Below, piece by piece: positions 1 through 44,948 of a DNA stretch of 44,948 nucleotides. A model generated the notes under the pieces. That model was not told the DNA's origin. It searched no databases and saw only the letters and a program-made list of their open reading frames with translations. Numbering within the stretch: position 1 is the first letter of the stretch; each line of letters opens with the position of its first letter. Location of the stretch: IMG/VR virus record IMGVR_UViG_3300021142_001189, positions 1-44,948 of that record, one strand, 5' to 3'. The position numbers were made by a program, and so were the translations under genes. The stretch is from a virus.

Positions 1-151
1 CTTCGTTGATTTCTTCGTCGAGTGTAAAGCCATAACTGAATCCACTGCATCCTCCACCTTGTACAAAGGTACGTAATGCTACTTTAGGATTGTTTTCTTC
101 AAGTAAAATGTCCTTGATTTTTGTTTTTGCAGACTCGGAAATAGTGATCAT
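1..151 (-). CDS. A-type iron-sulfur carrier (IscA/ErpA/HesB family), C-terminus cut by window edge
   Basis: The reading frame starts at ATG 149-151 and runs off the window start, giving the first 50 residues. It begins [16 protein letters not shown] and contains the family motif [13 protein letters not shown], with the cysteine at residue 35 as in bacterial IscA. The C-terminal CxC cluster ligands lie outside the window. The family binds and passes on Fe-S clusters to apo-enzymes in the cytoplasm. An AGAGG ribosome binding site and an ATAAATA late-type promoter precede it. A phage copy could supply clusters to the twelve [4Fe-4S] radical SAM enzymes encoded here; that link is inference. Confidence 0.9.
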
Positions 152-167
152 AATTGCCTCTTTGTAA

Positions 168-174
168 TATTTAT
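168..174 (-). promoter_or_regulatory. T4-like late promoter core (ATAAATA) for the Fe-S carrier
   Basis: On the minus strand GATAAATATTAC lies 17 nt upstream of the Fe-S carrier start, with AGAGG between them. T4 late promoters have TATAAATA as their -10 element. This one is back-to-back with the plus-strand motif at 197-203. Confidence 0.5.
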
Positions 175-196
175 CAAAGCGTTTTATAACCTTAAT

Positions 197-203
197 GTAA
201 ATA
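197..203 (+). promoter_or_regulatory. Late promoter core variant (GTAAATA), 5 nt before the start codon
   Basis: TGTAAATA is followed after five bases (CAGTT) by ATG 209. If transcription starts about 6 nt downstream, as in T4 late promoters, the message would be practically leaderless. The same arrangement recurs at several genes in this window. Confidence 0.45.
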
Positions 204-208
204 CAGTT

Positions 209-496
209 ATGTATATCAGAACAGAAGTCAGACAAAACCACTATGTGCGTAGCAGTAACCGTGGCAAAACACACACCTATGTGCGTGAAAAACAAGTATT
301 GGTATTTAGATGTGACTGTTGTACAGAAGTGTTTACTCGAGATAAAGGATCAATGGATCCAAAAAGATTAAACAATAATGTATATCACGTATGCAGTAAT
401 TGTGATGCTAAGAAATTTGCCCAGGCTAAAGGCGTAGAAAGTCGTAAAGTTTGGAGTATGCCTGCTAGTAGTCTTAAGACGTTAGACCAACTTTAG
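209..496 (+). CDS. Small zinc-ribbon-like phage protein
   Basis: A 95-residue basic protein. Cysteines at 35, 37/38, 62 and 65 form a CxCC...CxxC arrangement typical of a zinc ribbon or zinc knuckle, between a basic N-terminal arm ([15 protein letters not shown]) and a basic tail. Such small phage proteins usually bind nucleic acid or a polymerase subunit, but I do not recognise a named family. It has no evident Shine-Dalgarno; a GTAAATA motif sits 5 nt before the ATG. Its 3' end overlaps the convergent gene at 493-1227 by four bases, leaving no room for a terminator. Confidence 0.75.
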
Positions 497-1227
497 TTTC
501 GTGTATCAGGTGGGCTATGTATATAAGTAACATTTAAGTTATGAGTATCGGCTCCATTAGTAACACCAATATAATGCGTTGGGTATTTGGCAATTAGATG
601 TTTTGCGTAGGCTTCTGCTTCAGGTCTAGTCTGGAATTGTTTTACTGGTTTCCAAGTTCGATTACTCAATCCGCTACCTACGACTCTACCCGCCTCATCG
701 TGAGTATCAGCTATTTGATTAATTTTAACAGTAAAAGGACCTAAATCTTTTGGTTTACGCTTGCGTGGTTCAGGAATAGGCTTGCCGTCTGTTAATACCA
801 TCACCCAACTGTCGATAGCAGGATCATGGAATATTTCAGGTAAGTATCCCTGGCATTCTGCAATATCTTCTTCTGCAAATTTGTGTTGATTAGCATCATC
901 ATCTGCGTCATAATCTATTAACATATTGTGCTTAACAGCCATGTTGTAGATGTATTCTTCTACAGCATCTTCTCCTTTTTTGGCTAATTTTAATTTCTGT
1001 TCTGGAGTCATCTTCCTAAAAAGGTTAATGCCAAAATTTATAGCCTGGCGGAAATTGAAATGCGGATTATCTAGTTCTGCTACACTCCCGCCCATTGCAA
1101 ACATATCTGGGTCAGGCAGAGGAGCCGGAGCATCGACACGGTCACCTAGTGTATTGTTCATAAACCCGACAAATTTTGGATCATTTATTGGTTTTTTGGC
1201 TTCTTTAATTATTTCCCAGATTCTCAT
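493..1227 (-). CDS. Phage protein of unknown function with a possible capsid-targeting N-terminus
   Basis: A 244-residue protein that I do not recognise. It opens MRIWEIIKEAKK, which fits the short hydrophobic-amphipathic N-terminal peptide of T4 internal head proteins ending in a gp21-type cleavage site (I/L-x-E before A/G/S): here I-K-E followed by A at residues 7-10. The middle is acidic (DYDADDDANQHKFAEED, about residues 104-120) and the C-terminal part, with QTRPEAEAYAKHLIAK, looks like a small alpha/beta domain. ATAAATA lies exactly 5 nt before the ATG, with no Shine-Dalgarno. A late, internally packaged protein is a reasonable guess, not a demonstrated one. Confidence 0.7.
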   Translation of the reverse strand: MRIWEIIKEAKKPINDPKFVGFMNNTLGDRVDAPAPLPDPDMFAMGGSVAELDNPHFNFRQAINFGINLFRKMTPEQKLKLAKKGEDAVEEYIYNMAVKHNMLIDYDADDDANQHKFAEEDIAECQGYLPEIFHDPAIDSWVMVLTDGKPIPEPRKRKPKDLGPFTVKINQIADTHDEAGRVVGSGLSNRTWKPVKQFQTRPEAEAYAKHLIAKYPTHYIGVTNGADTHNLNVTYIHSPPDTRN

Positions 1228-1232
1228 AATAA

Positions 1233-1239
1233 TATTTAT
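1233..1239 (-). promoter_or_regulatory. T4-like late promoter core (ATAAATA), 5 nt before the start codon
   Basis: The minus strand reads AATAAATATTATTATG, with ATG at 1227. The spacing would give a near-leaderless late transcript. Confidence 0.5.
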
Positions 1240-1258
1240 TTGCTAGATAGATTTTAAC

Positions 1259-1819
1259 CTATCTAGCAAAACCAATCCTACTTGAGATAATATTCCAGTT
1301 CATAATTTTCCACTGGTTATTGAGATATGATTTTTTGTCACTTCCGTAATCGAATTGAAATGAGTGTTCCCACCAATCAACTAGCAAAACAATATCCATT
1401 TTAATTTCGTGATTCTTAATGGTCTTGATCTTGCCATCACGTGCTAGATAAACCCACCCGCTACCTTGTATCTTCATGGCTTCTTTTTCAAAGGCATCTG
1501 TAAATTTGTCAAAAGTTTTAAAGTGTTTTGTTATAAATTCACCAGCTGATCCGTCTGGTTCGTTTGATCTTGAGGGCTTTTGGAATTGAGTAAAGTAAAT
1601 GTCGTGTAGGAAAGCGCCTGCTTCATTGAAATCTGCATCGCCTTCGCCGTCATTAAATCGCGTAACATACCCTTTGTATAGTTTACCATAGTGGTAGTTA
1701 ATAGTGTCCTCACTCATACTAGGCTCTAAATCATCCTTGGCATAAGGTAACTTAGTTTGTACTAGAGTTTTGGGACTTTTACCTTCGTTTAAACTAACAT
1801 ATCGAATAAAGTTATACAT
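1259..1819 (-). CDS. Fe/Mn superoxide dismutase with T4-like capsid-targeting N-terminus
   Basis: Iron/manganese superoxide dismutase, converting superoxide to hydrogen peroxide and oxygen. From the chosen start (186 aa) the four metal ligands are present: His43 in NYHYGK, His72 in FLHDIYF, and Asp148 and His152 in LLVDWWEHSF. SGWVYLARDGK and the C-terminal NQWKIMNWNIIS also match the family. The first 14 residues, MYNFIRYVSLNEGK, are not part of the SOD fold. They resemble the T4 capsid-targeting peptide with an L-N-E/G prohead-protease site. An in-frame ATG at 1834 exists, but the start at 1819 lies five bases after GTAAATA and gives the better targeting peptide. Metal choice (Fe or Mn) cannot be decided by eye. 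Confidence 0.93.
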   Translation of the reverse strand: MYNFIRYVSLNEGKSPKTLVQTKLPYAKDDLEPSMSEDTINYHYGKLYKGYVTRFNDGEGDADFNEAGAFLHDIYFTQFQKPSRSNEPDGSAGEFITKHFKTFDKFTDAFEKEAMKIQGSGWVYLARDGKIKTIKNHEIKMDIVLLVDWWEHSFQFDYGSDKKSYLNNQWKIMNWNIISSRIGFAR

Positions 1820-1824
1820 AATGA

Positions 1825-1831
1825 TATTTAC
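1825..1831 (-). promoter_or_regulatory. Late promoter core variant (GTAAATA) for the SOD gene
   Basis: The minus strand reads GGTAAATATCATTATG; five bases separate the motif from the ATG at 1819. A second, weaker TTAAATA lies at 1838-1844. The motif supports the shorter SOD start. Confidence 0.4.
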
Positions 1832-1832
1832 C

Positions 1833-1839
1833 ATAAATA
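1833..1839 (+). promoter_or_regulatory. T4-like late promoter core (ATAAATA)
   Basis: CATAAATATTTAACTAGGAG precedes the plus-strand gene at 1859; the motif ends 19 nt before the ATG and the leader contains a TAGGAGA ribosome binding site. It is divergent from the SOD promoter. Confidence 0.5.
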
Positions 1840-1858
1840 TTTAACTAGGAGAAATACT

Positions 1859-2083
1859 ATGGGATTTATATCTAAACTTTTCGGGTTCATAAAACCTACA
1901 GAAGAAAAAGCTGAAGTACCTTACAAAGTTGAAGCACCGGCAGTAAGTCCAGTGGCGGACCAAGCTTCACAAGCTATGGTCGAGTCAGTAGCACCAGCTA
2001 AGAAAAAGCCAGCAGCCAAAAAAGCCGCTGGCGAAAAGAAGCCACGTGCTCCACGCAAGCCAAAAGAGCCTAAAGCAGAGTAA
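1859..2083 (+). CDS. Small Lys/Ala/Pro-rich basic protein, histone-H1-tail-like
   Basis: A 74-residue protein. A short hydrophobic amphipathic start (MGFISKLFGFIK) is followed by an acidic-neutral linker, then a low-complexity tail from about residue 47 with repeated AKKKPAAKKAAG and KPRAPRKPKEPK blocks. That tail composition is typical of histone H1-like or nucleoid-binding tails, so DNA or RNA binding is likely; the function is otherwise unknown. It has its own ATAAATA late-type promoter and a good ribosome binding site. The last 14 bases overlap the convergent uvsE gene. A packaged DNA-condensing protein is possible but unproven. Confidence 0.8.
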   Translation: MGFISKLFGFIKPTEEKAEVPYKVEAPAVSPVADQASQAMVESVAPAKKKPAAKKAAGEKKPRAPRKPKEPKAE

Positions 2084-3095
2084 GAGATTTCGCTTGTTCA
2101 TACAGGGCAAAACTAGCTAGGTTTTTGCCCTTGCTCTCGCACATGATGTCATGTGTATTCAAAAAGCTCAATGCCCACTCGTTACAGGCTTGATTCCAAT
2201 AAAAGTCTGAGTGTGCTCTGAGCTTTTGTTTTTTGTAGCCGTCTAAAAGGAGTTGTGCATAAACAGGTGCGGTAGTCCGGTCATGCTCCACAAGATAATC
2301 TTCACGACTGACTGAGTAATGACAAGTAGGGCGCACACCACGCCAGCTATCCACAACACGCTTAACGCGATCGTCTGTCGCAAGGATATACTCCCCTTCG
2401 CGAATCCAATGATGGTGAATATCGAGCACAATAGGAACGATATCGCTAATAGTAAGACAGTCATCTAACCCCCATGAGTTTTCTTCGTTTTCGATAGTAA
2501 TACAGTTGCGAGCTTCGGGTGACAGCCGCTGATAAGCCCGACGGATACCATCTGGGCCTTGTTTACCAGATATGTGTACATTAATCTTAAAATCTTGAAA
2601 CTTTTGTCCATAGCCCATCCAACGGGCCATATCAGTATGGTATTCAAATTCTTCTATACTCCTACCGACAATACCTTCATTATCGCTAGCCAGCACAACA
2701 AACTGACCAGGATGCATAGACAAACGTACATTACGGTTGCGAGCAATGGCGCCAACGTCCAAAAACTTCTGTTCACAATACCTAACCACGTCCCCAAGGC
2801 GCCAAAAATAGCTCCAATCCCTATGAGTATAGACAGGCAGGATGTCACTGCTAATGCGTACCATACGAAGGTGTTCATCTAGTTCTCCTACTCGTTCGAC
2901 TAGCTTACGGGTGGATTCGATGTTCTGAATCATAAGGTCCCATAGCTTTTGTTCTGCTACTTCTTTTGTTTGTTTATTTAACCAAGTTACAGTAGTGCCG
3001 CCAGTGTTGTACTGTTTGGCATCATCGTTAGCTTTGATACCCTCAGTTTGTTCTGGATGGTCGATCCATTTACAGGCAAAGCCGATACGTTTCAT
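2070..3095 (-). CDS. uvsE: UV damage endonuclease UvsE/UvdE
   Basis: A 341-residue TIM-barrel DNA repair endonuclease that nicks 5' of UV photoproducts, allowing excision repair without photolyase or UvrABC. The UvdE signatures follow in order: FACKW near the N-terminus, VRISSDILP, RLSMHPGQFVVL, NVHISGKQG, ITIENEENSWG, IVLDIHHHW and THYS-like CHYSVSRE. The His, Glu and Asp residues in these motifs are the expected metal ligands. Length is close to bacterial UvsE. It is transcribed from a near-consensus sigma70 promoter (3127-3155), so early expression is expected. Its 3' end overlaps the convergent basic-protein gene. Confidence 0.95.
   Translation of the reverse strand: MKRIGFACKWIDHPEQTEGIKANDDAKQYNTGGTTVTWLNKQTKEVAEQKLWDLMIQNIESTRKLVERVGELDEHLRMVRISSDILPVYTHRDWSYFWRLGDVVRYCEQKFLDVGAIARNRNVRLSMHPGQFVVLASDNEGIVGRSIEEFEYHTDMARWMGYGQKFQDFKINVHISGKQGPDGIRRAYQRLSPEARNCITIENEENSWGLDDCLTISDIVPIVLDIHHHWIREGEYILATDDRVKRVVDSWRGVRPTCHYSVSREDYLVEHDRTTAPVYAQLLLDGYKKQKLRAHSDFYWNQACNEWALSFLNTHDIMCESKGKNLASFALYEQAKSLTLL
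2104..2131. repeat. 9-bp inverted repeat inside the 3' end of uvsE
   Basis: AGGGCAAAA (2104-2112) pairs with TTTTGCCCT (2123-2131) around a 10-base loop containing the palindrome CTAGCTAG. It lies 20 bases past the stop of the plus-strand basic-protein gene. It is not followed by a T tract in the plus direction, so a classical terminator is doubtful. Confidence 0.45.
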
Positions 3096-3112
3096 AATGT
3101 ATAATCAATAAA

Positions 3113-3146
3113 AATGGACATAATGTATTATAACACTATGTCCATT
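3113..3146. promoter_or_regulatory. 10-bp inverted repeat over the uvsE promoter: operator or queD terminator
   Basis: AATGGACATA (3113-3122) and TATGTCCATT (3137-3146) are perfect inverted copies with a 14-base centre containing the -10 box of the uvsE promoter. Read on the minus strand the hairpin is followed by TTT and then an AT-rich stretch, as in a weak intrinsic terminator behind queD. The position around a promoter equally fits a repressor operator. Confidence 0.5.
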
Positions 3147-3155
3147 ATAAGTCAA
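3127..3155 (-). promoter_or_regulatory. Sigma70 promoter of uvsE
   Basis: TTGACT (3150-3155), a 17-base spacer and TATAAT (3127-3132) on the minus strand. The predicted start near 3120 gives a leader of about 25 nt. Confidence 0.8.
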
Positions 3156-3164
3156 AGGGTTTGA

Positions 3165-3650
3165 TTAACCTTCGTAAGTAGCTGAGTTAGCACCGTGTTC
3201 AAATACTTCAACTGATTTAACTCTTACTGTTGGATTAATTGGATAACGCATATCTCCACTAGACAAAAGTTCTGCCATTTTGTCATAGCACATTTTGGCA
3301 AACATTTCACAGCCTACACCTTCTACTACACGCAGGTCGCATAAACCACTATCGTTAAATCCACCTTTGATTTGATTTAGTTTTACAAAATCAACATAAT
3401 GGGGATCGTCGTGTGCAATAATCAAAGTATGATCAAACATATAGTCTGCCCATGCTTTAAATTCTTTGAGGCCGCCAAAGTCCATACACCAGTTTTTGTC
3501 ATCTAATGTATCACATTCGAAAACAAGTTTGATGCCAATCGAGTACCCATGTAGTGTTGAACAATGTGAGTGTGTAGCTCTCCACTGTCTAAAACAGCAT
3601 GATAATCCGCGGTCGTTACCGTAAGTTTTTGTTGAGTAAAATTTTGCCAT
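3165..3650 (-). CDS. queD: QueD-like 6-carboxy-tetrahydropterin synthase (phage type)
   Basis: A 161-residue protein of the PTPS/QueD family. QueD makes 6-carboxy-tetrahydropterin from dihydroneopterin triphosphate on the route to preQ0/preQ1 and 7-deazaguanines. Recognisable parts are FRQWRATHSHCSTLHGYSIG (about residues 20-39), CMDFGGLKEFK, MFDHTLII and the C-terminal VKSVEVFEHG. The usual zinc motif HGH reads HGY here; from memory this is also seen in other phage QueD-like proteins, so it is probably a family variant and not damage. No queC, queE or folE is visible in this window. A TTTTAGGAGAT ribosome binding site and a possible preQ1 riboswitch lie upstream. Confidence 0.88.
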   Translation of the reverse strand: MAKFYSTKTYGNDRGLSCCFRQWRATHSHCSTLHGYSIGIKLVFECDTLDDKNWCMDFGGLKEFKAWADYMFDHTLIIAHDDPHYVDFVKLNQIKGGFNDSGLCDLRVVEGVGCEMFAKMCYDKMAELLSSGDMRYPINPTVRVKSVEVFEHGANSATYEG

Positions 3651-3680
3651 TGTTATCTCCTAAAAGTAGCAATGGCGGCA

Positions 3681-3713
3681 GAGTTTATATTGCGGGATGA
3701 CGCCTAGACCGCA
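3681..3713 (-). promoter_or_regulatory. Candidate preQ1-I-like riboswitch aptamer upstream of queD
   Basis: On the minus strand a 5-bp stem TGCGG (3709-3713)/CCGCA (3691-3695) encloses a loop containing TCTAGG and CATC. It is followed by an A/T-rich tail, ATATAAACTC. This resembles the preQ1-I class arrangement (P1 stem, loop with UUCUAG, C-rich 3' strand, A-rich tail). It would sit at the extreme 5' end of the transcript and is upstream of a queuosine-pathway gene. The tail pairing needed for the pseudoknot is not obvious to me, so this is a candidate only. Confidence 0.4.
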
Positions 3714-3720
3714 TATATGT

Positions 3721-3748
3721 ATTATATATGATTATTTATAATAAGCAA
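3721..3748 (-). promoter_or_regulatory. Promoter region of queD (sigma70-like, with an overlapping ATAAATA)
   Basis: TTGCTT (3743-3748), 16 bases and TATAAT (3721-3726) on the minus strand predict a start near 3714, directly before the riboswitch candidate. A late-type TATAAATA core overlaps at 3733-3740, so both early and late use is possible. Confidence 0.55.
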
Positions 3749-3750
3749 GT

Positions 3751-5214
3751 TTATTGGCCTGCAATTAAGCCAAAACCTAACCATGTGCCAGGATTACCAC
3801 TTTGAACACAGGTCCAACCGACATAACTGTTAGGTAGAGGTTCGGTATTCCAACAGATGTCGCCTCGGTTCCAACTACCACTTGTTGGAGGTGCTATATC
3901 ATTAGTAAATCGTTTATCACCAATACTTACATCACCGCCTACTGCAAATTTTAGACTTGGATCCGGATTGGCTATCCCAATACTTAATGGGCCAAATACT
4001 TTTACTGGACGACTAGTATGTGTTCTATCACCAATGTTGATTTCTCTAGCATCTGCATACACAGCTTCAAATCCTGCCGAGCTCACTGTAACAGAATTAA
4101 AACTACCTATTCCTTTATTGTCGATAATGATATTTTGAGTACCATCGGTAAGTATTACAGTTTTAAAATTAACTGGCTGTTCAGTTACAGTTAATTCGCC
4201 GTGTAGTGTAGTAGTGCCTTGTACTTCAAGTTGTTGTAGTATACCAACAGTAGTTAAATTACTATGTGCAACGCTGTTACCTAAATTGTTAGTAGTCAGT
4301 ACAGGTACTCCGTTGATAAAATAACCATGCCCTTCTGCTAGATCAAAATTTTCAGAACTGCGAATACGATCTGGATCACTGTACATTAACAATTCACGTT
4401 GGGCGCCATTGCCACTCCACACAATACCTAGACCGTAAATACTTTGATCTCTAGTAGCCGAGAACTCTAACGGACTAGAACGATCGACACGAGTGTCGGC
4501 TATTAAGTTATCCACATAGATTGAACCAAATACACGCAACAATCCATTCTTAGAAACTGGGTTTCCTACATGTATTTCGCCATCGTTTTTAACTGTAATA
4601 CGTGCCTGATTATCTGAGTTGATAGTAAAGTCGTGATTACTAACAGTACCAATGCTAGCAGTATTATAATCGGGACTGCCTAGACCAATTTCAACATTGT
4701 TATCTAGAATAGTAATAGAGTTACTAGGATCTTCAGTACCAATACCTAAACGATTAACTACGCTGTTAACAAAAACGAAATCACCTAGTGTAGCATCTCC
4801 GCTTACTTTTAACGAGTTAAGTGTGCCAATTGTTTTTAGTTTACTGTTAACAATGCTATCGCCTAGGCTGTTAGCTGACAATACTGGTACATTGTCTATT
4901 TTATAACTTTGATCAGCTTGCAAATCTAAACTAGCATCAGTCCAAAGGTGTCTGCCTGATCTATATTGTAAATTAACACTACCTTCGCCCCAGGTCCAGT
5001 TAAACCCTTTTCCAACAAGATCTGATTCTTCATTTACTACCCAGTCACCTATGTTGGCAACATTACCAATTTCTGTAATTAAATTTTTAACATGTATTGT
5101 ATCAGCAGTTAACGACCCGGTTATTGTATAGTCACCGGTATGGTTAAATGTACCTGTAGAATTGGCTAGTTCAGCGTTTACTAGTTGTAAAATGCTATCT
5201 TGGATTTGGGTCAT
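3751..5214 (-). CDS. Tail-fibre/structural protein with internal repeats
   Basis: A protein of about 487 residues built of beta-rich repeats, typical of phage fibres or whiskers. Two long units are related: roughly residues 70-145 (ending NVPVLSANSLGDSIVNSKLK) and 260-340 (ending GVPVLTTNNLGNSVAHSNLT), each followed by a GTL/GIL-x-SL/QL-V-G segment. The C-terminus (GDICWNTEPLPNSYVGWTC...GTWLGFGLIAGQ) is a common end of phage fibre proteins. The ATG at 5214 is preferred over an in-frame TTG at 5220. A late promoter and a hairpin precede the gene. It probably forms a trimeric virion appendage; its exact position on the particle is unknown. Confidence 0.85.
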   Translation of the reverse strand: MTQIQDSILQLVNAELANSTGTFNHTGDYTITGSLTADTIHVKNLITEIGNVANIGDWVVNEESDLVGKGFNWTWGEGSVNLQYRSGRHLWTDASLDLQADQSYKIDNVPVLSANSLGDSIVNSKLKTIGTLNSLKVSGDATLGDFVFVNSVVNRLGIGTEDPSNSITILDNNVEIGLGSPDYNTASIGTVSNHDFTINSDNQARITVKNDGEIHVGNPVSKNGLLRVFGSIYVDNLIADTRVDRSSPLEFSATRDQSIYGLGIVWSGNGAQRELLMYSDPDRIRSSENFDLAEGHGYFINGVPVLTTNNLGNSVAHSNLTTVGILQQLEVQGTTTLHGELTVTEQPVNFKTVILTDGTQNIIIDNKGIGSFNSVTVSSAGFEAVYADAREINIGDRTHTSRPVKVFGPLSIGIANPDPSLKFAVGGDVSIGDKRFTNDIAPPTSGSWNRGDICWNTEPLPNSYVGWTCVQSGNPGTWLGFGLIAGQ

Positions 5215-5218
5215 AGAC

Positions 5219-5242
5219 AAATACTCTCTTTGGAGTATTTAT
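5219..5242 (-). promoter_or_regulatory. Late promoter (ATAAATA, 5236-5242) overlapping a hairpin, before the tail-fibre gene
   Basis: The minus strand carries GATAAATACTCC. AAATACTC (5219-5226) and GAGTATTT (5233-5240) form an 8-bp inverted repeat with a 6-base loop, so the transcript start and leader lie in or beside a stem close to the ATG at 5214. T4 late genes often have similar sequence here. Confidence 0.55.
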
Positions 5243-5260
5243 CTATGTTTTGGATATGTC

Positions 5261-6460
5261 TTACTGAACTTTTAGTAAGATCGTTTCTTCGTTAATGCGT
5301 CCATTCATTTTAGTGTCTGTAGCATTAATTTCATCTAAGAACTTGCGTAACTGCACTTTACCTGCCGCTTTAAACTCTTTGAGCTTTTCTTCGGGCTTGC
5401 GTAGCGTCTTACAAATGCTTTGATGCTCGTTAAAGCCGGTAATTGTAGTGCCCTTAACACCCAAATCGTTAAACTCAGCGGCTACATACTTGCCCAATTT
5501 ACGAGTTTTAGTGTTAAACACCCACAACTCTTTTGAGCCGATAATGTCTGCAGGATTAATCGAAACCAATTTTAGAGGCTCGTTCGATTTCATGTACTTG
5601 AGCTTGGCAACCAATTTGTCCTTAGGTACAACTTTGGTTTTACGTGGCTTGCGGTTAACTTTGGCTTCTTGCGCTAACATGTCACAGGCACTCATAATCT
5701 CTTGATAAAAGGTAATCAAATTACGAATTTGCTTCTTGCTACGGTGGCTATAACCTTCTTTAAGCTGTTCATCTGCTTGGCCGCTGGCTAACTCCTCAAG
5801 TTCTTCTAAATCACGCTTATACAGCGTTTTAATCAGTCTAGCATGTGCGGCTTTGACTTCTTTGCCCTTGAGCAAGTTTAATACTTTGAATGCCTTTGGA
5901 TCAAAGTTTTCTGGATCCTTTTGAAAACCTTCGATAGCATCTTCCAATTCTTCAGTCATTTTATAAGCGGCTTCTTTGACACGCTCTTGAATTGAAGGAG
6001 TGTAGACAGCGGGCTTAGCCGCTTCGATCGCTTTGGCTTCGTCTTCATCGATATCGTTTTTACCTGCTTCGATTACCTTGACAATTTCAGCACGGAGCCA
6101 AGCGGCTGTATCGCGTCCGTTATTAAAATCGGCACGTTGAGCTGTCATACCGCGATTCAAACAGCAGGCTACTGCACCCATTGTGGAATTGATACGACTA
6201 TCTTTAACTTTTTTGAACGCTGTGATGTCAGATTTGGTACAGCCAATAGATTCCATCCATTTGACTACTGCTGGTTTGTAAGTTTTGATGTCTGATTCCA
6301 AACGGTACCAATCCATGGCACGTTTGAAAAAACGATGAAAAGTATCGCCATCCCAAGTTTCACAACCTTCCCAAACTGGGCTAGTATCTTTAACTGCACG
6401 AGTACGATGAGCAATTACTTGCTTTTTGGTAACTCGAGTTTTAGTAGCGGCTTTAGCCAT
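5261..6460 (-). CDS. Conserved-looking phage protein, mostly helical, function unknown
   Basis: A 399-residue protein with a basic N-terminus (MAKAATKTRVTKKQV) and long charged, probably helical stretches: EAGKNDIDEDEAKAIEAAK near residue 130 and SHRSKKQIRNLITFYQEIM near 240. The C-terminal region includes ELWVFNTKTRKLGKYVA, which looks like a small beta element. I recognise no catalytic motif. It is a single-gene unit with its own perfect sigma70 promoter and an AGGAG ribosome binding site, so strong early expression is likely. The high lysine content is compatible with nucleic-acid binding, but that is a guess. Confidence 0.75.
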   Translation of the reverse strand: MAKAATKTRVTKKQVIAHRTRAVKDTSPVWEGCETWDGDTFHRFFKRAMDWYRLESDIKTYKPAVVKWMESIGCTKSDITAFKKVKDSRINSTMGAVACCLNRGMTAQRADFNNGRDTAAWLRAEIVKVIEAGKNDIDEDEAKAIEAAKPAVYTPSIQERVKEAAYKMTEELEDAIEGFQKDPENFDPKAFKVLNLLKGKEVKAAHARLIKTLYKRDLEELEELASGQADEQLKEGYSHRSKKQIRNLITFYQEIMSACDMLAQEAKVNRKPRKTKVVPKDKLVAKLKYMKSNEPLKLVSINPADIIGSKELWVFNTKTRKLGKYVAAEFNDLGVKGTTITGFNEHQSICKTLRKPEEKLKEFKAAGKVQLRKFLDEINATDTKMNGRINEETILLKVQ

Positions 6461-6490
6461 TTCTGCTCCTGTTTATTAAACAATGTATAT

Positions 6491-6519
6491 ATTATAGCGC
6501 CAAATTAAGAAGCTGTCAA
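6491..6519 (-). promoter_or_regulatory. Consensus sigma70 promoter for the 399-residue protein
   Basis: TTGACA (6514-6519), 17-base spacer, TATAAT (6491-6496) on the minus strand: a full consensus match. It lies over the last codons of the upstream radical SAM gene. Confidence 0.85.
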
Positions 6520-7533
6520 CCGGAGATTTTCTTTAGAATTCATTATATCTGTTATACATCCGCACCAATTTAAGTTACAGATTATATTATCTTTTGGCCA
6601 TTTTATATTTGACGGATCATTTATATTTCCCAATTTACCCCCAACACGGCAAGTTCCTCTAAGGATATCCCCTTTGGCATCTATAAAAATACTTTCTAAT
6701 CCTACAGCGCAACTCCATTCATTAAAATTAGCCAAATTTTTATTGATTAAATTACCCGGCATTAACTTTTCAGTTTGTCCGTTATCAAATTCGATCATAA
6801 AATTATCGGGAGCGGCCCTATTTTTAATTTGAGATATTTTTCCACTTTGGTGTAGTTCAATTATTCTTTTAAGTCGTGGATTATTATTTTGTAAATTTGT
6901 TAATTCATCGAGTTGCTCAATAGAATAAGGAACAACTTTAATTTCTTGTAATCCAAAATTGTATTGTATTTTAACATATTCAACAGAAAAATAAAAATCG
7001 GGTATTTCTTTCTCCATTCTTTCTGAAAATGCAACTGCTTTTTGAAACATAGCAACATTGGGATTCATCATCATGTTTACTACAAGATCCGAATCTTTTG
7101 AGCAGACTTTTATTTTTTCAATAAATTGATCGTCTACTACACCTTCTGAATGATAGCTAAGAGATATTCTTTCAAAATAAGATGCATGTTCTTCCCACCA
7201 ACGAAGTGATCTGCTACCGTTTGAAGAAATATTCATCAGCCAACCTCTTGATTTTAAATTATCAATTAGTTGATCAAATCCTTTCCAAACTGTTGGTTCA
7301 CCACCTGTAAATAAAGCGCATATTTTACTACCCGGCATTGACTTTGCAACATGTTCTTCTAGTCTATTACAAAAATCATCTATGCGATTTAGATCTAACC
7401 AATCATCAGTTCCCTTCTTATTTGATGGCGGACAGTACGAACAATCGTATGTGCAACGATCGTGCAACATCCAATCAACAACAAATACCGATGGGGCTAA
7501 TTTTTCATCTCTATAAATTTTAGTTAGATTCAT
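6505..7533 (-). CDS. Radical SAM enzyme, companion type, with C-terminal auxiliary-cluster cysteines
   Basis: A 342-residue radical SAM protein. CTYDCSYC (Cys27, 31, 34) is the CX3CX2C site for the SAM-binding [4Fe-4S] cluster, and TGGEP (76-80) binds SAM. The C-terminal part has further cysteines in WSCAVGLES, GTCRVGGKLGNI and CNLNWCGC, as in SPASM/twitch domains that hold an auxiliary cluster. The reaction and substrate are unknown. Its start overlaps the stop of the N-terminal-twitch radical SAM gene by 4 bp, so the two are translationally coupled. The same two-gene order occurs twice more in the window (25313-27759 and 27739-29896). Confidence 0.92.
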   Translation of the reverse strand: MNLTKIYRDEKLAPSVFVVDWMLHDRCTYDCSYCPPSNKKGTDDWLDLNRIDDFCNRLEEHVAKSMPGSKICALFTGGEPTVWKGFDQLIDNLKSRGWLMNISSNGSRSLRWWEEHASYFERISLSYHSEGVVDDQFIEKIKVCSKDSDLVVNMMMNPNVAMFQKAVAFSERMEKEIPDFYFSVEYVKIQYNFGLQEIKVVPYSIEQLDELTNLQNNNPRLKRIIELHQSGKISQIKNRAAPDNFMIEFDNGQTEKLMPGNLINKNLANFNEWSCAVGLESIFIDAKGDILRGTCRVGGKLGNINDPSNIKWPKDNIICNLNWCGCITDIMNSKENLRLTAS

Positions 7534-8831
7534 TTTAATCTGTCTTTAATAATATTCATTTCCGGAATCACTTTAAATATATCTTCTTCCCTAACATTAT
7601 CTACTTGTTTAGATACCTGTAAAAACTTTTTAGCAGAATGCTCATTAAAGGGTTTTTGAAGTTCGTATAAAATATGTGTAAACAAGTGATCAATTGTTGT
7701 TTGATATTTTTCGTTGTGTGATTTAATAAAATTTTGTAATTTTAAAATAATTTCTTTCTTATAATCATCGGGCAGTATTTGAACATGGTAATGTTCGGGA
7801 TGCTCTAATAAATTAATAAAGAAATTTTGATATTGATGTTTTTCTGTTATAACACCAATATCTATTAAATGATTAATAATTTCAGGTAATCTAAATACGT
7901 TCCATGCTCCGATAGTCATACCGGGGCGAATTGTAATATTATCTAATTTAACTAGTTCTTTTAAATTTTCTTCTACTTTGGTCCACACCGTTCCACTGCG
8001 GATCAATTCTGCACGTTCGCCAATTTCATCTAAACTAGGCCATACTTCAATCTTACCTGGTTCCCATTTCTTCCAATATTCTAATGCGTTTTTCTTACCG
8101 TAAGTCCAACTAGATGCGTTTGTGTTATAACTTATTTTGACATCAAATCGTTTATTTTCTACAAGTAAATCTAGCGTCTGCCAATGCTCAGGCATTAGTA
8201 ATGGCTCGCCTCCTGCAAAATAAACCTTTTGTACGTGTTTAACTTGATTCGCAAGAAAATCAAAATTTGTCTTATTGTCAACGGTTTCTATGTTCCAAAC
8301 TTTTTCTTGATCGGTATACCCTAATTTTTTAGCATCAGGCACCCATGCTGAACTATAACGTGGTCCGCAACTACGACATTTAAAATTACACAGATTACTA
8401 AAACGAAAATCCCAATATTTTAATTCCATGGTTGTACAAGTACCATCGGGTTTTGTAATTTCAGGAATAATTTTTATTACGTTTGGAAATTCTTTACTAT
8501 GATAGTAACGTCCGCTTTCTCCGGTAACTCTTTCTCGATCAAAGCATTTACTACAGATTTCAGGTTCTTCTCCGTTAATCATTTGTTTACGGAGTTTTTT
8601 CATATTGTCACTATTCCAAATTTCGTCAATAGTCTGTGTGTTAAGATCACCGGCAAAATAATTATGCGTACTGGTAAGACAGCATGGTACTACTTTACCA
8701 TTAGGTTCAAAGTTAAGATGCATCCAGGGTACTGCACAAATGGTATTCTTGGTCACTGCATTTACCTGCTTATTATATTTTAGTTTGTACTTGCGGTACA
8801 ATTTTTTTATGACCACCTTAAGAGGAACCAT
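7530..8831 (-). CDS. N-terminal twitch domain radical SAM protein
   Basis: A 433-residue protein with an unusual order: the auxiliary-cluster (twitch/SPASM-like) part comes first. Cys32 in CAVPWMHL, Cys50/51 in VVPCC, and Cys93 and Cys96 in CSKCFDRE precede the radical SAM site CNFKCRSC (Cys148, 152, 155). FAGGEP (205-210) follows. This layout matches the family annotated as N-terminal twitch domain-containing radical SAM proteins, whose reaction is not known to me. A short basic N-terminal extension (KKLYRKYKLKYNKQ) is specific to this copy. AAGGA lies 8 nt before the ATG. It sits at the end of the DNA ligase operon, unlike its paralogs in the late cluster. Confidence 0.93.
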   Translation of the reverse strand: MVPLKVVIKKLYRKYKLKYNKQVNAVTKNTICAVPWMHLNFEPNGKVVPCCLTSTHNYFAGDLNTQTIDEIWNSDNMKKLRKQMINGEEPEICSKCFDRERVTGESGRYYHSKEFPNVIKIIPEITKPDGTCTTMELKYWDFRFSNLCNFKCRSCGPRYSSAWVPDAKKLGYTDQEKVWNIETVDNKTNFDFLANQVKHVQKVYFAGGEPLLMPEHWQTLDLLVENKRFDVKISYNTNASSWTYGKKNALEYWKKWEPGKIEVWPSLDEIGERAELIRSGTVWTKVEENLKELVKLDNITIRPGMTIGAWNVFRLPEIINHLIDIGVITEKHQYQNFFINLLEHPEHYHVQILPDDYKKEIILKLQNFIKSHNEKYQTTIDHLFTHILYELQKPFNEHSAKKFLQVSKQVDNVREEDIFKVIPEMNIIKDRLK

Positions 8832-9028
8832 TCTAAATCCTTTTTATTTTTAAACTCAAATACATGATATGCTGTACGAGCATGATATTTAAGTGTGTCA
8901 ATGCACCACTGATTAATTTCTAGATATGTTTCTTCAGGATATGGTTCTCTAAACTCCCAATTGGGAGTCATAGGTTCCCAAACTTCGGCAATGTACCTGT
9001 TGTCGTCTAATATGATATCTATGTCCAT
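8807..9028 (-). CDS. Small acidic phage protein, unknown function
   Basis: A 73-residue acidic, aromatic-rich protein (MDIDIILDDNRYIAEVWEP...). It overlaps the upstream gene by about 10 bases (shared ATGGACATAG) and the downstream radical SAM gene by 25 bases, so it is part of the ligase operon. I see no recognisable motif. Overlapping both neighbours in a coupled manner argues that it is a real gene. Confidence 0.7.
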   Translation of the reverse strand: MDIDIILDDNRYIAEVWEPMTPNWEFREPYPEETYLEINQWCIDTLKYHARTAYHVFEFKNKKDLEWFLLRWS

Positions 9029-9849
9029 AGCCCTTGGCGAACTTTAATAAGGCGAATCATCATAGCCTCGTCTTCTGCTTCATAAGCCTTTTCAATCTTT
9101 TGAAGTAGCTTATGAGCCTTGTCGCTGGCCTTTTTGAGTACAGGATCTTTCTCAGTACCAAAATTCAATCGGCCACCATTTGCAATACGGCTTGCTTCAC
9201 AGGCCGCAGTCCAGCCACTTGCTTCATAAGGGTCTGGACGATTGCGATATACAGTAGTCCACCAAGTATACAGCTCAATAATTTCTTTTGCGGCTTTAGC
9301 TTGATAGGTAGGTTCGGCTAGATGCTTTTCACCTTCTTCCAAAAACTCTTCATTGGTAAGAGTGCTTGCCCATGTCAAATAGGCCAAGCCGGCTTCTGGG
9401 CAACGCCAAGTACGCCAACGCAACCATCCGCTACGATACCAAGGAACATTGTACTTTACTCGTTCCTCTTCATTCCACATACAATAATGCCATGCCTGTT
9501 CGATTTCCACGAAGTCCACAAGTTCGTTAAAAAGACAAGGGAGAAACCTATTACCAACGTCACACCAACTGCCAGGGCGGATATCACGAGGGTGGGCAGT
9601 AAGAGCGTGACTCTTACTAACCCAACGATTGTTGATGTAGTATCTGACGTCATTTAGTTTGTCCATAGGATAGTTTACAAAATTTTGAATAGCATCTAAT
9701 GCTTCTTCCGCTAGCCAGTAGCGGAAGTTGTGCTTCATTTGAGCGGTAGTTCGCCACTCGTCCCATTCCTCGCTAGTGCCAGCAGATAGTTTAGCTGTAC
9801 CTCGTAGCCAGTCGGCAAATTTTGAGCATGACCAATAATTACTTCTCAT
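9019..9849 (-). CDS. Tryptophan-rich conserved phage protein, unknown function
   Basis: A 276-residue protein with many tryptophans and helical segments (NYWSCSKFADWLRG at the start, WYRSGWLRWRTWRCPEAGL in the middle, SDKAHKLLQKIEKAYEAEDE near the end). No transmembrane segment or catalytic motif is evident. It starts with an ATGA overlap with the small membrane protein gene upstream. I recall similar W-rich proteins in large phage genomes, always hypothetical. It is co-transcribed with DNA ligase. Confidence 0.78.
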   Translation of the reverse strand: MRSNYWSCSKFADWLRGTAKLSAGTSEEWDEWRTTAQMKHNFRYWLAEEALDAIQNFVNYPMDKLNDVRYYINNRWVSKSHALTAHPRDIRPGSWCDVGNRFLPCLFNELVDFVEIEQAWHYCMWNEEERVKYNVPWYRSGWLRWRTWRCPEAGLAYLTWASTLTNEEFLEEGEKHLAEPTYQAKAAKEIIELYTWWTTVYRNRPDPYEASGWTAACEASRIANGGRLNFGTEKDPVLKKASDKAHKLLQKIEKAYEAEDEAMMIRLIKVRQGLWT

Positions 9850-10118
9850 ATTATTTCCTTGTTTGATGCTGTATGCTGTACATCGTCATCGTTACAACTA
9901 ACAGGCTTTCCGTGATTATCTAAAAATGTAGTTCCCCAAATCTTGCCTCCATGCTCGAATTCAACATAGACTTCGCCGTACGCACAAAATCGTTGTGCAT
10001 GGATGTCATCTGAATCTCTAAATAAAAATTGAAAAGGAAACAAGATAAGAACTGCAAATACAGCCACCGACCATAAGACGATGTTTTTAAACAGGTTAAA
10101 TTTTTTCACCTGGGACAA
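9846..10118 (-). CDS. Small single-span membrane protein
   Basis: A protein of about 90 residues with one hydrophobic helix (IVLWSVAVFAVLILFPFQFLF, residues 14-34), a short positive N-terminus and a C-terminal domain of about 55 residues containing two cysteines, suggesting an inner-membrane protein with a periplasmic tail. No ATG is available. The start is either TTG at 10118, right behind AGAGGAT, or GTG at 10109; both overlap the ligase 3' end. Function unknown. Confidence 0.65.
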   Translation of the reverse strand: MSQVKKFNLFKNIVLWSVAVFAVLILFPFQFLFRDSDDIHAQRFCAYGEVYVEFEHGGKIWGTTFLDNHGKPVSCNDDDVQHTASNKEII

Positions 10119-11421
10119 ATCCTCTAAATTTTAAGAACCGTGGGAATCGCAAACTGTAGGTGCCGTCTTGGTTTTGAGTAATGGCATCCGCTCGCACCTC
10201 CACATTGTGACCGATGAGTTCAGCACGTTCCCTCCAATAACTATCACGAAGGCTATCGCTAAAACCCGACCCGACATTAACTCGAATATCCTTTCCGTCG
10301 TCAATACCACTACATACAAGGGCACCAAGACGACCTTCATTGCGTCCGGTGCCTTCCTCGACAGCCACCACACTAAGGGTAACTTCAATAAACGGTTTAA
10401 GTTTAAGCCATGCAACACTTCTCTTACATTCATAACCTGCCTCCGGGTCTTTGATCATAATGCCCTCGTAACCACCGTCGATAGCCATTTGATTAATTTC
10501 TTTAAAACGCTTTTGTCCTTCTTCTGTATCTAAATCAACTAATTCATTAGCAACATAAGTCACGCTAGGAATCAAGTGTTGATTTTGTTCAACCCAGAAC
10601 TTGACCATGCTACTGCGAGTCTTTTGATCTTTATTGTAAAAACCCTTTTCAAAATCTGATAAAGGAAGCACATCAAATAAGTTAAGAATAGCATCACCTG
10701 CTTCTACATTGTCCTTGCGATGTACTTGCTTCATCAGGTCTTGGAAACTACTAGACATGATCTCTCCATCCAAGACAACGTCCATGCTCTTGCTAGAACC
10801 TTTTTGTTTAATTACTGAACTAATCTGTTCTGCTATGTGAGGGAAGTTAGCAAGTTCCTTACCGTTACGACTAAACATATCGACACGGCCATCTGCACGA
10901 ACAATAGTGATAATACGAACCCCATCAAGTTTAACCTCAATAAGTTTTTTGCCCGAGACTTTATTTTCATGATTAGCACTATCGTGGGCAAGCTGGCAAC
11001 CAAACACAGGAATACTGTAATCAGCATATTTTTTCTCTACTACTTTGTTAATTGTTTTTTCGCTTACACCACAGCGTAAGTCTTTGATTAAAATTCTACG
11101 ATACCAACCGTTCCACTCTTTCTTAGTGGCACTCTTCATCATTGTTTGAATCATGTCGCGAGCTGTATTACCTGTGACATTGCGAGTTGTAAAGCCAGTA
11201 AGAGCGAGAGTAAAACTGTCCCAAGGTAAACCAGGGCCATCTTCATCTGTTTTCTCCGGTATTTGTTTTAAGCCAAAAGTTATCATTGGATCAAGAGCAA
11301 GTCGGCAACCTTCAAAGAATTCCTTATTGCCTTCCTGAGCAATAGTTTCAATGATAGCTTCTTTGTTTAAACGGCTTGGATGACTTTCCAAACTCCAAAT
11401 GTGACTGGCACAAATGCTCAT
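10096..11421 (-). CDS. ATP-dependent DNA ligase (T4 gp30-like)
   Basis: A 441-residue ligase that seals nicks during phage replication and repair using ATP. The nucleotidyltransferase motif I is IEVKLDGVR, with the adenylated lysine at residue 164 (T4 ligase has Lys159). Motif III/IIIa regions (MFSRNGKELANFPH and ILNLFDVLPL), motif IV (YEGIMIKDP) and motif V (VAWLKLKP) follow, then an OB-fold with RVNVGSGFSD and RFPRFLKFR. The N-terminal domain of about 155 residues is helical as in T4. It is the first gene of an operon behind a perfect sigma70 promoter, with TTGGAG as ribosome binding site. Confidence 0.95.
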   Translation of the reverse strand: MSICASHIWSLESHPSRLNKEAIIETIAQEGNKEFFEGCRLALDPMITFGLKQIPEKTDEDGPGLPWDSFTLALTGFTTRNVTGNTARDMIQTMMKSATKKEWNGWYRRILIKDLRCGVSEKTINKVVEKKYADYSIPVFGCQLAHDSANHENKVSGKKLIEVKLDGVRIITIVRADGRVDMFSRNGKELANFPHIAEQISSVIKQKGSSKSMDVVLDGEIMSSSFQDLMKQVHRKDNVEAGDAILNLFDVLPLSDFEKGFYNKDQKTRSSMVKFWVEQNQHLIPSVTYVANELVDLDTEEGQKRFKEINQMAIDGGYEGIMIKDPEAGYECKRSVAWLKLKPFIEVTLSVVAVEEGTGRNEGRLGALVCSGIDDGKDIRVNVGSGFSDSLRDSYWRERAELIGHNVEVRADAITQNQDGTYSLRFPRFLKFRGFVPGEKI

Positions 11422-11453
11422 GTTGACTCCAATGATTAACTGTATAAGTGTAT

Positions 11454-11482
11454 ATTATACAGTCTAGTTATCAGTATGTCAA
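11454..11482 (-). promoter_or_regulatory. Consensus sigma70 promoter of the ligase operon
   Basis: TTGACA (11477-11482), 17-base spacer, TATAAT (11454-11459) on the minus strand. It partly overlaps the 3' end of the metallopeptidase gene upstream. Confidence 0.85.
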
Positions 11483-12196
11483 ATGATTTGTAGTCTTAAA
11501 TGGTTTACCTAGATAGGCATTTTCCAATTGGCGCATAATCAAGTTTTTCATTCTGCGGATAATTGGATGATTGTGATCAAAATTGAATGTCTTTAAATAG
11601 TAATACCACCAGCTGTGTTTGTGGCGTTTGGCTTGATCAGAGTCTAGATATTTTCCAATTACGTGTGGATCGTATCCGAACCGATCGACTAGTTCGCAGG
11701 CTGTATTAAAAGCAAATGCGCCCATTTCGTCGCGATCCCCATAGTACTCTTGTTCTTTGCGTTCTTTGGCTAGTTCTGCTGTACTTTGATAGCCCGGCAA
11801 CGATTTAAAGTTACGAGCTCGGAATTGACGCATGTGTATCATTTCGTGTAGCACTACATCTGCAAAACGAACAGCCATACGCTTAAAACGATATTGTGTA
11901 AGTTTTAACTTACGATTAGTTGGATTATAGTTAAAATTAACTTCTATAGCTGGCACTGATTTAGCATCTTTATCGCTATAGTAGACACCGCCCATAAACA
12001 CATAACCTTTAGTTGTAGGCGCATGTATACACTTTTTGATCTTGATAGGCAAATGATGCTTGACGTGTCGGGTAATACGTTTTTGCATTTGACTAGGAGA
12101 TAACTCTTTGCCTACAAGCTCACTGTTAAGCGAATAGAACATAGAGTACAGATTACTGCGAGTAATTTCCGACCAATCAAATGGTAGTTGGGCCAT
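11471..12196 (-). CDS. HExxH zinc metallopeptidase-like protein (SprT-like), copy 1
   Basis: A 241-residue protein with LHEMIHMRQ (HExxH at 117-121), preceded by beta strands and followed by an acidic helix, GDRDEMGAFAFN. That helix probably holds the third zinc ligand. It resembles SprT/WLM-type minimal metalloproteases found in phages. The copy at 20095-20757 shares the same plan (HEFRH followed by DDDEMDAYAF), so the two are paralogs. The late-type promoter at 12216-12222 and TAGGAG ribosome binding site suggest late expression, for instance in head maturation or lysis; the target is unknown. Confidence 0.8.
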   Translation of the reverse strand: MAQLPFDWSEITRSNLYSMFYSLNSELVGKELSPSQMQKRITRHVKHHLPIKIKKCIHAPTTKGYVFMGGVYYSDKDAKSVPAIEVNFNYNPTNRKLKLTQYRFKRMAVRFADVVLHEMIHMRQFRARNFKSLPGYQSTAELAKERKEQEYYGDRDEMGAFAFNTACELVDRFGYDPHVIGKYLDSDQAKRHKHSWWYYYLKTFNFDHNHPIIRRMKNLIMRQLENAYLGKPFKTTNHLTY

Positions 12197-12215
12197 AGTA
12201 CACTCCTAGTATAGC

Positions 12216-12222
12216 TATTTAT
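12216..12222 (-). promoter_or_regulatory. T4-like late promoter core (TATAAATA) for metallopeptidase copy 1
   Basis: The minus strand has CTATAAATAGC, 19 nt before ATG 12196, with CTAGGAGTG between. A weak sigma70-like TATAAT at 12242-12247 lacks a convincing -35 box. Confidence 0.55.
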
Positions 12223-12254
12223 AGTATACTACGGCAACCAATTATATACGCACT

Positions 12255-12845
12255 TTATGGGCGTTTTGTAATGATTTCGTCAATCAATCCAAAATCCGAT
12301 GCTTCTTGGGCACTCATAAAGTTATCCCGTTCCATAGCTGTATAAAACTCATCAAAAGTTTTACCCTTGCTGTTATGATTAACATAAAGCTGGGTTAGAT
12401 TCTGTTTCATTTTTAGGATTTCTTTTACTTGGATTTCCATGTCCGTAGCTTGTCCACCTGCACCGCCCGAGGGTTGGTGAATCATGTGTCTAGCGTTTGG
12501 AAGCATTTTACGCTTGCCAGGAGCACCAGCAGTAGCAAGCAGGCTTCCCATACTACAGGCCTGGCCCATAACGATTGTGGATACATCACACTTAATGAAT
12601 TGCATAGTATCGTAAATAGCCATACCAGCGGTAACGACACCGCCAGGACTATTAATGAAAAAACTAATATCCTCATTGCCCTGACTTTCTAAAAATAACA
12701 ACTGTGCTACAATCAAACTAGCACTATGTTCGTTTACATCTGTATCTAACATAACAATGCGGTCCTTGAGCAAGCGACTGTAAATGTCATAACTACGTTC
12801 TCCTCGAGCTTCTTGCTCGATTACCATTGGTACTAAATTAGGCAT
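12255..12845 (-). CDS. clpP: ClpP-like serine protease
   Basis: A 196-residue ClpP. The catalytic triad is Ser98 (GQACSMGS), His123 (HMIHQPSGG) and Asp174 (MERDNFMSA), very close to E. coli numbering. [18 protein letters not shown], the substrate-binding strand and turn, is intact and the length is normal. ClpP forms tetradecamers that degrade proteins delivered by ClpX/ClpA; no phage unfoldase is visible here. It could replace or mix with host ClpP, or act as a head protease. The start overlaps the MazG-like gene by 8 bp, making it the last gene of the 15.5-12.3 kb operon. Confidence 0.96.
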
Positions 12846-13215
12846 TGTTTTCCTTTTTAATAAATTGTTTCAATTCAGGTGGTGTCCAGCCAATCGGCTT
12901 TAGGACCTTGCCATCTTCACGCTTGCGAACCTTGCCAGTTTCTTTATCAATCTTAGCAAAGTTAGTATTCATAACTTCCTTCCATGCACCTTCACCGTCG
13001 GCGCCTAACGAATGTAGGGCTCCAATAGTAACTACTAAAATATCGATAAGTGCATCTAGTGTCTCTACATGGTCATTGTTGTTAATAGCAACATTAAGTT
13101 CTTTAAACTCTTCATCAATTAATGAAACATACAGTTTAAATTGATCCACATTAAAGCCTTCAACTGTCTGATCACAGGCCTTCATAAACTTTTCTTGATC
13201 ACGAAACGGATTCAT
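12838..13215 (-). CDS. MazG-like / PRA-PH-type NTP pyrophosphohydrolase
   Basis: A 125-residue all-alpha NTP pyrophosphohydrolase-like protein. The metal-binding pattern is EEFKEL (about 52-57) and a second helix with [14 protein letters not shown], matching the ExxE...D motif of MazG and phosphoribosyl-ATP pyrophosphatase folds. The C-terminal MNTNFAKID...[14 protein letters not shown] is shared by many phage members. Such enzymes hydrolyse non-canonical or regulatory nucleotides such as dUTP or (p)ppGpp; the substrate here is not determinable. It overlaps the glycosylase gene upstream and clpP downstream. Confidence 0.85.
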
Positions 13216-13618
13216 ATACTTCCTCTTCTAAATATCTTTTTAATTCTTTGTCTGTAGGCTCTACTGAGTAGTTGTGTTTGAAGAATATCTCATAACTGTC
13301 GCTACCATATTTTCCAATGCCATATAACTTTTTAGCATCTTCCCCGTCCCAGGTCAAGTAATCTTGGCTCATACGCACTAGTCGTTCATAACGAATATTC
13401 ATCATACCTAAGGGTGCTAGGATAGTTTTGACAAAGTCGGGATCGGCTTTGAGCAGAGCATGCGGAGTAGGGAACCAGTATAGGAATTCGGGCAAGGTCA
13501 TCTTGACAGGTTTGCGGCCAGTTTGGTTCAACATGATAACACCTACCATGTGTTCCCAACTATTTGAAACTTGTTGCTGGACCATTAGGTCATCGCGCAA
13601 GGGTTCAAAGAACTTCAT
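13199..13618 (-). CDS. HhH-GPD DNA glycosylase, MBD4-like
   Basis: A 139-residue minimal helix-hairpin-helix DNA glycosylase. The sequence recalls the C-terminal catalytic domain of the eukaryotic G:T/G:U mismatch glycosylase MBD4: HMVGVIMLNQTGRK, the ILAPLGMMNIRYERL segment, the hairpin LYGIGKYGSDSYEIF (98-112) and the catalytic Asp123 in EPTDKELKRYL. There is no C-terminal FeS-cluster cysteine loop as in endonuclease III. It likely removes T or U mispaired with G, or a damaged pyrimidine, in phage DNA. It overlaps both neighbours (MazG-like and the 119-aa gene) by 4-17 bp. Confidence 0.85.
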   Translation of the reverse strand: MKFFEPLRDDLMVQQQVSNSWEHMVGVIMLNQTGRKPVKMTLPEFLYWFPTPHALLKADPDFVKTILAPLGMMNIRYERLVRMSQDYLTWDGEDAKKLYGIGKYGSDSYEIFFKHNYSVEPTDKELKRYLEEEVYESVS

Positions 13619-13974
13619 TCTGCTGGCTCGTAAGTAGCTTCAAAAATATCCGGCTTGCAAGCATAGAACTCGCCTTGTACACCTTTAATGATCCAATCAC
13701 CTTCAGTTGCGATATGCTGTACCTTCAAATGGATACCATCTTCCAGTGTACCAATCTCTGCTTCTGCTTTAGCAGTTGGATGGCGTTCTTTGCGAACATT
13801 GCCTAAGGCATCTCCGCAAAATGATTTAAGGGCGATCATACCTGATTCATCGTATGTAAATTTTACTGCTTCAATTACTACTGGTTTCTTTTTGAATTTC
13901 ATTTGTTTCTTTCTGTGCGACATTGATAAAACTTTCTCGTCCGGCCCTGGCCACCACCATACTGCTCTGGTCAT
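13615..13974 (-). CDS. Small conserved phage protein, unknown function
   Basis: Up to 119 residues. The conserved-looking core begins at residue 25 with MKFKKKPVVIEAVKF, continues with EIGTLEDGIHLKV and ends WIIKGVQGEFYACKPDIFEATYE. That pattern of a beta-rich domain is frequent in phages and named hypothetical. The listed ATG forms an ATGA overlap with the stop of the upstream gene. ATG codons at 13926 and 13902, each behind a weak AGAAAG, are alternatives. The first 16 residues (RAVWWWPGPDE) are unlike the rest. Confidence 0.75.
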   Translation of the reverse strand: MTRAVWWWPGPDEKVLSMSHRKKQMKFKKKPVVIEAVKFTYDESGMIALKSFCGDALGNVRKERHPTAKAEAEIGTLEDGIHLKVQHIATEGDWIIKGVQGEFYACKPDIFEATYEPAE

Positions 13975-14126
13975 TTGTTTAATCTAATATTAAACCAAAC
14001 TAAAAATGCATTAACTAATGCCCAAACATAGTCACCCCGACCAAAACAGTCGATAGTGGCTAGGGCACACCAGCCGGCAATAAAAAATGATATTTCATAT
14101 TGATTACGTTTAAACCAATCAAGCAT
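13971..14126 (-). CDS. Small membrane protein (51 aa)
   Basis: The protein begins MLDWFKRNQYEISFFIAGW and has two short hydrophobic stretches (ISFFIAGWCALATIDCF and YVWALVNAFLVWFNI). The ATG at 14126 overlaps the upstream stop and lies behind GAGGAAGAAG, so I prefer it to the in-frame ATG at 14159. Probably an inner-membrane protein; function unknown. Confidence 0.65.
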   Translation of the reverse strand: MLDWFKRNQYEISFFIAGWCALATIDCFGRGDYVWALVNAFLVWFNIRLNK

Positions 14127-14607
14127 TTTCTTCTTCCTCGATGCCTTCATATTGGGCAAGTTGTTTTTGGAAAGTCTTTAATTGCTCAATCAAATTAACA
14201 ACTCCACCGTGGTTCATAGTAATGGCACTATAACCCATCTTAAACTCTAGTCGATTCTCGCTAGTCATGCCTAGTGTATAATAAGTTACGCTTGGCTTCT
14301 TAGGCTCAGGAGGAAGATATCCACCACCGTCTCCGCCACCGTGTTCAGGCTCTTTGGGAAACGGTACAACATTACTAGGTTTCTTTTTAAACATACTCAA
14401 CATATTATTCTCTTTCATATTAAGCCAGCGAGCCAGCGGATTACAAACTAACGGTAATGCAATTATACACACCCATCCAATTTGAATCAACTCAAACGGC
14501 GCAAATTTTTCAACAAAGATCGAATACATTCCTATAGCAAGGTAAATGGCACTCCAATAGAAGAGCCAATACCCGCCACTAGGTTGCCAGATTATCCTGC
14601 GCCACAT
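14119..14607 (-). CDS. Membrane protein with Gly/Pro-rich linker and cytoplasmic tail
   Basis: About 162 residues from ATG 14607, which directly follows the lipoprotein stop; a TTG at 14631 is the longer alternative. Two hydrophobic helices (YWLFYWSAIYLAIGMYSIF and LIQIGWVCIIALPLVCNPLA) are followed by a basic patch, a Pro/Gly linker (EHGGGDGGGYLPPEPKK) and a domain of about 60 residues ending in a helix, LIEQLKTFQKQLAQYEG. An internal ATG with AAAGAGA upstream (about 14404) could express the tail separately. Function unknown. Confidence 0.65.
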   Translation of the reverse strand: MWRRIIWQPSGGYWLFYWSAIYLAIGMYSIFVEKFAPFELIQIGWVCIIALPLVCNPLARWLNMKENNMLSMFKKKPSNVVPFPKEPEHGGGDGGGYLPPEPKKPSVTYYTLGMTSENRLEFKMGYSAITMNHGGVVNLIEQLKTFQKQLAQYEGIEEEENA

Positions 14608-14608
14608 A

Positions 14609-15289
14609 TTACTGGACTGATACTTGACCAATTACTGCGCCGGGTTTTTGTAGTGCGGCATCACGACGAGCTTTATATTCTGCATTGTCTACAGGCATTA
14701 AATTTAATGATACTGGCTTGCCTGCTGGCTTATCGGTATCGTCTAATTCCTTAAATGCTTCAGGAGCACGTTCTGCGGCAATTTCGTTAAGACGCTTTTG
14801 ATCCTTAGCCTTCTTTAGAATATTAGCATCACCAGTTGGTAGTGCTACGAGGACGTATGCACGGAACCGGTTACCTTCGGAAACTATTTTCTTCTCAACA
14901 GTTTCTACACCAGTAATGTCAACTTCCTTACAGCTGGTGCGTAGAACCATTTCGCTCAACTCTGAGCTAGCATCTGCTGTATCGGATTTATAAATCTTTG
15001 TACGTTGACTAACTGTGCCACCAGCGGCCATACAGATCTTGCTGTAGGCATCTGCTTTGGCTTTAGTCATAGCCATCGAGTAGTCACCGCTGGCACTAGT
15101 ACCAGAAGCATACACTGCCGAATTACTCAAAGGTACTTGAGTCATCCATTTAGGCGCTTGATCGATTGCACGTTCAACTTGACGTTCTTTATAAACACGC
15201 TCGTTGTCTGCACGTTTCTGATATACATCAGTTGTACCACAGGCCGCTAGCATAGCAACAATGGGAACTAGTATTAAAACTTTTTTCAT
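14609..15289 (-). CDS. LPP20-like lipoprotein
   Basis: A 226-residue lipoprotein. The signal MKKVLILVPIVAMLAACGTT has a lipobox ending at Cys17. The mature part includes PKWMTQVPLSNSAVYASGTS and SMAMTKAKADAYSKIC, the pattern of the LPP20 family of bacterial outer-membrane lipoproteins. The C-terminal half is charged and helical. A phage lipoprotein exported during infection may alter the host envelope, for example in superinfection exclusion or lysis; that is inference. It follows two tiny envelope genes in the same operon. Confidence 0.82.
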   Translation of the reverse strand: MKKVLILVPIVAMLAACGTTDVYQKRADNERVYKERQVERAIDQAPKWMTQVPLSNSAVYASGTSASGDYSMAMTKAKADAYSKICMAAGGTVSQRTKIYKSDTADASSELSEMVLRTSCKEVDITGVETVEKKIVSEGNRFRAYVLVALPTGDANILKKAKDQKRLNEIAAERAPEAFKELDDTDKPAGKPVSLNLMPVDNAEYKARRDAALQKPGAVIGQVSVQ

Positions 15290-15290
15290 T

Positions 15291-15413
15291 TTATTTTCCT
15301 GACATCTTTTCTTTTGTCCACTCTGCTGTGGATTGAATATCCTTACCTACACCTGCTACAGTTGAGCAAGCGGCAAGGGCTGAAACTAAAACAAATGCCA
15401 ATATCATTTTCAT
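15291..15413 (-). CDS. Entericidin-like small lipoprotein (40 aa)
   Basis: A tiny ORF of 40 residues: MKMILAFVLVSALAAC signal with lipobox Cys16, then STVAGVGKDIQSTAEWTKEK. The mature C-x-T-x-x-G-x-G-K-D-x-Q pattern is that of entericidin A/B (EcnAB), bacterial antidote/toxin lipoproteins linked to programmed lysis. Its start forms an ATGA overlap with the stop of the preceding 42-aa gene, and its stop is just before the LPP20-like gene. I see no second entericidin copy. Confidence 0.75.
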   Translation of the reverse strand: MKMILAFVLVSALAACSTVAGVGKDIQSTAEWTKEKMSGK

Positions 15414-15538
15414 TTTGCCAACTCCTGACTCTGTGTTTTAACTGTGTCTACACCTTTATCAAGCATCTTAGCGATACCGCTGAAACCAACAGTAGCTAAG
15501 ACCAATCCAAAGATAGTGCCTGCTATAAATGCCTTCAT
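15410..15538 (-). CDS. Small single-span membrane protein (42 aa)
   Basis: The protein starts MKAFIAGTIFGLVLATVGFS, a single hydrophobic helix, followed by GIAKMLDKGVDTVKTQSQ, an amphipathic helix. It is the first gene behind a consensus sigma70 promoter and overlaps the entericidin-like gene by 4 bp. Small membrane proteins of this shape are common in T4-like phages; function unknown. Confidence 0.7.
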   Translation of the reverse strand: MKAFIAGTIFGLVLATVGFSGIAKMLDKGVDTVKTQSQELAK

Positions 15539-15573
15539 GATAAATGCCTTTCTATGTTATTAAACATGTATGT

Positions 15574-15602
15574 ATTATATACGGCTTTGTATCAAATGTC
15601 AA
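15574..15602 (-). promoter_or_regulatory. Consensus sigma70 promoter of the envelope/clpP operon
   Basis: TTGACA (15597-15602), 17-base spacer, TATAAT (15574-15579) on the minus strand, about 36 bases before the 42-aa gene. The nine genes down to clpP overlap or nearly touch and have no other strong promoter. Confidence 0.85.
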
Positions 15603-15603
15603 C

Positions 15604-16137
15604 CTACCATTTGTCCACAACTAGCCAATTTGTATCACTTCCTTCATTTTGGCAAATAACTCCATTGTAGGTACGGGGTTGATTCTTAACCGTTTTGTAT
15701 TCCTGGAACATTCGGCATTTTACACCATTGTACATAAAGTACTTTTTGACTGGGCTAGTTGCTACTTCTGTTTCCAAAATAACATCGCCAATTTTAATTT
15801 TCTCAGATAACGGTTTACCTTCATTACATACTGTAACGGCTTCATTCTTAAAAGTACCAGCCATTTGAGTTAGGAAATTTTTTCTAGTTTCTTCTACTGC
15901 GAATCGGCAAAGATTATCACCGACTTTGAATCCTGCCCATTCTCCATTTAGCTCGTGATCTTTTCCATTTACTTTTATGTGGAATTTAACTGAACAAGAT
16001 TGGTCAGTTTCTGTCTTAATCAAGTTTTCGACAGGACCTACTTGCATTTGGGTTGCGTTTCGTGAAGCCAACCGGACTTCACACTCTGCCCACACTGTTT
16101 GACTGATCAACAAACATAACAATATTAAGTATTTCAT
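15604..16137 (-). CDS. Exported (periplasmic) protein, unknown function
   Basis: A 177-residue protein with a cleavable signal, MKYLILLCLLISQTVWA, followed by ECEVRLASRN. The mature protein has seven or so cysteines in a beta-rich context (SCSVKFHIKV, GVKCRMFQEYK, YNGVICQNEG), suggesting disulfides in the periplasm. I recognise no family. It is the last gene of the 20.1-15.6 kb operon and its start overlaps the upstream lipoprotein gene by 4 bp. Confidence 0.75.
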   Translation of the reverse strand: MKYLILLCLLISQTVWAECEVRLASRNATQMQVGPVENLIKTETDQSCSVKFHIKVNGKDHELNGEWAGFKVGDNLCRFAVEETRKNFLTQMAGTFKNEAVTVCNEGKPLSEKIKIGDVILETEVATSPVKKYFMYNGVKCRMFQEYKTVKNQPRTYNGVICQNEGSDTNWLVVDKW

Positions 16138-16427
16138 TTTTGTTCACACGAGTAAGCGTACCACCAAATTGTGGCTTTTAAGCGACTGTTATACTTGCGA
16201 TCAGTTTCGCTAAGTTCGTCCGGGTCTTCTACAAAGTTTTTACGATCTTGTAAACTGTTAAGTTCGGCTAACTGCTCGTCCGCACGATTGCAGTCAGTTG
16301 GATAATTAACCAGCTCTTGATAGGTTAGGTCATGTCGACTCTGCTGACTAGATTGATAAGAACTAGCCGTATTGTCGTCACACCCTGTTAATATCAACGC
16401 TACCAACACTAATGGTAAGAGTTTCAT
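16134..16427 (-). CDS. Small lipoprotein, unknown function
   Basis: A 97-residue lipoprotein: MKLLPLVLVALILTGC gives a lipobox with Cys16. The mature part has a helical, charged segment (RADEQLAELNSLQDRKNF), then ATIWWYAYSCEQK. Two further cysteines may form a disulfide. It overlaps the exported-protein gene downstream by 4 bp. Possible envelope-level role, unproven. Confidence 0.75.
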   Translation of the reverse strand: MKLLPLVLVALILTGCDDNTASSYQSSQQSRHDLTYQELVNYPTDCNRADEQLAELNSLQDRKNFVEDPDELSETDRKYNSRLKATIWWYAYSCEQK

Positions 16428-16428
16428 T

Positions 16429-16848
16429 TTATCGATACTTGTCGTCTAGCTCAACATTAGTAAGTCCTGCTACCATTTGGAACTTATCCCAAGCGACCTT
16501 GGCGGCAGGGTTCTTTGCCAATTCACTGCTGGGCAATACAGCTTCTAACCAAATCTCTGGGCGGCGTTTTGGGTGTGCGCCAAATTGTCGAGGTTGATGT
16601 AGTCGACCAGTTTCCCAAAGTTCAATACTGACACTACGGAATCGATCTTCATCTAGGTCTTGATAGGCTACCCATTCGGGATTGCTCAAACCATACGGGT
16701 TGTGATAGCCTTTCCAAATACTAGACCATTGTTCGTCATTAAGAGGATCAAAATCTGTACGACTAATAATGATAAGAACATCGTCGATGTCTACTACACC
16801 ATCGACGATGTCTCTCACACATCGACTGTAACTCAGTCCAATTTTCAT
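16429..16848 (-). CDS. Conserved-type phage protein, unknown function
   Basis: A 139-residue soluble protein starting MKIGLSYSRCVRDIVDGVVD, with DVLIIISRTDFDP and a C-terminal helical part (AAKVAWDKFQMVAGLTNV). The alternation of strands and helices suggests a small alpha/beta fold. No catalytic motif is recognised. The start forms an ATGA overlap with the coiled-coil gene upstream. Confidence 0.72.
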   Translation of the reverse strand: MKIGLSYSRCVRDIVDGVVDIDDVLIIISRTDFDPLNDEQWSSIWKGYHNPYGLSNPEWVAYQDLDEDRFRSVSIELWETGRLHQPRQFGAHPKRRPEIWLEAVLPSSELAKNPAAKVAWDKFQMVAGLTNVELDDKYR

Positions 16849-17012
16849 TTTTGACTTTCTTCAAGCTCTGTTACACGTTGCTGTAATTGTACTACAGCTT
16901 GTTCTAGTTTGTCAATATGGTCAGCGACCTGTTTCATAAACTCGGCTGTGTTTTCACCAGTCACTCGTAACATTTCTGCAACACTAGGTTGTTGTTGTAC
17001 TTCTTCTGTCAT
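16845..17012 (-). CDS. Small coiled-coil protein (55 aa)
   Basis: A 55-residue acidic protein beginning MTEEVQQQPSVAEMLRVTG. Residues 22-52 form a heptad-like helix (AEFMKQVADHIDKLEQAVVQ followed by LQQRVTELEES). It is coupled by ATGA to the next gene and lies in an otherwise empty gap of the operon. Probably an oligomerising adaptor or chaperone-like peptide; function unknown. Confidence 0.65.
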   Translation of the reverse strand: MTEEVQQQPSVAEMLRVTGENTAEFMKQVADHIDKLEQAVVQLQQRVTELEESQK

Positions 17013-17014
17013 TT

Positions 17015-17869
17015 TTAAATCTCCAATAAAATATTTGGGTTCCAGCCGCTGTCTTCGCTGTAGCCATCTGATTCGTAGCCACGTGGGTTACATACAACTC
17101 TTGTTTCACCGATCATGTAGTCAAAGGGATGATGAGTATGTCCGTGTGTCCATAATTTGATCTGCGGACGATCTAAAATGAATTCACTCAATTCACTGTG
17201 ATAAGCACCGTTCATTAAATGTTCACTACGATACTGTTCGCTTACACTTTGGAAACTTGGACTGTGATGTCCGACTACAACAAACTTTTCATCTGGCTTT
17301 TCGGCAACTACTGTTTTGATATAGTCTAATGATTGCTTATGTCGAACGACTGTATCGTGAGGTTTCAAAGTTGTGTAACCTTCAAACTCTTTACGGATAC
17401 ATTTATAGTCCATCATCATATCACGAACAGCATGAAGTGTAAGCGGATCGCCTTTGTTCATGTCGGTCCACAAGGTGCTACCAATAAAAGTAACATCATC
17501 GATCTTTTTACTGCCACGTTCCATGAAATAGATGTTAGGATACTTCTCGCATTCTGTAGCAAGAATATCCAAAGTCTTATGCCACTTACCGTGATAGAAC
17601 TCGTGATTACCAGCCACATAAACTGTATGTGGGAATTGGAAACTGCAACGCTTCAAAAAGTCACGGAACCGTTGAGCACTAGCCTGGCGGCGGCCGAGCC
17701 CAGGAATTTCTTCAAAACCCCAAGCACCCGACATAGGGGGTTGATGATCGTAAAGATCCTGGGCGACCATAATATCGCCGGACAAAATTAGAACATCATA
17801 GTCCTGATCATTTTGAATGTTGATGTCACTAAACTCCAAGTGGAGATCACTGACTAATTTAATTCTCAT
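17015..17869 (-). CDS. Calcineurin-like metallophosphoesterase
   Basis: A 284-residue protein with the complete metallophosphoesterase motif series: SDLHLEF (7-13), LSGDIM, VAGNHEFYHGKW, VVGHHSPS and WTHGHTHHPFDY. These bind two metal ions and hydrolyse phosphomonoesters or diesters, possibly nucleotides or nucleic-acid ends. The substrate is not predictable. AGAGG lies before the ATG, and the gene starts right at the stop of the preceding gene. Confidence 0.92.
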   Translation of the reverse strand: MRIKLVSDLHLEFSDINIQNDQDYDVLILSGDIMVAQDLYDHQPPMSGAWGFEEIPGLGRRQASAQRFRDFLKRCSFQFPHTVYVAGNHEFYHGKWHKTLDILATECEKYPNIYFMERGSKKIDDVTFIGSTLWTDMNKGDPLTLHAVRDMMMDYKCIRKEFEGYTTLKPHDTVVRHKQSLDYIKTVVAEKPDEKFVVVGHHSPSFQSVSEQYRSEHLMNGAYHSELSEFILDRPQIKLWTHGHTHHPFDYMIGETRVVCNPRGYESDGYSEDSGWNPNILLEI

Positions 17870-18487
17870 TTAATCCTCTGTTGATTCGTCGTCTAATACT
17901 TTATAGTCTACAGGAAACTTTGGCAAACTGTTTTGCTCAAGCCAATCCTGCGCATCTTCTTTAGTATACTGGCCTTTTTCAACTTTGTCAACAAATTCAC
18001 GCAACATTTTATTCATCCAATCATTGAATGTCATATTTTCTGCGTGAGCTTGTTTGAACGCAAACATGAGTAAATCTTCTGGTAAATCCAAAGGAAGTAG
18101 TACATCTGTACTATAATCCTCTCCTGCTCGAATAGCTAGACATTTTTGGATAAAATCGTCATCGACTTCCAAATCTATGTACTCAATATCGTCCCAAGCT
18201 TCATTTAAGTTAACTCCGCGGGCAATCGATTCCTTACGATGCTTTTCAACAAACTTTGGATTAATCATACGATAAGCACGGTTGTTGGTATAGTCGCATA
18301 CACTAACTTCATATACCTTTTGACTTTTAGTGCTAAACACAATATTAAAACTCCATCCACCCTTGTTGTGAAGTCCATTCCAACTAGACAATTGATAGGC
18401 ATTAGGTCCAAAACAATTCCAACCATATGTATCACCTTCGGTGATTTTATAGTCAACTAGTTCCATCCATTCTTTAATTGTAATCAT
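17870..18487 (-). CDS. Acidic phage protein, unknown function
   Basis: A 205-residue acidic protein. The N-terminal half (ITEGDTYGWNCFGPNAYQLS, GGWSFNIVFSTKSQKVYEVSV) is beta-rich. The C-terminal half is helical (LLMFAFKQAHAENMTFNDWM) and ends in an acidic tail, DDESTED. I recognise no family. It overlaps the upstream zinc-ribbon gene by 4 bp. Confidence 0.75.
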   Translation of the reverse strand: MITIKEWMELVDYKITEGDTYGWNCFGPNAYQLSSWNGLHNKGGWSFNIVFSTKSQKVYEVSVCDYTNNRAYRMINPKFVEKHRKESIARGVNLNEAWDDIEYIDLEVDDDFIQKCLAIRAGEDYSTDVLLPLDLPEDLLMFAFKQAHAENMTFNDWMNKMLREFVDKVEKGQYTKEDAQDWLEQNSLPKFPVDYKVLDDESTED

Positions 18488-18918
18488 TCTTCAAATCCTT
18501 CTTTAAGTAGTTTACGGTGTTCGTACTCTTCCATTGCTTTCTTACGGGCTTCGTCACGTTCATTACGGTGCGTTTCACATAGTGTGCTGATCCAACCGTT
18601 ACCACCACGTTCTCCAGGTGCGCCACATTCTTCACAAAGCATCATGCTCATCTGTTCTGCCATTGCAATAATGCCGTTGGTATAGTCATCGCCGCCTTGG
18701 ACGTAGAACCGCAGGCCACCAAACTTTTCTTTAACTTGTTCTGCAACCACTTGCGGTATATCCTTCTTCCAATCCAAGTGACTTTGGATAAGTCGACATG
18801 CTTGATTGAGCAAATCAAACCAACCTTTACCTACAGCAATACCGCCGTACTTGCCGCTAAAAATTTTTGGATATACTTTTGGAAAGTAATCCTGCATTTC
18901 TTCGTCTGTCATTTTCAT
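18484..18918 (-). CDS. Phage protein with putative zinc-binding motif
   Basis: A 144-residue protein. KEKFGGLRFYVQGGDDYTNG is followed by LCEECGAPGERGGNGWISTLC and ETH, a CxxC...CxxH arrangement likely to bind zinc. The C-terminus is a highly charged helix (NERDEARKKAMEEYEHRK). This layout is common in phage hypothetical proteins. It is coupled by 4-bp overlaps on both sides. Confidence 0.78.
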   Translation of the reverse strand: MKMTDEEMQDYFPKVYPKIFSGKYGGIAVGKGWFDLLNQACRLIQSHLDWKKDIPQVVAEQVKEKFGGLRFYVQGGDDYTNGIIAMAEQMSMMLCEECGAPGERGGNGWISTLCETHRNERDEARKKAMEEYEHRKLLKEGFEE

Positions 18919-19136
18919 ATAATTTTTCCTAATCCTAAATAGATTAATGCTTCTAATTCTAGTTGATAGTCTTGTCCAAGTCTACGTTTCTGGTAAATGG
19001 ATTCTAACACTTCCTTGCCATCTCCATAGTCTAACACGCCCAAACCGCGTGACTCTAATTCTTCAATTAGGTCGTCTGTATCAAAGTCACTCAAGTCAAC
19101 ATCGACTTCGACTTCTGTGTAAATTGTTTTATACAT
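18915..19136 (-). CDS. Small acidic phage protein
   Basis: A 73-residue acidic protein (VEVDVDLSDFDTDDLIEELE...) with a helical second half rich in Leu and Glu. No motif is recognised; the acidity could suit an inhibitor or DNA mimic, but this is speculation. It sits in the tightly overlapped operon 20.1-15.6 kb. Confidence 0.68.
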   Translation of the reverse strand: MYKTIYTEVEVDVDLSDFDTDDLIEELESRGLGVLDYGDGKEVLESIYQKRRLGQDYQLELEALIYLGLGKII

Positions 19137-19390
19137 TATTTGATTTCATCCGATGTTTCTGCAAAATGGCTAATAATTAAATCAAGTGCTTCTATAGTAC
19201 GCATATTGAGCACAAGATCGCCCGGGTGTAGCCAATAGCCGGTTGGGTTAGCATCTGACTTTGGATTCTTCTTCCACTGCTTTATTTCTTTTTTGAGATA
19301 CGCACGATAGTCTTTCAAATTGAGACTAGTAATACGATCCGCAGTTTCACCATCGATCCATTGATAAGGTTTGTGTTTTGCCTTGCTCAT
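19136..19390 (-). CDS. Small phage protein, unknown function
   Basis: An 84-residue, mixed-charge protein beginning MSKAKHKPYQWIDGETADRI. A basic helix (YLKKEIKQWKKNPK) precedes GYWLHPGDLVLNMRTIEALD. No recognised motif. It overlaps the 224-aa gene upstream by 4 bp. Confidence 0.68.
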   Translation of the reverse strand: MSKAKHKPYQWIDGETADRITSLNLKDYRAYLKKEIKQWKKNPKSDANPTGYWLHPGDLVLNMRTIEALDLIISHFAETSDEIK

Positions 19391-20061
19391 TGTACAGCCT
19401 TTACAAAGTTAAGTCTGGTTTCATCATTTCCATGTTTCCAATGTTTGCCCTGTGTTTTTACTTTGGCTTTAACAATGACGCATGGTCCACGTTTCAATTC
19501 TATCTGGCTCATCCATGAAGCCATTTTATTGTTTATAATAGCACAGATGTTCCATCCGTCAAAGTTCTTTGATTTAATTACTTCAAGAATTTCACAATCT
19601 AAATCAGCCAACCGATCACCTTCGCTTCCTAGGAATCCCTCTTCAACTTGTCTAGCGGCCTTCTTAACATCATTGTGTACGGTATCTCGAGCTTGTACAC
19701 TTGGCAAACAGGCCACATAACCTAATTGGTTTTCCTTAACAGTTTCACTATTCAAAATAGTATTGATGGTAGTAAGGAAATCATTCTCGCCATCAATAGC
19801 GGAAAACATTAGTCGCTTGTAGTAGGTTTTGATTTCTTCTGCCCGAACCGTATCTTCAGGTTCAATTTTAAGTGCCTTAGTATCGGGGATAATCATTCGG
19901 TCATCCAAAGTGTAAAGCATTAGAACTTTGTTTGGATACTTAGTGTACATGAAGACACCATCATCGGCATAAACCGATTCCTGATCTTTAAGATAAGCAC
20001 CATTAGTACGCTGTGCCGCACAGGCCAATTCTAGAACTTGCTGAATAGGGAACTCTTTCAT
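19387..20061 (-). CDS. Phage protein, unknown function, first gene of an early operon
   Basis: A 224-residue protein with an alternating alpha/beta appearance: FPIQQVLELACAAQRTNGAY, VFMYTKYPNKVLMLYTLDDR, and a C-terminal basic segment KRGPCVIVKAKVKTQGKHWK. No catalytic signature is recognised. It is the first gene after the promoter at 20092-20120, so it should be among the earliest products of its operon. Confidence 0.75.
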   Translation of the reverse strand: MKEFPIQQVLELACAAQRTNGAYLKDQESVYADDGVFMYTKYPNKVLMLYTLDDRMIIPDTKALKIEPEDTVRAEEIKTYYKRLMFSAIDGENDFLTTINTILNSETVKENQLGYVACLPSVQARDTVHNDVKKAARQVEEGFLGSEGDRLADLDCEILEVIKSKNFDGWNICAIINNKMASWMSQIELKRGPCVIVKAKVKTQGKHWKHGNDETRLNFVKAVQ

Positions 20062-20091
20062 GTCGCTTACTCTATGAGTTAATATAAGTGT

Positions 20092-20120
20092 ATTTTACAT
20101 GAAAACGTAGCGTTTGTCAA
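20092..20120 (-). promoter_or_regulatory. Sigma70 promoter of the 20.1-15.6 kb operon
   Basis: TTGACA (20115-20120), 17-base spacer, TAAAAT (20092-20097) on the minus strand; it overlaps the last codons of metallopeptidase copy 2. Confidence 0.78.
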
Positions 20121-20757
20121 TCGTTTCTAGATGATGATAAATCTTTTTGGCTAATTTTTTAGTAAGCCCATTTAAACCAAAATGTCCCATATAGGCACGT
20201 AGAGTTGGGCTAGAATAGACTGCTCCGGTACGCATCTTGCTTAGTACACTAATTCTGGATAGTCTTCTTTTGGCTCTATCGGCGTCCATAGTGCGTAGAA
20301 GTTCAATACTAATACTAAATGCATAGGCATCCATTTCATCATCGTCGGCTAGATATACTTCGTAGGGTGAATCGGCATGTGCGCCATATTGATTATGATC
20401 TCTGCGCATACTTTGATATTGATGGCGGAACTCATGTATAGTTGCATCAAATATTTCTTTTAAGAATGATGTTACTTGATGAGGACCAAAAGGTTCGTCA
20501 CCCTGTAGATTATGATAAACTATAACTTCTATAGCAGTATCTAGATGATAATCATTTTCGCTATCATAGTATGCCATTACATACCATTTGTCGGGATCTA
20601 ACTCTTTGTCTTTTTTAGTTTTAATAGCGATGTCAAAATTATGACGTTTGAAAGTTTTACGTGTTTTAGTAATTAATTGTTTAAAGGTTGTCAAGTCCAC
20701 GATTGAATCTTGGACTTCTTTACAAACTTCAAAAACCCGTCCAAGAATAATGTTCAT
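20095..20757 (-). CDS. HExxH zinc metallopeptidase-like protein, copy 2
   Basis: A 220-residue paralog of the protein at 11471-12196. IHEFRHQYQSMRRD has HExxH at 108-112, and YLADDDEMDAYAFSISIELL corresponds to GDRDEMGAFAFNTACELV in the other copy. It belongs to the early IF-1/tRNA operon whereas copy 1 has a late promoter, so the two probably act at different times. Substrate unknown. Confidence 0.78.
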   Translation of the reverse strand: MNIILGRVFEVCKEVQDSIVDLTTFKQLITKTRKTFKRHNFDIAIKTKKDKELDPDKWYVMAYYDSENDYHLDTAIEVIVYHNLQGDEPFGPHQVTSFLKEIFDATIHEFRHQYQSMRRDHNQYGAHADSPYEVYLADDDEMDAYAFSISIELLRTMDADRAKRRLSRISVLSKMRTGAVYSSPTLRAYMGHFGLNGLTKKLAKKIYHHLETIDKRYVFM

Positions 20758-20759
20758 AA

Positions 20760-20978
20760 TTACAACCTATAAGTTACTCTACCTTTGCTAAGATCATATG
20801 GGCTAACTTCTACGCGAACGCTGTCGCCTAATATGATCCTAATTTTGTTTTGCTTCAGTTTACCACCCATGTAACATAATAACAAGTTAGGCATATTTTC
20901 TACCTTAACTCTAAACATGTTGCCTGGTAATACTTCGTCTACAGTGCCTGTTAATTCTAATATGTCGTCTTTAGCCAT
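20760..20978 (-). CDS. infA: Translation initiation factor IF-1
   Basis: A 72-residue OB-fold protein, exactly the length of bacterial IF-1. It runs MAKDDILELTGTVDEVLPGN, MFRVKVENM, GGKLKQNKIRIILGD and PYDLSKGRVTYRL, matching IF-1 along its whole length including the signature PYDLSKGR. IF-1 occupies the ribosomal A site during initiation and modulates start-site choice with IF-2 and IF-3. A phage copy is rare. It lies between an AbrB-like gene and metallopeptidase copy 2, in an operon that begins with a tRNA-like gene, which makes a translation-takeover role attractive (inference). Confidence 0.95.
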   Translation of the reverse strand: MAKDDILELTGTVDEVLPGNMFRVKVENMPNLLLCYMGGKLKQNKIRIILGDSVRVEVSPYDLSKGRVTYRL

Positions 20979-21141
20979 TAGTTACTTTTGAAATGCTCCA
21001 TGAGCCATCCTTGTTATCTGTCCACTCAAGTGTATCTCCCTCTACCCAACCTTGTAGATCCAGTAATTCTTGTGGTAGTGGAAGAATTAAATCCCCACTA
21101 CCGTCATCTGCTTCTTCTAAGGTTATAGTCCAATGTGTCAT
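20971..21141 (-). CDS. Small AbrB/SpoVT-like protein
   Basis: A 56-residue protein, MTHWTITLEEADDGSG, then DLILPLPQELLDLQGWVEGD and TLEWTDNKDGSWSI, which fits the swapped-hairpin AbrB/MazE-type DNA-binding fold (I/L-LP-x-E-x-L...W-x-x-G-D-x-L). The ATG at 21141 is preferred; an upstream frame to 21186 overlaps the previous gene. It may be a transcription regulator or antitoxin-like protein. It overlaps infA by 8 bp. Confidence 0.7.
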   Translation of the reverse strand: MTHWTITLEEADDGSGDLILPLPQELLDLQGWVEGDTLEWTDNKDGSWSISKVTNG

Positions 21142-21149
21142 ATAATTAC

Positions 21150-21560
21150 TTATATAATTTCGTCCTTGTATGGTACAGGAAACCATCCCAACTTGTCAAG
21201 GTCTTCGAGTATCTCGTCTGTGACTTCGCCTTCGGACACATATTTAGTACGTTCAAAATATTCATCATCTTCTTTACTGTTCATGCTCAAACCTCCCCTG
21301 ATACCAGAACAGTAGTAGTCCATATAGTCCTCACCCTTGTTGCGAAGGTCTGCTACAATACCGCCAGCACTACGCCAAGAACAATGCCAATATTCTTCTG
21401 TGAGTATGGGCCATACGTTCTCTGGATCACGCTTACACCATTGCATGTTGCACCAAGCCGCATACAAGTTCTGTGCATAGGATTTATCCTCAGCACTAAT
21501 CTTAGCCATTATTTCAGAGCTATTACGTATGTCTTCAACTAGGTCAGGGTGTTTCATCAT
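21150..21560 (-). CDS. Phage protein, unknown function
   Basis: A 136-residue protein, MMKHPDLVEDIRNSSEIMAK with an aromatic middle (LYAAWCNMQWCKRDPENVW, EYWHCSWRSAGGIVADL) and an acidic C-terminus. The middle recalls small phage proteins of the same kind but no function is known to me. It follows the tRNA-like gene by 8 bp, so it is transcribed from the same promoter. Confidence 0.72.
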   Translation of the reverse strand: MMKHPDLVEDIRNSSEIMAKISAEDKSYAQNLYAAWCNMQWCKRDPENVWPILTEEYWHCSWRSAGGIVADLRNKGEDYMDYYCSGIRGGLSMNSKEDDEYFERTKYVSEGEVTDEILEDLDKLGWFPVPYKDEII

Positions 21561-21568
21561 TTTAAAAT

Positions 21569-21685
21569 TGGTACAGACGGGAAGATTCGAACTTCCAAAG
21601 TCGCTCTAAGAGCTAGACCCTTGCCCTCCGTTCAGCTGGGGGTCAGCTTACTAGGAGGAGGTTTACCAGTTACACTCACGTCTGC
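21569..21685 (-). tRNA. Unusual tRNA or tRNA-like gene with encoded CCA
   Basis: On the minus strand GCAGACG (5') pairs with CGTCTGT before A-CCA, a full 7-bp acceptor stem with one G-U pair. GGAAG-TTCGAAT-CTTCC is a perfect T arm, and ACTGGTAAA looks like a D loop. The central part is too long for a normal tRNA (about 117 nt in all): CCTCC/GGAGG closes a 24-nt loop that itself holds AGCTG-ACCCC-CAGCT, followed by a long variable region with AAGGG-TCTAG-CTCTT. I cannot assign an anticodon. It could be a tRNA with an insertion or a tRNA mimic. Confidence 0.6.
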
Positions 21686-21691
21686 CTAATA

Positions 21692-21720
21692 ATTGTAGCA
21701 CCATGTGTAAATAATGTCAA
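21692..21720 (-). promoter_or_regulatory. Sigma70 promoter of the tRNA/IF-1 operon
   Basis: TTGACA (21715-21720), 17-base spacer, TACAAT (21692-21697) on the minus strand, a few bases before the tRNA-like gene. It overlaps the late-type promoter of the plus-strand cluster. Confidence 0.8.
21707..21713 (+). promoter_or_regulatory. Late promoter core variant (GTAAATA) before the radical SAM cluster
   Basis: TGTAAATA lies six bases before ATG 21720 (an ATG at 21714 immediately follows it). No Shine-Dalgarno is visible. The motif is interleaved with the early promoter on the other strand, a possible early/late switch point. Confidence 0.45.
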
Positions 21721-22679
21721 TGAACTTTAGCACAATACCACTCAAAGATATAACTCGTTTTGGACAACAAACTATGTTAGATCGTCCTTTATTTAACATT
21801 AGTTGGATATTGGGACGGTTTTGTAATTATAAATGTAGTTACTGTTGGCCTTATGCTAGAACTGACAAGCCAGATCACTTGCCGCTTGAAGTATATAAAT
21901 CTACTGTAGATGAGATTAAGCGCCAAGCACGAGCTAATGGGTTCAACCAGTTCCATTGGTCGTTCAGCGGAGGTGAGCCGACTGCTTATAAACAGTTACT
22001 CGATTTGATTAAACATTTAGATGAGACAGTAAGTCCCTACCAAAGTATACACATGACAACTAATTTGTCACCAGGATCTAAATGGTGGAAGAGCTGGTGT
22101 GATATCACAGGAAGCCTACAGCGTCGTAGTGTTACAGCCAGTTACCATTCTGAGTTTGCCAAAGAACAAGAGTTCGGTGATAAGTGTTTGCAGTTAATGA
22201 ATGAAACAGTTCATGTGACTGTTAACCAGGTTATGGTGCCAGAAAAGTTTTACGAAACTCTAGAACGCTGTGAACGCCTTCGTGCTCGCGGAATCAATGT
22301 TACACTAAAACCACAGAGCAATGATACTGCTACTGCTATTGTAGACGGATACAGCGAAGACATGATCAAGATCATGCAAGATGACTTCGCTCAGCAAGAA
22401 GGGTTCCAAATACGATTAACTGACGGGACTACTAACTATTACATAGATCAAGCCGAGCGATTTAATGCACTAGGATTTAATAGTTTCACCAATTGGACTT
22501 GTAATAGCGGCTATCAGAGTGTTATAATAAGAGGTAACGAGGTCAAGAGAGCATATAGCTGTCATGATACACCCTTAGGAACTTTGGAAAATTTTACTTT
22601 ATTTTCTAATCCTAAAAGATGTACAACACCTAGATGTGTTAGCTCAGCTGATAGCAAAATACCAAAATGTATAAATTAG
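21720..22679 (+). CDS. Radical SAM enzyme, companion type, first gene of the plus-strand cluster
   Basis: About 319 residues. CNYKCSYC is the CX3CX2C cluster site (cysteines about 35, 39 and 42) and FSGGEPTAYK the SAM-binding motif. The C-terminal region carries extra cysteines (NWTCNSGYQS, AYSCHD, RCTTPRC, KC), probably holding an auxiliary cluster. It belongs with the companion proteins at 6505, 26722 and 27739 but has no N-terminal-twitch partner directly before it. ATG 21720 lies six bases after a GTAAATA motif; ATG 21714 would add two residues. It overlaps the next gene by 13 bp. Confidence 0.9.
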   Translation: MNFSTIPLKDITRFGQQTMLDRPLFNISWILGRFCNYKCSYCWPYARTDKPDHLPLEVYKSTVDEIKRQARANGFNQFHWSFSGGEPTAYKQLLDLIKHLDETVSPYQSIHMTTNLSPGSKWWKSWCDITGSLQRRSVTASYHSEFAKEQEFGDKCLQLMNETVHVTVNQVMVPEKFYETLERCERLRARGINVTLKPQSNDTATAIVDGYSEDMIKIMQDDFAQQEGFQIRLTDGTTNYYIDQAERFNALGFNSFTNWTCNSGYQSVIIRGNEVKRAYSCHDTPLGTLENFTLFSNPKRCTTPRCVSSADSKIPKCIN

Positions 22680-23656
22680 AAGATATAAGAGATGTACATC
22701 TAGAACTAACTAGCAAATGTCAAGCACGTTGCCCTATGTGCCCACGGCGCATCAGCGGAGGTATACTCAATCCCCTAATAACTCTAAATGAAATAACTCT
22801 AGAACAATTTAAAGAATGGTTCCCAGTTACATTCATTCAACAGTTAGATAGTTTGTTCATGTGCGGAAATTTAGGTGATCCTATAATTGCACAAGACTGT
22901 TTAGAAATATTTCAATATCTGAGAGATACTAATCCTACAATTCGTCTAAGTATGCACACCAACGGTAGTGCTAGAAATAAATCATGGTGGCAATCTCTAG
23001 CAGAAACAAAAGTTAAAGTTACATTTGGTATTGATGGAAGTTTACAAATTACTCATAGTGCTTATAGAATAGGAACTGACTTAGATAAAATTTTAGAAAA
23101 TGCCCAAGCATTTATTACGGCTGGTGGCGATGCTCGATGGGACATGCTAGTGTTCGGGCATAACGAACATCAGATAGCTGCCTGCAGAAAACTTAGCGAA
23201 GACCTAGGCTTTACAGAATTTAGAACTAAACATACTAGTAGATTTACCGACGATAGTTTAACTGTATTAGACGATGCTGGCAAGCCTATGCATGTGTTGT
23301 TTCCTACAGAAACTAGTAAGGCAATGATTTCAAAAGTTAAAGAAGCACAAGAAGATCACTTGCCTACTATAAGCTGTAAGGCGCAAGCAACCCGCACACT
23401 TTATGTTAGCGGTACAGGTAATGTTAGCCCGTGCTGTTGGTTAGATTTAGAATGGTATCTACCTAATCACAAATCACGCATAGACTATATGAGCAAGATA
23501 GAAGAGTTCCCTAATCTGCATAATCAAACGTTTAAAGAAATTTTTGACAGCAACTTCTTTAGTAAGATACAAGGTTGTTGGACCGAAAACGGTCTAAGAG
23601 AATGTAGTAAACAATGCGGTAAGTTTAACAAGTCAGGAGCTCAATTTGTTAATTGA
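22667..23656 (+). CDS. Radical SAM/SPASM-type protein, tandem paralog 1
   Basis: A 329-residue protein. CQARCPMC (Cys18, 22, 25) is the radical SAM cluster site, close to the N-terminus, followed by RRISGG. The SPASM-like part has ISCKAQ, NVSPCCWLD and a C-terminal CWTENGLRECSKQCG. The GGEP-type motif is replaced by MCGNLGDP, as in other SPASM proteins acting on peptides or cofactors. A close relative lies two genes downstream (24235), with the methyltransferase-like gene between. The reaction is unknown; SPASM enzymes often modify peptides, but no precursor peptide is visible. Confidence 0.9.
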   Translation: MYKLEDIRDVHLELTSKCQARCPMCPRRISGGILNPLITLNEITLEQFKEWFPVTFIQQLDSLFMCGNLGDPIIAQDCLEIFQYLRDTNPTIRLSMHTNGSARNKSWWQSLAETKVKVTFGIDGSLQITHSAYRIGTDLDKILENAQAFITAGGDARWDMLVFGHNEHQIAACRKLSEDLGFTEFRTKHTSRFTDDSLTVLDDAGKPMHVLFPTETSKAMISKVKEAQEDHLPTISCKAQATRTLYVSGTGNVSPCCWLDLEWYLPNHKSRIDYMSKIEEFPNLHNQTFKEIFDSNFFSKIQGCWTENGLRECSKQCGKFNKSGAQFVN

Positions 23657-24242
23657 TACAGAACATTTGCATCACTGGATGCAAGCCATCCGCCAAAGTC
23701 CAGATCCTATAAGAACTATGGATGCATTTTGGTCTGGTCAACTTCGTAGCAAAGAATGGCTTATTAAGAATTTACGTAAACACGTTAATAAGGTTGTTAC
23801 TATAGACATACACGGAGGTTGGGTAGGCACTCTTGCTAGTATGCTGTTTCAAAGTGATATATACGTTACTTCCATTCGAAGTGTTGATATAGATCCTAGT
23901 TGTGAACCTATCGCTATTAATATGAACAAGCTGGAAGAAATACAAGGCAAGTTCAAAGCAGTTACAGCTGATATGTGTAGTATTCGCAGTGATGCGGATG
24001 TTATTATCAATACCAGCTGTGAGCATATAACACAAGAAGAATATGAACTATGGTTAAGCGGGCATCCGCAGAACAGCATTATAGTTTTGCAAAGTAACAA
24101 CTATCAAATACCAGAACATATTAGAATCGCCAATAGCTTAGAAGAATTTAAAGAACAAAGTAATTTAGACATTCTTTTTGCGGGCGAGTTGGAATTACCA
24201 TTATATACCCGCTGGATGCTTATAGGAAAGAAAAATGTTTAA
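23646..24242 (+). CDS. Small SAM-methyltransferase-like protein
   Basis: A 198-residue protein with a Rossmann-like pattern: VTIDIHGGWVGTLASML (glycine-rich motif I, about 52-67), SVDIDPSCEPIAINMN (acidic end of strand 2) and TADMCSIRSDADVIINTSCE. This resembles class I SAM-dependent methyltransferases, though the glycine motif is short. No ATG is available at the proper place; TTG 23646 lies 6 nt after CAGGAG, a good ribosome binding site, and overlaps the upstream gene. It lies between two paralogous SPASM radical SAM genes, so it probably acts on the same substrate. Confidence 0.7.
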   Translation: MLIDTEHLHHWMQAIRQSPDPIRTMDAFWSGQLRSKEWLIKNLRKHVNKVVTIDIHGGWVGTLASMLFQSDIYVTSIRSVDIDPSCEPIAINMNKLEEIQGKFKAVTADMCSIRSDADVIINTSCEHITQEEYELWLSGHPQNSIIVLQSNNYQIPEHIRIANSLEEFKEQSNLDILFAGELELPLYTRWMLIGKKNV

Positions 24243-25320
24243 CTTTAATGAACTTAAAAGTGTTCACGTGGAGATATCCAATCGATGCCAAGCGTCTTGT
24301 CCTATGTGCCCTCGTAACATACACGGCGGCATAGAAAATCCATTGTTGAATATAAACGAATGGACCTTAAGCGATTTTATAAAAATATTTCCAATAGATA
24401 TACTAGAGCAACTTGATACTATTAATTTCTGTGGAAACTTTGGCGATCCTTTAATGAACGCTGATCTTGTTGACATGTGCCAATATGTTAAAGACACCAC
24501 GCCCGATGTTAGGATTGAAATTCATACTAACGGTAGTTTGAGATCTTCTGCTTGGTGGAAAAATTTATACAATGCACTTCCTGTTCGCCATATAGTAGTA
24601 TTTGCGCTCGATGGGCTGGCAGATACACACAGTCTGTATCGTGTTGGTACTAACTATGATTTAATTTTAAAGAACGCTAAAACATTTATAGATGCAGGCG
24701 GACTTGCAGAATGGATGTTTATTAGATTTAAACACAACGAACATCAGGTCGGTGCCGCCGAGACTGTGGCTAAACAGATAGGATTTAAAAAATTTACGGT
24801 AAAAAACAGCAGACGACATGCTCGTCCATTTCCAGTAGTTGATAATCAGGGAACGGTTTTATATAATCTAGAACAGCCGTCTGACAGCACTGTTAAGTTT
24901 GTAAGTAAACAGGATATAGCAGGGCATCAAAATTGGCCTAATGCAGATAAGATCAATTGTGTGGCAATTAAAGATAAAGAATTGTTTATCGATGCACACT
25001 ATCAACTAAGCCCCTGCTGTATGATCGGTGCCTTCCTACATACAAACTACGATGTTGATTTATTAAAATCATATAATTTGTTTCAAGAGGATTCAGTCGT
25101 AGAGGAAGGTGAACGAGTACGACAGCAGGTTCTAGGATTTCCAAGATTAAACGTGTTAGAAACAGGATTACGTAAAATTGTTGAAACAGATCAGTGGCAA
25201 ACGATGTGGCAACAGAAGTGGCAGGAAAAATCTAGTTCAACTTGTATAATCATGTGCGGACCTCACAGTCCTTTTATAAGTATAGACAATCAAAAAATTA
25301 AGGTAGAGCAACATGGATAA
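24235..25320 (+). CDS. Radical SAM/SPASM-type protein, tandem paralog 2
   Basis: A 361-residue protein. CQASCPMC (Cys18, 22, 25) is followed by RNIHGG, matching paralog 1. FCGNFGDP replaces GGEP. SPASM-like cysteines occur in INCVAI, LSPCCMIG and CIIMCG near the C-terminus. It is about 30 residues longer than paralog 1 and shares the same ordering of elements (LHIHTNGS-like EIHTNGSLRS, YRVGTNYDLIL, RFKHNEHQVGAAE). Overlaps both neighbours by 8 bp, so translation is coupled. Confidence 0.9.
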   Translation: MFNFNELKSVHVEISNRCQASCPMCPRNIHGGIENPLLNINEWTLSDFIKIFPIDILEQLDTINFCGNFGDPLMNADLVDMCQYVKDTTPDVRIEIHTNGSLRSSAWWKNLYNALPVRHIVVFALDGLADTHSLYRVGTNYDLILKNAKTFIDAGGLAEWMFIRFKHNEHQVGAAETVAKQIGFKKFTVKNSRRHARPFPVVDNQGTVLYNLEQPSDSTVKFVSKQDIAGHQNWPNADKINCVAIKDKELFIDAHYQLSPCCMIGAFLHTNYDVDLLKSYNLFQEDSVVEEGERVRQQVLGFPRLNVLETGLRKIVETDQWQTMWQQKWQEKSSSTCIIMCGPHSPFISIDNQKIKVEQHG

Positions 25321-26725
25321 AGTATTTTGGATGAAACACGAAAACAGTGAACTAGCCAGTTGGCAACAACAGTTAGAGCAGGTAACTGGTACAGCATCAT
25401 TTTGTGTTATTCCATGGATACATCTTGCAACTAGACCCAACGGTGATGCACGTATCTGTTGTGTGGCAAATGCATCAGGATCGTATTCCGGAGATTATGG
25501 TGTAGGGCTTGTTAAGAAAGAAGACGGTGATCCTAGTAACTTCGGTAACGAATTACCTAGTCAAGTATTCAACAGCACCTACATGCGTTCTGTACGTAAA
25601 CTAATGCTAGAGGGAAAAATTCCTAGTAGCTGTACAAAATGTTTTGAAGAAGAGTCTAACGGAATTGTCAGCAAACGTATTTGGGAAACTGGTGCTTGGC
25701 ATTTAGATAAACTTGATATCCCCGAATTGATTAATAACACAGAAGAAGACGGCACTGTTCCTTATAAATTACAATACTTGGATCTTAGACTTGGACATAC
25801 TTGTAATTTAAAATGTATCATGTGTAGTCCGCATGACAGTAGTATGTGGGTGCCGGATCACAAAAAAGTATTTCCTATATTCCAAAGTCCTTTGATTAAA
25901 AAACAAATGGGTTGGGATCCGAAAGAATTTAATAACTACTGGCATGAGAACCCTGCCTTCTGGGAAGAAATCTATGCTCAGATACCTAATATTCGACAGT
26001 TGTATTTTGCTGGCGGTGAACCTTTGATCATTAAAGAACATAAGATTTTCTTAGAAGAGATTGTTCGCAGGGGCTACGCTGGACAAATACATCTGCGTTA
26101 TAATACAAATGTCTTAATGCTGGATGACTCAATTATTGAACTATGGAAAAATTTTAAAGTAGTTAAAGTTGGAGTAAGTTTGGATGGTATGGACGATCGC
26201 AATCACTACATACGTTTTCCAAGCGATTGGGATACCATTGTGCAAAATTTGCACAAACTAGACAACACTCCCGACAATATCCATGTTACTATTGCACTAG
26301 CCGCACAAATTTTAAACATCAAACATATTCCAGACTTTATAAAATGGAAAGTATCTAGCGGTTTTAAAAAGATAAACAAACAAGTAAATGCCAGCGGATA
26401 TACGCAAGGCGGCGGATTGATAGGTGTACATTTGTTGTGGATTCCTACATGGCTAAGTCTACGTGTTCTGCCCAAAGAAGACAAGTTAGAAGTTCGTAGA
26501 AAATTTGAAGAGCTTAAACTTTGGTTAGAAGAAAATAATAAAGATGACGAATCTCTAGGTAAGAACCCTTGGGGATGGAAACGTTGGGAAGGTATACTTG
26601 ATTGGATGGACGAAGAAGATGACACCCATCTGCTTCCGGATTTTAGAGAATATATTACTACTCTAGATCAACAACGCAAAACAGATTTTACTAAAACGTT
26701 CCCTGAGCTTGCTCATTTGCTATGA
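25313..26725 (+). CDS. N-terminal twitch domain radical SAM protein
   Basis: A 470-residue protein with the auxiliary-cluster part first: Cys31 in CVIPWIHLAT, Cys49/50 in ARICC, and Cys107/Cys110 in CTKCFEEE. The radical SAM site CNLKCIMC (Cys164, 168, 171) and FAGGEPLI follow. It is the longest of the three paralogs. A 4-bp overlap joins it to the companion radical SAM gene at 26722, as in the other two modules. Substrate unknown. Confidence 0.93.
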   Translation: MDKVFWMKHENSELASWQQQLEQVTGTASFCVIPWIHLATRPNGDARICCVANASGSYSGDYGVGLVKKEDGDPSNFGNELPSQVFNSTYMRSVRKLMLEGKIPSSCTKCFEEESNGIVSKRIWETGAWHLDKLDIPELINNTEEDGTVPYKLQYLDLRLGHTCNLKCIMCSPHDSSMWVPDHKKVFPIFQSPLIKKQMGWDPKEFNNYWHENPAFWEEIYAQIPNIRQLYFAGGEPLIIKEHKIFLEEIVRRGYAGQIHLRYNTNVLMLDDSIIELWKNFKVVKVGVSLDGMDDRNHYIRFPSDWDTIVQNLHKLDNTPDNIHVTIALAAQILNIKHIPDFIKWKVSSGFKKINKQVNASGYTQGGGLIGVHLLWIPTWLSLRVLPKEDKLEVRRKFEELKLWLEENNKDDESLGKNPWGWKRWEGILDWMDEEDDTHLLPDFREYITTLDQQRKTDFTKTFPELAHLL

Positions 26726-27759
26726 CACCTATAAAGATAGTATCAACTCAGCAATCTCACATCTTAGCAATAAGATGGAATCCTAATAATCTTTGTAATT
26801 ATAAGTGTGAGTATTGCTGGCCGGGCAGTAATGCCGGGGACTATCGATCTCCTGCCGATTTAGATCTTATCATTAAAAACTTTAATCATCTTATTGAACG
26901 TTATCGGACAAAGCTAGGCAAGACTAAAATACATCTTAGCCTTGCGGGCGGTGAACCTACTCTGTGGCGAGATCTTGCTGAGTTTATTGAAGCAGTTAAA
27001 AAAGAAAATGACATCTACTTTAGTTTGATCAGTAACGGTTCGAGAACATTGCGCTGGTGGAAAGAGTACGGACATTTAATAGACAATGCCCATTTGTCGT
27101 ATCATATATCGCAAGCAGATCCTGACCATATGATTGCTGTAGCAGATACGTTATTCGAACTTAATAAAAAAGTAACTGTTAAAGTCCTGATGGACAGGAA
27201 GCATTGGCAAGAGGGATTGGATGTCATTGACTATATGAAAAAGAATAGTCGTCACAAATGGATCCTTATGACTTGCGAAGTCATTGAACCAGAAGTATCA
27301 AGCATTAAAGGTATCAAAGTTATAGATGCGAGTGATATTCAACTGACAAGGAAACAAAAAAGTTTTTTAAAAAATCCATTGAAGCGGATTCCTGATCTAG
27401 TGTGGCTATGGAAAAATAGAAAACTTATATTTGGCGGCCAAATGCGCATCTATGAAAGTGTAGCGACTCTTGATAATGGCAAAACAATTAAAGCCAAATC
27501 TAATACCTATATTAATAAAAACTGGACCAGCTTCGAAGGTTGGAACTGTGACATAGGCTTAGATAATGTTTATATTAATTGGACTGGAGAAATACAAGGA
27601 TCGTGTCAGCAGACAATTTATGGATTAGATTATAGTTTCAACATTCTAGACAAAGACTTTGTAGCAAAGTTTGATCCTGAATTCAAATCATCTATATGTT
27701 CTATTAAGAACTGCTTGTGTAGTTGCGAAACACATCAATCAAAGTTTAGACTTAGTTAG
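26722..27759 (+). CDS. Radical SAM enzyme, companion type
   Basis: A 345-residue protein. CNYKCEYC (Cys25, 29, 32) and LAGGEPTLW identify the radical SAM domain. The C-terminal cysteines are arranged as GWNCDIGLDNVYI, GSCQQT, SSICSIKNCLCSC, which suggests one or two auxiliary clusters. It is coupled to the N-terminal-twitch gene upstream. Its 3' end overlaps by 21 bases the 3' end of the convergent radical SAM gene, without a terminator in between. Confidence 0.92.
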   Translation: MTPIKIVSTQQSHILAIRWNPNNLCNYKCEYCWPGSNAGDYRSPADLDLIIKNFNHLIERYRTKLGKTKIHLSLAGGEPTLWRDLAEFIEAVKKENDIYFSLISNGSRTLRWWKEYGHLIDNAHLSYHISQADPDHMIAVADTLFELNKKVTVKVLMDRKHWQEGLDVIDYMKKNSRHKWILMTCEVIEPEVSSIKGIKVIDASDIQLTRKQKSFLKNPLKRIPDLVWLWKNRKLIFGGQMRIYESVATLDNGKTIKAKSNTYINKNWTSFEGWNCDIGLDNVYINWTGEIQGSCQQTIYGLDYSFNILDKDFVAKFDPEFKSSICSIKNCLCSCETHQSKFRLS

Positions 27760-28641
27760 TGGGATATCTGCCGCGCAGGTACAGAAATTACGGTCACAAG
27801 TTACGGGTTCGCTAGGAGCAACGAAGTTGCCTTCATATATGTTGCCAAGACTACCACCGACTCTACAAGTCGCTCTGTGTACATCTCCGTCCCAATTTAT
27901 CATTAGGCTTTCTATACCTGCGTTGCAGGTCCAACCTTTAAATTGATTCTGATGATTCTTAATCATGTCATTAGCATGATACAATAGTTGTGCGTACTTG
28001 TCATCTAACCACACTACTGTATTTGCTTCAACTGTAGACTCCATTGATTTAATAAAATCTAAATCGTTAGCATTATATCTCATGTCGTCAAAGAGATCAT
28101 GATCTCCTTTGGTCCAGCGTATACGTCTAACAGTGTTTGGTATATTGCCTAACTGACATCTAGCTCTTAATTGCACTGCCGCAGGCATATGGTCGTGATG
28201 TGCCATTATCTGTGCTATAACTTTTACTGTTGATAATTTGTTAATGCTCTCTACTGTGTTGAATACACGTTTCCAATCATACTCTAAATGTATACTGAAT
28301 ACATATTGATCAACAGGAAGACCTGCATAGAATTTATACGGTCGTGTTCCATTAGTTGTTACGTTAATCCAACTGATGCCTACATGTTTAGCATACTTAA
28401 CTAGTTCGTCAAACTTAGGATGGACACAGGGCTCCCCTCCTGTGAAACTTAATCGAATAGGCTTACCCAATGTTACTAGTTTATCTATAGTAGATTTTAA
28501 AATTTCTATATCTGTGTGCTGGCTTGTGTTGTCGTGTATTTCACTAGGGCAGTAACTACAATCATAGTTACAGCGTTTGCCAAGATTCCATTCAATCTTA
28601 ATACTACCTTGATGCGGCCAACGGCTAGTTACTTTAAACAT
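27739..28641 (-). CDS. Radical SAM enzyme, companion type
   Basis: About 300 residues from ATG 28641, which overlaps the stop of the upstream gene by 8 bp (a longer frame to 28695 would overlap that gene by 62 bp). CNYDCSYC (Cys24, 28, 31) and FTGGEPCVH are present. The C-terminal pattern GWTCNAGIESLMI, ATCRVGGSLGNI, CDRNFCTC is nearly that of the protein at 6505-7533. It is the companion in module 3, pointing against module 2. Confidence 0.92.
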   Translation of the reverse strand: MFKVTSRWPHQGSIKIEWNLGKRCNYDCSYCPSEIHDNTSQHTDIEILKSTIDKLVTLGKPIRLSFTGGEPCVHPKFDELVKYAKHVGISWINVTTNGTRPYKFYAGLPVDQYVFSIHLEYDWKRVFNTVESINKLSTVKVIAQIMAHHDHMPAAVQLRARCQLGNIPNTVRRIRWTKGDHDLFDDMRYNANDLDFIKSMESTVEANTVVWLDDKYAQLLYHANDMIKNHQNQFKGWTCNAGIESLMINWDGDVHRATCRVGGSLGNIYEGNFVAPSEPVTCDRNFCTCAADIPLTKSKL

Positions 28642-29896
28642 AATCTTTAAACTCCATAGTAACATCTGTAAACGATTTACTGTTTCTACTAGCATCTAAT
28701 TTACGATTAAATTCTACACAGTCTCCCCACAGGATACTTTGATCAACAGCGTTGATATAATTGATGTTATCTTGTATTTGCCCTAGAGTATACGCTAGTA
28801 GTTCCGGATGTTGTTTGACCATTTTAAATTCTGAAACACGTAATTTAACTTCTTCCAATCTTTGAATAGCCAGCGCCTTTAAAGGTTTAGGTAGTACCTG
28901 TACACTTAACACTTTAGGATAGGATACTCGATGAGTGTGAAACACTATGCCAAGGTCGTTTAAAAAATATTCTATTATTTGATCTAATACCAGTACGTTA
29001 CTTACTTGAACAGTAACGGCTCCGACTATGCGGCTAATATTTGGTATAGTTTGTATCTGTCTAATATTGTTAATAAGTTCGGACCATCGAGCGTTAGAAC
29101 GCACATATTCGTAACTATCTCGAATTCCGTCTATACTAACGTTAACTGCGACTGATTTAAACTTAGGCCAATATTCCCAAACAGTACGATTACTTTTCCC
29201 AAGCATGGTTAAGTTAGTTGCATATTTAATTTCAATTTGGTCACCGTACGGTGCAAGCATATCTAATATGCGATAATGTTGTGGATCCATTAATGGCTCG
29301 CCGCCGGCAAACTCAACGCGACGGAAATAAGGCAGTAATTTTTCTAGGCTTGCCCACCATTCTGGACTATCTTGGAATTTGTCCAAGTGTGGTTTATTTT
29401 CTAAATCATGTTCTTCGACAATGGCATACATGATATTGTTTTCTGCCTTGTAATACTCTTTCACCACACTCCAGTCCTTCCAACTGGTACTGTCCATCGG
29501 ATGACACATACGGCAAGCAAGATTGCACAAATTGTTTAATTTTAGTTCTATAGTAGGAATTTCAAATGGCATGCTATAGTCGTCTTTTAAAGCGTCTAGC
29601 GCATTAGGGTACAAGTTAACCCTAGCTTCGGGTATTCGACCGATTATATGACGTTGTCGCAAGGATTCGACACCTTGATCTTCAAGGCTGAAACACTGAT
29701 CGCACTCCGGAGGACGTATGTTAGTAAGCACTGACTTACGTATACGTTTCATAGTGTCATTGTTCCAAATTTCTTCTAAGGATTGCTGTTGTATAAAACC
29801 AACAGGATGACTACGACAGCAGGCTTGCACAGCGCCATCTTCTCTAGTAGCTAATCCTGTAAACGGATGCATACAAAATGTTTTACTTTGTTCCAT
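28634..29896 (-). CDS. N-terminal twitch domain radical SAM protein
   Basis: A 420-residue protein. Auxiliary-cluster cysteines come first: Cys8 in FCMHPFTGL, Cys26/27 in VQACC, Cys65/68 in CDQCFSLED. The radical SAM site CNLACRMC (Cys124, 128, 131) and FAGGEPLMD follow. It is the third paralog and starts within the upstream SGNH hydrolase gene by 14 bp. It is followed by its companion gene. Confidence 0.93.
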   Translation of the reverse strand: MEQSKTFCMHPFTGLATREDGAVQACCRSHPVGFIQQQSLEEIWNNDTMKRIRKSVLTNIRPPECDQCFSLEDQGVESLRQRHIIGRIPEARVNLYPNALDALKDDYSMPFEIPTIELKLNNLCNLACRMCHPMDSTSWKDWSVVKEYYKAENNIMYAIVEEHDLENKPHLDKFQDSPEWWASLEKLLPYFRRVEFAGGEPLMDPQHYRILDMLAPYGDQIEIKYATNLTMLGKSNRTVWEYWPKFKSVAVNVSIDGIRDSYEYVRSNARWSELINNIRQIQTIPNISRIVGAVTVQVSNVLVLDQIIEYFLNDLGIVFHTHRVSYPKVLSVQVLPKPLKALAIQRLEEVKLRVSEFKMVKQHPELLAYTLGQIQDNINYINAVDQSILWGDCVEFNRKLDASRNSKSFTDVTMEFKDYV

Positions 29897-30506
29897 TGAT
29901 TATCTCGTATAGTGTTTCGGCAGCCTGTTGATGACTTGCTAGTCCGGGATGGCTATTATCCAACGCTTTATCTATCCTCGGCAACAGTTTGCCATTTATA
30001 AAATTTTCGGGTATTAGTGTAAAACTAGGCATTACATCGAGCACTTCTTGATGAGCACAAAAATGATGTTGATTTGATACTTTTGTTTTTAAATAAGATT
30101 CCGCGTGATGGATGTATAGTCCTGCTCTAACAGCCATGTCGTAGTCATTGTGTACATTAAAATAATTTTTAATAAATGCTGTATCTTTATGCCATGGACT
30201 AACTTTAATCGAAGTATCTATACCTAATATATTTTTCTTAAAAATACAATCCCTTACTACAAAAGTCCACCCAACTATTACAACATCTGTTTTTAATATA
30301 TCAAAACTTAAAATATCTTGTAATATTTGTATATTGCTATGTCCCGGTTTTGATTTATTAATAACTTCAGTACCTAACATATTTCCTAATATTTGCGGCC
30401 ATGCAAATTTACTAGGATTAGGTCCCGGCAGATCGGGCGGGATATGGCTGTCAGGTAATCCGTGCCCATACGTAAAACTATCACCAAACGCTATTAGCCT
30501 AGACAT
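29883..30506 (-). CDS. SGNH/GDSL hydrolase
   Basis: A 207-residue protein. FGDSFTYG has the nucleophile Ser10, and DNSHPG near residue 183 provides the Asp183-x-x-His186 pair. KPGHSNIQ fits the Gly/Asn blocks. SGNH enzymes act as esterases, acyltransferases or carbohydrate deacetylases. The target here is unknown but the fold fits acyl removal or transfer on a glycan. It overlaps the aminotransferase-like gene by 8 bp and is upstream of an N-terminal-twitch radical SAM gene. Confidence 0.85.
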   Translation of the reverse strand: MSRLIAFGDSFTYGHGLPDSHIPPDLPGPNPSKFAWPQILGNMLGTEVINKSKPGHSNIQILQDILSFDILKTDVVIVGWTFVVRDCIFKKNILGIDTSIKVSPWHKDTAFIKNYFNVHNDYDMAVRAGLYIHHAESYLKTKVSNQHHFCAHQEVLDVMPSFTLIPENFINGKLLPRIDKALDNSHPGLASHQQAAETLYEIINGTK

Positions 30507-31344
30507 TTTCTAAATATCTCATAAGAGGACTAACGCCTACTGGATGACCATCTTTAAGTGCAAGGTAAATTGCTTTAGTAGGTGTTAGATTAAAGTCTCG
30601 ACATATTTTATAATAATTTTCGCCGCATTCGTTCCACAAATAATCTGGTGGCAAGTTACGTATAAAATGTAGACCGATCATTACAGGCGCACGAAGATTC
30701 ATGTTGAAATCATTTTGTATAGTAACAGCATCGGCATCTTTACTTTTAGTCCAACGTAAGCCTACACGATTCCATCCTAAACCTAAACCTTTGCTTAGAC
30801 TTATCCCGACAGACCTAATCGATGGATGAGATACATCAAAGTCAATTCCGCGGCAGCAAGTATACCAAGCGCCGTCCACATGTACACTAATACCTTTGTC
30901 TCCCGCTTCATCTAATATCTCCTTCATTTGCGTGTGCGTATCGCCTGTACTAGGAAATGGCCATGCAATTACTAATTGTTTTTCTGCACTAAGGAACCCA
31001 GGATGAGTATACCAATTACCTAATCTAGCATGATATCTATAATCGCCTGCTAATACTTGCACAGGACCATTCATATAAGCAGTGTCTATAAATTGAGTAC
31101 AACCATTAACAATGTCTACTCTATTAAAATTATCTAACCCTGTAATACGATTGAGTTTAGACTTTAAAACCCAACTGGTCATTTCTTTTTTAAAATTAAT
31201 ATACACCTGATCACTAATGTCTGTGTCTAATTTGCCAGATAGCACATCTTGTATCATAGACTCGATTTGGTTAGTTACTAGCGGCTGTGGTCGTTCCGTT
31301 TCTAGATATTTTGGATCGTACTCTGGTGCGATTTTAATTTTCAT
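30499..31344 (-). CDS. PLP-dependent aminotransferase-fold protein (short)
   Basis: A 281-residue fold-type I PLP protein, shorter than usual (350-420 aa). VHVDGAWYTC has the Asp157 that contacts the pyridine nitrogen, and SLSKGLGLGWNRVGLRW contains the Schiff-base Lys185 and Arg193 of the GxxR pattern. The C-terminal small domain is mostly missing, so it may be a reduced or specialised enzyme. A GTAAATA motif lies 4 nt before the ATG. It leads a minus-strand operon of four cluster genes. Substrate unknown. Confidence 0.8.
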   Translation of the reverse strand: MKIKIAPEYDPKYLETERPQPLVTNQIESMIQDVLSGKLDTDISDQVYINFKKEMTSWVLKSKLNRITGLDNFNRVDIVNGCTQFIDTAYMNGPVQVLAGDYRYHARLGNWYTHPGFLSAEKQLVIAWPFPSTGDTHTQMKEILDEAGDKGISVHVDGAWYTCCRGIDFDVSHPSIRSVGISLSKGLGLGWNRVGLRWTKSKDADAVTIQNDFNMNLRAPVMIGLHFIRNLPPDYLWNECGENYYKICRDFNLTPTKAIYLALKDGHPVGVSPLMRYLENV

Positions 31345-31348
31345 GTTT

Positions 31349-31355
31349 TATTTAC
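31349..31355 (-). promoter_or_regulatory. Late promoter core variant (GTAAATA), 4 nt before the start codon
   Basis: The minus strand reads GTGTAAATAAAACATG. It is back-to-back with the plus-strand promoter at 31372-31378. Confidence 0.45.
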
Positions 31356-31371
31356 ACTATAATAGTAGCAC

Positions 31372-31378
31372 ATAAATA
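31372..31378 (+). promoter_or_regulatory. T4-like late promoter core (ATAAATA), 4 nt before the start codon
   Basis: ACATAAATATTTCATG, with ATG at 31383. No Shine-Dalgarno fits in the 4-base gap, so the transcript should be nearly leaderless. Confidence 0.5.
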
Positions 31379-31382
31379 TTTC

Positions 31383-32048
31383 ATGCTGACTCCTACCAAT
31401 TATACAATCGATCCACAAATATTTCAAGAGGCTTTGAGCCAACTACCCGAAGCAGGTATGCGGACTACTATTAATGAACCTACAGGTGATTTCTTCTATG
31501 ACCCATGGGTTATCAAGGATGAGTACAAAGGTACAGTTTGGGAAACACTTTACAACAGCTTGCCTGTAGTTAAAGGTGAAGCAAGGATTATTATTTTGGA
31601 TCCTAACCAATGCTATCAGAGACATGCTGATATAGATGATCGTTACCATTTGAATATTTTGGGAGAGAACAGTTACTTGATTGATCTAGTTAGAGATATA
31701 ATGCATCCACTGGCTCAGGATGGCATATGGTATGATATGGATGCTAGCTTCTTGCATACAGCCGCTAATTTTGGACGTCGTGCTAGAATACAGTTAGTTG
31801 TTAGGAAATTATTGAAGAAGAACCAATTAAAGAATCCTGTTGATGTAGCTGTGACTACTACTATGACAAACGCAGATCATGCTAGACATATATTTGATAA
31901 CACAGTTAGCCCTTGGCTCAACGGCGCTAACAAGGCAGGATACATAGTTAATTTTAGCCATTCATCTACTTTTGTAAAATTTAGTGTAGAACAAGACAAG
32001 ATAGATTCATTAAAACATATACTACCTGACGAGTTCCGATTGGTATGA
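31383..32048 (+). CDS. Aspartyl/asparaginyl hydroxylase-like Fe(II)/2OG oxygenase
   Basis: A 221-residue protein with the facial triad His81-x-Asp83 (QRHADIDD) and His125 (SFLHTAANFG) plus a 2-oxoglutarate arginine around 135 (RRARIQLVV). The order and spacing match the aspartyl beta-hydroxylase type. It probably hydroxylates a protein or amino-acid substrate. The C-terminal third looks like a separate helical part. First gene of a plus-strand unit of four coupled genes. Confidence 0.82.
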   Translation: MLTPTNYTIDPQIFQEALSQLPEAGMRTTINEPTGDFFYDPWVIKDEYKGTVWETLYNSLPVVKGEARIIILDPNQCYQRHADIDDRYHLNILGENSYLIDLVRDIMHPLAQDGIWYDMDASFLHTAANFGRRARIQLVVRKLLKKNQLKNPVDVAVTTTMTNADHARHIFDNTVSPWLNGANKAGYIVNFSHSSTFVKFSVEQDKIDSLKHILPDEFRLV

Positions 32049-33586
32049 ATCACGCACTATTTTTCAGCCTAACAGGTAAACGCTGGGAACGTATCCTGTG
32101 GACGCATCGAGTGGCCACGTTTTTAAGGCAACAAGACTGGGATGCCGAAGTTGTCGACTTTACTGCATTTTGGCAATTGGAAGAACTACAGGAGTTTGTA
32201 AGGTCACGAACAACCGACAAAACAGTTATGTTTTGTTTTGGAACAGCGTTCTTAAATCCTTGGAGTCCATACTTAAACGACTTTATCGATTGGCTTAAAC
32301 AAGAGTATCCTACTATCCCCATTGTAGTCGGCGGCAACAATGCACTAACTACTCCTGCTAAGAATGTAGACTATTGGGTTGATAGCTACGGAGAAAATGC
32401 TGTACTAGCACTGTGCCAGCATCTTATTGGAACGCTAGGAGCACCACTAATGACTGACTCTGCTTTCTTTGGCAATAAGAAAGTTATTCGAGGACTGCAT
32501 CATTATCCAAGTGCGCCGTTAGACAGTTATCTAGTAGACTACGAAACTCGTGACTTTATGATGCCGTGGGAATGTCCTCAGATTGAAACAGCACGTGGTT
32601 GTATGTTTAGTTGTAGCTATTGTAATTTCCCTATTATAGGACAAGCTAAAGACGTTAGCGTTAGCAAAGAACAATTCAAACTACAAATGCAAACAGGCTA
32701 TGAAAACTGGGGTATCAAGAATTGGCGTGTGATGGATGAAACATTCAATGATCGTCCAGAGAAACTACAGAAGTATGCAGACGCAGTAGATGAACTAGGA
32801 TACAATCCTTGGATATGCGGATTTGCTCGCGGTGACCTAGTGGTTAAACACAAGGAACATTGGGACACTTACATTAGACTAGGGTTCCTCGGCCATTCAA
32901 TGGGTATAGAAACATTTAATCATGCCGCGGGCAAACTTGTACGTAAAGGCATGGATCCCGATAGACTACAACAAGGTCTATTAGAATTTCAAACATACAC
33001 CGATCAACATGCCCCTAATCGATACAGAGCTAATATACAAATGATATGCGGCATACCAGGCGAAAGTGTAGAATCTTGGAACACATCATTAGAATGGCTT
33101 AATGCTAATTGGACTAGACAAAGCGCCAGCGCACACATACTAGAAGTACCCGACTATGACGAATCTCTAACTAACCAAAGTCGCTTTACTAAGGAATTAG
33201 TAAGCAATGGACTAGTTAAATTAGAAGCTAGGCAAAATCCAGGCTATGAAGTTACTAAGGACAGCAGAGGCAATGTCGTGTTCAAATCTACTACACCAAG
33301 AGGCGGTGGTGTAGGTAGTACTAGAAACGATATTGTTATTTGGAAACACAATACAATGGATTGGTATCAGGCAGAAACCCTTGTACAAGAGTTTTATAGT
33401 GATAGTGGCTTTAAAGGGCTACGTGGATGTAATCCATTCTTGTCAGACAGACTATTCGCTTTTTACGAAACAAACTCCTATGAAGCAATATATAATTACA
33501 AACTATCAGATATAGATACAGCTGACCAAAAGTTTAAAGATCAAGTACAATCTTATATCAGCAAAAAATTAAATTGGAACGCATAA
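32045..33586 (+). CDS. B12-binding-like domain radical SAM protein
   Basis: A 513-residue protein. Residues 1-130 look like the Rossmann domain of cobalamin-binding radical SAM proteins (VATFLRQQDWDAEVVDFT, PIVVGGNNALTT), but the classical DxHxxG motif is not evident. The radical SAM site is CMFSCSYC (Cys186, 190, 193) in ETARGCMFSCSYCNFP. MGIETFNHAAGKLVRKG is typical for this class. Such enzymes methylate unreactive carbons or catalyse other radical steps. It overlaps both neighbours by 1-4 bp. Confidence 0.9.
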   Translation: MNHALFFSLTGKRWERILWTHRVATFLRQQDWDAEVVDFTAFWQLEELQEFVRSRTTDKTVMFCFGTAFLNPWSPYLNDFIDWLKQEYPTIPIVVGGNNALTTPAKNVDYWVDSYGENAVLALCQHLIGTLGAPLMTDSAFFGNKKVIRGLHHYPSAPLDSYLVDYETRDFMMPWECPQIETARGCMFSCSYCNFPIIGQAKDVSVSKEQFKLQMQTGYENWGIKNWRVMDETFNDRPEKLQKYADAVDELGYNPWICGFARGDLVVKHKEHWDTYIRLGFLGHSMGIETFNHAAGKLVRKGMDPDRLQQGLLEFQTYTDQHAPNRYRANIQMICGIPGESVESWNTSLEWLNANWTRQSASAHILEVPDYDESLTNQSRFTKELVSNGLVKLEARQNPGYEVTKDSRGNVVFKSTTPRGGGVGSTRNDIVIWKHNTMDWYQAETLVQEFYSDSGFKGLRGCNPFLSDRLFAFYETNSYEAIYNYKLSDIDTADQKFKDQVQSYISKKLNWNA

Positions 33587-34281
33587 TGACAGATACAACT
33601 AACTGGGATTACTATTTTAAATTAAATCCAACCGGCACACCTTATCCTTCGAACTTATTATATACTCCTAGAGTCAACCCGGAGCAGACAGTAATGTGTG
33701 CTCACTACTATATTGATCCTGAATATAGGCCTAATGAAGATATCCTAGTGCCGGAAGAACTAGTAGACTGGTTCTTTCATAGAGATGTTAAATTTTTAAA
33801 ACAATTATCGCATCTTAAAACTACACCTGCATTATATGATGTAGATTTTGAAAATAGAAAAATTTTTATGGAGTGGAATAAAGAAACATTATCGCAAGTA
33901 TTGTTTACCTCTGGACGAAACTTGGACGAGGAAGTTCCTAACTGGAAAGAACAAATGAAAGATTTCTTTATTTCAACTAAAGCAAACAATTTTTGGAAAG
34001 TATCATTGTATCCTAATTGTTTCTTTATTGCTAAAGATGGCCAATTAAAAACTATAGATAACTATGCTGTAATTCCTTATGAAGAAAGATTTATAGAAAG
34101 AAAAATAATAGAAGGCATTATAGGTAAAGATGGTGCTTATCGATTTGATCAATCAACAGATGAAAAAGGGTTCATTGATTTTAAAAAGTTTTTTGAAATT
34201 ACTATAACAAAACATCTAAAAGAAAGATCATGGGGCAATACCGTGTTTGCTGATATATTTGAAGAAGTATATAATGATTGA
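33586..34281 (+). CDS. Kinase-like (possibly pseudokinase) protein, copy 1
   Basis: About 231 residues from ATG 33586, which shares one base with the preceding stop (TAATG). DVKFLKQLSHLKTTPALYDV and RKIFMEW resemble a kinase N-lobe and hinge. KVSLYPNCFFIAKDGQLKT with IDNY (158-160) resembles a catalytic loop (PxN...) and the D of DFG, but the catalytic HxD aspartate is missing. A glycan- or peptide-binding pseudokinase or a divergent small-molecule kinase is possible. A second copy lies at 38999-39688. Confidence 0.55.
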   Translation: MTDTTNWDYYFKLNPTGTPYPSNLLYTPRVNPEQTVMCAHYYIDPEYRPNEDILVPEELVDWFFHRDVKFLKQLSHLKTTPALYDVDFENRKIFMEWNKETLSQVLFTSGRNLDEEVPNWKEQMKDFFISTKANNFWKVSLYPNCFFIAKDGQLKTIDNYAVIPYEERFIERKIIEGIIGKDGAYRFDQSTDEKGFIDFKKFFEITITKHLKERSWGNTVFADIFEEVYND

Positions 34282-34765
34282 TTGGAACGCAGTTATATCT
34301 AATCTTAAAAACGGCAAAGACATTACTGTAGATCCTGCACGGTGGAATATGAGTAATCCAGAATATGCAGAAATATTAAAGCTATGGCAAGATAGTAATT
34401 TCAATACCGATAGTGTCAAGTGGACTAATTTCTACGAGACTAAGGATATTGAACTTGAACTTGCTAGTAGACTACATGTAACTCCTTTACGTAGTTGGAT
34501 TAGTTGTGTAGAACCTGGCTATATGACTGGACACCATTATGATATTGATGACAACGAAAAGGATTATTTAAAGCATGGAGAGATAAAACGCTTCTCTGTG
34601 TTTATGAACACACCTAGTACAGGACAATTATTCATACTAGGAAGTAACTATTATTACAACATGGAGCAAGGTACAATTATATCTTGGGTTAGCCATCGAG
34701 AATGGCACAATGGTATTAACGGTAGTCTAGCTAACAAGTATATGTTCCACTTGCTAGGTTACTAA
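34274..34765 (+). CDS. Fe(II)/2OG oxygenase-like protein
   Basis: From ATG 34274 (8-bp overlap with the kinase-like gene). GHHYDIDD provides His88 and Asp90, and SHREWHNGING the distal His145 or His141. SVFMNTPSTGQLFI and ISWVSHREWHNG show the double-stranded beta-helix pattern of the cluster's other oxygenases. Last gene of the four-gene plus-strand unit. Its 3' end overlaps the convergent SGNH gene by 35 bases. Substrate unknown. Confidence 0.78.
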   Translation: MIDWNAVISNLKNGKDITVDPARWNMSNPEYAEILKLWQDSNFNTDSVKWTNFYETKDIELELASRLHVTPLRSWISCVEPGYMTGHHYDIDDNEKDYLKHGEIKRFSVFMNTPSTGQLFILGSNYYYNMEQGTIISWVSHREWHNGINGSLANKYMFHLLGY

Positions 34766-35555
34766 TTACTTCTTGAGCAAACAGTTTATGTGATTCCTCA
34801 CCAGGGTGGCCATCTCTAGCTTTATCGGTTACTGTAAATTTAAGTATATCTAAATCAAATGCAGTTTTAACTAATTGGATAGTGTCTTGGTCCCAAGAGG
34901 CTAGTACAAGATTAATATTATTTGATTTGGCAATATCCATAATCCATTGTATTGCATCAATAGTTTGTGACATTAAGAACTGATCACTAAAATGTTGCAA
35001 TATATCCTTTCTTACATTTTCTATTTCACCCGGTTCAATATCATAAGTTAACAAAATTGATTGTAGGTGATTAGTTTTATCAACATAATGAAATCTTGTA
35101 TAAGGAGGTAAATTTATTACTGCCGTTTCAATGTCCCATATTTTTGTGGCGGCTGAAAAAGTTAAAGCTATTCGATGACACCCTGCTCCGGGTATTCCTA
35201 AATTTAGATATTGTTGATTGCGATGATTGGCAATTAGATTAGCATAAATGTTATCTTCAGATAATCCTTGTCCAAATGCTATACTACATCCTAGAAACGC
35301 TAACAATTTTTTATTATCTGTGTTAGGATAGTTACCTCTAAATCCTATATCGTTTATGAAGTAACCAACATCACTGTCCTCTACACTACTATTTTTTTCT
35401 TCTTCGGAAAAGTATTTGATCCATCCAAACTTACTGTACTCGTCTGCATATTCTTTGTAATACTGTAAACAACCAAACTCTAACATATCTGCCGGAGTTT
35501 TAACAAGTGAAGGACTTTTAGATTTTAAAAATGTTATTAAATTCTGATCTAACAT
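34731..35555 (-). CDS. SGNH-hydrolase-like protein with a GCS nucleophile motif
   Basis: A 274-residue protein. LAFLGCSIAFGQGLS (about 85-99) is the GDS block with Cys in place of Asp; the nucleophile Ser91 remains. GIPGAGCHR gives the glycine block, and ARDGHPGEESH the C-terminal HPG with His250. The N-terminal 80 residues are an added domain. It ends the minus-strand operon 38959-34731, downstream of two oxygenases and two radical SAM proteins. Possibly an acyltransferase or esterase. Confidence 0.75.
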   Translation of the reverse strand: MLDQNLITFLKSKSPSLVKTPADMLEFGCLQYYKEYADEYSKFGWIKYFSEEEKNSSVEDSDVGYFINDIGFRGNYPNTDNKKLLAFLGCSIAFGQGLSEDNIYANLIANHRNQQYLNLGIPGAGCHRIALTFSAATKIWDIETAVINLPPYTRFHYVDKTNHLQSILLTYDIEPGEIENVRKDILQHFSDQFLMSQTIDAIQWIMDIAKSNNINLVLASWDQDTIQLVKTAFDLDILKFTVTDKARDGHPGEESHKLFAQEVISNLASGTYTC

Positions 35556-35556
35556 T

Positions 35557-36081
35557 TTAATCGTTTAATGTTATTTGAAATGTGTATCGCGTGTTATAAC
35601 CAATGTTAGCTGGTCCGTGTACTGACATAGGATCACTCCATTCATACATGTCACCAGCTTTATAGTTAGATATGTATTTGTCATCGTACACAAATATATG
35701 ACCTGGTTCCCAGTCTTGTAAAAATATTGTATACCTTACAAGATTTTGTACGTCTAACGTGTGCGGATCAATATGCATACTTTGAAACTCGCCTGGATAT
35801 AATTTTACAAACCACCAATTTGTATATGTGCGAGTTTCTGGAAGTTCTGGTAATTCAAATTTAAAATCTAAAATCTCAGGACTTGCTGGACCTAATTGAT
35901 GAAAGAAATATTTGTTATTAGAATATCCAGGTCTAGCTAGTTCTTTGTACTTTTCTAACTCTGGATGATCAGACCATTTTTCAGGTTGCCAAATTGGAGC
36001 ACGTTCTCCTTGCACCGAAGTTAAAAACTCCATTATTTTTTGTTCTTTAATCCAGTGTGCGTAGTTACCAATATAGTTCAT
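35557..36081 (-). CDS. Fe(II)/2OG oxygenase-like protein
   Basis: A 174-residue oxygenase. SMHIDPHTLD gives His103 and Asp105, MSVHGPANIGYN the distal His155 and NTRYTFQI the 2OG-binding Arg165. The compact length is close to the minimal beta-helix fold. It lies between a larger oxygenase and the SGNH-like gene in one operon. Its partner reaction and substrate are unknown. Confidence 0.82.
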   Translation of the reverse strand: MNYIGNYAHWIKEQKIMEFLTSVQGERAPIWQPEKWSDHPELEKYKELARPGYSNNKYFFHQLGPASPEILDFKFELPELPETRTYTNWWFVKLYPGEFQSMHIDPHTLDVQNLVRYTIFLQDWEPGHIFVYDDKYISNYKAGDMYEWSDPMSVHGPANIGYNTRYTFQITLND

Positions 36082-36884
36082 TAATATGTCTCCAAATGAT
36101 CAATACCTAAAGTCTTACGAAATTCTTCAGTGAACTTGCCATCAATTCGTAATCCATAACTTTGTTCCATGATACGCTCGCCGCCATGCCAGTCTACATC
36201 ATTCCACCATGCGGCACGAGTGTTCAAGTATGTTTTATCCTTAGTTTCAGGATCCCACAAGTAAAACGCTTTTTTAGTATTAGGACGTATGTGTATAAAC
36301 TCATTGCGATGCGGTTTAACTACATCAACTCCGTTTTTGGCATCTAAGTCTCTGTGTTCAAATGGAATGCCATCTGCTTCACAATGAAAGAATATAACAC
36401 GGCCAATATCTTCAAACACTGTACCTACTAAACTTTCAACCCACTTAACTACATTAGGAAAGTACTCTGCTTCGGGAGTTAGTTTACGTGGCGCAGTACG
36501 GTCATCCCACGAACCTTCTTCCCACAAATAGTAGTAAATGTAAGGATCGTATGCACCCATAGCCATTTTCAAATAACGTGTAAACTTGTTACGTTGTTGG
36601 AAGTTTTTAAAATCTGTCGGCATTAATTTTATGCCAGCTTGATATATAGGATCGTCTTTAGGTAGTTCCATAAACTCATCCATGGACTGATAGATAGGTT
36701 TCCAACTGAGTTTGTAACTCATATTATCAAATGTAAACCCTGGTTTCATCCACGTGCCTTCTTTAGCGTACTCACGTGCTAGAGCAAAGCCTGTTAATAT
36801 TTCAGGTTGTAGTTTATCAAACGTCTCCATGTCTAAGAACGGAGCCATATCTATATAAGTTTGTCCGTTAATCCCTCGCATCAT
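36081..36884 (-). CDS. Fe(II)/2OG oxygenase-like protein, paralog of 43821-44546
   Basis: About 267 residues from ATG 36884, preceded by AAAGGAAAT; the frame extends to 36917. FEHRD gives the His-x-Asp pair (about 177/179), DWHGGERIM the distal His (about 233) and YGLRIDG the arginine. The end GKFTEEFRK is shared with GYFTDEFKRK in the paralog, and GQTYIDM with GQIYIDL at the start. Both carry the helical block of about 100 residues before the oxygenase core. Overlaps the radical SAM stop by 17 bp. Confidence 0.82.
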   Translation of the reverse strand: MMRGINGQTYIDMAPFLDMETFDKLQPEILTGFALAREYAKEGTWMKPGFTFDNMSYKLSWKPIYQSMDEFMELPKDDPIYQAGIKLMPTDFKNFQQRNKFTRYLKMAMGAYDPYIYYYLWEEGSWDDRTAPRKLTPEAEYFPNVVKWVESLVGTVFEDIGRVIFFHCEADGIPFEHRDLDAKNGVDVVKPHRNEFIHIRPNTKKAFYLWDPETKDKTYLNTRAAWWNDVDWHGGERIMEQSYGLRIDGKFTEEFRKTLGIDHLETY

Positions 36885-37932
36885 ATTTCCTTTGATATTT
36901 CTCTGGTATTGTATCATACAATGGTAAATTTTTATTTACAGCACCATCACGCAGTATAACTTGATGTACTAGTGGGCTGACTGGTTTACCAGGAAGCATA
37001 TCTGCCCACGACTCAGTTTGATCTTCTTCTAGGTCAATTGTACGCACATCTGGCCATTGAATTATTTTAACTAATATGCCATTAATACGTAATGGATAAT
37101 GTACACGTATTCCGTAAGACGGTTCGTACTTGTAGTCCCAACCTTTACGTTTGCATATTTCAATTACCATGTCTACTAATTCTGACAAGTATATTTTTTC
37201 TTCACCCGGATGGCGTCCTATGTCTGTACCTACACGCACTCTGTAATTGTGTGGACTAAGAGTTTTTCCAAATTCTTGTATTTCGTCTAGACAATATTCT
37301 AATTGAGCAATAGTTTCAAGTGTATAGCTAACATTCTTAATTGGCATGTTTAATTTCATGCAATTATCAATGCCTTCCATTTGTTTTTTTCTAACAGTAT
37401 GCCCTTGATAGTCAGGATGGTTTAATCCTATCGTCCAAAACACATTAGACATATCTGCAAATTGTTGAGCATATTCATAGTCTGATAGATAAACTCCGTT
37501 GGTTAATATCATTATAGCTCGAGGCTTACCTGGTAACGATTGTATAGCACGACAAAGTTCAGGCAAGTCTTTTCTAGTAGTCGGTTCAGCACCCATTAGA
37601 GCAATAGCATAACCATCGTCTTCCCATACTCGTATAATATCTAGTATGTTTTCTATGCTAGGATCTTTGCTCATGTTATCTGGAATTTGATAACAATGTG
37701 GGCAATTTAAATTACAACGGTTAGTAATATCCAAACAGTATGTTTTGTTAGTTGGCCTATCATACTTGTAGTTAAGATAAAAGTTAGCATTAGGTTCAAC
37801 TAGATGCTCACTTTCACCGTGCCATTTACATTTTTTTGAAAGCCATATAGATTCATCTCTTTCAAACAGGACAGCGGGAACGTGTCTGTAACAATGTTCA
37901 CATACTGATGTTGTATCGTGTATTTTATTCAT
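36868..37932 (-). CDS. Radical SAM protein with N-terminal zinc ribbon, copy B
   Basis: A 354-residue protein. Cys11/Cys14 (CEHC) and Cys35/His38 (CKWHG) form an N-terminal CxxC...CxxHG ribbon. The radical SAM site is CNLNCPHC (Cys73, 77, 80), with MGAEPTTRKDL in place of GGEP. This layout recalls the archaeal/bacterial MJ0619-like and tetraether-synthase-like radical SAM group. A tandem paralog lies directly upstream (37925). Its function is unknown; that group carries out C-C bond formation and methyl transfer in related proteins (family knowledge). Confidence 0.9.
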   Translation of the reverse strand: MNKIHDTTSVCEHCYRHVPAVLFERDESIWLSKKCKWHGESEHLVEPNANFYLNYKYDRPTNKTYCLDITNRCNLNCPHCYQIPDNMSKDPSIENILDIIRVWEDDGYAIALMGAEPTTRKDLPELCRAIQSLPGKPRAIMILTNGVYLSDYEYAQQFADMSNVFWTIGLNHPDYQGHTVRKKQMEGIDNCMKLNMPIKNVSYTLETIAQLEYCLDEIQEFGKTLSPHNYRVRVGTDIGRHPGEEKIYLSELVDMVIEICKRKGWDYKYEPSYGIRVHYPLRINGILVKIIQWPDVRTIDLEEDQTESWADMLPGKPVSPLVHQVILRDGAVNKNLPLYDTIPEKYQRKYDARD

Positions 37933-38959
37933 GTCTATATTTTTCAGGTACTGTATCGTACAACATCTGCCCTTTGTTAACTGCTTGATCTCTTAGTATA
38001 ACTTGATGTAGCAATGGACTCATTGGTTTTCCTGGAACTATGCTAGCCCACGATTCACTTTGTACTTCCTCTAAATCGATAGTCCTCACATCACACCATT
38101 TAATAAATTTATGTTCAATTCCATTTATACGCACAGCATAGTGTGTGCGATTACCGCCTACGGGATCAGGCTCCCATGTCCATCTATTGTCTTGACAAAA
38201 CTGTTCGGCAACTGCAACTAACTCAGACAAGTATAGTTCTTTGAAGTCACCCTCTGGCACGCGGCCAATCTCAACACCTAATTGTATTCTAGCATTGATC
38301 TTAAACTTTTGTACTTCGTGCATTACATCTGTTAGCTGTTCTAAATTGGCTAATGTATAGGTCAGTGTCTTAACATCTAATCCTAGCTTAATACAGTTTT
38401 CTAATCCTTCCATCTGCTTAGTACGTATCTGTCCGCCATTGTAGTCAGGATGATTAAGTCCAAATGTCCATTTTAAATTTGGTAATCCTTCAAAACGACT
38501 TACATAATCCCATTTGGCTAGATACACTCCATTTGTAACGATTATAACATTTCTACGCTTGATGGGCAAGTTGTGTATAGCTCGAACTAGTTCAGGCAAG
38601 TCTCTACGCACAGTGGGTTCAGCACCAACTAAACTAACTGGCAATCCATTGTCTGGCCAGCTCAACACTTCAGATAGCAAATAATCTATACTAGGATCCT
38701 TGCTGTTATTATCGGGCATTTGATAACAATGCGGGCAGTCTAAGTTACAGCGATTGGTAATGTCTAACCAATATGAACTTGGCCTACGTCTTTGATATTG
38801 TTGACCTTTATAGAAATTTGTGTTAATATCTAGTATTGCTTCTTGGTATCCGTGCTTCGGGCAAGTTTTGCCCAACATCATTTTTCCATCCTTTTCAAAT
38901 CGTTCAGCTGGTATGTGACGATAACATGTTTCACATAAGGATAGTGTTTGATTTAGCAT
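37925..38959 (-). CDS. Radical SAM protein with N-terminal zinc ribbon, copy A
   Basis: A 344-residue protein, tandem paralog of the gene at 36868. Ribbon: Cys9/Cys12 (CETC) and Cys33/His36 (CPKHG). Radical SAM site CNLDCPHC (Cys71, 75, 78), then VGAEPTVRRDL. The C-terminal ends (DVRTIDLEE, SWASIVPGKPMSPLLHQVI) are nearly identical in both copies. It is the first gene of the minus-strand operon and overlaps the second by 8 bp. Confidence 0.9.
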   Translation of the reverse strand: MLNQTLSLCETCYRHIPAERFEKDGKMMLGKTCPKHGYQEAILDINTNFYKGQQYQRRRPSSYWLDITNRCNLDCPHCYQMPDNNSKDPSIDYLLSEVLSWPDNGLPVSLVGAEPTVRRDLPELVRAIHNLPIKRRNVIIVTNGVYLAKWDYVSRFEGLPNLKWTFGLNHPDYNGGQIRTKQMEGLENCIKLGLDVKTLTYTLANLEQLTDVMHEVQKFKINARIQLGVEIGRVPEGDFKELYLSELVAVAEQFCQDNRWTWEPDPVGGNRTHYAVRINGIEHKFIKWCDVRTIDLEEVQSESWASIVPGKPMSPLLHQVILRDQAVNKGQMLYDTVPEKYRHE

Positions 38960-38973
38960 ATTATTTTTTTGGT

Positions 38974-38985
38974 TATAAATTTATA
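38974..38985. promoter_or_regulatory. Palindromic TATAAATTTATA, candidate divergent late promoter
   Basis: The 12-bp palindrome lies between the divergent genes at 38959 (minus) and 38999 (plus), about 14 bases from each start. Both strands read TATAAAT, so one element could serve both directions. Confidence 0.4.
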
Positions 38986-38998
38986 GATAATTAGTTAT

Positions 38999-39688
38999 AT
39001 GAATTACGAATACTACTACAATAATGTTCCTGGTCAGGGGCTTTGTCGGAACAATCTTATTTACACTAGTTTAATCAGCCACGATAAAAAAGTTTTTGTT
39101 CAATGGTACCATAATGATACTGAATATCATAAAGATAAGAACCAAGTAGTTGATCCTGCTAAAATGGAAGAGAAGTGGTTGCGCGAAGTAAACTATTTGA
39201 CTCAAATGCGTAATGCATATCCACATCTGGTTCCTACAATTAAGAACATAGATTTAGATGCTAGAAAGTTATATTTAGAAATAGACGGACCTGACTTTTG
39301 GGAGCAAGCAGGATGTGATATAGCAAACTATGACAGTGTGCTACCCGATTGGCAAGATCAGATGCTTGACATCATTAAGACACATAAACAATTAGGATGG
39401 CACAAGTACAGTATGCATCCTAGCAGTTACTTTGTAGTAGATGGCAAACTAAAAAGTATCAACTATTTCTTTACTTACAAAAATACCGAATCTAATATTA
39501 GTATACAAGATGTTGAAAGTCATATCTATTCTACTAGACAAGATGAAATGCGAAAACATTTAGACACGCTAGGAATTGAATGGAACAAACCTCAACCATG
39601 GGCAGTAATGGATCAACTATGCTGGGCAAGTTTTAATACAAACTATCCAACAGATTTTATTGAACGAGTAAAAGAATGTATAAAATAA
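38999..39688 (+). CDS. Kinase-like (possibly pseudokinase) protein, copy 2
   Basis: A 229-residue paralog of the protein at 33586. It shares the order EKWLREVNYLTQMRNAYPHL, RKLYLEIDG, and KYSMHPSSYFVVDGKLKSIN. The catalytic-loop-like MHPSSY lacks the aspartate and the DFG-like site reads INYF, so it is more degenerate than copy 1 (IDNY). It is divergent from the zinc-ribbon radical SAM operon and overlaps the next gene by 13 bp. Confidence 0.55.
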   Translation: MNYEYYYNNVPGQGLCRNNLIYTSLISHDKKVFVQWYHNDTEYHKDKNQVVDPAKMEEKWLREVNYLTQMRNAYPHLVPTIKNIDLDARKLYLEIDGPDFWEQAGCDIANYDSVLPDWQDQMLDIIKTHKQLGWHKYSMHPSSYFVVDGKLKSINYFFTYKNTESNISIQDVESHIYSTRQDEMRKHLDTLGIEWNKPQPWAVMDQLCWASFNTNYPTDFIERVKECIK

Positions 39689-40215
39689 TTCCTTGGTCAT
39701 CTGATTTGGATCTATCTGAATTTTATGCAGATGCTGGCCGTAGAGGATTTGTAAACAACTCAAGTCAAAAGGCAATGATAGATTGTTTTAAAAACGAAAA
39801 GCATTGGCAGGTATGGATTCTTTATTACAACGATCGTGCTGTGGGAAGCGTTGCGGCACACAGCATGGAAGAAGGCTATCGTATCTGTGCTAGAACATGT
39901 GTACTATCTGATCTGCTACCATTAAACACGCTACGCACTAGAAATCAAATTATAACGCATCAGCATGTTACAGCACAGTATCTAATGCCAGCGTGTATAG
40001 CTTGGGCGCCACCTTGGGAAGATCTGTATATAACTAGTCACCCTAGCGAAGTAGGGACACAGCGACTAGTACATACTATATGGGGTCCTAGTCTAGAAAA
40101 GACAGGTGTATTAACTAGAGCCTTTGAAAAAGAATATCGCGGGCATTTACAAACATTTTGGAGATTGAATACCAATGTTTTCCTGCAACAACTAGATTCT
40201 GTACCTAAAATTTAA
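39676..40215 (+). CDS. GNAT-acetyltransferase-like protein, tentative
   Basis: A 179-residue protein. WQVWILYYNDRAVGSVAAHS (about 35-54) resembles beta strands 2-4 of GNAT N-acetyltransferases, but the Q/R-x-x-G-x-G/A acetyl-CoA loop is not clearly seen. It starts inside the kinase-like gene by 13 bp and converges with the TauD-like gene with a 4-bp overlap. I would not rule out another function. Confidence 0.45.
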   Translation: MYKIIPWSSDLDLSEFYADAGRRGFVNNSSQKAMIDCFKNEKHWQVWILYYNDRAVGSVAAHSMEEGYRICARTCVLSDLLPLNTLRTRNQIITHQHVTAQYLMPACIAWAPPWEDLYITSHPSEVGTQRLVHTIWGPSLEKTGVLTRAFEKEYRGHLQTFWRLNTNVFLQQLDSVPKI

Positions 40216-41069
40216 TCAACGTATCCAAAGACCATTCTGTGTAGTAAGCGGTCTCTTATTTTTTCAAAAGCCCAACGTTTGTGTATTCCAAACCATTGGT
40301 CTCCAATTACTACATCACCGTCTTGCCAATCGTGGTGGTAACAATATTTGTCCTGTATTAAATGATCATGCAATGGTTTAGCTATAGCTAGACTTTCTTC
40401 TCTGGTCATTCCGTCATATCTTTCTAATTGATAAAAAGAATGATAAATTCCAAGTTTACCACTAGGATGCGGTATAACTACATTTTGTAATACTGGATTT
40501 GGATCAATCTCAATTCCGCCTGCTATAGGACCTCTAAAGTCTGCCGTAGCATAATAGATTCCTTTAAGATCTTTAATCTGATCCTTAGTGGTCTGATCGA
40601 GGTCATTATATCCTAGTACGCTGTTAGTATAGCTGGTTCTTGATCCTGCTGTACCAGTTACTCCGTATAACCATACTAGTGGTCCTCGTTGTAGCCCGTG
40701 ATTGCTGTTGAGAAGATGCGGTTGGTTATTGTGCCATTCCATGTCGTCTACGTAGCCTGCTGTTCCTGGCTTACCATGTTCATTAAGAGAACCAGTTACT
40801 CTTGTAATATGTCCATTTGGATCGTTAACTAAATCAGCAGTTTCATTTTCAAATTCATCTTGCCCCGGAGCATACTCAGTAGTAACGTTGCCAAACATAT
40901 ATCCAACGTCTAATTGATCTTTCACTGTTAGCGATTGATTTCTAAAAACAATTAGTGTGCTGGCTTTTAATAGATCCGATGCCTGTTTGATATCATCTTT
41001 AGTTGCTGTTCTTAAATCAAAATCATCAACTATAATTGCCCAGCCGTTTTCGTGTATATGATGTTTCAT
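40212..41069 (-). CDS. TauD/TfdA-like Fe(II)/2OG oxygenase with altered metal motif
   Basis: A 285-residue protein of the TauD family: ASTLIVFRNQSLTVKDQ, a central EWHNNQPHLL, the distal GDQWFGIHKRWAF (His263) and a C-terminal LLHRMVFG that supplies the arginine. The usual H-x-D motif appears as His113-Asn-Asn, so the acidic ligand is replaced. This could be a change of reaction (halogenase-like relatives lack the Asp) or a misplaced alignment on my part. It is a single-gene unit with an ATAAATA about 60 nt upstream. Confidence 0.8.
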   Translation of the reverse strand: MKHHIHENGWAIIVDDFDLRTATKDDIKQASDLLKASTLIVFRNQSLTVKDQLDVGYMFGNVTTEYAPGQDEFENETADLVNDPNGHITRVTGSLNEHGKPGTAGYVDDMEWHNNQPHLLNSNHGLQRGPLVWLYGVTGTAGSRTSYTNSVLGYNDLDQTTKDQIKDLKGIYYATADFRGPIAGGIEIDPNPVLQNVVIPHPSGKLGIYHSFYQLERYDGMTREESLAIAKPLHDHLIQDKYCYHHDWQDGDVVIGDQWFGIHKRWAFEKIRDRLLHRMVFGYVD

Positions 41070-41130
41070 TGAGTATTCTCTAATTTAATTATGCTACATT
41101 TTAATAAAGATATATAACTGTAGACAAACG

Positions 41131-41137
41131 TATTTAT
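41131..41137 (-). promoter_or_regulatory. Possible late promoter (ATAAATA) upstream of the TauD-like gene
   Basis: The minus strand reads CATAAATACG about 62 bases before ATG 41069. The distance is greater than at the other late motifs, so it is a weaker case. Confidence 0.3.
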
Positions 41138-41151
41138 GATAGGAAAATAAC

Positions 41152-42597
41152 ATGGTAATGAAGTTTCGAACCGATAAGAAACAACCAATTGTGTTTTGTA
41201 TTTTGGATGTTTCAGATAACTGCCAAAGTACAGAAGCTACAACTGTTTGCAATAATTTATCTGACTTTCTTATAAATCGGTTTGATCTACATGGCTATGA
41301 TATTTTTATTAGTAAAGACGAAGATGACTTGCTTCAATCTGTAGCAACTGAAGATTATACTCACGCTATAGTTATTTCATCGGGCACTAGTTTAGGTTTG
41401 TCAGATAGACTGTTTGATGCTGTAGAAGATCAATGCAAAGAAGATTTCTTTATAGCCGGCCACATACTCGATAGAGGCGATCATCCCTACTATAAGAAAA
41501 ATGCCTGTTTTGAATTACATCAACAATTTTATATAATTAATCTAGAACAGTATAAAGAAATTGGTTGCCCTAGTGTAGGGCAAGAAGAGTGGGTAGAGTA
41601 CCAACAAATTGCACCTATTCGTAGTAAAGAATGCCTGTATGGTGATCCGGAGATCCCAGTATGGATGTCTAAGGGCACTGAGCTTAAAACATATTCTGTT
41701 AAGCTACATGGATGGAACATTTTAAATGTTGCATTAGAACATGATAAAAAACTACTAACATTGAATCAAAGAATTCGTGACAGCAAAAAATATCTATATT
41801 ATGAATATGACCACGTGTTTTTACGACATCTAGCAGATATAAAACAATTACAATTTTTTGGAATGAATTTCTTTGCTGGCTGGAATTCTGATCAACTGCG
41901 TAAGGACTTACCGTTTGACGGACCTGTTGAACAGTACGCTAGTGTAGGCATTGGATTTAATTGGATTAAAAATTTAGAAACAGTAGGATTCTCAAACAAT
42001 ACCAAAGTTATCTTTACAGACATCAACTATAACTGTTTAATGTTTATGAGAAAGATGGTCGAAGAATGGGACGGCAAAGACTACGATGAATTCTATTGGA
42101 CTCATAAACCTATGTTGCCCAACAATCCTCCGCACATTCCCCCTTCATATAAAGATCAAATAAAAGAACAGTGGCAAAAGTTTTTAACCACGATCGACGA
42201 TTGGGATTCATTATGGAGCAAGGTCAAAAGTTTAACCTATGATTATATCCTTATAGACTACACAGCATCTTATAATTTTGATTGGCTAGAGCCGGGTAAG
42301 AAAACATTACTTAATCTGAGCGACCTGTACAATCATAGTCCATTTATTGCTACTACTAGTTTAAAATATCGAATCAGTGCAGAAAATAATTTACTCCAAA
42401 AACTTAAAAATAAAGATCCTAACATAACGCTGTTGATTACATCAAGAGCAGCCGACGGATTCTGGAAATCTAAAATTGAGCAACGTATAGATAAAGTTAG
42501 TAATTTTTCTTATACTGATATTACAGATTTAAAAATACCTAGTTGGCACGAACTTGACTGGAAACATAACAGTGAACGTCCACTAGGAGTCAACTGA
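41152..42597 (+). CDS. Large protein of unknown function, possibly with a methyltransferase-like part
   Basis: A 481-residue protein. The N-terminal 180 residues (PIVFCILDVSDN, YTHAIVISSGTSLGLSDRLF, DFFIAGHILDRG) look like a GT-A glycosyltransferase-type Rossmann region but without a clear DxD. Around residues 265-300, YASVGIGFNWIKNLETVGFS with KVIFTDINYN resembles a SAM-binding Rossmann motif. I do not recognise the family. TAGGAAAATAAC is the ribosome binding site. It overlaps the next gene by 1 bp. Confidence 0.6.
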   Translation: MVMKFRTDKKQPIVFCILDVSDNCQSTEATTVCNNLSDFLINRFDLHGYDIFISKDEDDLLQSVATEDYTHAIVISSGTSLGLSDRLFDAVEDQCKEDFFIAGHILDRGDHPYYKKNACFELHQQFYIINLEQYKEIGCPSVGQEEWVEYQQIAPIRSKECLYGDPEIPVWMSKGTELKTYSVKLHGWNILNVALEHDKKLLTLNQRIRDSKKYLYYEYDHVFLRHLADIKQLQFFGMNFFAGWNSDQLRKDLPFDGPVEQYASVGIGFNWIKNLETVGFSNNTKVIFTDINYNCLMFMRKMVEEWDGKDYDEFYWTHKPMLPNNPPHIPPSYKDQIKEQWQKFLTTIDDWDSLWSKVKSLTYDYILIDYTASYNFDWLEPGKKTLLNLSDLYNHSPFIATTSLKYRISAENNLLQKLKNKDPNITLLITSRAADGFWKSKIEQRIDKVSNFSYTDITDLKIPSWHELDWKHNSERPLGVN

Positions 42598-43241
42598 TGA
42601 AAGAATACTATCACTCAGACGGTCGCTATTTAAAATTAGATATAGCACTACCCTATAAAGAAATGTGTGCTGAGGCATTTGCATTACTTGATAAATTTAG
42701 TCCTCACAGAGGCGATGAAGATTCGCATGGGTGGGAAAGTTTAACTATACACGGGCTTGGCTGGAATAAACATGAGAATTATGACGTGTATGGATATAAG
42801 AAAGGTAAAGATGCTAGCAATGATATGCACTGGACAGAAATTGCAGACCTATGCCCTATAACAACTAAATGGTTAAAAGAAGTATTTCCTTCTAATAAGT
42901 ACGGCCGTGTTAGATTTATGTTGCTACGTGCTGGCGGGAAAATTGCCTTACACAGCGATAGTAGTATAAAGCTGATTGAGAATATCAATGTTGCTCTTAA
43001 TAATCCATTAGGTTGTAAATGGATATGGGGTGACGGTGAAGAATTAATTATGGAACCCGGAGGAGTGTATGCTATGAATCTACACTATCATCATTCTGTA
43101 ATTAACAACAGTAATGAAGATCGTATGCATATGATTATTGCTAGACACGATGCTACAGATGAATGGAAACAACTAGTAGAACAGGCAGCAGCCAACCAAG
43201 GAATTACTGGCCAATATATTGTTATTGACGAACTACCTTAA
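42597..43241 (+). CDS. Aspartyl/asparaginyl hydroxylase-like Fe(II)/2OG oxygenase
   Basis: A 214-residue protein. ALHSDSSIK gives His119 and Asp121, LHYHHSVIN the distal His (163-166) and EDRMHMIIARHD the arginine around 176. GRVRFMLLRAGGK precedes the motif as in aspartyl beta-hydroxylases. It is coupled to the large unknown protein by a 1-bp overlap, so they probably work on the same substrate. Converges with the next gene with a 4-bp overlap. Confidence 0.82.
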   Translation: MKEYYHSDGRYLKLDIALPYKEMCAEAFALLDKFSPHRGDEDSHGWESLTIHGLGWNKHENYDVYGYKKGKDASNDMHWTEIADLCPITTKWLKEVFPSNKYGRVRFMLLRAGGKIALHSDSSIKLIENINVALNNPLGCKWIWGDGEELIMEPGGVYAMNLHYHHSVINNSNEDRMHMIIARHDATDEWKQLVEQAAANQGITGQYIVIDELP

Positions 43242-43819
43242 TTTCTTACAAAAGCAATCATAAATGCTAGGCTAATTCTGTCTGAATTTACGGTGTTTGT
43301 TTTAACACCGTGTGCTAGCCATCCAGGGAATAATAATAATTTACCAACCTCTGGCTTATGCTCGTGTCGCGTTGTAAATTTTTGATAACACAATGATGAC
43401 ACTGCTGGGCTCACTGGAGTCTCAAAAAATATATCACCATCATTTCCAGTAGTTTGAAAATAGTAGCACCCAGCGATGTCATATTCTCCGTGACTATGTA
43501 TATGCGTATGTCCACCAGTTGAATTTTTAACGATCCACGACTTTCTTTTATATTCTCTTTTTTGAAATCCAATTTCTTTACAGTATTGTTCAAGATGTTG
43601 ATCAATTGCCTGTGCTAGATTATTCATTTGCTTTTCAGAAAGTATGTCGGCTTCGACACTTGTAGTTTCAAAAGTTTTGCCCCATTGATAATAATTAACA
43701 GAATCATCATATTGAACATTAACTAATGCATTAGACATTTCTGTTTCTACAGCATCTTTGTTTTCTAAAAAACAACTATATATAGGGGTCGGAAATAGAT
43801 TTTCAATTTTGTAAGTCAT
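43238..43819 (-). CDS. Fe(II)/2OG oxygenase, 2OG-FeII_Oxy_5 type
   Basis: A 193-residue protein with the T4-like/marine phage pattern: LFPTPIY at the start, HTHIHSHGEYDIAGCYYFQ (104-122), GDIFFETP, and LLLFPGWLAHGVKTNTVN (distal His170) then SDRISLAFMI (Arg181). This is a common type in cyanophages and pelagiphages (family knowledge), thought to modify proteins. It lies downstream of the paralogous oxygenase at 43821. Confidence 0.88.
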   Translation of the reverse strand: MTYKIENLFPTPIYSCFLENKDAVETEMSNALVNVQYDDSVNYYQWGKTFETTSVEADILSEKQMNNLAQAIDQHLEQYCKEIGFQKREYKRKSWIVKNSTGGHTHIHSHGEYDIAGCYYFQTTGNDGDIFFETPVSPAVSSLCYQKFTTRHEHKPEVGKLLLFPGWLAHGVKTNTVNSDRISLAFMIAFVRN

Positions 43820-43820
43820 C

Positions 43821-44546
43821 TTACACTATCATTCCTGTTTTACGTTTAAATTCGTCTGTAAAATATCCGTTTATTCGTAAGGTATAAGTAGGGCGCCAAA
43901 TAGGTAATCCGCCATGCCAATCTCTTTCATTCCAATAGGCTACCCTAGTATTCATAAAAGTACGTTCGCCCGTTTCTGGATTGAGTATATAAAATGGTCT
44001 ATCAGTATCAGTTTTTACATGAATAAATTCTGGTAAGAACCCGGGAGTTTCGTAGCCGTCAGCTGGATCGTAATGTTCCCACGGAATGCCGCCTGCATCT
44101 ACTGATATTAAATTTACGCTATGCAAATTTTTTAAAATTCCAGATGTGACAAATCCCTGCACCCATTTTAATAACCCTGGAAAATGTTTAGTGACGTTCT
44201 CATTAACTCCATCTTCATTAATCAATTGAAAGAGACGATAGTAGTCATATGCTCCGTAGGCATTTTTTAAATAGTCAGTTAATTGATTATATGTTAGATC
44301 TTTTCCTGCTATTTTAAATGGATCATCATCTGGCAATGCTTTCCAATTATCAGTTACTTCAAACAATGGATTAACTTTATAACCTTGTGCATGAGGATGC
44401 ATAGTGCCATTAGGTACTGATTGTAGTCCATCATATGCAAAATCTCTAGCAAGAGCTATTCCCCTAGAAATTTCTAAATGTAAAGAATCAAACCCTGTTA
44501 AGTCTACGTGTTTTTCTAAATCTATATAAATTTGTCCGTGTATCAT
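43821..44546 (-). CDS. Fe(II)/2OG oxygenase-like protein, paralog of 36081-36884
   Basis: A 241-residue protein. WEHYDPADG gives His158 and Asp160, ERDWHGGLPIW the distal His211 and YTLRINGYFTDEF Arg224. The N-terminal half has the same helical block as the paralog. ATAAATA lies 5 nt before the ATG. It is the first gene of a minus-strand pair with the oxygenase at 43238. Confidence 0.82.
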   Translation of the reverse strand: MIHGQIYIDLEKHVDLTGFDSLHLEISRGIALARDFAYDGLQSVPNGTMHPHAQGYKVNPLFEVTDNWKALPDDDPFKIAGKDLTYNQLTDYLKNAYGAYDYYRLFQLINEDGVNENVTKHFPGLLKWVQGFVTSGILKNLHSVNLISVDAGGIPWEHYDPADGYETPGFLPEFIHVKTDTDRPFYILNPETGERTFMNTRVAYWNERDWHGGLPIWRPTYTLRINGYFTDEFKRKTGMIV

Positions 44547-44551
44547 AACTC

Positions 44552-44558
44552 TATTTAT
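44552..44558 (-). promoter_or_regulatory. T4-like late promoter core (ATAAATA), 5 nt before the start codon
   Basis: The minus strand reads TAATAAATAGAGTTATG, with ATG at 44546. A near-leaderless transcript is expected. Confidence 0.5.
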
Positions 44559-44591
44559 TAGTCACAACACACGTTAAATTTATAATAGATT

Positions 44592-44948
44592 TTAATTATC
44601 TAACTGTTTCCAAACAGTACCGTTATAACCATAGAAATGGCTGTTGCTACTGTCAAAGATAATCATACCAGCCGTTGCTGGTGAAGGATACAAGCCCGAT
44701 CCTGCATATGAACCAGTTTGAATAGTGTTTGCAGAAAGTGTTCCTGCACTGTTTAAAATTGCCTGATTAATACCACTGCCGCCTGCGCCTGATATTAACG
44801 CAACAGAAGATTTTGGTGAGCTGTCAGAAAGGTTTGCACCTACTTCCCAACCAGCACCTACTGCACCTGCAAATTGATATAATGTTCCTGTATAGCCTTT
44901 AATAGACACTACCATGCCGCTTGGTCCAGTAGATACTGATGTTGGACT
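44592..44948 (-). CDS. C-terminal end of a tail-fibre/structural protein, start outside the window
   Basis: The frame is open to the window edge (PTSVSTGPSGMVVSIKGYTG...), so the ATG at 44915 is probably internal. The end MIIFDSSNSHFYGYNGTVW, then KQLDN, is a common finish of phage fibre and structural proteins, and the glycine-rich middle (LISGAGGSGINQAI) fits. It borders the oxygenase/radical SAM cluster, which hints that the cluster may act on the virion, though adjacency alone proves nothing. Confidence 0.8.
   Translation of the reverse strand, partial: SPTSVSTGPSGMVVSIKGYTGTLYQFAGAVGAGWEVGANLSDSSPKSSVALISGAGGSGINQAILNSAGTLSANTIQTGSYAGSGLYPSPATAGMIIFDSSNSHFYGYNGTVWKQLDN

Follow-up and report, generated by a model that had tools for sequence, protein, structure and literature searches.

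A conserved, predicted cleavable N-terminal tag on phage superoxide dismutases suggests packaging in the virion head

The window, a virus fragment of 44,948 bases, encodes an Fe/Mn superoxide dismutase (SOD) with a short N-terminal tag resembling the capsid-targeting propeptides of T4 internal proteins. The best explanation, to which we give a probability of roughly 0.8, is a late, capsid-targeted SOD that is processed by a gp21-family protease and packaged in the head. The intact enzyme would be made late in infection. Residues 1-12 would act as a T4-type targeting sequence and bring it into the prohead core, where the protease would cut after Leu-Asn-Glu12. The mature SOD, from Gly13 onward, would stay inside the DNA-filled head. 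It may exit with the DNA, like T4 internal proteins, and clear superoxide from the newly infected cell ahead of any phage gene expression. It could also protect the DNA within the particle.

Freshwater phage SODs have already been described, as ROS-defence genes (PMC6802176), and the usual reading makes phage SODs cytosolic helpers of metabolism. Searches of a set of open-access papers turned up no description of a capsid-targeted one. If the packaging reading is true, a conserved cleavable tag across many lineages makes phage SODs virion cargo, and the T4 internal-protein system extends to a complete cellular-type metabolic enzyme. A late-type promoter at the start codon, a short hydrophobic leader and L/I-x-E before G/A/S would then provide a signature for head-carried enzymes in uncultured jumbo phages. 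The cultured relative PA5oct makes phage delivery of antioxidant enzymes directly testable.

Enzyme core and N-terminal tag

Features of the SOD locus, with positions in the window
Feature	Position	Strand	Basis
Fe/Mn superoxide dismutase precursor, 186 aa; stop codon 1259-1261	1259..1819	-	Pfam, AlphaFold, Foldseek, invariant metal ligands
Proposed capsid-targeting propeptide MYNFIRYVSLNE, residues 1-12	1784..1819	-	Motif conservation, purifying selection, low pLDDT
Predicted mature SOD from Gly13	1262..1783	-	Confident predicted SOD fold falls inside
TAAATA late-promoter-like element, 5 nt before SOD ATG	1825..1830	-	Window sequence
Divergent TAAATA facing the small basic-protein gene 1859-2083(+)	1834..1839	+	Window sequence
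Downstream neighbour, possible second tagged cargo, N-terminus MRIWEIIKE/A	493..1227	-	Homologues L001, L140
TAAATA, 5 nt before the neighbour's ATG	1233..1238	-	Window sequence; same arrangement in homologues

The SOD core is intact, as the sequence-only reading had claimed. Both Pfam domains are present (Sod_Fe_C, PF02777, 9.6e-21; Sod_Fe_N, PF00081, 3.7e-11). The metal ligands H43, H72, D148 and H152 (window numbering) are invariant in an alignment of 39 diverse phage SODs that are 42-92% identical to the window SOD, and so is the NH pair 136-137. An inactive SOD is improbable, given the invariance of the ligands in these sequences. The AlphaFold model, with the 39-sequence alignment as input, has a mean pLDDT of 89.9, and the listed Foldseek matches are SODs. 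Residues 1-15, predicted as disordered, have a pLDDT below 50, with the confident SOD fold beyond; judging from the model, the loss of residues 1-12 would spare the entire fold. The fold and the metal ligands are common to cellular SodFM enzymes (B. fragilis SodFM2, E. coli SodB), whereas the aligned solved bacterial enzymes have no N-terminal extension. The alignment of NH 136-137 points to another difference: the phage SOD appears to have His, not Gln, at the C-terminal water-coordinating position. His is commoner there in Fe-preferring SODs (PMC10172142).

The N-terminus reads MYNFIRYVSLNEGKSPKTLVQTKLPYAK, with the predicted cut after Glu12 (MYNFIRYVSLNE/GK; slashes mark cut sites). The LPY motif of the core starts at residue 24. 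Since window residues 19-24 align with about residues 3-9 of solved bacterial SODs, the extension measures approximately 16 residues over cellular SODs. It had earlier been counted as 14 extra residues; the extension stands and its length is corrected.

Viral contigs searched with the SOD as query gave 256 related stretches, and the alignment query at least 550. Among 45 unique close relatives, Glu12 is present in all, with both Glu codons used, and Gly13 in 44. Residues 2-14 have a pN/pS of 0.118 versus 0.136 for residues 23-60 in the same set. Purifying selection constrains the SOD N-terminus as strongly as the catalytic core.

The 39 diverse SODs were gathered by whole-protein homology, and their starts were chosen blind to the motif. 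Glu12 is the sole invariant residue between start and catalytic core (39/39), which upholds the initial observation of L-N-E before G as an L/I-x-E consensus. The P3 residue is L in 24 sequences, I in 14 and V in one; P1' is G in 19, A in 8, S in 6 and another residue in 6, thus G/A/S in 33/39. Propeptides are 7-14 residues long, compared to 12 in the window. All 39 have [LIV]-x-E at residues 7-15, versus a mean of 8.9 and a maximum of 19 after shuffling of residues; the sequences share descent and are not independent trials, and the shuffle test is a guide, not a probability. The leaders before the cut site diverge, as in MAYNFIQKFIVE/G, MREIITLIE/S and MDLRQTINLIE/A, and further in MYDIVEKISE, MRAVEFLTE and MIKIILE. 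A processed targeting peptide should look like this, with a constant cleavage motif preceded by a hydrophobic leader that varies. Two SODs with distant N-termini were excluded from the alignment, one with I-M-E at residue 6 (L131) and one with L-L-E at about residue 19 (L161). At the level of sequence, the tag and its cleavage motif can be taken as established, and so can the conservation of both.

L/I-x-E near the N-terminus is not rare in itself and shows no genome-wide excess in the 223-kb relative G006. A chance motif was ruled out by the shuffle test together with the codon-level selection. Inheritance of the extension from a close bacterial source was also rejected: the scan of genome contigs found no close cellular relative; distant ones are possible. 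The SOD of Vibrio phage 2.275.O (L096:2968-3537) is without an N-terminal tag. Its C-terminus is extended and ends KMLDESVNIRHLINFISK; the L-D-E preceding S there may mark a C-terminal propeptide. A scan with this SOD as query found no relatives.

The likeness to T4 lies in a short N-terminal propeptide with L/I-x-E and then a small residue. According to the T4 record (AF158101), IPII and IPIII begin MKTYQEFIAE/A and IPI begins MKTFKEFTSTTTPVSTITE/A (...TITE/A). T4 propeptides have 10-19 residues, gp21 cuts after L/I-X-E, and targeting is mainly set by propeptide residues 4 and 7 (PMC9026906). The window peptide has hydrophobic or aromatic residues at both positions (F4, Y7) and LNE ending at Glu12. 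Some distant leaders shift the register and do not match position by position; SODs with MAYNFIQKFIVE/G resemble MKTYQEFIAE/A more closely than the window peptide does. A gp21-family protease encoded by relatives of the window phage is a further parallel. The system differs from the T4 internal proteins in its presumed cargo, a complete cellular-type SOD, in its highly variable leaders and in a promoter element that abuts the start codon. T4 Alt, an ADP-ribosyltransferase, is carried in the head and processed by gp21. It is a precedent for a gp21-processed enzyme packaged in the T4 head, but it is unrelated to SOD and is processed at both ends. Its C-terminal processing is described in PMC9026906.

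Late promoter element and prohead protease

The sequence-only reading had placed the start codon by a late-type motif, and the homologues agree. Among 97 unique homologous SOD starts, 79 have TAAATA 3-7 nt ahead of the ATG, compared to 1.6% in shuffled upstream sequence; in 64 of the 97 the distance is exactly 5 nt. A longer in-frame ATG at 1834 (MVNIIMYNF...) is not conserved; residues upstream of ATG 1819 vary between loci, and only this ATG is conserved. A misplaced start codon was ruled out by the fixed TAAATA spacing and the loss of conservation upstream.

In G006, the motif NATAAATA occurs within 40 nt upstream of genes 18 times in sense and 5 times in antisense orientation (p = 0.005), and within 100 nt 27 versus 6 times (p = 0.0002). 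TAAATA also precedes genes resembling tail sheath, baseplate and head-core genes. With this strand bias and placement, TAAATA resembles a late promoter in G006, and we infer that the SOD is probably made late in infection. Assuming T4 promoter geometry, the 5-nt gap would let the SOD transcript start at or beside the A of the ATG, possibly as a leaderless mRNA.

The sequence-only reading had also proposed a search for a gp21-like protease. It succeeded in relatives that carry the head module and not in the window contig, a fragment without head genes in which Pfam gave no match to PF03420 over the 44,948 bases. The gp21-family protease is present in G006, G005 (161 kb), G016 (282 kb) and G018 (385 kb) as well as in PA5oct and Vibrio phage 2.275.O. 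Full-length matches to the G006 major capsid protein were obtained in five of ten records searched, and the same five hold the protease. In large contigs without the protease, e.g., G017, the capsid gene is missing too, and these contigs probably represent fragments. None of the 14 control genomes gave a signal in the Pfam protease search, so the absence of the protease from fragments is uninformative. The nearest matches to the G006 capsid protein come from jumbo T4-superfamily phages, e.g., Phosso, 2.275.O, CBB and GAP32. The genes for the IscA-like protein, the 209-496-type protein, the SOD and the small basic protein have the same order in G006 and the window, and this conserved order makes G006 usable as a proxy for the window phage. 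By synteny, the window phage itself would encode the protease. Targeting, cleavage and packaging of the SOD are strongly supported by the analogy with the T4 system and the protease co-encoded in relatives. In PA5oct, EST35_0152 (L098:34079-34711) is annotated as a prohead scaffolding protein and overlaps a PF03420 match (7e-25).

PA5oct and the fate of the enzyme

The nearest cultured relatives are PA5oct-type jumbo phages, with SODs 38-39% identical to the window SOD. The PA5oct/MIJ3 enzyme resembles it in a tag-like MNDSIKKYISIAE/A, the beginning of PA5oct EST35_0261 (sodB), and in a gp21-family protease in the same genome. It differs in being annotated as a hypothetical protein, and no description of a tag was found there. 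EST35_0261 carries the note 'ESI-MS/MS', among 93 listed CDSs with this note. The set includes ribonucleotide reductase, thymidylate synthase, GTP cyclohydrolase and ClpP; because these cytosolic enzymes bear the same note, it may partly reflect their carry-over. Of the predicted PA5oct proteins, 12 of 90 tagged and 13 of 360 untagged ones have an N-terminal [LIVFM]-x-E with A/G/S/T/N/D after it (p = 0.001); the pattern was chosen after examples had been seen. In G006, [LIVFM]-x-E showed no excess over internal methionines, and in PA5oct a pattern of hydrophobic spacing (regex B) failed to distinguish the MS-tagged proteins from the untagged ones.

The enzyme may be an ordinary cytosolic auxiliary SOD that protects host and phage, with an extension that serves folding, stability or translation start, for example. 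The published view of freshwater phage SODs as ROS-defence genes (PMC6802176) agrees with this, and the mass-spectrometric detection in PA5oct is common to clearly cytosolic enzymes. We consider it improbable: it leaves unexplained an L/I-x-E that stays invariant, with G/A/S after it, where the leader before it diverges, the location of this motif in the part with a pLDDT below 50 and the late-type promoter. Less probable still is a SOD fold recruited as a structural protein of the head core with no enzymatic use. Some internal head proteins are structural, and nothing direct favours this role for the SOD; the four metal ligands and NH 136-137 are invariant in the 39 sequences, as in an active enzyme.

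For a packaged and processed SOD, the site of action is a separate question. It may act only in the particle, guarding the DNA inside against oxidative damage in sunlit freshwater. The packaging evidence for this is identical to that for the best explanation, and the relatives would originate from freshwater metagenomes, judging from a literature match (PMC6802176). Against a role confined to the particle, T4 internal proteins and E proteins of giant phages enter the cell (PMC9026906, PMC5694885), and we regard such confinement as rather unlikely. An injected SOD is a tentative proposal, placed somewhat higher. The enzyme carried in the head, perhaps along with further tagged proteins (those with MRIWEIIKE/A and MKIWELLNE/G) made from a common late and possibly leaderless cassette, would act in the host at the very onset of infection, ahead of phage gene expression, to counter oxidative stress or an oxidative defence. 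Injection and a role in the cell have a weaker standing than packaging, and nothing here separates the particle-only from the injected role.

Neighbouring genes

N-termini similar to that of the SOD, which the sequence-only reading had suggested looking for, were found on the downstream neighbour, on a protein in L004 and on several MS-tagged PA5oct proteins. The neighbour had no Pfam or PHROG match and is confined to the nearest relatives, L001 and L140; the L140 homologue begins MRIWEIIKE/G, with TAAATA likewise 5 nt before the ATG. The MKIWELLNE/G protein of L004 adjoins the SOD of L004, and L062 encodes a LysM protein with MRIKEIISE/E; both start 4-5 nt after TAAATA. The shared arrangement points to a late cassette that can be reused for tagged proteins.

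Several other genes of the window were recorded. A small cysteine-containing protein is encoded at 209-496(+), with no significant Pfam match. Genes of this type are convergent with the SOD in most relatives, often overlap its 3' end and usually start 4-5 nt after TAAATA. The gene at 1859-2083(+), divergent from the SOD and behind TAAATA, encodes a small basic protein rich in Lys, Ala and Pro with a conserved VPYKVE segment; the protein could be DNA-binding or packaged. An IscA/HesB-like iron-sulfur protein, identified by eye, is encoded near the SOD at 2-295(-) and is a neighbour of the SOD in G006 as well. Between 6505 and 38959, many genes resemble, by eye, radical SAM enzymes and 2-oxoglutarate/Fe(II) oxygenases, at a density unusual for a phage.
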